This document shows positions 1 through 44,518 of a stretch of DNA of 44,518 bases, piece after piece (the stretch's first letter is position 1; each line of letters opens with the position of its first letter). The translations under genes were made by a program, and so were the position numbers. Source of the DNA: a virus; the IMG/VR virus record IMGVR_UViG_3300042555_000740, positions 1 to 44,518 of that record; one strand, written 5' to 3'. The notes beneath the pieces were generated by a model, which searched no databases, was not told the DNA's origin, and was given only the letters and a program-made list of their open reading frames with translations.

Positions 1-5082: not shown

Positions 5083-5477
5083 TGATTACCAGCAAAGCAC
5101 CGCGCAAAAGCAAGTTGCGCATCTCTTCGGACAGTGTCTGGCCCCTACGCAGTGCAACGGGGCGGACGTTTGCTGAGGAACGGAAAAACAGCACAGGGGG
5201 AAAGACTGTGACATTGAATGACCACGTAGCATCCGCCATCAAATCATTGGAGGCGGCGAACGAGATCAGAGCAGCCCATGCGTCTCTGCCCTACAGCCAG
5301 CAGCCACAGGTTCATGACGAACTACTGATCCAATTGCTGGAGGCAATGATTGCCTTCGACGAAGAGCCACAGGGAACCATAGAGGAGCTGACCCGCGAGG
5401 ATGAGCAGTTCATGACCCGCTTCCCTCTACCAGACGATGCTGAGTGGGATTACGCCGTTGCCATAGGTGCAGTATGA
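5082..5477 (+). CDS. Protein of unknown function, up to 131 residues
   Basis: The frame opens at an ATG overlapping the ardC stop (TAATG) and runs to 5477. The first 40 residues are basic and low in hydrophobics. The rest is acidic and helical (AIKSLEAANEIRAAHA, then acidic ELTREDEQF). A GTG at 5208 after a GGGGGA box could be the true start, which would give a protein of about 90 residues beginning with TLNDHVASAI. No family is recognised. It overlaps the next gene by ATGA. Confidence 0.65.
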   Translation: MITSKAPRKSKLRISSDSVWPLRSATGRTFAEERKNSTGGKTVTLNDHVASAIKSLEAANEIRAAHASLPYSQQPQVHDELLIQLLEAMIAFDEEPQGTIEELTREDEQFMTRFPLPDDAEWDYAVAIGAV

Positions 5478-5608
5478 GCGACTACCTCAAGCTACTAGCC
5501 AAGTATGTGCCGCCAATGCCTGAACAGCATTTGTTGAAGCTCAATAGTGAGCAGCTACGTGCATATGAGAAGTCCCGCAACAAGCTCTCAGAGGAGAAGA
5601 ACAAATGA
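5474..5608 (+). CDS. Small helical protein, 44 residues
   Basis: A 44-residue frame begins with an ATGA overlap at 5474 and ends with another ATGA overlap at 5608, so it fills the space between its neighbours exactly. The sequence is charged and helical (MSDYLKLLAKYVPP then EQLRAYEKSRNKLSEEK). Overlapping starts and stops on both sides make it a credible gene. Function unknown. Confidence 0.65.
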   Translation: MSDYLKLLAKYVPPMPEQHLLKLNSEQLRAYEKSRNKLSEEKNK

Positions 5609-5892
5609 TTAAGACCCAACACTGCCCCAACTGCGAAACCCAAGCGGCAGAGATCGAACGGCTGCGGGTCGAAGCAGAGGCGCAGTTCGACCGTGGCTAT
5701 TACGATGGCTGCACACATCCGATTGTGCAACACGATGCGCTGCGTGAGGCTTTGGCGGACTTGCTTCATGCAGTTTGCAGTGAGAAAGGTTTCGCTCAAG
5801 CTGTGCGGCGGGATAGCGGACGGATATATCCGTGGCCTGCCCTTGATCTGGCAGAAGCAAAGGCACTCAAAGCATTGGAGCAAAGCAAATGA
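5605..5892 (+). CDS. Small coiled-coil protein with an N-terminal CPNC motif
   Basis: A 95-residue protein with a CPNCE motif at residues 7-11 followed by a helix (AAEIERLRVEAEAQF). A single CxxC would need dimerisation to bind zinc. The middle region with YYDGC and a later helix rich in Ala and Leu suggest a dimeric scaffold. Similar CPxC-plus-coiled-coil small proteins are frequent in phage early regions; function unknown. Both ends overlap neighbours. Confidence 0.68.
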   Translation: MIKTQHCPNCETQAAEIERLRVEAEAQFDRGYYDGCTHPIVQHDALREALADLLHAVCSEKGFAQAVRRDSGRIYPWPALDLAEAKALKALEQSK

Positions 5893-6125
5893 CTGACGAC
5901 AAATTCCACAAACTTGCATTAAGTGAAAGTTTCGAGCGCGTTGCAAAGGTGGCTGAAGAACGCGCTGCTTTTGCCGCTGGCGTTGAAGCCGCTGCCAAGC
6001 CTGACCCACTGGTCGATATTGTGGAGTGGTTAGGCGGCGAATGGACGCCGGAAGAGTATGCGGAAGAAATCCGCGCCGCACTGGACGCCCGTGGCTTTGA
6101 GATAAGGGAAAAGAACGATGGCTGA
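5889..6125 (+). CDS. Small acidic helical protein with a GVEAAAK motif
   Basis: A 78-residue acidic, helical protein beginning with an ATGA overlap. It contains AAFAAGVEAAAK, a motif shared with the next gene and seen in many phage regulatory-region proteins of the Ead/Ea22-like kind. A C-terminal segment (WTPEEYAEEIRAALDARGFE) is amphipathic. Function unknown. Confidence 0.68.
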   Translation: MTDDKFHKLALSESFERVAKVAEERAAFAAGVEAAAKPDPLVDIVEWLGGEWTPEEYAEEIRAALDARGFEIREKNDG

Positions 6126-6375
6126 CCGAACAGAAGCAATGGACAGACTGATTGCACAGGATGCGGACTTAATAGACCCAGCAGCCGAATGGCAAGCAGG
6201 ATATGACGCTGGCGTTGAAGCAGCGGCCAAGGCGCTGGAGGATGGCGCTAAGCTATGTGATTGCTTCGCATTTGGGGAAGACGAGTGCGGTTGTGGCGCA
6301 TGGAATGATTATAAGGACATATCGTCAGCAAGGGCTATTGAGATCGTCCGTGCGTTACAGGAGAAAGGCCAATGA
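6118..6375 (+). CDS. Small acidic protein with a GVEAAAK motif and a Cys cluster
   Basis: An 85-residue protein overlapping the previous gene by eight bases. YDAGVEAAAKALEDGAKLCD is followed by a Cys-rich loop (CDCFAFGEDECGCG, four cysteines) that could bind a metal. The shared GVEAAAK with its upstream neighbour suggests that the two are diverged paralogues or share a common interaction segment. Function unknown. Confidence 0.68.
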   Translation: MADRTEAMDRLIAQDADLIDPAAEWQAGYDAGVEAAAKALEDGAKLCDCFAFGEDECGCGAWNDYKDISSARAIEIVRALQEKGQ

Positions 6376-6440
6376 TCCGCCGCATAATAGATTGGGCCAT
6401 AGACCGGATGTTCAAAAACGATAAGGATTGGGACCAGTGA
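6372..6440 (+). CDS. Very small basic peptide, 22 residues (tentative)
   Basis: An ATGA overlap with the previous stop opens a 22-codon frame (MIRRIIDWAIDRMFKNDKDW) that ends in a GTGA overlap with another short frame. Start-stop overlap on both sides, as throughout this operon, suggests that it is translated. It is amphipathic and could act at a membrane. Length alone gives little support. Confidence 0.4.
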   Translation: MIRRIIDWAIDRMFKNDKDWDQ

Positions 6441-6514
6441 CCCTACGCCAGTTCCTGATGGACAACTTCGGCTGGGACATTTACGAATGGACTCCAGACG
6501 AAATTAGATTTTAG
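6437..6514 (+). CDS. Very small acidic peptide, 25 residues (tentative)
   Basis: A GTG start overlapping the previous TGA opens a 25-residue frame (MTLRQFLMDNFGWDIYEW, then an acidic end). It would be the last member of the coupled operon. No family is recognised. Confidence 0.35.
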   Translation: MTLRQFLMDNFGWDIYEWTPDEIRF

Positions 6515-6795
6515 AAATACCCCACCTCAACTCCTTTCAATCTCGACAACTACGGCGGGATCGACGGCTAGACAGCGGAAGTATCAAACACCTTTGAGGA
6601 ACGGGGATCGGACATAAAGTAAGGTGTGAATGTCTAGCAACGTAGAATTTTTCGCTCTGCGGCGAACAGAAAAATAACAGCCGCAACACGCTCAAAACAC
6701 ACAACTAATTTTTTCGACTGATGCTTAGACATTAGTTGAAGCACCGCTGCTTTAGCCGTATGGCTGGAGGTTCCACCTATGTAATGGAGATTACA
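6515..6795 (+). other. Intergenic region upstream of the ribonucleotide reductase
   Basis: These 281 bases contain no credible gene. TTGAAG near 6735 with TATGGC 17 bases on could be a promoter. TTCGC-TCTGCG-GCGAA near 6650-6665 is a short hairpin. I see no B12-box or other cobalamin riboswitch signature, although the downstream enzyme uses B12. AT-rich tracts flank 6700-6720. Confidence 0.4.
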
Positions 6796-8733
6796 ATGCA
6801 ACTACCAACTGACTACCAATCCTACATTCACAAGTCCCGCTACGCCCGTTTCATTGATGAGAAAGGCCGTCGTGAACACTGGGACGAAACCGTGTCTCGC
6901 TACTTCGACTTCTTCGAGGAAGAGCTTGAGACCCACAATGGACACAAGGTTTCTGCTGGTCTGCGCAGTGAGCTCGAGGACGCTGTCCTAAGCCTCGCCG
7001 TCATGCCTTCCATGCGTGCTTTGATGACCGCAGGAGAGGCGCTGCGCCGTGAGAGCGTGGCTGGCTACAACTGCAGCTACTTGCCCATAGATCGGCCCAA
7101 GGCATTCGCTGAGGCGCTCTACGTGCTTATGTGCGGCACAGGCGTTGGCTTCTCTGTCGAGCGGCAAGAGATTAGCAAGCTGCCAGTCGTGCCTGAGCAC
7201 TTCGACCGCACCGCATTCGACATCATTGTCGGTGATAGCAAGATCGGTTGGGCTGAGGCGTACCACACGCTACTGACCTGCCTATTCGCTGGCACTATTC
7301 CTAATGTGGACTACAGCCAGATTCGTCCGGCAGGTGAGCGCCTCAAGGTATTTGGCGGACGTGCGTCTGGCCCTGATCCTTTGCGCGACCTGTTCGAATT
7401 CACAATCCGCACCATGCGCAATGCCGCTGGCCGGAAGCTGAACAGTCTCGAGGTTCACGAGATCGTCTGCAAGATCGGTGAGATCGTTGTGGTTGGTGGT
7501 GTCCGCCGCTCCGCTGAGATCAGCCTTTCGAATCTGTCCGACCAGCGCATGCGCGATGCCAAGTCTGGCAACTGGTGGATCGAGAAGCCATACCTCGCCT
7601 TGGCAAACAACTCAGCCTCTTACACTGAGAAGCCAGAGGTCGGTCAGTTCATGGACGAATGGTCTGCATTGTACCGCTCTCGGTCTGGTGAGCGTGGCAT
7701 CTTCAATCGTGAGGGAGCCATCAATAAGATACTGCGCCTTGGTCGTCGTGACCATCGCTATGACTTCGGCACTAACCCATGTGGTGAGATCGTGCTTCGC
7801 CCTCGCGGCTTCTGCAACTTGACTGAGGCAGTGGTGCGTGAGAACGATAGCCTTGGTGACCTCAAGGAAAAGGTGCGCCTTGCGTCGATCCTTGGCACAT
7901 GGCAGTCCACCCTCACCCGCTTCAACTTCATCGAGCCAGAGTGGCGGCGTAACGCAGAGGAAGAGCGTCTGCTTGGCGTGTCCCTCACCGGAATCTATGA
8001 CAACGCACTGATGCGTGGTGACAACGGTCTTGATCGTCTTGGCACGGCGCTTGAGAAGCTGAAGGCGTCCGCCATCAAGGCAAACCGTCTCGAGGCGCAC
8101 GACATTGGCATCAACCCATCTGTCGCCGTCACTACGGTTAAGCCGTCCGGCACTGTGTCGCAGTTGGTGAACAGCCCAAGCGGAATCCACCAAGGTCATG
8201 CCCAGTACTACATCCGGCGCGTCACTGGTGATAACAAGGATCCAATCACCGCCTTCATGGGTGACGCTGGCATTCCTAACGAGCCACACGCATCCAAGCC
8301 ACAAGGCATGACGGTCTTTGCGTTTCCTGTAAAGCTTGGTGATGGTACTACCACTCGCGATGACGTGACTGCATTGCAGCATCTCGAGCTTGTCCGCACC
8401 TACAACACGCATTGGTCAGAGCATGCAGTGTCCTGCACCATCAGCGTTAAGGAACCAGAGTGGCCTAGCGTTGGCGGTTGGGTGTTCGATCACTTCGATG
8501 ACATCTGCGGCCTGTCGTTCCTGCCTCACTTCGAGGGCGACAGCTCATACACGCAGATGCCTTACGAGACGATCAGCAAGGCTGAGTACGAGCAACGGCT
8601 CGCTGCTATGCCAAAAGAGATCGATTGGTCTGGCCTTGCCTTCTACGAGAAGGGTATCGACACAGTGACTGGCACACGCGAACTTGCATGCGTTGGTAAC
8701 ACCTGCGAGATCGTTGACGCACAGTCTTTATAA
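6796..8733 (+). CDS. nrdJ: Class II (B12-dependent) ribonucleoside-triphosphate reductase
   Basis: A 645-residue protein starting at 6796 after GGAG; an in-frame ATG at 6736 has no ribosome binding site. It reduces ribonucleotides to deoxyribonucleotides using adenosylcobalamin, supplying DNA precursors for phage replication. The monomeric RTPR type is indicated by Cys near residue 92 (GYNCSY), TNPCGE near 328 and FCNL eleven residues later. These correspond to the three active-site cysteines of the Lactobacillus enzyme (119, 408, 419). A C-terminal Cys pair (CVGNTC) would accept electrons from thioredoxin. There is no ATP-cone. It is somewhat shorter than the roughly 740-residue bacterial enzyme, as in many marine phages. 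Confidence 0.93.
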   Translation: MQLPTDYQSYIHKSRYARFIDEKGRREHWDETVSRYFDFFEEELETHNGHKVSAGLRSELEDAVLSLAVMPSMRALMTAGEALRRESVAGYNCSYLPIDRPKAFAEALYVLMCGTGVGFSVERQEISKLPVVPEHFDRTAFDIIVGDSKIGWAEAYHTLLTCLFAGTIPNVDYSQIRPAGERLKVFGGRASGPDPLRDLFEFTIRTMRNAAGRKLNSLEVHEIVCKIGEIVVVGGVRRSAEISLSNLSDQRMRDAKSGNWWIEKPYLALANNSASYTEKPEVGQFMDEWSALYRSRSGERGIFNREGAINKILRLGRRDHRYDFGTNPCGEIVLRPRGFCNLTEAVVRENDSLGDLKEKVRLASILGTWQSTLTRFNFIEPEWRRNAEEERLLGVSLTGIYDNALMRGDNGLDRLGTALEKLKASAIKANRLEAHDIGINPSVAVTTVKPSGTVSQLVNSPSGIHQGHAQYYIRRVTGDNKDPITAFMGDAGIPNEPHASKPQGMTVFAFPVKLGDGTTTRDDVTALQHLELVRTYNTHWSEHAVSCTISVKEPEWPSVGGWVFDHFDDICGLSFLPHFEGDSSYTQMPYETISKAEYEQRLAAMPKEIDWSGLAFYEKGIDTVTGTRELACVGNTCEIVDAQSL

Positions 8734-8740
8734 CAACAGT

Positions 8741-8758
8741 GAGGGGCTTCGGCCCCTC
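8741..8758 (+). other. Perfect seven-pair TTCG hairpin between nrdJ and the DnaA-like gene
   Basis: GAGGGGC-TTCG-GCCCCTC follows the nrdJ stop by seven bases and has no T-run. It could therefore protect the message end or attenuate rather than terminate. Its place right after a stop codon recalls the junction hairpins of the early operon. Confidence 0.6.
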
Positions 8759-8776
8759 CAATACAAGGATGTAAGT

Positions 8777-9067
8777 ATGTTTTTAGGTGAAATTAAAGCT
8801 GAAGCCCTTCGGATATGGGATATCCGCGACAGGGATCTGATTGGCGACAATCGTTTTGTTGAGATGACGCGCCCCCGCATGGCGCTGTACAAGGTCTATC
8901 GAGATCGGGGTATGTCACTGACGCAGATCGGTCGCTACTTAAAGCGTGATCACTCTACTGTTCTGAGTGGCCTGCGCAGGATCGAAGTCGTGATGGCAGA
9001 AGACCCGACCTACAGGGAGCAGGTCGAGTCTCTCGCTTCATTTTCTATGAATGATCTTAAACTCTGA
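8777..9067 (+). CDS. Protein consisting of a DnaA domain IV-like DNA-binding domain
   Basis: A 96-residue protein starting at 8777, seven bases after AAGGA. Residues about 25-80 contain the DnaA C-terminal fold: ARQ-like helices, GMSLTQIGRYLKRDHSTVL, and the signature DHSTVLSGLRRI, which in DnaA binds the DnaA-box major groove. There is no AAA+ ATPase domain. It could bind DnaA boxes at a phage or host origin, either recruiting or blocking the initiator, or act as a transcription regulator. Its 3' end overlaps the convergent leftward gene by 30 bases. Confidence 0.85.
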   Translation: MFLGEIKAEALRIWDIRDRDLIGDNRFVEMTRPRMALYKVYRDRGMSLTQIGRYLKRDHSTVLSGLRRIEVVMAEDPTYREQVESLASFSMNDLKL

Positions 9068-9499
9068 TATCGGAACCTCAATCATAGGTTCCTTATCCTC
9101 CCAGTCCCCGCGCTTGGTTGTTCCACCGAACACGATATTGATGGGGGCTGGGACATTGATATAACCAACGCAGTCCTGCCACTCCACGATCAGCATCGAT
9201 CTGATGCCCGTGTCTCGAGATAGCGACAGCAGGTTCATGTATTTGTGCAGCGAGACTTGATAGGTGGGGTACGTGTGTATCGGATTCCCCCGCGACTTGA
9301 GCTCTGCCCAAGACATGATCTCCTTCCCCCGCAGCAGCGCAAAGTCTGCTGAGTAGCGGCGAGGAAGCTTTGCAACCTCCACCCCCCACTTATCCGCCAG
9401 CACAGTGATGACGGCTCGCTCATTAGCTAGTGTTGTTTCGTTCTCATATATCAACTGACCATCTTTCTCTGCTGTTTCCAAAGGGATAACACTAAGCAC
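9038..9499 (-). CDS. Putative PD-(D/E)XK nuclease-like protein
   Basis: A 153-residue frame with a GTG start; a TTG start about 16 codons further in, overlapping the upstream stop, is possible. An N-terminal helix with Glu (NERAVITVLADKWG), then SADFALL and AELKSR fit the E...D...ExK pattern of PD-(D/E)XK nucleases, with a following Gln/Tyr-rich helix. Such enzymes act as resolvases, repair nucleases or DNA degraders. It is the last gene of the leftward replication operon. The catalytic residues are inferred by eye, so a nuclease-fold protein without activity is also possible. Confidence 0.55.
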   Translation of the reverse strand: MLSVIPLETAEKDGQLIYENETTLANERAVITVLADKWGVEVAKLPRRYSADFALLRGKEIMSWAELKSRGNPIHTYPTYQVSLHKYMNLLSLSRDTGIRSMLIVEWQDCVGYINVPAPINIVFGGTTKRGDWEDKEPMIEVPISEFKIIHRK

Positions 9500-9759
9500 T
9501 CAACTAGTGAACGCGACCAGCAAGGATCAGCATCAAGCGGTATGTCGTCGATAGCCGCTCTCCGACCTTCCTTAGTTGGTATCGCAAATATTCTCTCCGC
9601 AAGACAACCCACCATGTGATCTCTGACCAGAGCGCGGAAGTTTTCCGGCACATTGCGCTCGATCCACTGCATTCTTTCTTCATGTGTATCTCCCCTTGCT
9701 GCTTGCTCTGCCCAGACCATCGACTTCAGGCGCTGCGCCTTCGGTCCGATCTTCTTCAC
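9451..9759 (-). CDS. Protein of unknown function, 102 residues
   Basis: The GTG start overlaps the stop of the upstream resolvase gene (GTGA). The protein is basic at the N-terminus (MKKIGPKAQRLKSMVW) and helical throughout (HEERMQWIERNVPENFRALV), with a C-terminal amphipathic helix (SLVECLVLSLWKQQ). No family is recognised. Its 3' end overlaps the next gene by up to 49 bases if that gene uses its most upstream start. Confidence 0.65.
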   Translation of the reverse strand: MKKIGPKAQRLKSMVWAEQAARGDTHEERMQWIERNVPENFRALVRDHMVGCLAERIFAIPTKEGRRAAIDDIPLDADPCWSRSLVECLVLSLWKQQRKMVS

Positions 9760-10061
9760 TGCATGAGCTCGAGCAGCGTCTTCAGCGGAATGACTGCAAC
9801 TGACTTCTCATTGTCCGCACGCAGGATCAGGCCAGCGTTCTCACCCAACGCCTCCAGCATCCAAGCCGGTAATTCTTTTCTGCGCTTGGCTTCAAACACC
9901 CAAGGCTTGTCACTGAATGACGGCGTGATCTCCACGTCACCCTTGGCATAGGTAGTTGCGCCAGACAGGGGAACGCGCTGAGCAAACAAGCCATACTCCT
10001 TGGCCTGATTGACCAGCTCGCGCTCGTACACTGCGCCCTTGGTTCTCGACATCTTTCCCAT
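9756..10061 (-). CDS. Hjc-like Holliday-junction resolvase / PD-(D/E)XK endonuclease
   Basis: A 101-residue protein. KGAVYERELVNQAKEYG gives the helix with the first Glu, YAKGDVEI the catalytic Asp and WVFEAKRRK the ExK motif. This is the arrangement of archaeal Hjc-type resolvases and their phage relatives, and the size fits. It would resolve branched DNA from recombination or replication before packaging. It is coupled to the downstream gene by GTGA and lies two bases from the upstream membrane-protein gene. Confidence 0.75.
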   Translation of the reverse strand: MGKMSRTKGAVYERELVNQAKEYGLFAQRVPLSGATTYAKGDVEITPSFSDKPWVFEAKRRKELPAWMLEALGENAGLILRADNEKSVAVIPLKTLLELMQ

Positions 10062-10063
10062 AG

Positions 10064-10309
10064 TTACCCCCTTGCAAACGTGTATTTGATTTCCTGCCAG
10101 ATCGTCCGGCCATCGAAGACCCTGCGCAGGATGTAGCCCCTAGCTACAGAGACCACCGTGAATATTCCGGTGATGATCAGGTTCTGTGTCCATGTGACGG
10201 GGATATCCATTGCCGTCGCGACGAAGTACCAAGTGATCAGCGAGATAAAGAACCCCACCGTTGTGTTGGTCACAGCCTCCATGAGGCTGTCCATCTTGTG
10301 CTGTTTCAT
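10064..10309 (-). CDS. DUF7220-like small two-span membrane protein
   Basis: An 81-residue protein. A polar N-terminus (SLMEAVTNTTVGF) leads into two membrane segments, residues about 17-33 and 41-58 (LIITGIFTVVSVARGYILRR), with a basic tail. This matches a family common in alphaproteobacterial and marine phages (DUF7220 as I remember it); its role is unknown. The start overlaps the upstream stop (ATGA). Confidence 0.75.
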   Translation of the reverse strand: MKQHKMDSLMEAVTNTTVGFFISLITWYFVATAMDIPVTWTQNLIITGIFTVVSVARGYILRRVFDGRTIWQEIKYTFARG

Positions 10310-10650
10310 GACCCCGACTCCAACAGATCACAGACCTTTCGAAGCGCGTCCTTGTGACGCACTTTGAGATCGTCTTGCCAAGCCCAATCGCCATTTGCCG
10401 ACTCGACTATGCGTCGCACAACCTCTGGCGATGATTCCTCTGGATCCCACATTTCTTCGAGGCCGTAGCAAGAGCAGTGACCCGCCTCCACCATCCATAG
10501 ATCGCCGTCGCGCTTGAAAAGCACGAGAGCTTCTCCACTGTAGTTCTCGTATTCATACGCGGCGAATAGAACCTCTGGCTCAGGCTCGCTCATGTCAAAA
10601 TTGCGCTGCACGTCCTCCCAATTAGAGAAGATGTCAAAGTAAACGCTCAT
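10306..10650 (-). CDS. Small acidic protein of unknown function with an HCSCYG motif
   Basis: A 114-residue protein. The start at 10650 follows GAAGGG; the frame is open further upstream but there it lies inside the upstream gene. The middle (AAYEYENYSGEALVLFKR, then VEAGHCSCYGLEEMWDPEE) looks like a compact beta-rich domain with a paired Cys motif. Similar small proteins occur in other phage genomes, as far as I recall, without a known role. The last third is helical (WAWQDDLKVRHKDALRKV). Confidence 0.65.
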   Translation of the reverse strand: MSVYFDIFSNWEDVQRNFDMSEPEPEVLFAAYEYENYSGEALVLFKRDGDLWMVEAGHCSCYGLEEMWDPEESSPEVVRRIVESANGDWAWQDDLKVRHKDALRKVCDLLESGS

Positions 10651-10651
10651 A

Positions 10652-11569
10652 TCAAATCCCTTCATCCTTGATCGTGTAGTGGTGCGGGTTCTTGTCGCCG
10701 TGGATCTCGACGTTCTTCGCCGCCAATTCGTTGAGCTGCTCATAGAAGTTGACGCTGCGCGGTGGACGATCATCCTCACACTTGCCTTGGATCATCGCGT
10801 CACGCAGCACGACCAGCGAGCAGATCGCTTTAGTCACATGGCTGAGCTGAGAGTCCGGATCGATGTCTTCACCCTCCCACCAACTGAACAGGTGACGGAT
10901 CGTTGCGTCGTAATAGACAGATGCCCTTACGCCTACACCGCGATAGTTGTGGCGACCGTACTTCAGTGCGCCTTCGAGCATCCCTACTCCTACCTCAGCT
11001 AGTACTGCTGCTGATACGGTGGACATGGGAGCTTTCTTTATTCCGACAGCGTCTTTCGGGTTCGTTGGCTTCTGGGTTTTGTTTGGTTTTATTACCGGCT
11101 GGGTGTTGTACGCAGATCTTTCGGGGATAATTATCGGGAACGTGTCGTCATCAATCTCTTGGGCATGCCGCCAGAAAACGATGTCGCCATCTTTACCGGA
11201 GTGCTTCCAGAAAAGCTTAGCCGCATCCCTCTCCATCAGCGCTTGACCACCACGCACAACAACATCGACCATACCTGACGGTCGCGGCTCATGCTTCTTC
11301 GCGCCCTTCCAAGCTGTCCAGTAAACGGTTGGCTTCTCTTGAACGTAACGCCAAGTAAGAATGTCGGTTGGGAGTCCGTTGTGTCGCCAGTCTAGATTGT
11401 CGGCCTCGTTCTCTAACGTATCGCCACCACGAGTCCACACTTCGACCCGTCCATGCGGCATCAACGCGAGACTGTTGGCTTCCCACCAAGTCCAGCCTTC
11501 ATTCAGATCTCCGTACATATATAAGCGCTCGTTTTCCTGCATCTTGCGCATGTATTCCTGCTCATCCAT
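10652..11569 (-). CDS. dATP/dGTP diphosphohydrolase-family protein with a duplicated N-terminal module
   Basis: A 305-residue protein. Residues about 175-280 match the DUF5664/dGTP_diPhyd_N family: TNPKDAVGIKKAP, GALKYGRHNYRGVGVRASVY, RHLFSWWEGEDIDPDSQLSH and a C-terminal DDRPP. Members of this MazG-like all-alpha family hydrolyse dATP or dGTP, and some serve 2-aminoadenine-DNA phages. The first 150 residues hold two copies of a module of about 40 residues (V-x-x-RGGDTL...W-RHNG...DILTWRYVQ and RGGQAL...W-KHSG...DIVFWRHAQ). Four tandem Trp/His motifs suggest a binding function. No PurZ-type gene is in the window, so base replacement is not indicated. Confidence 0.75.
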   Translation of the reverse strand: MDEQEYMRKMQENERLYMYGDLNEGWTWWEANSLALMPHGRVEVWTRGGDTLENEADNLDWRHNGLPTDILTWRYVQEKPTVYWTAWKGAKKHEPRPSGMVDVVVRGGQALMERDAAKLFWKHSGKDGDIVFWRHAQEIDDDTFPIIIPERSAYNTQPVIKPNKTQKPTNPKDAVGIKKAPMSTVSAAVLAEVGVGMLEGALKYGRHNYRGVGVRASVYYDATIRHLFSWWEGEDIDPDSQLSHVTKAICSLVVLRDAMIQGKCEDDRPPRSVNFYEQLNELAAKNVEIHGDKNPHHYTIKDEGI

Positions 11570-11873
11570 TGTCGTTCTCCCTAACTAGGAGCTGGCACTC
11601 AGCCAGTAACTCCTCTTGTGTTCCAAACATCTCTTCGAACCTGCGCTTCCAAGGGTGGACCGACACGAAATCACCCTTGCCGTCACCACCTTGGTGATGC
11701 AGGTAGCAAAGCGGAATCGTCTTGAAGTGAGCGCCGGTTTTCGTGCGCCCATCTATGTGATGGATTGAGATCTCTGGCTGATGAAAGCCGATCTTCTTGC
11801 ACGCAACACAGCCAAGCTGGCCGACCGCATCCATCCATCTCCGCTCTGCGGGTGTCGGCGTCCGTCCCTTCAT
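11562..11873 (-). CDS. Ref-type HNH nuclease (recombination enhancement family)
   Basis: A 103-residue protein containing CVACKKIG, ISIHHIDGRTKTGAHFKTIP and LCYLHHQGG. This Cys/His layout is that of Ref, the phage P1 RecA-dependent HNH nuclease, and of related phage proteins. The C-terminal RRFEEMFGTQEELL is also typical. Ref cuts DNA within RecA-paired structures. It sits among recombination and nucleotide-metabolism genes. Compared with P1 Ref it lacks the long N-terminal extension, so RecA dependence is uncertain. Confidence 0.78.
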   Translation of the reverse strand: MKGRTPTPAERRWMDAVGQLGCVACKKIGFHQPEISIHHIDGRTKTGAHFKTIPLCYLHHQGGDGKGDFVSVHPWKRRFEEMFGTQEELLAECQLLVRENDNG

Positions 11874-11875
11874 CC

Positions 11876-12295
11876 TCAGTACTTCTTGCCACCATCCCGC
11901 ATGCGGTTCTCAACCTTGTGATCTTCGCGGCTCATGTTGTAGAGGATCTTCTCCATGATGGCTTCACCAATGTCGAAGCCCTTTGCTCCCGCTAGATCGA
12001 AGATCCGGATCACCGCATCAGCGAGCTCAACCTCGAGTCCTGAGCGATGAGGAAGCTTGTCGTCCATCAATCCCTTGCGGTCAGCCTCCATCGCCTCTGC
12101 GACTTCGCTGACGATGAGCATCAGCACCTCGCCCACATTGCGTGTTTCATGGGTAGACTGACCCGTCTTGAGATCCGTCCACCAGCCAGCGGCTTTGTTG
12201 ATGTCGAAGATAGTGCGAGACAGTGCCGTCACTACAGAGGCGTAAATAAGCAGCGCCTCTTCGGATTTATTCCTGTCGGTGAATGGATTATTCAT
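11876..12295 (-). CDS. MazG-like nucleotide pyrophosphohydrolase
   Basis: A 139-residue all-alpha protein. GEVLMLIVSEVAEAMEADRK holds the ExxE of the metal-binding helix, and EVELADAVIRIFDLAG holds the second E...D pair, as in MazG/HisE-type enzymes. These hydrolyse (d)NTPs to monophosphates plus pyrophosphate and may shape the nucleotide pool or ppGpp level in the infected cell. It lies two bases upstream of the Ref-like gene and overlaps the gene before it by ATGA. Confidence 0.85.
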   Translation of the reverse strand: MNNPFTDRNKSEEALLIYASVVTALSRTIFDINKAAGWWTDLKTGQSTHETRNVGEVLMLIVSEVAEAMEADRKGLMDDKLPHRSGLEVELADAVIRIFDLAGAKGFDIGEAIMEKILYNMSREDHKVENRMRDGGKKY

Positions 12296-12624
12296 GTGTT
12301 GTATGCCTTTCGTTCTAAGCGCAGCGTTGCTGCCTTTGTTCTCCAGTATTCAAAGGCAATCTCTCTCGCCTTCAGCTCCGCCTTGGCATAGGCAAGGTCG
12401 CCCTTAGCTACACCGTGGTCGAGTCGCGCTGCATAGACCGCATCACTTTCGTCTGCGTACCGCGCTTGTGCGGCTGCACTCTTGTTGCCGTTCATTTCAC
12501 CCTCGAGCATTGCCTTAGCAATGACCCGCTTAACGTCAGCCTCTGTCTTTAGGACGCGATACTCCGCATCCCTCAACATGACGGCTACCTCGCGGATGGC
12601 CTGAGCGAAGTTCTCTTCAGTCAT
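12292..12624 (-). CDS. Small coiled-coil protein of unknown function
   Basis: A 110-residue helical, charged protein (AIREVAVMLRDAEYRVLKTE, then ATLRLERKAYNT). Its composition is that of a continuous coiled coil without cysteines or membrane segments. Proteins of this shape often accompany phage replication genes, but I cannot assign a role. It is coupled at both ends. Confidence 0.68.
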   Translation of the reverse strand: MTEENFAQAIREVAVMLRDAEYRVLKTEADVKRVIAKAMLEGEMNGNKSAAAQARYADESDAVYAARLDHGVAKGDLAYAKAELKAREIAFEYWRTKAATLRLERKAYNT

Positions 12625-12871
12625 CTTCGCCGACCATCATGCGGATGTGTTCCATCTTTGCGATCTCTAGTGTCGATACGATGTCTGGGATGTAGGCCTC
12701 AGTCGACGCCATGAATAGGCCACCATTCTTTTTCCAGCCGACGAGCATCAGCGTGTCGAACGACTCCGACTGCTCAAGCGCTGCGGTTAAAATTACTGCA
12801 GGCGGTATCGTTTCGTAGGTAACATCCGGCCCACCTTTGGGAAAACGGATCACATTGTCTTGGTCGCTCAT
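12617..12871 (-). CDS. Small protein of unknown function (IRFPKGG type)
   Basis: An 84-residue protein opening DNVIRFPKGG, followed by a central strand-rich region (LMLVGWKKNGGLFMASTEAY) and an acidic end. Small proteins with an N-terminal VIRFP motif and a GW-x-x-G-LF-x-ST core are common in alphaproteobacterial phages; the function is unknown. It overlaps the primase-helicase stop by ATGA and the next gene by eight bases. Confidence 0.68.
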   Translation of the reverse strand: MSDQDNVIRFPKGGPDVTYETIPPAVILTAALEQSESFDTLMLVGWKKNGGLFMASTEAYIPDIVSTLEIAKMEHIRMMVGEDD

Positions 12872-14700
12872 ATAAATTCCTCTTCCATTTCAACTGGCAC
12901 TGGTGGCTGTGAAAATTGCACATACTTTCGCGGCTGCTCCCCGCGCTTTCCAATGAACTGCATTGCCTTTCCGCCCCAGTAGGTTCCGACATAGCCTTCC
13001 CACTCACCATTGCGCTGCTTGCTGCAGGTAAGGCGTGAGTCTGGTACTGCCAAAAGTTCAGGAGGGACTGGCTCATATTCTGAGAGCTCCGATATCTCGC
13101 GCTCTTTCTTCTTGTTTCGCCAGATCGTGAGGACGGTGTCCGCCAAGTCGGTAATAGAGCCAGAGCCCTTCACATCCATCTTGCCGGTTGGGGTTTCCTC
13201 GTTCTCGCCCTTCCGCGAGTGCGTGACTAAGAACACTGTGGTTCCAGTCGTGTTTTTGAAGTCGCATAGTTCCTCCATGAACCTCTTCTGAGCACTGTAG
13301 TCGTCGTCGTCGATACCACATTTAGACATGTTGTCTATGAAGAAAACATCAATACCGTATTTTTTCCGTGCATAACGGAAGACCTCAAGCATCTTCGTTG
13401 TCTTCGCTGTACCGACAAGATCGAACAGCCAAAGCTTCTGCGCATACCAGTCGATGCATGCGTTGGCATACGCCAGCGTAGGATCTCCCGTCGCTATACC
13501 AGCCGCTTGTCTGGTCAGACGTGTAAGCAAACGACGTGCTGGCATTTCCATCGAGGCGATGCACACGCGCTTGCTCTGAAGCATTGCGTCCAGCGCGAAC
13601 TGACCAGCGAGCTGTGACTTGCCGTGTCCGTTCACACCATTAAGGATCACGAGCTCCGCATCGCGGAACCGAAGATTACCTTCAAGATCTTCGATCAACG
13701 GCTGGAAGCCACGGCTGTCTTGGTCATTGTTGTACAGCTCACGAAGGATGTCCTCGCGATACTCCGTTGCACAGCGCAGCTCTTGCGGGTCGTAGCCAGC
13801 GGCTAGATCGCGGATGGCTTTGATGTCCACACCAGCTAACAAGCACTCGTTCAGATCCTTATGCGGAAGCGATGCGCGGATGCAGCGGTGAATGCCAAGC
13901 CTGTCGGCAATCTCTCGAGCAGCGAGCTCGCCCTCTTCATCCATGTCCAGAGCCAGCACGATGGTTTCAAATCGCTCGAGGTTGTCGTACTCGTTCTCGA
14001 TCCATTGCTGCTTTGCTCCCTTGCCTCCGCCGAATGGAACAGACAGCGCCGACACACCCATCTGGTACGCAGCCATCGCGTCGAACTCACCTTCAGTGAT
14101 CCATATCTCACGAGCATTTGGATCAACCGCTTGCCAGCCGAAGAGGCATGGCATCTGACCTGCGGATGTCGGCCCCTGCTTTTTCTTGTCGTTCATGTCG
14201 CGGAACTTAATCATCCGCGCTTCGCCAAGTGGATCTATGAAGGGAAACAGGATGCGGTCACCGTCAACAGCGATCCGAAACGCCTTCAGCGTGTTAGAAG
14301 TTAGGCCACGTTTTTCTAACAGGGAGGTCTCTATTGGAGTCGCCTCGACCTTGCGTGTCCGCTCTGGCCTGACAGGCGCTTGGTATTCCTTCTGCGTCGT
14401 GACGAACGACGGTCGCTCCACACCCAGCCACGAGCGAACCTCATCCATCGCCTCGATCAGACTTAGGCTATGCACCGCACGCCAGAGGTCGACTAAGTCG
14501 CCGCCACTCTCACCTGTTGAGAAGTCGCTCCACACGCCAGCCTTCGGGCCAGTCATGTGGATGCGCAGTGACTGCCCCTTCTCACCACCAAGCCCACCGA
14601 CGCAGTACTCAGATCCATTAACGATTCCCGCTGGCAGCAAGTGCCGTAGCGCTGGAAGCATGTTGCCGTTGAGGCGCTCCGATAATTCCCGTAAATCCAT
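12868..14700 (-). CDS. Replicative primase-helicase (Toprim plus DnaB-like helicase)
   Basis: A 610-residue protein of the T7 gp4 layout. An N-terminal primase region is followed by a Toprim domain (WITEGEFDAM near residue 200; IVLALDMDEEGE near 250). The DnaB/RecA-like helicase has a Walker A motif (LNGVNGHGKSQ near 355), a Walker B motif (VFFIDNMSKCG) and a sensor segment (VFLVTHSRK). It would unwind DNA and make primers at the phage fork. The N-terminal zinc domain is unusual: the first 75 residues contain only one cysteine instead of the CHC2/CxxC set, so zinc binding is lost. No DNA polymerase is visible nearby. Confidence 0.9.
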   Translation of the reverse strand: MDLRELSERLNGNMLPALRHLLPAGIVNGSEYCVGGLGGEKGQSLRIHMTGPKAGVWSDFSTGESGGDLVDLWRAVHSLSLIEAMDEVRSWLGVERPSFVTTQKEYQAPVRPERTRKVEATPIETSLLEKRGLTSNTLKAFRIAVDGDRILFPFIDPLGEARMIKFRDMNDKKKQGPTSAGQMPCLFGWQAVDPNAREIWITEGEFDAMAAYQMGVSALSVPFGGGKGAKQQWIENEYDNLERFETIVLALDMDEEGELAAREIADRLGIHRCIRASLPHKDLNECLLAGVDIKAIRDLAAGYDPQELRCATEYREDILRELYNNDQDSRGFQPLIEDLEGNLRFRDAELVILNGVNGHGKSQLAGQFALDAMLQSKRVCIASMEMPARRLLTRLTRQAAGIATGDPTLAYANACIDWYAQKLWLFDLVGTAKTTKMLEVFRYARKKYGIDVFFIDNMSKCGIDDDDYSAQKRFMEELCDFKNTTGTTVFLVTHSRKGENEETPTGKMDVKGSGSITDLADTVLTIWRNKKKEREISELSEYEPVPPELLAVPDSRLTCSKQRNGEWEGYVGTYWGGKAMQFIGKRGEQPRKYVQFSQPPVPVEMEEEFI

Positions 14701-14701
14701 T

Positions 14702-15577
14702 TCAGTAGCTCCGTTCGCTCTTACCGTTTACTGCTTCCTCTAGCGCAGCAATCTCTGCCTTCATAACTTTGAGCGAATCCCACAGCTCTTGATTGTCTTT
14801 CTCCTGCTTGCACCTATCGAGCAGCATTTCTTTCTTGTAGCGAAGGTCGTTTAGTTTCTCCCGCGCTTGCTTGAAGGACAGTCCAGCCATTGGACTGGCT
14901 GCAGCATTAGCCTTACCCTTCGGCACAAACATGCCGGTCCAACCGCCATTGATGTTGTGGTCAATGATCTGACGAACGGACCACCCTGCATCTACGCCTC
15001 CACGTAGAACATTGATAGCCAGCTTCCTTGCCTGATCAGTCAGCGGTTTCTTGATTTGCTTGCGCTGCTCTTCCCACTCTGCCCATGCATCTGCATCAAT
15101 CCAATCAGGCAGAGAGAAGGCGTCAGCCTTCTTACTATTCCCTTTATTCTCTTCTTTCTCTTTATTCCCTTTATTGTTCTGTGTCGCGGTGGTGTCGCGG
15201 TCCTGTCGCGCCGCTGTCGCGGTCCTGTCGCTCTGCCCCTTAGGATCGAGCTGGAAAGCGTTGTAATTGTTGATAGAAATGATGGTGACACCTGTCGCGC
15301 TATCGACGCACACCATGTCGCGGTCAACGAGACGTGTGAGAAAGCGAGTTGCCCAATCTTTGCTGCGTTCTAGGTGTGTAGCCATGTCCCGTACTGACAT
15401 CGCAAGCTGCCCACGCTGCAGTTTTATGGGGCGATCTTTGTAGCGCACGTCTACCTCTCTCCACGATGCTCGCAGCACCATCCACGCAAAGGCCATAGCC
15501 TCCGCATCAGTGCGAAAGATCGAGTGATCCAATAGACGGCGGTAAATTAGGACGTACCCGCCCAGCTCATGTGACAT
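14702..15577 (-). CDS. Phage replication protein, winged-helix initiator type
   Basis: A 291-residue protein starting at 15577, six bases after GGAGG. The N-terminal 110 residues (YVLIYRRLLDHSIFRT, LQRGQLAMSVRDMATHL, WATRFLTRLVDRDMV) match the winged-helix domain of phage O/replisome-organiser proteins. A low-complexity Lys/Glu/Asn linker follows (residues about 125-150), then a C-terminal domain (LTDQARKLAINVLRGG) and a coiled-coil tail. It probably binds the origin and recruits the helicase, encoded directly downstream. It is the first gene of the operon and starts beside an inverted-repeat-rich region. Confidence 0.8.
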   Translation of the reverse strand: MSHELGGYVLIYRRLLDHSIFRTDAEAMAFAWMVLRASWREVDVRYKDRPIKLQRGQLAMSVRDMATHLERSKDWATRFLTRLVDRDMVCVDSATGVTIISINNYNAFQLDPKGQSDRTATAARQDRDTTATQNNKGNKEKEENKGNSKKADAFSLPDWIDADAWAEWEEQRKQIKKPLTDQARKLAINVLRGGVDAGWSVRQIIDHNINGGWTGMFVPKGKANAAASPMAGLSFKQAREKLNDLRYKKEMLLDRCKQEKDNQELWDSLKVMKAEIAALEEAVNGKSERSY

Positions 15578-15867
15578 TCAAAACCTCCATTCTCTGCGGC
15601 CCTTCACCGCACTTGTTTGTTCGCTTAAAACTGTGACGGCAGGACCAATGCGAAATTTGGAGGTTTCGCACAAGCGAACATTGGTCGGTTCCCGTCGCGA
15701 TACGGTAGCCGTCACATGCTGCACATATTTCCGCTTTTCGAATTGCGCAAGAGGAAATGTGTTGGCGTTCTACATGCGCTGTGCAGAAGTTTTCTACGCG
15801 GCTTTTTATGTGTGGTGCAGCGAAGCCACACCTCGAAACTTTTTCCACATGTTTCGAAACACAGGAA
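15578..15867. other. Divergent intergenic region with nested inverted repeats, candidate replication origin or operator
   Basis: Perfect inverted pairs are TGTTCGCTT 15618-15626 with 15672-15680, TGTGACGGC 15632-15640 with 15708-15716, GACCAATG 15643-15650 with 15679-15686 and TGCGAAA 15649-15655 with 15664-15670. TGTGG pairs with CCACA at 15811-15830, and GTTTCGAAAC at 15851-15860 is a palindrome. There is no coding frame. The region separates the replication operon from the recombination operon. Origin function is an inference from position and structure. Confidence 0.55.
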
Positions 15868-15895
15868 TTGACGCTGGAAAAATAGTCTCTATGTT
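15868..15895 (+). promoter_or_regulatory. Promoter of the recombination operon
   Basis: TTGACG (15868-15873) and TATGTT (15890-15895) are spaced 16 bases apart. The palindrome GTTTCGAAAC ends eight bases before the -35 box, a good position for an operator. The first gene starts at 15938. Confidence 0.6.
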
Positions 15896-15937
15896 GTGCA
15901 TCGACACGACGATGCGTGTTCGCAGAAAGGAATGTAT

Positions 15938-16582
15938 ATGGAGACTGCTTCAACTCCCAAGACGAAGACCGTTTGGGAAACTCTCTCAGCCATCAACGTC
16001 AATGAGAACATCGAGAAGAAGAATGGCTTCTCGTATCTCTCGTGGTCGTGGGCGTGGGCTACGCTGATGGATCACTACCCGCATGCTGAGTTCTACTTTG
16101 AGAACCAGTCGGGAGAGAACGGTGATCTAAATAACGACGGCGTTATCCGCTATCCGGATGGGACGGCAGAGGTTCGTTGTGTTCTGACTGTTGAAGATGT
16201 CAGTCACACGATGTGGTTGCCGGTGATGGACTACAAGAACAACGCCATCAAGAACCCAAACGCACGCGACATCAATGACGCGAAGATGCGTTGCCTTGTA
16301 AAGGCGATGTCACTCTTTGGTCTTGGCCTCTACATCTACGCTGGTGAGGATCTTCCTGACGCCAGCAAGCAGAAGCCTGCTACTACTCCTGCGCCAGAGA
16401 CTGGTCTGGTCGACGAGAAGGTTCAGCTACTGAAGGCTGTCACTGATGCCGCAACCCTCGATGATCTGAAGGCGGCGTTCACTAAGGCCAGCAAGTACGC
16501 ACGCAATCGCAATGATGACGTGCTCTTGGCGGAAGTCACGAAGACCAAGGACGCACGTAAAGCTGTGTTGTCTGTCAAGTGA
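15938..16582 (+). CDS. DUF1071/Sak3-type single-strand annealing protein
   Basis: A 214-residue protein starting at 15938, seven bases after AAAGG. The N-terminal 140 residues match DUF1071: NGFSYLSWSWAWATLMDHYP, a conserved strand region ending in MWLPVMD, and DINDAKMRCLVKAMSLFGLG. The C-terminus is helical and linker-like. Members are assigned to phage annealing proteins (Sak3 type) that pair complementary single strands. The YqaJ exonuclease two genes downstream supplies the partner activity, as in Red-like systems. Confidence 0.83.
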   Translation: METASTPKTKTVWETLSAINVNENIEKKNGFSYLSWSWAWATLMDHYPHAEFYFENQSGENGDLNNDGVIRYPDGTAEVRCVLTVEDVSHTMWLPVMDYKNNAIKNPNARDINDAKMRCLVKAMSLFGLGLYIYAGEDLPDASKQKPATTPAPETGLVDEKVQLLKAVTDAATLDDLKAAFTKASKYARNRNDDVLLAEVTKTKDARKAVLSVK

Positions 16583-16743
16583 GTAGGCAGACGCAGCAGG
16601 TCGTTGAGTTGCTCGAGCTCTACTCAGGCAACGGCAAGCCAATAGTTGAGTGCGTTCCTCTGCTTGGCCGCAAGGCTGGCACGTTGAAGCGGCATGCAAA
16701 GATCAACGGGATCTCCTTCCCAGACTACAAGCCAAGGAATTAA
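16579..16743 (+). CDS. Small helix-turn-helix-like protein, 54 residues
   Basis: The GTG start overlaps the annealing-protein stop (GTGA) and the frame ends at 16743, three bases before the next start. The sequence LLGRKAGTLKRHAKINGISF looks like a helix-turn-helix with a basic recognition helix, followed by FPDYKPRN, a combination often seen in small phage DNA-binding proteins. It may regulate this operon or assist recombination. The gene is short, but it is supported by exact packing between its neighbours. Confidence 0.68.
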   Translation: MSRQTQQVVELLELYSGNGKPIVECVPLLGRKAGTLKRHAKINGISFPDYKPRN

Positions 16744-16746
16744 TGG

Positions 16747-17649
16747 ATGGAACAGAGAAGTGACGAGTGGTTTAAGGCGCGTGTAGGCGTCATCACTGGG
16801 AGTCGCGTCGGCGGTATCCTTGGAGTGAACCCATTTCAGAAAGCCGAAGACGTGATGCGCGATATGGTTCGTGAGCACTTCGGAGCTGATAAGGAATTCA
16901 CTGGCAACGCCGCCACAAATCATGGCGAGCGGATGGAGCCTGTGGCCTTGGCTTACTACGAGTCTGTGGCGGGTGTCGCAGTTACGCAGACAGGCATCGT
17001 CAAGCACGATGACTACGACTGGCTTGGCGCATCACCTGATGGACTGATCGGTCTTGATGGTGGCTTGGAGATCAAGTGTCCGTACTGGGCGAAGACGCCC
17101 TACTCCGTACACGAAAAGCCAAGTTATTACGCGCAGTGCCAGCACGTTATGGAGGTGTGCGACCTCCAGTGGATGGACTTCTTCTGCTACATCAGAGAGG
17201 ACTTGTATCTGCTGGAACGGCTAGACCGGAACACAACTTGGTTCGCCGACAACTTTCCAAAGCTTGAAGCATTCCGCAAAAAGTACCTCGAGATAATCGC
17301 GGATGAATCCAAGGCAAAACTTTATCTCGATACGGAACTCTCTGTCGTATCAAACGTGCGCAGTGAGTTGATGTCTGACCTATTTCTTCAGATCAAGGAG
17401 AAGGAGGCTGATATGGCTCCATTGAAGGAGGCATACGAAGCTCTCAAAAAGGAACTGGGCTCTGAGTTCGGCTCCTTCCAGACGGGCCGCATCAAGGTCT
17501 TGAAGGTAGAGAAGAAAGGGGCGGTAGATCATGCCGCCATTTATAAAACCGTAGACGTTGACAGTCTGCTAGCTGCAAAGGGTAAGTCCATTGAAGCTTT
17601 CAGAAAAGATCCTGTCATCAGCTACATCGTCAAAAGCATAGAGGATTGA
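16747..17649 (+). CDS. YqaJ-family viral recombinase exonuclease
   Basis: A 300-residue protein. RSDEWFKARVGVITGSRVGG is the family's N-terminal signature. GERMEPVALAYYE supplies the catalytic Glu, GASPDGLI the Asp and LEIKCPY the ExK motif. A Gln-containing helix follows (YYAQCQHVMEVC). It is related to lambda exonuclease and digests double-stranded ends 5'-3' to give single strands for the annealing protein. The last 100 residues form a coiled-coil extension common in phage members. Confidence 0.9.
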   Translation: MEQRSDEWFKARVGVITGSRVGGILGVNPFQKAEDVMRDMVREHFGADKEFTGNAATNHGERMEPVALAYYESVAGVAVTQTGIVKHDDYDWLGASPDGLIGLDGGLEIKCPYWAKTPYSVHEKPSYYAQCQHVMEVCDLQWMDFFCYIREDLYLLERLDRNTTWFADNFPKLEAFRKKYLEIIADESKAKLYLDTELSVVSNVRSELMSDLFLQIKEKEADMAPLKEAYEALKKELGSEFGSFQTGRIKVLKVEKKGAVDHAAIYKTVDVDSLLAAKGKSIEAFRKDPVISYIVKSIED

Positions 17650-17650
17650 C

Positions 17651-17833
17651 ATGGGACGACCGAGAAAAGACCACCAGAACCGTCTGGTTCAGACAACGAT
17701 TGACGACGTGATGTATCGCGCACTGTGCGAGATGTCCATTAAAGAAGACCGGCCTATCGCAGGCGTCGTGCGACAGGCAATCAATCTCTATCTTGCGCAC
17801 ATTGATCGTATGCGCAAAGTAGAACTCTCATAA
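17651..17833 (+). CDS. Ribbon-helix-helix DNA-binding protein
   Basis: A 60-residue protein. The basic N-terminus (MGRPRKDHQNRLVQTTIDDV) contains a short strand, followed by two helices (MYRALCEMSIKEDRP and IAGVVRQAINLYLAHI), the pattern of Arc/CopG-type ribbon-helix-helix repressors. It starts one base after the exonuclease stop. It is one of few visible regulators, so it may control this operon or the lysogeny switch, but no operator can be assigned. Confidence 0.75.
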   Translation: MGRPRKDHQNRLVQTTIDDVMYRALCEMSIKEDRPIAGVVRQAINLYLAHIDRMRKVELS

Positions 17834-17846
17834 GAAAGGCACAAGG

Positions 17847-18140
17847 ATGGCTTACGAACAAAAACCAAATACGTTTTCTCTTTTTCGCGACAGCGATGAG
17901 CGCATCGAGGAGCGCAAGAAGTTCTATCGCGAGAAGGATTGGGACCCTGAAGGCGTTCCTATCTACAGCGGAAGGATGCTTCTCGATACCGGCGAAGAGC
18001 TGAACATCGAAGCTCGCGTTATCGATGGAGCAAAAGGCAAGTTCTTTGCCGGTCGCGTGTGGAAGAAGAAGCTTGTTGACGCACCAGTGCAGCGTCAGGC
18101 ACCGCCACCACAAGACGATCTGGACGACGCACCGTTCTAA
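17847..18140 (+). CDS. Small protein with an SSB-like acidic C-terminal tail
   Basis: A 97-residue protein with AAAGG upstream. After a charged N-terminus (IEERKKFYREKDWDP) comes a short strand-rich stretch (GEELNIEARVIDG, FFAGRVWKKK), a Pro/Gln linker and the terminus DDLDDAPF. This tail closely resembles the acidic tip of bacterial SSB (DDDIPF), which binds recombination and replication partners. With no other SSB seen, it could be the phage single-strand-binding or loading factor. The fold of the body is not recognised, so the call rests on tail and context. Confidence 0.6.
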   Translation: MAYEQKPNTFSLFRDSDERIEERKKFYREKDWDPEGVPIYSGRMLLDTGEELNIEARVIDGAKGKFFAGRVWKKKLVDAPVQRQAPPPQDDLDDAPF

Positions 18141-18156
18141 TGAATAACAAATTGGG

Positions 18157-18180
18157 AGGGGTGGCTTGATGTCACCCCTT
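18157..18180 (+). terminator. Hairpin, weak terminator or attenuator
   Basis: AGGGGTG (18157-18163) pairs with CACCCCT (18173-18179) around a nine-base loop and is followed by only a short T-containing stretch. It lies 17 bases after the SSB-tailed gene and could partly end the recombination operon before the integrase region. Confidence 0.5.
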
Positions 18181-18194
18181 CTCAGGTAAATGGA

Positions 18195-18332
18195 ATGACA
18201 CTACTGATTGCTTGTTTGTTGATCCACGTAGGCGGCTTGCACTCTGGATGGTACCTGCTGGCTGTTTGGCTCTGGGCTACGAAGTGGTTCCTTAAATATT
18301 GGGGTTCTTTAACTGATGTTGGTGATTGTTAG
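18195..18332 (+). CDS. Very small hydrophobic protein, 45 residues
   Basis: The frame from ATG 18195 to TAG 18332 encodes a hydrophobic N-terminus (LLIACLLIHVGG) and a second Trp-rich hydrophobic stretch (YLLAVWLWATKWFL), suggesting one or two membrane segments. GGTAAATGGA upstream is a weak ribosome binding site. It overlaps the next gene by 17 bases. Function unknown. Confidence 0.5.
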   Translation: MTLLIACLLIHVGGLHSGWYLLAVWLWATKWFLKYWGSLTDVGDC

Positions 18333-18669
18333 AAACGAGGGATCTCTTGTTTATGGAGGCGAGAACCTGACGGAAGACTTGGAGCAGACCTTCGACCACG
18401 CAATTGGTGTGCGGAGGATCGGCCATAGTGCGGCTGGTGAGTTCGCTGAGATCTCCGTTAAGCGCGGAGATGGATCAGAGGTGCTCTTCCAACTGGATCA
18501 TGAACGCAAGGAGTACACCGTCGACGGTATCGTCGTGGTTGCGCTCGTTGGCTTTATTAAATGGAAAGCTGAAGACCGCGAGTGGCGAAAGCCAGCGGTC
18601 AGGCTTGGGTTTGACGCCCCCCGCTCCTACAGATTGGTACGGGATAACGCTATCAAGCGGACAGAATAA
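18316..18669 (+). CDS. Protein of unknown function, 117 residues
   Basis: The frame begins at ATG 18316 without a clear ribosome binding site, so coupling to the small upstream gene is possible. The sequence is beta-rich (GEFAEISVKRGDGSEVLFQL) with one hydrophobic patch (VDGIVVVALVGFIKW) and a basic C-terminus. No family is recognised. It lies between the recombination operon and the integrase. Confidence 0.6.
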   Translation: MLVIVRNEGSLVYGGENLTEDLEQTFDHAIGVRRIGHSAAGEFAEISVKRGDGSEVLFQLDHERKEYTVDGIVVVALVGFIKWKAEDREWRKPAVRLGFDAPRSYRLVRDNAIKRTE

Positions 18670-18714
18670 GTTAAATAGGAAGGTTGTGGTCGAAATGGAT
18701 TGTATGATGACGAC

Positions 18715-18751
18715 TGTGGGTGCCTCCAACCGTTCACCGATTGGAGGGTTT
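18715..18751 (+). promoter_or_regulatory. attP-like inverted repeat and SD-covering hairpin before int
   Basis: TGTGGGTGCCTCCAACC (18715-18731) is the exact reverse complement of 19706-19722 in attP. Within it CCTCCAA (18723-18729) pairs with TTGGAGG (18741-18747), and the latter contains the GGAGG ribosome binding site of the 18752 start. The segment may thus be both an integrase-binding site on DNA and a translation-blocking hairpin in RNA. Confidence 0.7.
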
Positions 18752-19579
18752 ATGGAAGGTAAGACTTGGGACGAAGCCGCAAAGCGGTGGCTGAATGGAC
18801 GGACCACCAAGCACATTAAGCAAGAGCAGCACTATATAGAGGTGCTCTCGCATTACTTGGGTGGCCTGCCTCTTGGCCGTATCACAAAGGGGGTGTTGGC
18901 GGATCTTCGCGATGACATGCTGAAGACCCGCGCTGTGTCTACCGTCAACCGTTACCTGACCGTTCTGCGGTCAGTGCTTAACATGGCGAGGGACGAGTGG
19001 GAATGGATCGACACCGTACCCAAGATCAAGAGGATGGAAGAGACCTCGAGGGTTCGGTACATCGACAAGGATGAAGCCCGTCGCCTGATCAGAGAGCTGC
19101 CGTCACATCTGAAGGACAAGGTCATCTTCGCCCTCACCACTGGACTTCGGGACGCCAACGTCCGAGAGCTCCGCTGGGAAGAGGTAGACCTTCAGAACAG
19201 GATGGTGACGATTGTCGGCGAGAAGATGAAGAACGGGAAGCCGCTCTCCATCCCTTTGAACGACACCGCCTACGACGTTCTCTGGAAACGGTTCAGGGCC
19301 AAGGACAAGAACGCTGAGTGGGTGTTTGCATATGGCGGCAGGCCAGTGCAGCGCAGCAATACGAAGGCGTTCAGGAAGGCTCTGAAGAGGGCTGGGATAG
19401 AGAACTTCAGATGGCACGACCTGCGGCATACGTGGGCCTCGTGGCACATCCAGAAGGGTACTCACACCGCAGCCGTTCGGGAGATGGGTGGTTGGTCGGA
19501 TGACAGGATGGTCCAACGCTATGCGCACTTGTCGACAAAGCACTTGCGCAAAGTGGCGGACAACGTCGGATCGCTGTAA
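18752..19579 (+). CDS. int: Tyrosine-type site-specific integrase
   Basis: A 275-residue protein from the 18752 start, which has GGAGGG immediately upstream; an upstream in-frame ATG at 18695 would add 19 residues. Residues 1-95 form a SAM-like core-binding domain (KTWDEAAKRWLNG, TVNRYLTVLRSVLNMA). The catalytic domain shows Arg in TTGLRDANVRELRW (near 131), HDLRHTWASWH (near 221), GGWSDDRM and the nucleophile Tyr in QRYAHLS (near 257). It would recombine attP (19661-19716) with a host tRNA-Gly gene. There is no separate arm-binding domain, as in short-type phage integrases. Confidence 0.95.
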   Translation: MEGKTWDEAAKRWLNGRTTKHIKQEQHYIEVLSHYLGGLPLGRITKGVLADLRDDMLKTRAVSTVNRYLTVLRSVLNMARDEWEWIDTVPKIKRMEETSRVRYIDKDEARRLIRELPSHLKDKVIFALTTGLRDANVRELRWEEVDLQNRMVTIVGEKMKNGKPLSIPLNDTAYDVLWKRFRAKDKNAEWVFAYGGRPVQRSNTKAFRKALKRAGIENFRWHDLRHTWASWHIQKGTHTAAVREMGGWSDDRMVQRYAHLSTKHLRKVADNVGSL

Positions 19580-19627
19580 GAAAATGGGGGCTGAATATCT
19601 GTGGATAAACAACCCCCGTATTCCATA

Positions 19628-19655
19628 ACTTCCGTGAAGAAAACCACGTAAGTTA
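19628..19655. repeat. Imperfect inverted repeat flanking attP
   Basis: AACTTCCGTG pairs with CACGTAAGTT with one mismatch across an eight-base spacer. It lies six bases from the tRNA-like core and may be an accessory protein or integrase site. CGGAAGT also recurs near 19786, on the other side of the core. Confidence 0.45.
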
Positions 19656-19660
19656 TTGAT

Positions 19661-19716
19661 TGGAGCGGGTAACGAGGCTCGAACTCGTGACCTCGACCTT
19701 GGCAAGGTTGGAGGCA
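19661..19716 (-). other. attP core: 3' half of a tRNA-Gly (GCC) gene
   Basis: The minus strand reads an anticodon arm CAACC-TTGCCAA-GGTCG (anticodon GCC), a T arm ACGAG-TTCGAGC-CTCGT and TACCCGC-T-CCA, the exact 3' end of an alphaproteobacterial-type tRNA-Gly. No D arm or matching 5' acceptor (GCGGGTA) lies upstream, so it is not a whole tRNA. A tRNA 3' half next to int is the classic attP: integration regenerates the host gene. The anticodon loop with flanking inverted half-sites is the likely crossover region. An intact attP implies that the window is the unintegrated form. Confidence 0.88.
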
Positions 19717-19722
19717 CCCACA
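19706..19722 (-). repeat. 17-bp inverted copy of the sequence before int
   Basis: GGTTGGAGGCACCCACA is the exact reverse complement of 18715-18731. It covers the outer anticodon-stem side of the tRNA-like core and the phage sequence beyond it. The two copies bracket the integrase gene. Confidence 0.9.
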
Positions 19723-19770
19723 ACGAGGAAACCCCTTGCCGCTCCAGTACTTACGCGATAAACCTTACGG

Positions 19771-19807
19771 GACTGTGATGCGCTTCGGAAGTCAGTGTAT
19801 CACAGTC
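19771..19807. repeat. Nine-bp inverted repeat between attP and the terminator
   Basis: GACTGTGAT (19771-19779) and ATCACAGTC (19799-19807) are perfect inverted copies with a 19-base spacer. It could bind a dimeric accessory factor for recombination or form a hairpin. Bases 19580-19660 hold no gene. Confidence 0.55.
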
Positions 19808-19820
19808 ACTTTTCCAGAAT

Positions 19821-19859
19821 AAAAAGCCCCCGCTCCTAATGTGGTTCGGGGGCTTTTTT
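19821..19859. terminator. Bidirectional rho-independent terminator
   Basis: AAAAAGCCCCCG and CGGGGGCTTTTT form a perfect stem around 14 bases, with an A-run on one side and a T-run on the other. It therefore terminates both the rightward integrase region and the leftward giant virion gene, whose stop codon is at 19861. Confidence 0.9.
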
Positions 19860-19860
19860 A

Positions 19861-22800
19861 TTAGCGCTTCTTGTAGTCGGCTATCTGCTGATTGAACTCG
19901 ACCATAAGCATCTGCATTTCCTCAGTGACGTAGTCGATCTCTTGCTGCGACGCACCATCTTCTTTGAGCTGCTTCTTCTCCTTGCGCAGCTTGCTGATGT
20001 CGCTCTCGTATTCCTGCGCCGCATCAAAGAACTCAGCCTCTGGGTAATCTTCGAAGTACGAGGTCGTGTCCTTGCCGTCCTCCTCCATGCCTTCGACCGT
20101 CTTCTTGTGGCCGTTCATTTCCTTGATGCCGTCATAGAACCGGCCAGAGATAGCTGAGGCCTCGTTGGCGTCACCGATCATCCGACCCACCACTGGGATC
20201 TTGTAGTTGGGCAGGTCTTCACCAGTGACCGCAGCTTGCGCTGTAGCCATAGTGTTGAGGGCTAGTCGACCGACGCCGCCAGTTGCCTGTCCGATCAGGT
20301 AGTCGATTTGGTCGCCGGTCGGGCTGAGTGTTCCAGCGGTATACCCGTTGCCACCCGTTACATAATCTATGGCTCGAGCAACATAGTCGCCAACAGCGCT
20401 GACACCTTCCTTGTTCCGCTCGTACCCTGCCGTAGGGTCAAGACTGTTGAAGTCCTTGCGTGCGATATCACGACCGGCGAAGTCCTTGTTTTCAGCTAGA
20501 GCTGCCAGAGGATCCAGCACCGTTGGAGTGACGGTCTGAAGTGACAGGCCAGCGTTACCGATTGGGTTGAAGGAGTCCGCCATCATTCCCATCAAGCCAA
20601 TGATCTGTTCCGGAGCCTTTTCACCACCAGACATGAAGAATTCCACCGACCGGCGTCCAAAAGACGGGATGACGTGCAGGCCCAATGGCATAGGAATGGC
20701 GAAGTACTTCTTGCCCCCAAGCGGGATCACGAGGTTCTTGTCCTTCAACCAGTCTGGGATCTCGTCGTCGATACCGGCTGCGGCCAGAGCCACCGCCTGA
20801 GCAACGCCAAGGAGCAGACCACCGGCAATGATCTTCTTGCCAGCCGGTCCCTTCAGGGTTTCGGCTAGACGTGCGGTACCCTGAACACTGGCGTTGAAGA
20901 AGGCATAGAAGGCACCCGCCTGAGATCCAACCACACCCTTGCGGTTGAAGTTGACGGTGAGGTTCTTGGCAATGCTTGCCGCCTCAGCCTTGGACAGGCC
21001 AGCTTCCTTAGCTGTCTTATAAGCAGACAGGCGGACGCCGTTCTCGATTGCCTCGTTGAAGTCTGACAGCCAGTCAAAGACCGGACCACCGACCTTGGTC
21101 GCCACTTGGCGAAGCTTGCTACCGCCAGTCAGCTCGATCTCGATTGCGTCTGCACGATCCTGTGAGGTGGTGAACAGGTCGCGGAAACCGGTCTTGCCAC
21201 CCTCGAGCTCGAACTCATCAGCAAGCGCTGCCCAATTTGTGGTGGCTGTCTTACCGCTGCGTTCCGACCGTAGATCTCGATACATGCCCAACGCCGCAGG
21301 CAGTGCATTGCCGATCACCTGCCGCTGCTTACCAGCGATAGCTGTCGAGGAGAGGTTGATCGATGCGCCACCAAGGTCTCGCAGTAAGTTGTAGAGACCG
21401 AAGGCAGGGTTGTACTGCGTGTTGATCGACGCGAAGTAGCGAGTGACCTTAGCAATGCCGCTGACGAAGGCACCCATCTGGAATGCATCGATGTTCTTCA
21501 GCGCCGTCACCATACGCTGCGAGCGTGGGTTGCGGCTGTTGAAGGCGATGAACTTGTCTTCGCCATTGATGCGGGTAGCCATGACAAACGGCGAGCTCAT
21601 GAACAGGCTGTTCGGACGCTTCACAAGACGACCGCTGTTGGTGTCCATGTAGCTGGTCATTGGAGCTCCCATGACGTTCTCTGCGTCAGCGGGGTCCATG
21701 CCGAAGTCGATCAGCTTCTGCTTAGCTTTAGCTGCGTCAGCGCTCTTAGGATCGATGACGAACCAGAACGAGTCATTCGGATTTTGCAGGGCGAGTGCGG
21801 TCAGCGCATTGCCAACGCGATTGCGTTCGCCGCGACTGATTACCCGCTCACGCTGCATTGCAATGTTGGCAAGGATGTCGACGACGCCAAGCTCTGAGCC
21901 AAGTGCGCGACGGGAAGAAGATCCACGAACCGACATGCCCTGACCACTTGATCCTGCACCGCCATCCTCGAAGCCTTCACGCTGCAGAGGGACGTAGTTC
22001 TTGTACGTCTTATTCCAGTTGTCGATGGTCTCTTGGGTCTCGAGGCCATACTTAACCATCATGTCTTGCGTGCTCTTCGTGATGGCGTCAACACGATCAG
22101 CCAGCTTCTCGAGCTGCTTACGACGAGCGTTTGGCAAACCTGCGAGATAGCTATCAGCCGCTGCATCAGACATGCCTGAGCCATTGTCCTGCATGTCCGG
22201 ATTGATCTTACGGATCTGCGCGTTCCGCTCTTTGGCGTGACGTGCATGCAGGAACTTGTCGAGCGTCTCGAGAGGGACGCCCTTAGTCTTCATTTCCTCG
22301 AGCAGTGGGTTCAGCTCACGCTGGACGAAGTCCTTGGCACGCTTTGCAGCGCGACCATGAAACAGCTCTTCGGCACGATAGACGTCGGTCGTTTCACTGA
22401 TCCTGCCGCCAGCATCCTTAATGTTCTTCTGAATCCGTTTAACGTCGATCAGCTTGTCCTGAAGGTTATAGATAACCTCATCAAGCTTGTCTGGAGCTTC
22501 GCCGCCAAAGTTGTAGTTGTCGCTGCGGAACGAGTAAGCAGGACGCAGAGCCTGTGGCCCAGCCTGCGCATTTCCACTACCGCGACGGCCAGAGTACTGA
22601 ACATCGCCACCCTGCGCAGCCACGGCTTGGTCGTAGCTGTCGGTGTACTCACCCTCGTCTGGGCTATACAAGCCCTCGCGATTCTGATCGTAGGCCATAA
22701 AGACAACGTCAGGCTCACCGCCATTGAATGCCTTGAACGTGTCTTTGTTCCAGTCATCAGGCTTGAACTCGTCATTCCAGCGCATGCGAGCGACGGCCTT

Positions 22801-25800
22801 AAATCCGCTGACGGAGTAGATCGATGGCAGTACTGTGTCGAAGGCGTCTAGTTTGCGACCGCCAAGGGCAACAGCCATGCGGATCATGGAGAATGCCACG
22901 CCGCGATCAGCGCTCTTCGGCGACTTGAAGGCGCTTACGATATCGTCGCCCTTTAGCGCAAAGCCAGACATGCCATCCTTGGTAACGAACAGGCGCATGT
23001 CCTGATATTCGTTTTCCGGATAGACATACACCGAAGCCCCGAAGCGATTGTCCTGCTTCGAGTCGTTGATCAAACGGGTGTATAGCTTGCCTGCGGCCTT
23101 GCCGCGAGTCAGCTCATGGAAGTCTGGAGTGTCAAATCCGTTCTCGTTGAACAGATCTTTGACGGGAGTCGAGTGCGAGTAAGTAGCTGCAACAGGTACG
23201 CGACCGGTTACAGAGTTCGCAAGTACTCCTCCGCTTCGGCGTCCGACATTCCCTTCTGCTGGAGATCCTTCTTCAACTCGAGGAGTCCCTTCGAACCGGC
23301 TGCGAAGCTTGGTTGCGAGGTCTTGGTCGGCACGTTCTGTGCGTCCGGAGTACTGTTCAGAAACGCCAGCACCGCCTCGTCCTGCTCCTGCTGAGCTGAC
23401 ATTGGAACGTAGTCTTGCGTCGACTGCGTCGTTGGCTTGTCTGATTTGTTCATCACTTACTCCTGCGTTCTTCGCGACAAGGATTGCTGCGTTTGCATAA
23501 TCCGGCGCGTTGTCGTCGTCGTAGCCTTCATTGACTTCGTCGGTTTTTGCAGCCTCATATAGCCTTTTTTCAGGGTACCACAATAGTGCCTGAAGGTCAG
23601 CCGTCGTCAGCTTTGGATACTTCTTTTTAAGAGTGGCAAGCGTGCTCTGGAATACGCTGCGGATGTACTTCCGCTCGCTCGCTCCAGCAGGCGCTTCCTT
23701 CTGACCGTCAAGATAACCGGCAAGTCCGTTGCCTTTCTTGCGGATCTCGTCGCCAAGGCCAACCTGCTCGAAGCGGCCCTTCTGTTTGCCGACGATGTCC
23801 TCGAGGCCGGATGTATTGCCACGACCAATGTCGCTGATCTTGGTGCGGTTCGCTGGCTTTATCGATGACTTCTGTACAGCCAGAGCAATCGTGTCGGCAT
23901 CTGCTTCAGCGACGTCAACACCAATGATCTTGCCAAGCTCTGAGCGCTGCTCATCACTGAGCGCAGCAACGAGACGCGACAGGATGTCCCTGCCCTTCTC
24001 GACGTTCTGCTCTTTGACAGAGACAAGCGTGCCGGTCCAGCGACCCCATGTCCGCATCAACCAGCGGTCCATTGTTAGCTGGTCAAAGTGTCCGTACAGA
24101 TTTGCAAAGAAGCCGTTCCCAATCTTTGGTCCCAGTATGGCAGCGCCAAACACGACTTCCGCCTTGCCTTCGCCGCTCACAGGAATGCCGGTCTCGCTCT
24201 CGATTTCCTTAACCGTCGCCTTCGTTGTCATGAGGCGCTCGAGCTCATCAAACCCAAGCTTCTCCATCATCACGTTGAACAGCTTCATGTGGCCGTCAAT
24301 CGCATCAGCGGCTGTACCGATACCAATATCGGTCGGCATCTGCCCCGTTTCTTTGTAGATACGGTAAGCCTTCTCAGCGATCTCAAAGTTCGGATTGACC
24401 TTCAAGCCGTTCGAGGAAACAGCAAGAGCCCAGATGAAGGCAAACTTAGACTGCCTATCCGTCGCGATCTCTGGATGCACGAGGCTGAGAACGGCAAGTG
24501 CCTTCGAAACCTTTTCGTCGTACCAGCCGATAGCATTAGCGTTCTCTTGAAGGGCGTATTCAGCATCCTTCACCGCCATCTTGGTGAGGTACTTGAACGT
24601 GTCCTCTGCATCGTAGTTTTCAGCGTTGATGCCCGACTCTTCCAAGGATGACTTGACACGTTCCTGCATAAACATCTTCAGATCACGACCTTTGCGGAAG
24701 GACTTGTTCTGCAGGATGTTGAAGTTGTGCTCGAGAGATGACGTAACCGCTGGGTTCTTGGGTACGCGACCAGAGTACTGCACGCCGTAATCAGATTCTG
24801 CAAACGGCGCAGGCTCAGTAAATCCTTGAGATATCTCGCCGGTACGAAAGCCTTCAAAGATCTCAGCAACAGAATCAACGCGATTTACGCGGAAGATATT
24901 ACGGAAGCCACGAAGCATATCGCTTAGGAAGTCGACATAGCGAATGAAGCTAGCCTTCAGTCCCTTCATGTCAACGCCGCGATCCTTAGCATCTACCAAA
25001 GCGCCAAACGCTACGGCCTGAGCCTCAAAGCCACCAAGCGGGGTGTCACCAAAGTCTTCTATAAGGCTGTCGTATACGCTGCCCTCGCGGTCCGTCTTCA
25101 ACGTCTTCAGCTTACGCAGAATACTGGCGTCCAGATCATTGATCCGCATGCCATCGTAGAACGATGCATTTATGATGTCGTAGAGATATGGAGCGTCGAC
25201 GCGAAGGAAGTCTTGAATGACGTGGAATGCCTCATGTGCCGCATTCTCTCGAGCAACATTCGTGAGGTTCTCGCTAAGAGACAGTGTGATCAGACCACGA
25301 AAACCGTTCTGACTTAAGCTGTAGGCGCGATAGGCTCCGCTGGCTTCTGCACCCAGATCAATACCGCTGGCTGCTGCCGCACCGGCATCAGTTGCTGTGA
25401 TTGATGGAACAAAGAGAACGTCAACCTTTGAATTGCTAGGCAATACACGAGACACGACCTCGCCCATCTGGAACGCATAGTAGAGCTGTGTTGGGTTGTA
25501 GTCGTTCTTCTTCAGCAGAGAGCGTAGGCGACGGGAAACGATTTTGCCCTGACCGCCACGAGCAGCCAGTTTATCGAGACGGTCTTGGATGACTGCCTCG
25601 TAATCGATCTCAGGTTTTGCTTCAGCTTCAGGAGCTGCCTTAGCATCATTCGTCAGCGGCGTATCGCGGACAACATCACTGGCTTTCTTTGCCTTGGGGC
25701 GAACAACGTCACGACGGCCTGAGTAGCTAGTGCCACCACCATCCCGCTTAGTATTGAGCTGGCTGATAAGCTCTGGCCCAATATCCTCAGCCCCCATGTC

Positions 25801-28512
25801 CTTGTCTTTGGACATGCGCTTAATCTCAGCAAGGTCTGCGTCGTCGATGAGACCTTCCTTGTGAACCTTGTCGGCGTAGCGAACGACACCATTGCGGTCG
25901 TCGTTAAGGATCTTGTCCTCGATATTCTCGACGTGCTTTTCAACCTTGCGACCGACATCTTGCGTCGGAGCTTCAGCCTCCGCCTCTTCCTGAGCCGGAG
26001 CTGGTGCCTCTTCCTGAGCTGGAGCTGGCAAAGCATTCTGGGTAGGCGCTTGGATCTGCGCGGGTGCGCCGCTGATCTCGTTTGGACCCTCTACGTTGCC
26101 CTCGAGGTTTACAGGACGCTCTTGCTGTGGATTAACCTGTGCATTCTGTACTTGCTGCTCCACCGGCATCTGGTCGGTGTTGGCTTCGAAGCCCGTCATG
26201 CGGGTGGGCGAGATCGTTGCAGGCAGGCCGCTCTCAGTCGGTACCAAAGCTCGCGTGCTGGTGCGATCCACTGACCGGCGTGGGTTCAGGTTGGTACCAG
26301 TTCCCTTGCGTGGCTTACGCACGTCGCCAGCGAGCTCCTGCGTCATACGTGCTGTGCCGCGAACGACACGATCAAACATAGCAGACGGTTCAACGTCCTC
26401 TGAGATGATTACGGGGGTGCCGTTGCCATCCACCTCTGTGGGTGACTCGTACTGAATACGAACCTTGCCGCCTTCTGCGCCGACAATGGTTGCAGCAATG
26501 CCACCAAGATCTTCGCCGTAAGCTTCAGGATTGAGGAAAAACTGGGCCTGTGGCTCTGGAGCACCAGCACGCAGATCTTCGCGCTGTGTGAGCTCGCCTG
26601 TGGCTGTGTCAAAACGGCGTTGACGCACATCCGCTAAGCGGAATGCTTGCTGAGCCTCACGTTCACGCTGAGCTTCGTTGGTCACGTCCTCTTGCGACAT
26701 GATGACGCTGCCTTCACCGCCGCGCTCTGGACGTGCGAATAGAGTGCCGGTCTGTGCGGTCGGCTGGTAATTGCTGACCACGTTGCGCAGTCCATTGACG
26801 AACTGCTTGCCAGAGTCTGCTGTCTCTAATGTCCTTGCTACTGCAGAAAGCGCTGGGCTTTCGGCAATGATGGCTGGGTTAATCTTTGCCAGCTCGTCGC
26901 CAATCATCTGGCGGGAATTGCTGACAGAGGTTGAGCCGCCAAACATTCCCGAGATCCGGCGAATAGCTTCAGGCTCTACTCGAGCTGCTTCTTCTTGATT
27001 GAGGATGCGAGCTACTTGCTCGACCTTAGTCACGTCGCTCACCGGCTGCGACATGATGTCGGCGATGCGCGGGTTCGACTCGTTATTGCGAGCAATATCA
27101 AGGATCTGATCTGGCGTGTAGTTCATACCGCCAGCGGAGATGTTGCCAAGGCCGCGAAGCGCTACAGCATTCTGGTCTTCAAGTAGACCGCCACCCTCGC
27201 GAACAGGGTTAGCCTCGCCTCGAGCAGCCAGTGCTGCGGCAAGCTCTTCGTCTTCCATTGCATTGGGTTGGTTGGCAGTGTCTTTGCGAAGGTACTCCGC
27301 ACCTGTACCCACCGTCGCTTCGACAGCGCCAGTCGGAAGTTCTCCAGCAAATTCCGCAACAATGTCTTGTGGGCTAGTAATGCGCCCATCAGCAAGTAAC
27401 TGAGCAGATGCTTCGCCACCTGCGCCAAGAGCGCCTTGGCTTACGGTTTCAGCGGCACCACCTGCGAGTACTGAGCCTGCACGCCTGCCAGCACCCGCTT
27501 CTGCGATATCACCACCGACGCGACGCGCAATCTGACCGCCGCCAAGCTTACCGGCCAAGCCAACAGAGAGTGCGTCGAATGCAGCGACGGCAATACCACG
27601 CCGCAGGCCGCGTTCTTTGGCTTCTTCCATGAGCTTCGGATCATCGATAGCTGCTTTGAGAGCCTCTGGATCATCAAGATCAATGCCGTTGCGCTCGAAT
27701 GTCTCGAGCATTGCGCTGCCATATTCTGTGGCAAAGCTACCGATACCGGATCCAGCAGCGCCGCCGACACGACCGCCAATCACCGTACCTGCAGGACCAC
27801 CGACAGCGGTTCCTGCAACTGCGCCGCCAACGCCACCAACTACGCCACCCACCATCGAGTACATCGAGGATGGAATGCTTTCTATGGCTACGTTTGCGAG
27901 AAGACGTGGGTTTGTAAATATCTCGCGAGCCGACGCAAGGAAGCCGTCTGCCGCTTGGAAGCGCTCGTATGCATCCTGCTCACTCTTGTTTCTGGCATTG
28001 TTCTGTACACGAGTTCGACCAGCAACGATGCCTTCTAAGTCTTCCTGCTCGACATCGCCGATCAATGCCTCAAGTGCGTTCTGAGTAGACTGAGCCTGTC
28101 CTACGCCACGTTGGAAGGCAGCTCCAATTCCGCCTTTCCCATAGCCGCCGCTTTTGTTTATCTCCTGCCTAGAGCGCCTGATGTCCTCGATGTCGGCAGC
28201 AATGCTGTCGCGATCAGCCTTTAGCTGCTCACGGCGGCTTTCAAGAATAGGCAAGTAATCACCGACTGCCGACACAGCGTTGTATACGCCGCTTTTTTTG
28301 CGAGACCTGTTGTCATCAGCTATTCTTTTATCCGCTTCCGCCAAACGGCGCTGAAGAGAACTGATAGTTGAGTCACTTGCTGACTGGCTTGAGGATCTGG
28401 GAGATGCTTCAATTTGCGTGCGTGCGCTGCTCTGTGATGCAGGCTTTGCTTGTCCAGACCGAACTTCCGATAGAAGACGATCCATCGCGGACATATTATT
28501 ATTACCAGCCAT
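19861..28512 (-). CDS. Giant polyvalent internal virion protein, 2883 residues
   Basis: The largest gene of the window and the last of the late block. Residues 1-430 include coiled coils and a Gly-zipper stretch (about 210-260, GGVVGGVGGAVAGTAVGGPA), which could insert into a membrane. A domain near 1030-1140 has HEAFHVIQDF near 1092, an HExxH zincin-like motif. Later domains resemble the large polyvalent protein family, including an LPD38-like region (SINTQYNPAFGLYNLLRDL). The C-terminus is a Lys/Glu coiled coil. QYSGR-type motifs near residues 931, 1246, 1721 and 1974 separate the modules. It is probably packaged and ejected into the host, like T7 gp16 or N4 vRNAP, delivering several activities. 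Each enzymatic assignment is tentative. Confidence 0.75.
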   Translation of the reverse strand: MAGNNNMSAMDRLLSEVRSGQAKPASQSSARTQIEASPRSSSQSASDSTISSLQRRLAEADKRIADDNRSRKKSGVYNAVSAVGDYLPILESRREQLKADRDSIAADIEDIRRSRQEINKSGGYGKGGIGAAFQRGVGQAQSTQNALEALIGDVEQEDLEGIVAGRTRVQNNARNKSEQDAYERFQAADGFLASAREIFTNPRLLANVAIESIPSSMYSMVGGVVGGVGGAVAGTAVGGPAGTVIGGRVGGAAGSGIGSFATEYGSAMLETFERNGIDLDDPEALKAAIDDPKLMEEAKERGLRRGIAVAAFDALSVGLAGKLGGGQIARRVGGDIAEAGAGRRAGSVLAGGAAETVSQGALGAGGEASAQLLADGRITSPQDIVAEFAGELPTGAVEATVGTGAEYLRKDTANQPNAMEDEELAAALAARGEANPVREGGGLLEDQNAVALRGLGNISAGGMNYTPDQILDIARNNESNPRIADIMSQPVSDVTKVEQVARILNQEEAARVEPEAIRRISGMFGGSTSVSNSRQMIGDELAKINPAIIAESPALSAVARTLETADSGKQFVNGLRNVVSNYQPTAQTGTLFARPERGGEGSVIMSQEDVTNEAQREREAQQAFRLADVRQRRFDTATGELTQREDLRAGAPEPQAQFFLNPEAYGEDLGGIAATIVGAEGGKVRIQYESPTEVDGNGTPVIISEDVEPSAMFDRVVRGTARMTQELAGDVRKPRKGTGTNLNPRRSVDRTSTRALVPTESGLPATISPTRMTGFEANTDQMPVEQQVQNAQVNPQQERPVNLEGNVEGPNEISGAPAQIQAPTQNALPAPAQEEAPAPAQEEAEAEAPTQDVGRKVEKHVENIEDKILNDDRNGVVRYADKVHKEGLIDDADLAEIKRMSKDKDMGAEDIGPELISQLNTKRDGGGTSYSGRRDVVRPKAKKASDVVRDTPLTNDAKAAPEAEAKPEIDYEAVIQDRLDKLAARGGQGKIVSRRLRSLLKKNDYNPTQLYYAFQMGEVVSRVLPSNSKVDVLFVPSITATDAGAAAASGIDLGAEASGAYRAYSLSQNGFRGLITLSLSENLTNVARENAAHEAFHVIQDFLRVDAPYLYDIINASFYDGMRINDLDASILRKLKTLKTDREGSVYDSLIEDFGDTPLGGFEAQAVAFGALVDAKDRGVDMKGLKASFIRYVDFLSDMLRGFRNIFRVNRVDSVAEIFEGFRTGEISQGFTEPAPFAESDYGVQYSGRVPKNPAVTSSLEHNFNILQNKSFRKGRDLKMFMQERVKSSLEESGINAENYDAEDTFKYLTKMAVKDAEYALQENANAIGWYDEKVSKALAVLSLVHPEIATDRQSKFAFIWALAVSSNGLKVNPNFEIAEKAYRIYKETGQMPTDIGIGTAADAIDGHMKLFNVMMEKLGFDELERLMTTKATVKEIESETGIPVSGEGKAEVVFGAAILGPKIGNGFFANLYGHFDQLTMDRWLMRTWGRWTGTLVSVKEQNVEKGRDILSRLVAALSDEQRSELGKIIGVDVAEADADTIALAVQKSSIKPANRTKISDIGRGNTSGLEDIVGKQKGRFEQVGLGDEIRKKGNGLAGYLDGQKEAPAGASERKYIRSVFQSTLATLKKKYPKLTTADLQALLWYPEKRLYEAAKTDEVNEGYDDDNAPDYANAAILVAKNAGVSDEQIRQANDAVDARLRSNVSSAGAGRGGAGVSEQYSGRTERADQDLATKLRSRFEGTPRVEEGSPAEGNVGRRSGGVLANSVTGRVPVAATYSHSTPVKDLFNENGFDTPDFHELTRGKAAGKLYTRLINDSKQDNRFGASVYVYPENEYQDMRLFVTKDGMSGFALKGDDIVSAFKSPKSADRGVAFSMIRMAVALGGRKLDAFDTVLPSIYSVSGFKAVARMRWNDEFKPDDWNKDTFKAFNGGEPDVVFMAYDQNREGLYSPDEGEYTDSYDQAVAAQGGDVQYSGRRGSGNAQAGPQALRPAYSFRSDNYNFGGEAPDKLDEVIYNLQDKLIDVKRIQKNIKDAGGRISETTDVYRAEELFHGRAAKRAKDFVQRELNPLLEEMKTKGVPLETLDKFLHARHAKERNAQIRKINPDMQDNGSGMSDAAADSYLAGLPNARRKQLEKLADRVDAITKSTQDMMVKYGLETQETIDNWNKTYKNYVPLQREGFEDGGAGSSGQGMSVRGSSSRRALGSELGVVDILANIAMQRERVISRGERNRVGNALTALALQNPNDSFWFVIDPKSADAAKAKQKLIDFGMDPADAENVMGAPMTSYMDTNSGRLVKRPNSLFMSSPFVMATRINGEDKFIAFNSRNPRSQRMVTALKNIDAFQMGAFVSGIAKVTRYFASINTQYNPAFGLYNLLRDLGGASINLSSTAIAGKQRQVIGNALPAALGMYRDLRSERSGKTATTNWAALADEFELEGGKTGFRDLFTTSQDRADAIEIELTGGSKLRQVATKVGGPVFDWLSDFNEAIENGVRLSAYKTAKEAGLSKAEAASIAKNLTVNFNRKGVVGSQAGAFYAFFNASVQGTARLAETLKGPAGKKIIAGGLLLGVAQAVALAAAGIDDEIPDWLKDKNLVIPLGGKKYFAIPMPLGLHVIPSFGRRSVEFFMSGGEKAPEQIIGLMGMMADSFNPIGNAGLSLQTVTPTVLDPLAALAENKDFAGRDIARKDFNSLDPTAGYERNKEGVSAVGDYVARAIDYVTGGNGYTAGTLSPTGDQIDYLIGQATGGVGRLALNTMATAQAAVTGEDLPNYKIPVVGRMIGDANEASAISGRFYDGIKEMNGHKKTVEGMEEDGKDTTSYFEDYPEAEFFDAAQEYESDISKLRKEKKQLKEDGASQQEIDYVTEEMQMLMVEFNQQIADYKKR

Positions 28513-28547
28513 TTAATATCCCAAAGCCAAAAAGAATGAGAGCAGTA

Positions 28548-29876
28548 CTACCTGCCAATCGCCTGCAGTACCTTGTTTGGATCGTATCCGCCAGATGAAG
28601 AGATGCCAGCACCCTTCAATATGGATGCGTAGTATTTTGGGTCTCTAGCCGCTCTATCGAGTACGCCATTAATGCCTTTAACAATAGCGTCTGGATTACC
28701 ACGCACTGTACTAGATGCCCTTGATTCCACGTTGTCGTATGCGCGTGTGGTGTTCGATTGAACAAACTCACGACCAACTTTTTGCATGCGCGGGAATATG
28801 ATGCTGCCAATCGTGTTGCTGTCGTTGTTTTGCAGAAGCGTTACTTCCCTCTGCAACTCAGCCATGTAAGCCTGCGGGTTTGCTACTTTAATTGTGCGGT
28901 CTTTAAGACCTTTGATAGCTGACTCACGGCGGCTAATTTCAAAGCTCACCATATCTTTATATATGTCTGGTTCTGAGGAACGAAACGCGCTGACCAAAGA
29001 TGAACGTGCTTGCGGATCATTCGTGATCTTGTTCATTGTGTTGGCAAAGACTGCGGTCTTATCAAACAGACGTGCTGCATCCATGTTGCCGACACGCCTT
29101 TCAAGCTTGCCAGTCTTTGGATTAACCCCGACAAAGTCCATTTCCAGCTTGCCCTTGGTCTTTGACGGGCGAATGTCCGCGATAGACACTGACCCGCGAC
29201 GAAATCCAAGGCCGTCTGCAGTTTTCCCAAGATCGATGGCGGCTACGTTAAGTACGGCACGCTTCTGCTTTGGATCTCTCAACCATGAACCAGTCGGATC
29301 TTGCATTGCAGCAAGAAGCGCAGGAGCTCCAGCGGCAGCTCCAGCCATGCGAAGCACTGCAGATCCTGTCTTTGGATTGTTGGCAATGGCGTTGAAGTCA
29401 CTGGTCTGTACAGCACTCACCAGCATGCGAAAAGCATTACGGCTATCGCGATCTTCTTGTTCAGCCCTAGCCTGCTGGCGAGCAAGGTTTATGCGCTCAC
29501 GATCTAAACCAACCTGCGCCCATCCCCTAGCAGAAGTGTCCTTGCTCGACCGAATGTTTTCCGCCTGTATCTTTGGATACCATTCGTTCTGCTGCTTCTG
29601 GCCTTCGTTGTTGAGTTCGAAGCCAGTAAGCTGAGTCTGCTCAACCTTCTCCTTAAATGGGCGGCGACCAATTTGGTATTTGTTTTCTTCAAGAAGAATT
29701 TCTTGATTTTGGACAGCACGCATCTCAGCGCCTTTAGCACGCTCCTCTGCACTTAAAGCTAGCTTGCGGTTGAATGTAGTCTCCTCATCCAGACGCGCTT
29801 CATCGCGATAGGACTTCATGATCCCAAGGCCTTGACCAAGGGCGTTAGAGAATGACTGTGCTGGATCTGCTGCCAT
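28548..29876 (-). CDS. Probable internal virion protein, 442 residues
   Basis: A mostly helical, charged protein with a long N-terminal coiled coil (residues about 20-140, rich in Glu/Gln/Arg: LDEETTFNRKLALSAEERAK) and a globular middle. No membrane segment or enzyme motif is seen. Its place directly upstream of the giant polyvalent protein, and after the Ala/Gly-rich protein, matches the gp14-gp15-gp16 internal core order of podoviruses. The role is inferred from order only. Confidence 0.65.
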   Translation of the reverse strand: MAADPAQSFSNALGQGLGIMKSYRDEARLDEETTFNRKLALSAEERAKGAEMRAVQNQEILLEENKYQIGRRPFKEKVEQTQLTGFELNNEGQKQQNEWYPKIQAENIRSSKDTSARGWAQVGLDRERINLARQQARAEQEDRDSRNAFRMLVSAVQTSDFNAIANNPKTGSAVLRMAGAAAGAPALLAAMQDPTGSWLRDPKQKRAVLNVAAIDLGKTADGLGFRRGSVSIADIRPSKTKGKLEMDFVGVNPKTGKLERRVGNMDAARLFDKTAVFANTMNKITNDPQARSSLVSAFRSSEPDIYKDMVSFEISRRESAIKGLKDRTIKVANPQAYMAELQREVTLLQNNDSNTIGSIIFPRMQKVGREFVQSNTTRAYDNVESRASSTVRGNPDAIVKGINGVLDRAARDPKYYASILKGAGISSSGGYDPNKVLQAIGR

Positions 29877-29887
29877 AACTAAAAGCC

Positions 29888-30457
29888 TTAAAAGATATCG
29901 AACATGGAGTCGAGAAGAAGTGCAGCGCCTGCACCAATTAGTAGAGGCGTTGCGATTGCGCCGATAGTAGCCATAGCGCCGGTCGCTGCTGTTCCACCTG
30001 CCGCCGCTCCGCCTGCCGCTGCGGTAGTTGCAGCCGTAGTACCCGCCGCCGTTGTTCCTGCCGCACCCAGTGTCGTCATCCCTGCCGTTGTTCCCGCTCC
30101 GGCTCCCAACGCAGTGCTTGTGCCAACTGCTCCGCCTGTAGAGACGAGCGCTCCAGATGGTAATGCTGCTGGTATCGCTGTTGTTACAGCAGCCGGTGCA
30201 GCGGCAGCAGCAGGGGCGGCGACGGTTGCTGCCGTAGTACCTGCCTTTGCTGCAGCTTGCGCCGCCATGTAGTTGTTCACACCAATGGAACCACCAAGAC
30301 CGGCACCTGTAGCAACCATGCTTGAGCGCTGTGCAGAACGAGCCGCATCAAGCTGTTGCTGTGCAGCATTACGGTTTGCTTCGAGGCCTGCGCTCTGCTG
30401 AAAACCAACAGACGCCTGCCCAAGAGTGTTACGGCCTACGCCAATAAGACCAGCCAT
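29888..30457 (-). CDS. Ala/Gly/Thr-rich probable internal virion protein
   Basis: A 189-residue protein. A helical N-terminus (GFQQSAGLEANRNAAQQQLD) leads to a long low-complexity Ala/Thr/Gly region (residues about 70-165) and a hydrophobic C-terminal segment (IGAIATPLLIGAGAALLLDS). Such small amphipathic or membrane-active proteins form the tip of the ejection channel in podoviruses (T7 gp14 type). It overlaps the next upstream gene by ATGG-type packing at 30457. Confidence 0.65.
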   Translation of the reverse strand: MAGLIGVGRNTLGQASVGFQQSAGLEANRNAAQQQLDAARSAQRSSMVATGAGLGGSIGVNNYMAAQAAAKAGTTAATVAAPAAAAAPAAVTTAIPAALPSGALVSTGGAVGTSTALGAGAGTTAGMTTLGAAGTTAAGTTAATTAAAGGAAAGGTAATGAMATIGAIATPLLIGAGAALLLDSMFDIF

Positions 30458-31191
30458 TATTGACCTCCTCCTGCAGGTTGCCCTGATCCGGACATAAGTG
30501 AAAGAGCACGCTCTTCATCTGCCATACGGGCTTGGTTCATTGCGGCTACTCGACCGCCAGTAATATCGTTCGAGCTTCCGATTGACGGCCCGTTGTACTG
30601 AAGACCAAAGCGGCCCATTGCTCGCTCCTGCTGGCCCTGCATGTTGGTGCCTGCATTCATGACGGACTGGTTTGCTCGAGCGACGTCGAATCCAAGATCC
30701 TTGGTATTACGACCGTCGACTTGACCAACGAGAAAGTTTTCTACGGGAGCGAATCGGTTCAAGTAATCCTGATACTGAGCTCGCGTAACGGCAGCACTTA
30801 GGTTTGAAGCACCCTCTTTTTTATCCATTAAATAGTTGGATGGGTTTATGTTCCCGTATGCGCTATCTGTTGGGTTGTAGCTTACGTTTCCGCCATACAA
30901 GCCACCGCCAGCACCGGTAGTGATTGTGTTCGGATCAGCTTCGGTAAAGTTAGACGTAGGGAAATAGTCACCGCCGCCAAAAAGTCCGCCACGAAAGTTC
31001 TGCGGCACGATTGGCTGACCCGAAGGTACAGTGTCCATGATGGTTGGAGCATCAAAAGCCGACTGTGGTGTTGCGCCCATAGGAGCTACCGACTTTGACA
31101 TAGTGTCGTATTCGGTGAATGCGTTTCTAAACTCTGGCGTAATGTCGGCGTCACCGCCCAACACGAATGCGAGGTTGTCAAAAAAGCTCAT
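30457..31191 (-). CDS. Virion-associated protein of unknown function, 244 residues
   Basis: A protein rich in Gly, Asn and Ser in the first half (FRGGLFGGGDYFPTS) and helical in the second (RAQYQDYLNRFAPVENFLVG, then QGQQERAMGRFGLQ). The latter pattern also occurs in the neighbouring 206-residue protein (YKEVFAPLEDQYIQQV), suggesting that the two are distant paralogues. It is probably part of the tail or internal core. Confidence 0.65.
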   Translation of the reverse strand: MSFFDNLAFVLGGDADITPEFRNAFTEYDTMSKSVAPMGATPQSAFDAPTIMDTVPSGQPIVPQNFRGGLFGGGDYFPTSNFTEADPNTITTGAGGGLYGGNVSYNPTDSAYGNINPSNYLMDKKEGASNLSAAVTRAQYQDYLNRFAPVENFLVGQVDGRNTKDLGFDVARANQSVMNAGTNMQGQQERAMGRFGLQYNGPSIGSSNDITGGRVAAMNQARMADEERALSLMSGSGQPAGGGQ

Positions 31192-31194
31192 CTG

Positions 31195-31815
31195 TTATCC
31201 GCCTGTTGAATTTGTGACGCCGCTGAATGTCGGCTGCGGCGTTTGTGGTTTTTTCAGCTTGCTGTCGACAAATGGCGTGGCCGCGTAACCAAGACCAGCC
31301 GACACACCAGAGCGGATTGCACTGCTCTTGTCGAAAGCTCTTGCTGCTGCGGCATTAGCGGTTTCTTGTGACTGACGAGCAATACCAGCCATGCCTTCAA
31401 TTGCATCCGAAGCCTGACCCTGACCAATTGCCATCACGCCACGCAGGCCTTGATAGAAGCGATCTGTGTTGGCGACCTTTGCGCCAGATACGCCAATACC
31501 CTGCCCAACTGCTTGAGCACGACGCAGAGCTGCACTGTTTTCTTGGAATGCACCAGAGGATGGATCGACGCCCTGTTGGAACATCTGATCAGAGAGCTTG
31601 TCTTGACCAGTCTGGAACTCTCTCTGGAACTGCGCAGCAGCAATGCCGCCAGCGTTCTCATAGTTAGACTGATCGCGAACATCGAAGACCTGTTGAATGT
31701 ACTGGTCCTCGAGCGGAGCAAAGACTTCCTTATACCGATTGAACCGCTGTGCAGCGATTTCAGCAAGAGCTCTCTCTTGTTCGGTTTCGTCTAGTTTCTT
31801 AGCACCCTTACCCAT
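31195..31815 (-). CDS. Virion-associated helical protein, 206 residues
   Basis: A helical protein rich in Gln and Ala (RFNRYKEVFAPLEDQYIQQV, FQREFQTGQDKLSDQMFQQG). It ends in a glycine-containing segment (SGVSAGLGYAATPF). The pattern is common among podovirus internal-core or tail-associated proteins. It overlaps the GNAT-like gene by one base at 31815. Function unknown. Confidence 0.65.
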   Translation of the reverse strand: MGKGAKKLDETEQERALAEIAAQRFNRYKEVFAPLEDQYIQQVFDVRDQSNYENAGGIAAAQFQREFQTGQDKLSDQMFQQGVDPSSGAFQENSAALRRAQAVGQGIGVSGAKVANTDRFYQGLRGVMAIGQGQASDAIEGMAGIARQSQETANAAAARAFDKSSAIRSGVSAGLGYAATPFVDSKLKKPQTPQPTFSGVTNSTGG

Positions 31816-32213
31816 TACAGTTTCTTCCTATACGTCGTGCAGACATTCTGGTAACCATGTTTTTCGGCTACTCTCTTGAATCCCGCACGCGGGGAAGAGA
31901 ATTCGATATAGCCTGATTCCGCAGCTTTTGCTAGCTCTTCTAGCTCATGCTGGTGCAGGTCTATCGCGTTACCCGTTTTACTGTACGCAACGTCAACGAC
32001 AAGTACGGTGCGGTCCAGATACGGATGTTTGTATTGGCTCAATACAACAAAACTCTCACTATCAAAAGGATGCATAAACAAAAATGCTTTTCCTGCCAAG
32101 AGCGCGTTATAAATATCGTCCGGCGTCCACTCAGCATCCGTCTTTTCCGCCACCTCGAGCAGCGCTGTGAGAATAAATTCCCTGCATTCGCGGACATCTA
32201 TGCTGTTCATCAT
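31815..32213 (-). CDS. GNAT-fold-like phage protein (gp13-like)
   Basis: A 132-residue protein. The pattern of an N-terminal helix, a strand with FLFMHPFDSESFVVLSQY, a strand with TVLVVDVAYS, a long helix and a final GFKRVAEKHGYQNV is that of a GNAT acetyltransferase fold. GFKR-x-x-EKHGY is a frequent GNAT ending. No acetyl-CoA loop (RxxGxG/A) is obvious, so it may be structural. Similar proteins sit near internal virion genes in T7-like phages, where they are called gp13-like. The assignment is tentative. Confidence 0.55.
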   Translation of the reverse strand: MMNSIDVRECREFILTALLEVAEKTDAEWTPDDIYNALLAGKAFLFMHPFDSESFVVLSQYKHPYLDRTVLVVDVAYSKTGNAIDLHQHELEELAKAAESGYIEFSSPRAGFKRVAEKHGYQNVCTTYRKKL

Positions 32214-32902
32214 AAGTACGTCACATCCACGACTAGGGCTTGGCCGTTATTGTCGACGGCGGCGTTGTTATCTCGAGACGCGAGCGACCGTTGGTCAACC
32301 GTCAACGTCACCGATCCAGTGTTGTTCTTTACGTATACTGAGGATGTGGGAATTGTGTACAGAGCTTCGCCACGGTTGTTTACGCCCAGAAATATAGAGG
32401 CATCTTCCCAGCCAAGTTGCGCAGATGGGATGACGGCGTAATTTCTGCTCGCGCTAAGGCTAATCGTTCCGCCGCCATATCCACGGGTCACGTTGATCAG
32501 CTCTCTGATTGCCATTGGCTTGGTGCTGAGGCTAAAGGCGATTGACCCGCTTGGTGTGTAGATGTCGAAGCCAGCGCCGTTGCTTTGACCTTGAACGGCA
32601 GGCTCGAACCGATACCAGTTAACAACCGTACCAATAGGGCCAAGTACCCACAGGCGGTAGTTGCGTGTGGTTCCATTTAGCCATTGTCGGCGGATATGTA
32701 CACCTGCTGTGTCGCAGCGGAATGCATAGAGAGAGTAGGCGTCAACGGTAAACGATGCCACTACGGTGCTACCGTAGATTGCTCCAGCGACAAGGTTTGA
32801 TACGGTTGTTACAGATCCGGAACCGGTGCAGTTGTAGTGAATTCCTTCGCCGTCAATTTGGATTGCGCCGGAATCGTTATAGATCGTCATGCCTGCTGGC
32901 AT
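32210..32902 (-). CDS. Tail-associated protein, DUF6453-like
   Basis: A 230-residue beta-rich protein beginning MPAGMTIYNDSGAIQIDGEG. The next gene upstream begins MPQGLQVWDDQGRVLVDLGD, so the two share an N-terminal domain that resembles the DUF6453 family of phage tail proteins. The body has strands rich in Ser/Thr/Val and a few aromatics, with no membrane segment or signal. It sits directly behind the J-like protein and probably decorates the tail tip. Confidence 0.65.
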   Translation of the reverse strand: MPAGMTIYNDSGAIQIDGEGIHYNCTGSGSVTTVSNLVAGAIYGSTVVASFTVDAYSLYAFRCDTAGVHIRRQWLNGTTRNYRLWVLGPIGTVVNWYRFEPAVQGQSNGAGFDIYTPSGSIAFSLSTKPMAIRELINVTRGYGGGTISLSASRNYAVIPSAQLGWEDASIFLGVNNRGEALYTIPTSSVYVKNNTGSVTLTVDQRSLASRDNNAAVDNNGQALVVDVTYL

Positions 32903-33183
32903 CAGCGCACTCCGTAAATAAGAGTTCCGGACACAGGAACCGACGACCAGCTCATGGTCGATCCACTAAATGTCACAGATGGCATCGTGGTCGCGCCGGT
33001 AACCGCCTCTTCTGTCGACGGCACCCACACAAAAAACGGTGTACCGCTTTGCAGCAAGACATTAGTTATGGAGCCAGCGGTATTTAGGGTAACTGGGGTG
33101 GAGCCAGCCAAGCGTCCAAGCCAGTCGCCAAGATCAACAAGGACACGACCTTGGTCGTCCCAGACCTGCAGCCCCTGCGGCAT
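32902..33183 (-). CDS. Small tail-associated protein, DUF6453-like
   Basis: A 93-residue beta-rich protein that shares its opening (MPQGLQVWDDQGRVL) with the longer protein encoded next to it. It overlaps both neighbours by one base, showing tight coupling. It is probably a short paralogue with the same N-terminal tail-attachment domain and a minimal C-terminal part. Confidence 0.65.
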   Translation of the reverse strand: MPQGLQVWDDQGRVLVDLGDWLGRLAGSTPVTLNTAGSITNVLLQSGTPFFVWVPSTEEAVTGATTMPSVTFSGSTMSWSSVPVSGTLIYGVR

Positions 33184-35867
33184 TACCAGACACCCATACG
33201 CACACGCATAGTGCCGCTTGCGTCATAGACCCTGATCTGATTGCTTTCGATCTCGAGCCTTGCTCCAGACGCCGCTGTGCGCAGAAGGCCAATGTTTGCG
33301 GTGATGGCGGACAGGCTGTTTGCTACGATCTTATCCGCGTTGAGGCTAACAATCTTTGCGGATTCGATGGTGGCGTCGCCGATCTTGGCGTTGACGATAG
33401 ATCCGTTTTGGATCGTTGCTGAATCTATATAGACACCAGCCGGAACATTGACGCCGTTTATTACCGATGCCGTTGTTGTGACGATGAATGGTGTCTTTGG
33501 CGCTACGCTTGGACCTGATGGACTTGAGATCGCAAACCTGTCCGCCCTCACGATAAAGTCGGAAACCGGTGTCCCATTGATTGCGGTAGATGCCAAGCCG
33601 AAACCAGACACATAACCGTTATTATCAATCTTGATGGTGTACTGAGCAGACAAGCCGTTGACTGTGCTAGCCGTTGCAGTGGCGTTCTGCTCTACCGATA
33701 TCCCACTTCCGCCAAAGTTGTTTAGGCGTGCGTTGATGACGGAGTAGTCTTGAGCTGAAGCTGTCGCAAAGCCAGCCGCATCCGTCGCCGACTGAGCCGC
33801 TTGGTTTCTGGACGCAAGAGCACCAGATGCGCTAGTCGAAGCGCTCGAGGCAGATCCACTCGCTGCAGATGCTGACTGAGAAGCTTCTGTCGCTTTGGTC
33901 GAAGCAGTAGACGCTGAGGTCGATGCCGCATTAGCAGAGGTCTGAGCGGTAGTCGCGGAGTTGGCTGCGTTTGTTGCAGCCGTCTGCGCGTCGGTCTTTG
34001 CCGAAGTAGCTACAACCGCAGAGCTAGCAGAAGCAGATGCACTGTCTCCTGCCTCATCTGCATGCGTTGCTGCTTGTGATGCCGATGTTGCCGCTGCAGT
34101 TGCAGATGTGTTCGAAGCATCTCGAGCACTTTCCGCCGCCACACGCGATACGTTAGCCGAAGAGGCTGAGTTACTTGCCTCAGTTGCCTTTGTTGTTGCT
34201 GTGGTCGCAGATCCCGCCGCTGCGCTGGCAGAGTTGCCTGCCGATGTTGCACTATTTGTGGCGGTGGTTGCTGATGTTACGGCAGTCGCACTAGCCGACT
34301 CTGCGGTGTTCTTTGCCGACACAGCCGCAGTGCTTGCTACCTCAGCGCTATTCTTCGCAGTTACCGCAGCGTCCTTAGCAGCTACGGCAGCGTCCTTGGA
34401 CGTCGTCGCAGTTACAGCAGCCGTTTCCGCAGTGAGCTTAGAGGACTCTGCAGCCGATGCAGAGTTGGTGGCGCTGGTTGCAGAAGCTGTGGCCGAAGAC
34501 GCGCTAGTAGCTGCAGCGGTGGCAGACGCAGCCGCATTCCCGCTAGCTGTTTCCGCTGCATTCTTGGCAGCAACGGCAGTCAATGAATTTGAAGTAGATA
34601 CTGACGCTGCAGCTTCTGCGTCGTCGGCATATCCTTGGGCTAGGGTCGCATTCGTCGCTGAGGAACTGGCTGCGGTCTGTGCGGTAGCGTTAGCTGCCTC
34701 TGCCCCCACCTTAGCTGTATTGGCCGCTGTGGCTGCGCTGGAGGCATTTGTAGCTGCAGTGGTGGCTGTGCTGGCGCTGGTAGACGCTGCTGTTGCAGAT
34801 GTCTGTGCGTCTGCCTTAGCGGACTCTGCGGCTACCTTCGATGTGTTCGCTGCGGTGGCTGCGGTTTCTGCGTTGGTGGCAAAGGTTGATGCATTGGTAG
34901 CTGACGTTGCTGCCGCACTCGACGCTGTTTGTGCAGCGGTGTTCGCACTTTCTGCTGCGGTCTTTGCTGTGTTTGATGCAGTTGCTGAGGTGGCTGCGTT
35001 AGCTGCGCTGGTTGCAGCTTGTGAGGCGGATGTGGTTGCGGTAGTAGCTGCGCTGCCTGCCGTGCCTGCGGATGTACTCGCGTTAGTAGCAGCAGTCTGA
35101 GCAGTATCCTTTGCAACAACAGCGTCGTCCTTTGCAGAGATGGCGTCGACTTTTGCCTGAACGGCAATGTCTTTTGCACCGATAGATTCAACCTTGGCCG
35201 CGATAGAAGCTTCTGCCGCTGCCTGTGCTGCAGCGAGGTTATCAGCGGAAGAACTTGAGTTACCAAACGCCGTTTCAAGATCGTCGATCTGCGTTTGAAT
35301 AGTGGTCTGCGTCGACTCAATCGTGTTGATTCGCGTGCCAAGCTGCGTGTTAAGCTGAGAGTTGCCTATAGAGTTTGTGAGAGTGTCGAGCAGGTACTGA
35401 GTATTGGGCAGGGTTGCGCCCATTACGCCAGCCGTCTGACTGGTGGCTGACTCAATCCCATTGTCGTTTACGTTAGAGACCCAGTAATAGTAGGTCTTGT
35501 TCGATCCTACTAAGTCTGCAAAGAAGCGGCCCTCCATGTTTGCCAGCACTTCGGCATTGGCAAATACGTTGGTGGTTGAGCGGTAGATACGGGTGTTACT
35601 GTGACCTACATAGTCTACGTAATCCCACGTTAGAACGATGTTCTCGAATGCTCCATCAGCCTCGAGGTTGGTAGGAATAGTCGGAGCCTGTACTTCACCA
35701 GTGGCGGAGCTACCGACATCAATACCATTCTTATCAAAAAAGCCAGCACCGCGCATGTCAGCAACGGTGACGGCTTTGTTCTCTACGTTCTCAATCTTCT
35801 GGCGGACAGCCTCGAGAAAGCGCCTAGTCTCTGGATCACCCTTAATAGGTGTCTTAGGTAAGCTCAC
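33183..35867 (-). CDS. Lambda J-like tail-tip/fibre protein with a very long Ala/Ser/Thr repeat
   Basis: An 894-residue protein. An N-terminal helix leads to a fibronectin-III-like domain (residues about 65-150: IPTNLEADGAFENIVLTWDY ... YYYWVSNVN). A helical segment follows, and then about 490 residues (213-705) of low-complexity Ala/Ser/Thr/Lys units (AATNASTSA, AAESAKADAQT), likely an extended coiled-coil shaft. The C-terminus (DATIESAKIVSLNADKIVAN ... GTMRVRMGVW) is the DUF1983-type end of host-specificity protein J. It probably links the tail tip to receptor-binding proteins. Confidence 0.8.
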   Translation of the reverse strand: MSLPKTPIKGDPETRRFLEAVRQKIENVENKAVTVADMRGAGFFDKNGIDVGSSATGEVQAPTIPTNLEADGAFENIVLTWDYVDYVGHSNTRIYRSTTNVFANAEVLANMEGRFFADLVGSNKTYYYWVSNVNDNGIESATSQTAGVMGATLPNTQYLLDTLTNSIGNSQLNTQLGTRINTIESTQTTIQTQIDDLETAFGNSSSSADNLAAAQAAAEASIAAKVESIGAKDIAVQAKVDAISAKDDAVVAKDTAQTAATNASTSAGTAGSAATTATTSASQAATSAANAATSATASNTAKTAAESANTAAQTASSAAATSATNASTFATNAETAATAANTSKVAAESAKADAQTSATAASTSASTATTAATNASSAATAANTAKVGAEAANATAQTAASSSATNATLAQGYADDAEAAASVSTSNSLTAVAAKNAAETASGNAAASATAAATSASSATASATSATNSASAAESSKLTAETAAVTATTSKDAAVAAKDAAVTAKNSAEVASTAAVSAKNTAESASATAVTSATTATNSATSAGNSASAAAGSATTATTKATEASNSASSANVSRVAAESARDASNTSATAAATSASQAATHADEAGDSASASASSAVVATSAKTDAQTAATNAANSATTAQTSANAASTSASTASTKATEASQSASAASGSASSASTSASGALASRNQAAQSATDAAGFATASAQDYSVINARLNNFGGSGISVEQNATATASTVNGLSAQYTIKIDNNGYVSGFGLASTAINGTPVSDFIVRADRFAISSPSGPSVAPKTPFIVTTTASVINGVNVPAGVYIDSATIQNGSIVNAKIGDATIESAKIVSLNADKIVANSLSAITANIGLLRTAASGARLEIESNQIRVYDASGTMRVRMGVW

Positions 35868-37543
35868 TGGAACTCCTCCGGCGACTCCGCAATCAGCACT
35901 TGGTTCACATCATTCGAACCAGTGAGGCGGAACTGGAATTCCTTTGAAAGATAACCAGACGGAAGGCGGAACATCGATCCGCTTGTCACAGACTGCGTGT
36001 GCTTCAATACGCCATCTGCGTATAAATCAAACGTGACTGGATAAGCCTCTGCGTCAACAATGGCGCATGAAGGATTGATAGGCTTCTCGAGCCGGACCTC
36101 TTTGGACCGCCATGTATACGGCGATGCCGTACCTGCATCAAACTTGCGGACAGTGCTCACGCCAGCCGTTTCGATCACCAGATACAGAGCATCGTCTGTA
36201 GGATCGTTATAGCCAGCCTTGGCGTAGTAATTGAGGGTGGAGATCTGTGGGTACTCACCGCGACCGTCAAAGACGTAGCCGCCGCTCTGGCCTCCGTTCT
36301 GCCAGAAGAAGATGTACCGACCTTCGTAGTGGTGGCCGTGAATGCTCGAGGGGTTCAGAGCCTGCCACTGGTCGCGTGTGAAGATGCCTTCGGTGATTAG
36401 GCTAACGCCACTCTCTCCCGCCGCCACAAGCCCGTCAGGAGAGGCATACAGGGCAACCTCACCCATGTCGGCTATAGACCTACCAGAGACGCAAGCTTGG
36501 TTGTTGTCGATCTCCGTAGCCGTCATCGCAGACGGTGAGGATCCAGTCATCAAGACAGGCTTTCCGGTCGTCATAACCATCAGGCCAATGCTGATGCTGG
36601 CAAGACCAACAACTCGAGACTTGGTAGTCAACGAGTAGGCTTTGGGGAATGCGTGCGGAAGGTATGCTTCAGAGAAGAATACGGACCGGCCAGAGAAACC
36701 TGCGAGCATACCGTTTGGCATCGACGTCAGCCCAATCATAGGGCCGTCAGGGTGGTTACCAGTGTTCTCGTCAGGCGGAGGATTCCAGTTGGTCGATGGA
36801 ATGATTTCCCCCAGATCCTCGTCTAGGATTGCGTCAGTCGTTGACGTGGCGCTGTACGCCATATCCTTAACGAACTGGAACTCACCGTTGATGTTGGTCC
36901 GGTAGATGCGGCGAACGGCTGGCTTGGAGACTGTGTTGTAGATGTGGGCTGGGGCGGCTCCTGTCATCGTGATCGTTACAGTCTCACCGGTCTTCACATC
37001 GAGGATAGGAGACGCAGGGGAAGGAGCTGACTCTTCTCCGATGCCAGACACCCACGTATAAACGTAAGAGCGAGATAGCGCAGTGATCGTGGTATCCGCT
37101 ATCGCCGTCGTTACGGAAACGGTGGGCTGATCCGTAGGCGCTGGAACACCAAGCTTTCGAGTTACCGAAGGCTCATATGTCGGCGCAACAGATCCAGTGA
37201 TCTCCGTACCAATCGCCATGCGCGGGAACTGCTGCCCCGTCCAGTACAGACGGTCGTATGGATCTTCAGCAATTGGCGATGGAACAGCGTGGACGTCTGT
37301 GGTCCACACAAGCCAGTAGGGATTTCCCTGCCGGTCACGATGTCTGTAGATCGTGCGAGTGTTGTTTGGAACAACGAAAGAGGCGTTGTTGTGATCAACG
37401 CCAGCAACAGGAGCACGCCAAGCAGAGAGACGGCCAGAATCAAAGCGTGCATTCTCAGCGATGGTTGCCGCTGTTTCCGGCAAAAGTCGCGGGGAAACTT
37501 GGGGCAACACGCCACCAAATGTCTGCAGTTTGATACTAGCCAT
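35864..37543 (-). CDS. Tail/virion protein with probable beta-propeller
   Basis: A 559-residue protein beginning MASIKLQTFGGVLPQVSPRL. This opening is frequent in a family of phage tail proteins whose body looks like a beta-propeller or beta-rich adaptor (repeated strands with W, G and D turns, such as YWLVWTTDVHAV and VALYASPDGLVAAGESGVSL). It contains an inserted FN3-like segment (YVYTWVSGIGEESAPS). It overlaps the J-like gene by four bases. It could be a tail tubular/nozzle protein; I cannot decide between adaptor and fibre-base roles. Confidence 0.65.
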   Translation of the reverse strand: MASIKLQTFGGVLPQVSPRLLPETAATIAENARFDSGRLSAWRAPVAGVDHNNASFVVPNNTRTIYRHRDRQGNPYWLVWTTDVHAVPSPIAEDPYDRLYWTGQQFPRMAIGTEITGSVAPTYEPSVTRKLGVPAPTDQPTVSVTTAIADTTITALSRSYVYTWVSGIGEESAPSPASPILDVKTGETVTITMTGAAPAHIYNTVSKPAVRRIYRTNINGEFQFVKDMAYSATSTTDAILDEDLGEIIPSTNWNPPPDENTGNHPDGPMIGLTSMPNGMLAGFSGRSVFFSEAYLPHAFPKAYSLTTKSRVVGLASISIGLMVMTTGKPVLMTGSSPSAMTATEIDNNQACVSGRSIADMGEVALYASPDGLVAAGESGVSLITEGIFTRDQWQALNPSSIHGHHYEGRYIFFWQNGGQSGGYVFDGRGEYPQISTLNYYAKAGYNDPTDDALYLVIETAGVSTVRKFDAGTASPYTWRSKEVRLEKPINPSCAIVDAEAYPVTFDLYADGVLKHTQSVTSGSMFRLPSGYLSKEFQFRLTGSNDVNQVLIAESPEEFQ

Positions 37544-37600
37544 CTATCAGCCTATCTACTTACCTCCTCACCTCCATACATGGAGAGGCGTGTTATTTAC

Positions 37601-37774
37601 TTACTGAGCTTGCTGCCCTTGGGCCTGCGTGAACACCTTACGGATAAGGCCGTCCGACACGCGATGTGGCAACTCAGCAAGAGCCCCAAGAACGATGTTA
37701 ACTTCTTGAACAGTCAGATTTATGGCAATGCCTTCCTGCTTGTTCTCTTCGTTAAACTTTTCCATTTCACTCAT
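37601..37774 (-). CDS. Small virion-region protein, 57 residues
   Basis: The minus-strand frame from ATG 37774 to TAA 37601 encodes 57 residues, with AGAGGAAA just upstream. The sequence (INLTVQEVNIVLGALAELPH followed by RVSDGLIRKVFTQAQ) matches a short conserved phage motif in which a helix (V-x-E-x-N-x-V-L-x-A-L) is followed by P-x-x-x-x-x-x-L-I. It is usually found in tail regions and has unknown function. Confidence 0.65.
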   Translation of the reverse strand: MSEMEKFNEENKQEGIAINLTVQEVNIVLGALAELPHRVSDGLIRKVFTQAQGQQAQ

Positions 37775-37795
37775 ATATGTTTCCTCTGTTACTAA

Positions 37796-38176
37796 TTATG
37801 CGACTGGCTCTTCAGCAACTGCTGGTTCTTCGGCGGGTGGTGACCAAGGGAATGCGCCCTCGTTAACTTCCTCAACCGGAGTCTTCTTGGCAGCAATCTG
37901 CTTTGCGATCTGTCCGTCGACATGCTCTTTGTAAGCGCCAACAACAACGCTTTGAATCCAGCTAAGAACCTGAGCTTCGGTAAGATCTTCGTATGCAGTG
38001 AAGTTTACCTGATCCACTTCTTCTGGATTAAATGGTGTTGCGCCGTTGAATACGCCTTCATTTCCATCTTCGTCGGTACCTGTGCAGGTCCAAGTTGTCT
38101 GGACAATAACGCCTTCAAGGTCAAGCGCGTCGGCCTTCTTAATTGATTTGAGAGCCCATGTGTAAGTTGTAGCCAC
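37796..38176 (-). CDS. Conserved marine-phage virion-region protein, 126 residues
   Basis: The start at 38176 opens ATTYTWALKSIKKADALDL, followed by VIVQTTWTCTGTDEDGNEGV and EDLTEAQVLSWIQSVV. This order is seen in a family common in marine phages (a DUF7936-like type, from memory). The C-terminus is a Pro/Glu/Ala-rich acidic tail. It is probably a minor structural or tail-assembly protein. Confidence 0.7.
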   Translation of the reverse strand: MATTYTWALKSIKKADALDLEGVIVQTTWTCTGTDEDGNEGVFNGATPFNPEEVDQVNFTAYEDLTEAQVLSWIQSVVVGAYKEHVDGQIAKQIAAKKTPVEEVNEGAFPWSPPAEEPAVAEEPVA

Positions 38177-38241
38177 GATAATTCCTCTTACTATAAATTT
38201 CTAGGTGATGCTTCATTGCTCATGATTGAGAAAAAAGCAAG

Positions 38242-38601
38242 TTAGTTCGCTGTCTGTGGTCGTAAGCTAATCCAAGCTAATGTGGATTCGTCCCATGTGT
38301 ATAGTTCACCGTCATTAGGCATTGCTGTTGGCGCATCCCAAAGGCAGGTTTCTTCATTAAGTGTCCACGACGGAAATGGCTGAGGTGCAATAAACGCATC
38401 GCGTTCTGCGTCATAGGTATAGCCAATGGCGGCAAAGTTCTTTCGCAGTGGAGTGCCGTTTGGGTGTCGACCGCCAAATGTGTTGTACGATGTCTGCACC
38501 CAAAGTTGGGGTTCCCCAAACAGACCCGTGTCAATAACGTCCTGTTCGATGACAAGAACATCTGTGACGATGCCGTCAATAACTCTAGCAAAGTGGCTCA
38601 C
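38242..38601 (-). CDS. Conserved marine-phage structural-region protein, 119 residues
   Basis: It begins MSHFARVIDGIVTDVLVIEQ and contains WVQTSYNTFGGRHPNG, PLRKNFAAIGYTYDAERDAF and a Trp/Pro-rich C-terminus (LNEETCLWDAPTAMPNDG). This is a very widespread small protein of cyanophages and pelagiphages, usually found among tail-fibre genes; its precise role is unknown. It overlaps the glycine-rich fibre gene by ATGA. Confidence 0.75.
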   Translation of the reverse strand: MSHFARVIDGIVTDVLVIEQDVIDTGLFGEPQLWVQTSYNTFGGRHPNGTPLRKNFAAIGYTYDAERDAFIAPQPFPSWTLNEETCLWDAPTAMPNDGELYTWDESTLAWISLRPQTAN

Positions 38602-39506
38602 GCGGTGTAGCTCCCCGATGAGTTAAATTTAATAATTGTGTTTGAGCCGTTTGTTGTCACTACTGGTGAGCCAGTTGTGATTCCTGTGTAGGATGCTGTC
38701 GGCACAGATATAATGACTATCCCAGAACCACCGTTGCTAAATACACTACCGCCGCCGCCTCTGTTTGCCGGACCATCGCCGTAGTTGACCCAACCAAGGC
38801 CATTGGAACCGCCGCCACCTAAACCGCCGGAGCCGTTGCCGCGAGTACCAAATCCACCGCCGCCACCGGCATACATGGTGCCAAGACCAGTGAGCGTTTC
38901 TGCAAGTCCATCACCACCGTAGCCACCTTGGGTGTCAGTGCTTTGCCCAGCAGTACCAGCTCCGCCGCCACCCCCGCCGCTATAAATATCTTGGCTATAA
39001 TCATAGTCATAGTACTGATAACCGTTACCGCCAGCGTTACCTTGCCCTGCTGTGCCAGCACCACCAACACCGTTTGATATACCACCACCACCACCTGATC
39101 CGCCATTAAGACCGTTCTCGTAAGCACTTCCAGCACCTCCGCCTACAGATGCAATTGTACTAAATTGACTGTTTGCGCCGCTGGTAGCAGTTCCAGTACC
39201 TGTCCAGACACCTCCAGCCCCAACCGTGGCGGTATAGGTAGTTCCGCGATTGATCGTTAAACTTCCTGTCCGGAAACCACCGCCGCCGCCGCCGCCATAA
39301 ACAGAGCCGCCACCGCCAGCTACTACAAGATAAGATATTGAATAAGCACTGCTCTTGCCACGAAGGTCGTTCATCGAAATTGCGCCAGATGCTACACCTG
39401 CCAAACTCCGCACCGCCGCCTCATTGAGATTGATTGAAGCAGTTGCTGACCGGCCAAGCTCAGTGTTGACCTGCGACATGGATATGGTTCCGGTGGGAAG
39501 CGCCAT
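38598..39506 (-). CDS. Glycine-rich tail fibre/receptor-binding protein
   Basis: A 302-residue protein. The first 50 residues (ISMSQVNTELGRSATASINL, then AISMNDLRGKS) are a common phage fibre attachment segment. From residue about 58 the sequence becomes YLVVAGGGG, with long poly-Gly runs separated by short variable loops (GGSGGGGG, GGGGGAGTAG). This is the polyglycine-II sandwich type of phage adhesin tip and assembly domain seen in fibre and chaperone-adhesin proteins. It probably contacts the host surface; the loops would be the variable receptor-binding part. Confidence 0.78.
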   Translation of the reverse strand: MALPTGTISMSQVNTELGRSATASINLNEAAVRSLAGVASGAISMNDLRGKSSAYSISYLVVAGGGGSVYGGGGGGGFRTGSLTINRGTTYTATVGAGGVWTGTGTATSGANSQFSTIASVGGGAGSAYENGLNGGSGGGGGISNGVGGAGTAGQGNAGGNGYQYYDYDYSQDIYSGGGGGGAGTAGQSTDTQGGYGGDGLAETLTGLGTMYAGGGGGFGTRGNGSGGLGGGGSNGLGWVNYGDGPANRGGGGSVFSNGGSGIVIISVPTASYTGITTGSPVVTTNGSNTIIKFNSSGSYTA

Positions 39507-39507
39507 G

Positions 39508-42500
39508 CTATTTCTTCAGCATCTCAACTTCGTCGCGCAACTCTTTCACCGCTTGAATTAACAGCGCAATTGTTGCGTTGTAATCGACGGCCTTAATGTT
39601 GCCAAGATCGCGCACAGCCTCTGGCAGGACAGCCTCTATTTCCTGTGCGATGACACCAGCGTAACGCTGCTCTTTGTCGTCGAGATCGGTGCGGGTGTAG
39701 GTAACACCGCGTATGAGGTCGAGCTTGTCCAGTGCGCTTGGGATTGTCTCTACGTTGGCCTTGATGCGAATGTCGGAATAGGCCGTGACGTTGCCAGCGG
39801 CGACGATTGAACCAGCTACGTTAAGTGATGTGCCAGTCGATGAAGCGTCAAGATAGTATGCAGTATTATCGCGGTCATAGAAGATAGGCGCTCTTACATC
39901 GACGCTTCCTTCGGTGAATATGCGCCTCCATGTATTCCATCCACCGCTTTGCACTCGCCTTACATAAAGTTGGTCTTCGTTCCAGAATTGGTGGGCAATT
40001 TGAAAGCCATAACGGTCAGTTCCACCCCAACTGTTGCCGATACAGTTTATCCAGTTATACCATTCAGCGTTTGGTGCGCCCGTAGGCCCAACCCCAAAAA
40101 AGAAACCAGACGGGTCTGACAGAGAGTTCATGTTGCCAGAACTTGTGGAACGGCCTTGTTCGCTATCGCCCTTTACTACGTTGCCGCCGATGATATTTAA
40201 GACGTTTAGGTTAGACGTGGCGTGTGGGTCAATGTAATAACCCGTGTTGTTGCTGTCATAAAAGACAGGTGCGCGGAAGTCTTGACGAGCCTCAGCAAGC
40301 CCTGCTTGGTTTACCGAAAATGCGTTCGCGCTATCTGAACGGCGGAACTCCCATGTATTAGCACCTTGGAAATACCAGTTATTAGCGTGGTACTGGATTT
40401 TGCCGTTGAACTCGCCTGTCCATGCGCTGCTGTCTGCACGCCAATCACCTACAGTGCGGAGCGATGTAGCGCCTGTTGGTTTAACGTAATACGCAGTGTT
40501 GTCGCTGTCGTAGAAAATAGGTGCGCGAAGGCTGCTACCAGCTTGCAAGCTGTTATTTACATAAACATTGCCTGTTCCGAGGGCATCGCTGCCGTTATTG
40601 ACAGACATGACCTGTGTGAGCATATCGCTGTTATCGTAAAAGCGAACGCCGTTGTAGCCAGCGGCTGCGCCAATTTTAATTCCAGTATGGAAAGCTATGC
40701 GAAGGTCAGGGTATGGATGCGACCAAGCACCGCTCTCGCGGTAGATGGCGTAATCGGCGTTAAGGTTGCTGCTGAAGTAAATACCAAAAGGCGTGTCTAC
40801 AGAAACGTCGTTATTGCTCTGAAAGTAATTAGCTCCCATCCGCCACATTACAGATATTTCGGCGGGGTTTAGGTAATAGCTAGTGTTGTTGCTGTCGTAG
40901 AAAATAGGCGCACGAACATCGACGCTGTTTGTTGCCGATGCCCCAGACGGCATTGCGTAATTGGTGTAATTGCCGTCGTGAATAAACTCACGCCACGCCT
41001 GCCAAGTAGTGGCATAGCTCCTACGGAACCACATACGGTCATCGTAGAAGTTTTGGACAATCTGGCCGCCCCAGTTTCCTGATGTGCCTCCTTCTACATC
41101 GCCCCATTGAATAACCTTGTAGTCACCAGAGCCGTTTGGCGGCTGGTTGTATGAGCCGCCAGAAGGAATGTAGTTTGTATACGCCCTAAATACTTGGGGT
41201 GAAGTTCCAAGCGTATTGAAGTCAGTATTTACATACCTTGCTTGGTTAAGGTCATTTGCCTTACCAGTAACATTGATGCCCCAAGCACCAGATGCAGCAC
41301 CTTGAATAGCCGCAGCAACCGCCGCTGGGGTGGTGCGAACCAACTGGTTTGTGCTTGGATACATTGAAACCAACACCGTCGGCGTCTGAGCGGAAAGGCC
41401 AGAGCTAAGGACAATTTCACGCGCTGAAATATCACCAAGTCCATCACGGTAAACAATCGTGTTGGCGGTAGGCGCTGTTGTCGGATTGTTAAACCCGCTG
41501 ATTGATCCAGCGGCATCGCCAGTTTTCAGCGTTTTTATCAGGTTAATCTGCTGCTTCTTGGTTCCTGTGGGTTCCGTCGAATTGCCGATAGCAGTCACAC
41601 GATTGCGGGTGATCGTGTTGTTAGTTGGGCCATCCATTGCCATTACGTTGACGTTGAACGAGTTCCAGTAACTTATGCGCGGCCACCAGAATTTAAGAAC
41701 GCCGCCTTCTTCAAATACCTTTATGTAGGTCGCAAAATCGCCACCATATGAAATGCCCGTGTAGTTGATGATGGTGTCGTTATAGAGGTAACCCTGCGCC
41801 ACAACCTTAAATGGTAGGTTAGTGGCGCTGTAACTTTTGCCAGTAATCTCAATGACAAAGCTTTCACCAGCAAAGCCCGTCGCGGGAATGTCGGTAGTGA
41901 CAAGAGTGCCACTTGTAAAATCGCTGCCGGATTGGAAGCGCGTTGTCCAATCGCTGCGATAAACAAGTCCGCTATTGACGGTAAGATTTCCAAGGCTTTG
42001 CAGGCTATCTGCAGTAATCCCGCCTGTGCGAGATCCACCGTTGGGGTCAACGTAATAAGCAGTGTTTTCACTGTCGTAAAATATAGGTGCGCGGAAAGAT
42101 CCGTCGGAACCCGCCCAATTTGCGCCACGGCTAATGTAGATTGCGCGTGTGTCTGTGGTTGAGTTATTTCGAGTACCAAGTTCAAGAGAGTCACCAGCGG
42201 TGTATTTTATGAAACCGCCGTAAGTGTCACTTGCGCCTTCACGGAAACGCAAAGCCTTATCAGCGCCCCATGTGGTGTCGTTGATATGAATGTCACCAGC
42301 AAACACTGCTGAAGTGCCGGAAGTGTTCGGGTCGATGTAATAGCCAGTGTCGTTGCTGTCGTAGAAGATAGGTGCGCGGAAAGAACCTGACGAAGCTGTA
42401 TATCCATCTGCCAAGCTAAGTGGGAAGTGGTATCCGTTGTTCGCGCTGTTTGGCGTGATGAAGTTGACGCCGTTACGGAACATCACCTCAAGACCAAGAC

Positions 42501-44496
42501 CACCCCCGTTAAAGCTGCCGCTTGGGTTGGATGCTGGAGAAACGCCGATGCAGACCGTAGTCAGGGACTGATTACCCAAAACCATCGTCTTGTAGCTGGA
42601 CGAATATCCAAACGTGGATGGGTATGCCAGTGACACGTCGCTGCCAGACGAATTGCGCAAGAACAGTTCGCTGTTATGCGTCAGACCAAGGCGCTTGCCC
42701 CACGACGAACCGCCATAGCTCCATAAGGCAGCGGCGTCGTTTTCATCAAGCTGCCAGTTCCATGCGCGTGTGTTTGCGGCGTTAGCAAAATACAGTTGGC
42801 TGGAAATTGAGGCACTACCGTTAACAAGACTACGGAAGCCAGAACCGTAGGCTTCAACCGTCGTTAAAACACTCGTAGATGAAGGGTCAAGGTAGCGGTT
42901 TGTGTTGTTGCTGTCATAGAAGATTGGTGCGCGGACATCGACGAACGCCGTTACGCTACCAGTGCCATCAATACGCAGACGCTCTGTAGTGCTTTCAAAA
43001 AGGCGGCAACCACCCGTAGCACCCCATCTGATTAACGCACCGTAACTGTTGTCATCTGGTGTCATGATGCGCGATTGGTCGCCGCGCCATGCTATGCCAT
43101 ATCCAGCTTGGACTGTGACGTTTCCTGAAGTTACATCAACTCCGCCCTCTACATTCAGCTTTCCAATACCAGATGCGCTAGTGCGGTTTATCAGGACGCT
43201 GCCGGATGTGTCGATACGCATGAATTCTGCACGCGAACCACCAGACGGGGTATAATAAACACCGAAGCCGCTTGATGGTGTGCTGCCACTGCGAATGTTG
43301 CCAAGCGAGAACACGTTGCCATACCAATCAAAGTTCAGCAGCTTAGTTGGTTGGTCGGCGGTATACGAGGGAGCTGTTGCGTATATCGAGTTGCTCTCTG
43401 TGGCAGAGGCAAGCGTTACCGTTCCAGTGTTAGAAATGTTTGTCGCAGTAGCTGCGTTGCCACTGATTGAACCAGCCGAAGTGATGTAGCCAGCAGGGTT
43501 AGTGGCGTTGTAAGGCGTGTAGCCAAGGGCAGTAGTCACTTGACCAGACGTAATGCCAGTAAGAACCCCCGCACCGTTAAGGGTTAAACCACCAGCGGCT
43601 GAAATGTTTAATTGGCTTCCCGACGCCTGTAGGCGCACATCAAAATCTTCAGCCGTGCTGTCTTTGAAGTCGATGTAAGCGCCGCCAGCGCCGCGAGTTA
43701 GCTCTATCGCACCGTCACTTCCCAAGATAGCTTGGTTGGCCCCGCTGTTTACCGTAATTGGCCCTGTAAACGTATCACCCGCACGGTTAGCTGGCGTGTA
43801 ACCAAGTGCCGTGGTGACGTTGCCGCTGGTGATACCGGTGATGTATCCGCTGTCGTTCGTAAACTGGCTTAGGCTTGTTGCCTGCGGTTCGCTGGCTTCA
43901 ATCAGGATCGTGCCGTTGTTCGCGTTGGAACGAACGACAAACGCTAGCGCCTGATAACGGCCAGAGGTCGGCTTTGTGCTGGTGAACCCACCAGACGTGT
44001 TTGGATATAGCGTTGTGCCGATTGCAAAAGCGGAAGTGTCGATGCCTTCCAGCAATCCGGTATTGATGATTGAGCCCAGTGCGCCACTAGATAGTGCGCT
44101 GTATACGACACCAACAGCGATGTCAGTTGAAGCCGACACCTTGGCGACTTCAAAGGCATTTTCGCCAGCGTTAAATCCAACCACCTTAACCACATCGCCC
44201 TTAGCGAGAATTTGTGTGGCCTTTATTTTGTAGTGGATATGGTCAGCGCCAACATGGTTGGTGATGCTGTCAATCGTCGTTCCGGTGATTGATCCACCAG
44301 TAATAGCAACATTGGAGGCGTCCACCAAAGTGGGTTTGCCGGTAAGATCAGCATACGCGCCAGTAGTTGCTACGGTAGCTAGCGACGAGGTATTAGCCTT
44401 CGTCCCCAGCTCCGTATTTAGATTCGTGAAGTTTGCATCAACTTCATTGTTGGTAAGAGGCGAGCCTTTTCCGGACCGCGTAACAATAGTTGCCAT
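39508..44496 (-). CDS. Large tail fibre with seven shaft repeats and a C-terminal S74 chaperone
   Basis: A 1662-residue protein complete within the window. The N-terminus (MATIVTRSGKGSPLTNNEVD) is a common virion-attachment segment. Seven copies of a RAPIFYDSNNTxYY-x-DP-type unit (gene positions near 42920, 42360, 42070, 40890, 40500, 40250 and 39870) lie in the beta-rich shaft. The C-terminal 100 residues (SDIRIKANVETIPSALDKLD, YAGVIAQEIEAVLPEAV) are a peptidase S74 intramolecular chaperone, which trimerises the fibre and then cuts itself off. It is the main candidate for host recognition. Confidence 0.9.
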   Translation of the reverse strand: MATIVTRSGKGSPLTNNEVDANFTNLNTELGTKANTSSLATVATTGAYADLTGKPTLVDASNVAITGGSITGTTIDSITNHVGADHIHYKIKATQILAKGDVVKVVGFNAGENAFEVAKVSASTDIAVGVVYSALSSGALGSIINTGLLEGIDTSAFAIGTTLYPNTSGGFTSTKPTSGRYQALAFVVRSNANNGTILIEASEPQATSLSQFTNDSGYITGITSGNVTTALGYTPANRAGDTFTGPITVNSGANQAILGSDGAIELTRGAGGAYIDFKDSTAEDFDVRLQASGSQLNISAAGGLTLNGAGVLTGITSGQVTTALGYTPYNATNPAGYITSAGSISGNAATATNISNTGTVTLASATESNSIYATAPSYTADQPTKLLNFDWYGNVFSLGNIRSGSTPSSGFGVYYTPSGGSRAEFMRIDTSGSVLINRTSASGIGKLNVEGGVDVTSGNVTVQAGYGIAWRGDQSRIMTPDDNSYGALIRWGATGGCRLFESTTERLRIDGTGSVTAFVDVRAPIFYDSNNTNRYLDPSSTSVLTTVEAYGSGFRSLVNGSASISSQLYFANAANTRAWNWQLDENDAAALWSYGGSSWGKRLGLTHNSELFLRNSSGSDVSLAYPSTFGYSSSYKTMVLGNQSLTTVCIGVSPASNPSGSFNGGGLGLEVMFRNGVNFITPNSANNGYHFPLSLADGYTASSGSFRAPIFYDSNDTGYYIDPNTSGTSAVFAGDIHINDTTWGADKALRFREGASDTYGGFIKYTAGDSLELGTRNNSTTDTRAIYISRGANWAGSDGSFRAPIFYDSENTAYYVDPNGGSRTGGITADSLQSLGNLTVNSGLVYRSDWTTRFQSGSDFTSGTLVTTDIPATGFAGESFVIEITGKSYSATNLPFKVVAQGYLYNDTIINYTGISYGGDFATYIKVFEEGGVLKFWWPRISYWNSFNVNVMAMDGPTNNTITRNRVTAIGNSTEPTGTKKQQINLIKTLKTGDAAGSISGFNNPTTAPTANTIVYRDGLGDISAREIVLSSGLSAQTPTVLVSMYPSTNQLVRTTPAAVAAAIQGAASGAWGINVTGKANDLNQARYVNTDFNTLGTSPQVFRAYTNYIPSGGSYNQPPNGSGDYKVIQWGDVEGGTSGNWGGQIVQNFYDDRMWFRRSYATTWQAWREFIHDGNYTNYAMPSGASATNSVDVRAPIFYDSNNTSYYLNPAEISVMWRMGANYFQSNNDVSVDTPFGIYFSSNLNADYAIYRESGAWSHPYPDLRIAFHTGIKIGAAAGYNGVRFYDNSDMLTQVMSVNNGSDALGTGNVYVNNSLQAGSSLRAPIFYDSDNTAYYVKPTGATSLRTVGDWRADSSAWTGEFNGKIQYHANNWYFQGANTWEFRRSDSANAFSVNQAGLAEARQDFRAPVFYDSNNTGYYIDPHATSNLNVLNIIGGNVVKGDSEQGRSTSSGNMNSLSDPSGFFFGVGPTGAPNAEWYNWINCIGNSWGGTDRYGFQIAHQFWNEDQLYVRRVQSGGWNTWRRIFTEGSVDVRAPIFYDRDNTAYYLDASSTGTSLNVAGSIVAAGNVTAYSDIRIKANVETIPSALDKLDLIRGVTYTRTDLDDKEQRYAGVIAQEIEAVLPEAVRDLGNIKAVDYNATIALLIQAVKELRDEVEMLKK
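42891..42950 (-). repeat. Fibre shaft repeat, first of seven RAPIFYDSNNT units
   Basis: This marks the N-terminal-most copy, encoding VRAPIFYDSNNTNRYLDP. Related copies are encoded near 42360, 42070, 40890, 40500, 40250 and 39870, at unequal spacing (about 80 to 390 residues apart). Copy-to-copy protein identity is high at RAPIFYDS and varies in the following turn. Confidence 0.85.
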
Positions 44497-44518
44497 CTTT
44501 AACTCGCCTCAAAAAAAT

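Follow-up and report, generated by a model that had tools for sequence, protein, structure and literature searches.

Why should a piece of a phage attachment site occur a second time, inverted, in front of the integrase gene (int)? The question is raised by the window (the whole stretch of viral DNA analysed here, 44,518 nucleotides long), in which, as an earlier note had reported, the 17-bp sequence TGTGGGTGCCTCCAACC at 18715-18731 (+) is the exact reverse complement of 19706-19722. The answer that we consider rather probable is that a helix between the 5' and 3' parts of the int mRNA reports whether attP is intact and, in the clade of the window phage, frees the Shine-Dalgarno sequence (SD) before integration and leaves Int off afterwards. 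It builds on complementarity, covariation, co-loss with attP, separation by integration and recurrence in other integrase lineages, all of which can be read in the sequences. The features concerned are the following.

18677..18683 (+): AGGAAGG, from its sequence a possible SD for an alternative start farther upstream in the same frame
18715..18731 (+): segment of the leader that complements the attP flank, with the anti-SD inside it; exact 17-bp match, covarying with attP in relatives
18723..18729 (+): anti-SD CCTCCAA, the 7-nt complement of 18741-18747
18741..18747 (+): TTGGAGG, which contains the int SD GGAGG (18743-18747), 5-9 nt before ATG 18752
18752..19579 (+): int, a tyrosine integrase of 275 aa (PF00589, 4.5e-32; phrog_1, 8.9e-58)
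19586..19617 (+): GGGGG/CCCCC hairpin lying after the int stop and before attP; in some relatives it resembles a terminator
about 19661..19707 (-): 3' half of tRNA-Gly(GCC), the attP identity block, antisense on the + strand, 90-92% identical to tRNA-Gly genes
19699..19705 (+): presumed 7-bp overlap TTGGCAA (anticodon loop), the expected place of strand exchange, inferred from the anatomy of tRNAs and from tyrosine integrases already known
19706..19722 (+): distal flank of attP; it complements the leader and shifts to the other prophage end upon integration
19821..19862 (+): inverted repeat with a T run (12-bp perfect stem, CTTTTTT), the likely end of the int transcript

The two copies bracket int, as had been claimed, and the estimate that they are improbable as a chance event holds: with up to three mismatches allowed, the 17-bp element has just two sites in 44.5 kb, against an average of 0.10 in shuffles. 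The upstream copy, described as lying at the start of int, is indeed near the gene but is located in its leader, ending 20 nt before ATG 18752. The downstream copy does span the edge of the tRNA-derived part of attP, since it begins at 19706, the base immediately after the presumed overlap, and the tRNA-Gly part runs to about 19707. As RNA, the leader and the attP flank yield -38.4 kcal/mol, a value equalled by none of the 4416 other contig windows (z -6.7). Fourteen bases of the distal attP arm (19722-19735) occur again at 13190-13203 (-), inside a primase/helicase gene, and a similar match is present in three relatives; this recurrence is probably due to chance in a conserved gene.

The SD best supports ATG 18752 as the int start. 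An alternative would be ATG 18695, or the GTG directly before it, ATG 18695 adding 19 residues encoded through the leader (18695-18751). This longer frame is retained in L006, L011 and L032 but is unusable in L055, and the upstream codon is therefore probably not the main start. No sigma-70 promoter was found in 17600-20000, and the leader start sites used throughout are predicted ones. At the other end, attP begins about 80 bp past the int stop, outside the coding region, and int reads toward the tRNA half. Since the transcript likely ends at 19821-19862, int mRNA made from attP DNA should hold both complementary segments. The hairpin between int and attP carries a T run in the L007 version. 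In its loop lies a perfect DnaA-box sequence, TGTGGATAA (19600-19608), which is retained in several close relatives and absent in L016 and L032.

Does the leader copy follow attP when attP changes? The relatives were taken from IMG/VR, with integrases 43-100% identical to that of the window, and the homologue check proposed in the earlier note gave a striking result: the leader copy tracks attP, every relative with a tRNA-Gly attP behind int having a leader complementary to its own attP flank. The lineage types read as follows.

Window type: leader TGTGGGTGCCTCCAACC, attP flank GGTTGGAGGCACCCACA
L011: leader AGTGGGTGCCTCCGACC; attP ends CCCACT
L016: leader GTGGACGCCTCC, attP flank GGAGGCGTCCAC
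L032: leader GTGGGTGCCTCCAGCC, attP flank GGTTGGAGGCACCCAC
L055: leader TGCTGGAGCC..CGAC, attP flank GTCG..GGCTCCAGCA, the flank being largely different in sequence

Over five lineage types, counted on five hand-aligned sequences with one gap entered as N, 95% of the leader-attP pairs are standard, against 35-45% paired in slid controls. Six of the 17 pairs have changed on both sides, and all one-sided changes give G.U. Cognate pairing beats most non-cognate combinations, clearly so for the divergent L016 and L055. Scans for the attP pattern returned one divergent relative (L032), the rest being already known. Together these comparisons leave leader-attP pairing at the RNA level well supported as far as sequence goes. 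A chance match, or a recent duplication without function, would explain a single 17-bp match, which taken alone could be a copy event; because of the covariation, with compensatory divergence in several lineages, and with recurrence in unrelated phages, such an origin is very unlikely.

The leader element also disappears with attP. CCTCC is present in all attP-bearing relatives and missing from those without attP, L010 excepted, and the arrangement CCTCC...GGAGG is retained across relatives with varying loop lengths. The attP-less L009, L013-L015, L019, L020 and L052 are without the leader element, and in L010, which has lost attP, it is degraded, TGTTAGTG replacing TGTGGGTG. The L010 contig keeps a remnant of the distal arm, the sole such trace among the contigs of attP-less relatives that were scanned. 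No attP was found elsewhere in the records of L009, L014, L020 and L052, which may be fragments. In the integrase tree, the attP-less rows are scattered in separate places.

Some further observations concern these attachment sites. Both edges of the L010 deletion read AGAAAA. In L009, L010, L013-L015, L019, L020 and L052, the integrase is apparently intact with no attP behind it. In L007 and L008, attP contains another tRNA-Gly 3' half, with several base changes, next to an unchanged leader and an integrase that is 96% identical; this suggests a switch of host or tRNA allele. The whole attP of L018 (G008:11234-11312) is recognized as a tRNA by RF00005 (29 bits), as if its distal arm mimicked a tRNA 5' half.

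Could the two copies be protein-binding sites on DNA? The earlier note had proposed that integrase binds its own 5' region through core-type half-sites and represses itself; more broadly, integrase (through core-type sites, or arm-type sites in other phages) or an accessory protein would bind both copies, with int autoregulated via the leader copy. There is precedent in KplE1 intS and other tRNA-associated integrases, which are negatively autoregulated, in KplE1 through att sites overlapping the promoter (Panis et al. 2010, PMC2951348), and one possible reading of the window leader is a core-type site, CCTCCAACC-GTTCACC-GATTGGAGG, with two half-sites and a 7-bp spacer. However, this geometry is lost in L011, L016, L032 and L055, while complementarity and the SD hairpin are retained there, which is why core-type binding with autorepression is not favoured. 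The covarying bases lie mainly outside the tRNA-constrained inner half-site, many of them in the half of the 17 bp that is outer with respect to the crossover, where the copies differ, the change is mostly G.U-compatible, and the matches seen across many phages are almost exclusively inverted. Moreover, arm sites repeat whereas the motif is single in attP, the P22-like motif stands apart from the repeated arm motifs GTCCCA/GTGTCG, and the window integrase opens straight with its core-binding part (the phrog_1 match begins at profile position 164), with no arm-binding domain seen. We thus judge DNA sites of either type an improbable explanation. An RNA helix, if real, would account for a covarying part of the attP arm that is no repeated protein site.

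An arm-type site in the leader was also considered as a candidate and rejected, the motif occurring once in attP and its best other copy having 4.47 mismatches against 4.49 in shuffles. The suggestion that recombination between the copies inverts int found no support, as the 7-bp spacers differ (TTGGCAA versus GTTCACC) and an inverted copy was seen in no relative.

We propose that the two copies pair over a long range within the int mRNA, each forming one strand of an RNA helix. On free (attP) DNA, the int transcript would cross attP and thus carry a 3' part complementary to its own leader. Within the window clade, this leader segment would otherwise fold onto the int SD, and pairing of attP RNA with the segment would open the SD. 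Upon integration, the distal attP half would come to lie at the other prophage end and int mRNA would be made without the complement, the SD hairpin re-forming and Int synthesis dropping. Since the message would lose the distal attP half on integration, it would report whether attP is intact. What we infer here is that transcription continues through attP, that the two segments pair in the cell, and that the effect is activation before integration.

How far do predicted structures agree with this scheme? In folds of full-length mRNA, leader-attP pairing has a probability of 0.78-0.99 in four lineages, and cutting the transcript at the overlap returns the SD to pairing with the leader. In full-length folds of L016 and L055, the long-range leader-attP pairing was not seen. 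For the window, folding puts the cost of opening the int SD at 6.9 kcal/mol, falling to 3.6 kcal/mol with the leader segment held; when the segment is blocked, five of six lineages show a saving of 1.8-3.6 kcal/mol, with no gain in L032. These models suggest that in the window clade the SD is probably exposed while attP is intact. As a general rule, leader-SD pairing is not significant across all phages (p 0.17), and SD release may therefore be special to the window clade.

The same helix might act in reverse, pairing destabilising or blocking the int mRNA of the free phage, for instance by making it a substrate for RNase III, and integration relieving this, so that Int is made for excision. 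Such an outcome would fit the topology, which is that of lambda sib, an element that limits Int through its position downstream (PMC2951348 and PMC6379469), and SD release is not general over all phages. In the window clade, however, the pairing stops 20 nt short of the start codon and is in competition with the SD-masking hairpin, and should therefore expose rather than block the SD. Moreover, the attP-less L013, L052 and L019 have plain strong SDs with no hairpin, which is what a link between hairpin and attP would predict. We therefore regard the reverse outcome as unlikely; in phages beyond the window clade, an effect of opposite sign, as with lambda sib, is possible.

The timing of phage integrases is understood mainly from lambda. 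There, int is retroregulated by sib (Schindler and Echols 1981, cited in PMC6379469). The element described here would likewise be a cis RNA element of the int transcript that lies beyond att, is lost on integration and controls Int: 19706-19722 is beyond the overlap, and the complement is absent beside integrated int genes and present at the far att end. Unlike sib, which is a local RNase III hairpin, it would pair with the int leader, its place is right at the attP overlap or within the distal arm, and its effect in the window clade is probably activating. The coupling of attachment site and int expression in tRNA-integrating elements would be shared with KplE1, but KplE1 has its att across the int promoter, with Int/TorI as DNA-binding proteins, whereas here attP lies behind int, which reads toward the tRNA. 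In the integration-dependent immunity of mycobacteriophage BPs, attP forms part of the repressor coding sequence, so that the protein is truncated upon integration (PMC4557955). Displacing half of attP would similarly alter the product of a phage gene here, although attP follows the int stop codon and would act on int via RNA pairing. In a toehold-type switch, a leader hairpin masks the SD, and a trigger pairs with the 5' extension of the hairpin and invades it. Window-clade folds predict something similar, a hairpin over the SD that a trigger would disrupt, while over all phages leader-SD pairing is not significant; the trigger would be the attachment site on the same message, present or absent by DNA rearrangement.

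We found no description of int leader-attP complementarity in the literature searched, whose coverage excluded most subscription journals. The topology is known from lambda retroregulation, while an int leader paired with the attachment site is apparently undescribed. Neither KplE1-type autoregulation nor binding at core or arm sites matches what is seen here, and the novel part would be the general form of this pairing. If true, it would constitute feedback without a regulatory protein, the reaction consuming attP and thereby altering integrase synthesis. It would also be relevant to tools with attP and int on one transcript.

Is such complementarity found with other integrases? We scanned all the integrase loci that were fetched, including tRNA-attP integrases unrelated to that of the window. 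Among 62 non-redundant viral (free-phage) loci, 16 have inverted matches (19 matches in total) and there are 2 direct-orientation matches, with 1.3 expected from mismatched pairs; 39 host-genome loci, in which int is expected to be integrated, gave 1 match versus 1.3 expected. Non-redundant loci share ancestry, and the matches, at -55 to -26 in the leader and about 77-155 nt past the int stop, were sought in a zone of 60-170 nt that was set after the first hits. In a second batch, 5 of 14 loci matched against 0.2 expected. Matched runs reach 16-17 nt with G.U counted. Interior mismatches (10 G.U versus 2 A.C) show a modest G.U preference, which is clear solely for them, the numbers being 36 G.U and 33 A.C with run ends included. 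The phages with matches include the following.

P22: leader 22551-22539, GTGAGCGCGGGTG, against 21253-21241, TACCTGCGCTCAC; 13 bp
Edwardsiella GF-2 and Edno5: 14 nt
Burkholderia Momento: 17 nt
Cronobacter ENT47670: 13 nt
Erwinia vB_EhrS_59 and Klebsiella klb_E: 11 nt
Shewanella QDWS: 10 nt

In four P22-like types, 4 of 13 pairs have changed on both sides. Nothing comparable is present in Lambda, P-SSP7 or BZS1. A tRNA-core repeat served to locate the other att end of 11 integrated elements, and the distal arm there is complementary to the int leader more often than expected by chance (combined p 1.4e-4; 0.99 in direct orientation), if not in all of them: the integrated element G030 has no distal-arm complement.

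This retention of the complement at the distal att end, together with A/T-rich stretches before it in several arms, would also suit a short RNA transcribed from the distal attP arm, rather than the int 3' UTR, that pairs with the int leader in trans in the free phage or the lysogen. A cis message accounts for the position without further parts such as a distal-arm promoter, making a trans-acting RNA in our estimation a poor prospect. For pairing in cis, we put the chances at about even that in many tRNA-attP temperate phages and integrative elements, P22 among them, the int leader pairs with the distal attP arm and Int synthesis is tied to a whole attP. If true, this would be a general control of integration, directly testable in P22.

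Two minor observations were made on these loci. An IHF-like consensus, WATCARNNNNTTR, stands just before the leader-complementary segment in the distal arms of L351, L227, L075, L114, L047 and L367. In addition, the leader can pair with the int start codon in L108 (TGTAGTGAC/GTCACTACA) and in P22 (L495; TGACAT/ATGTCA).
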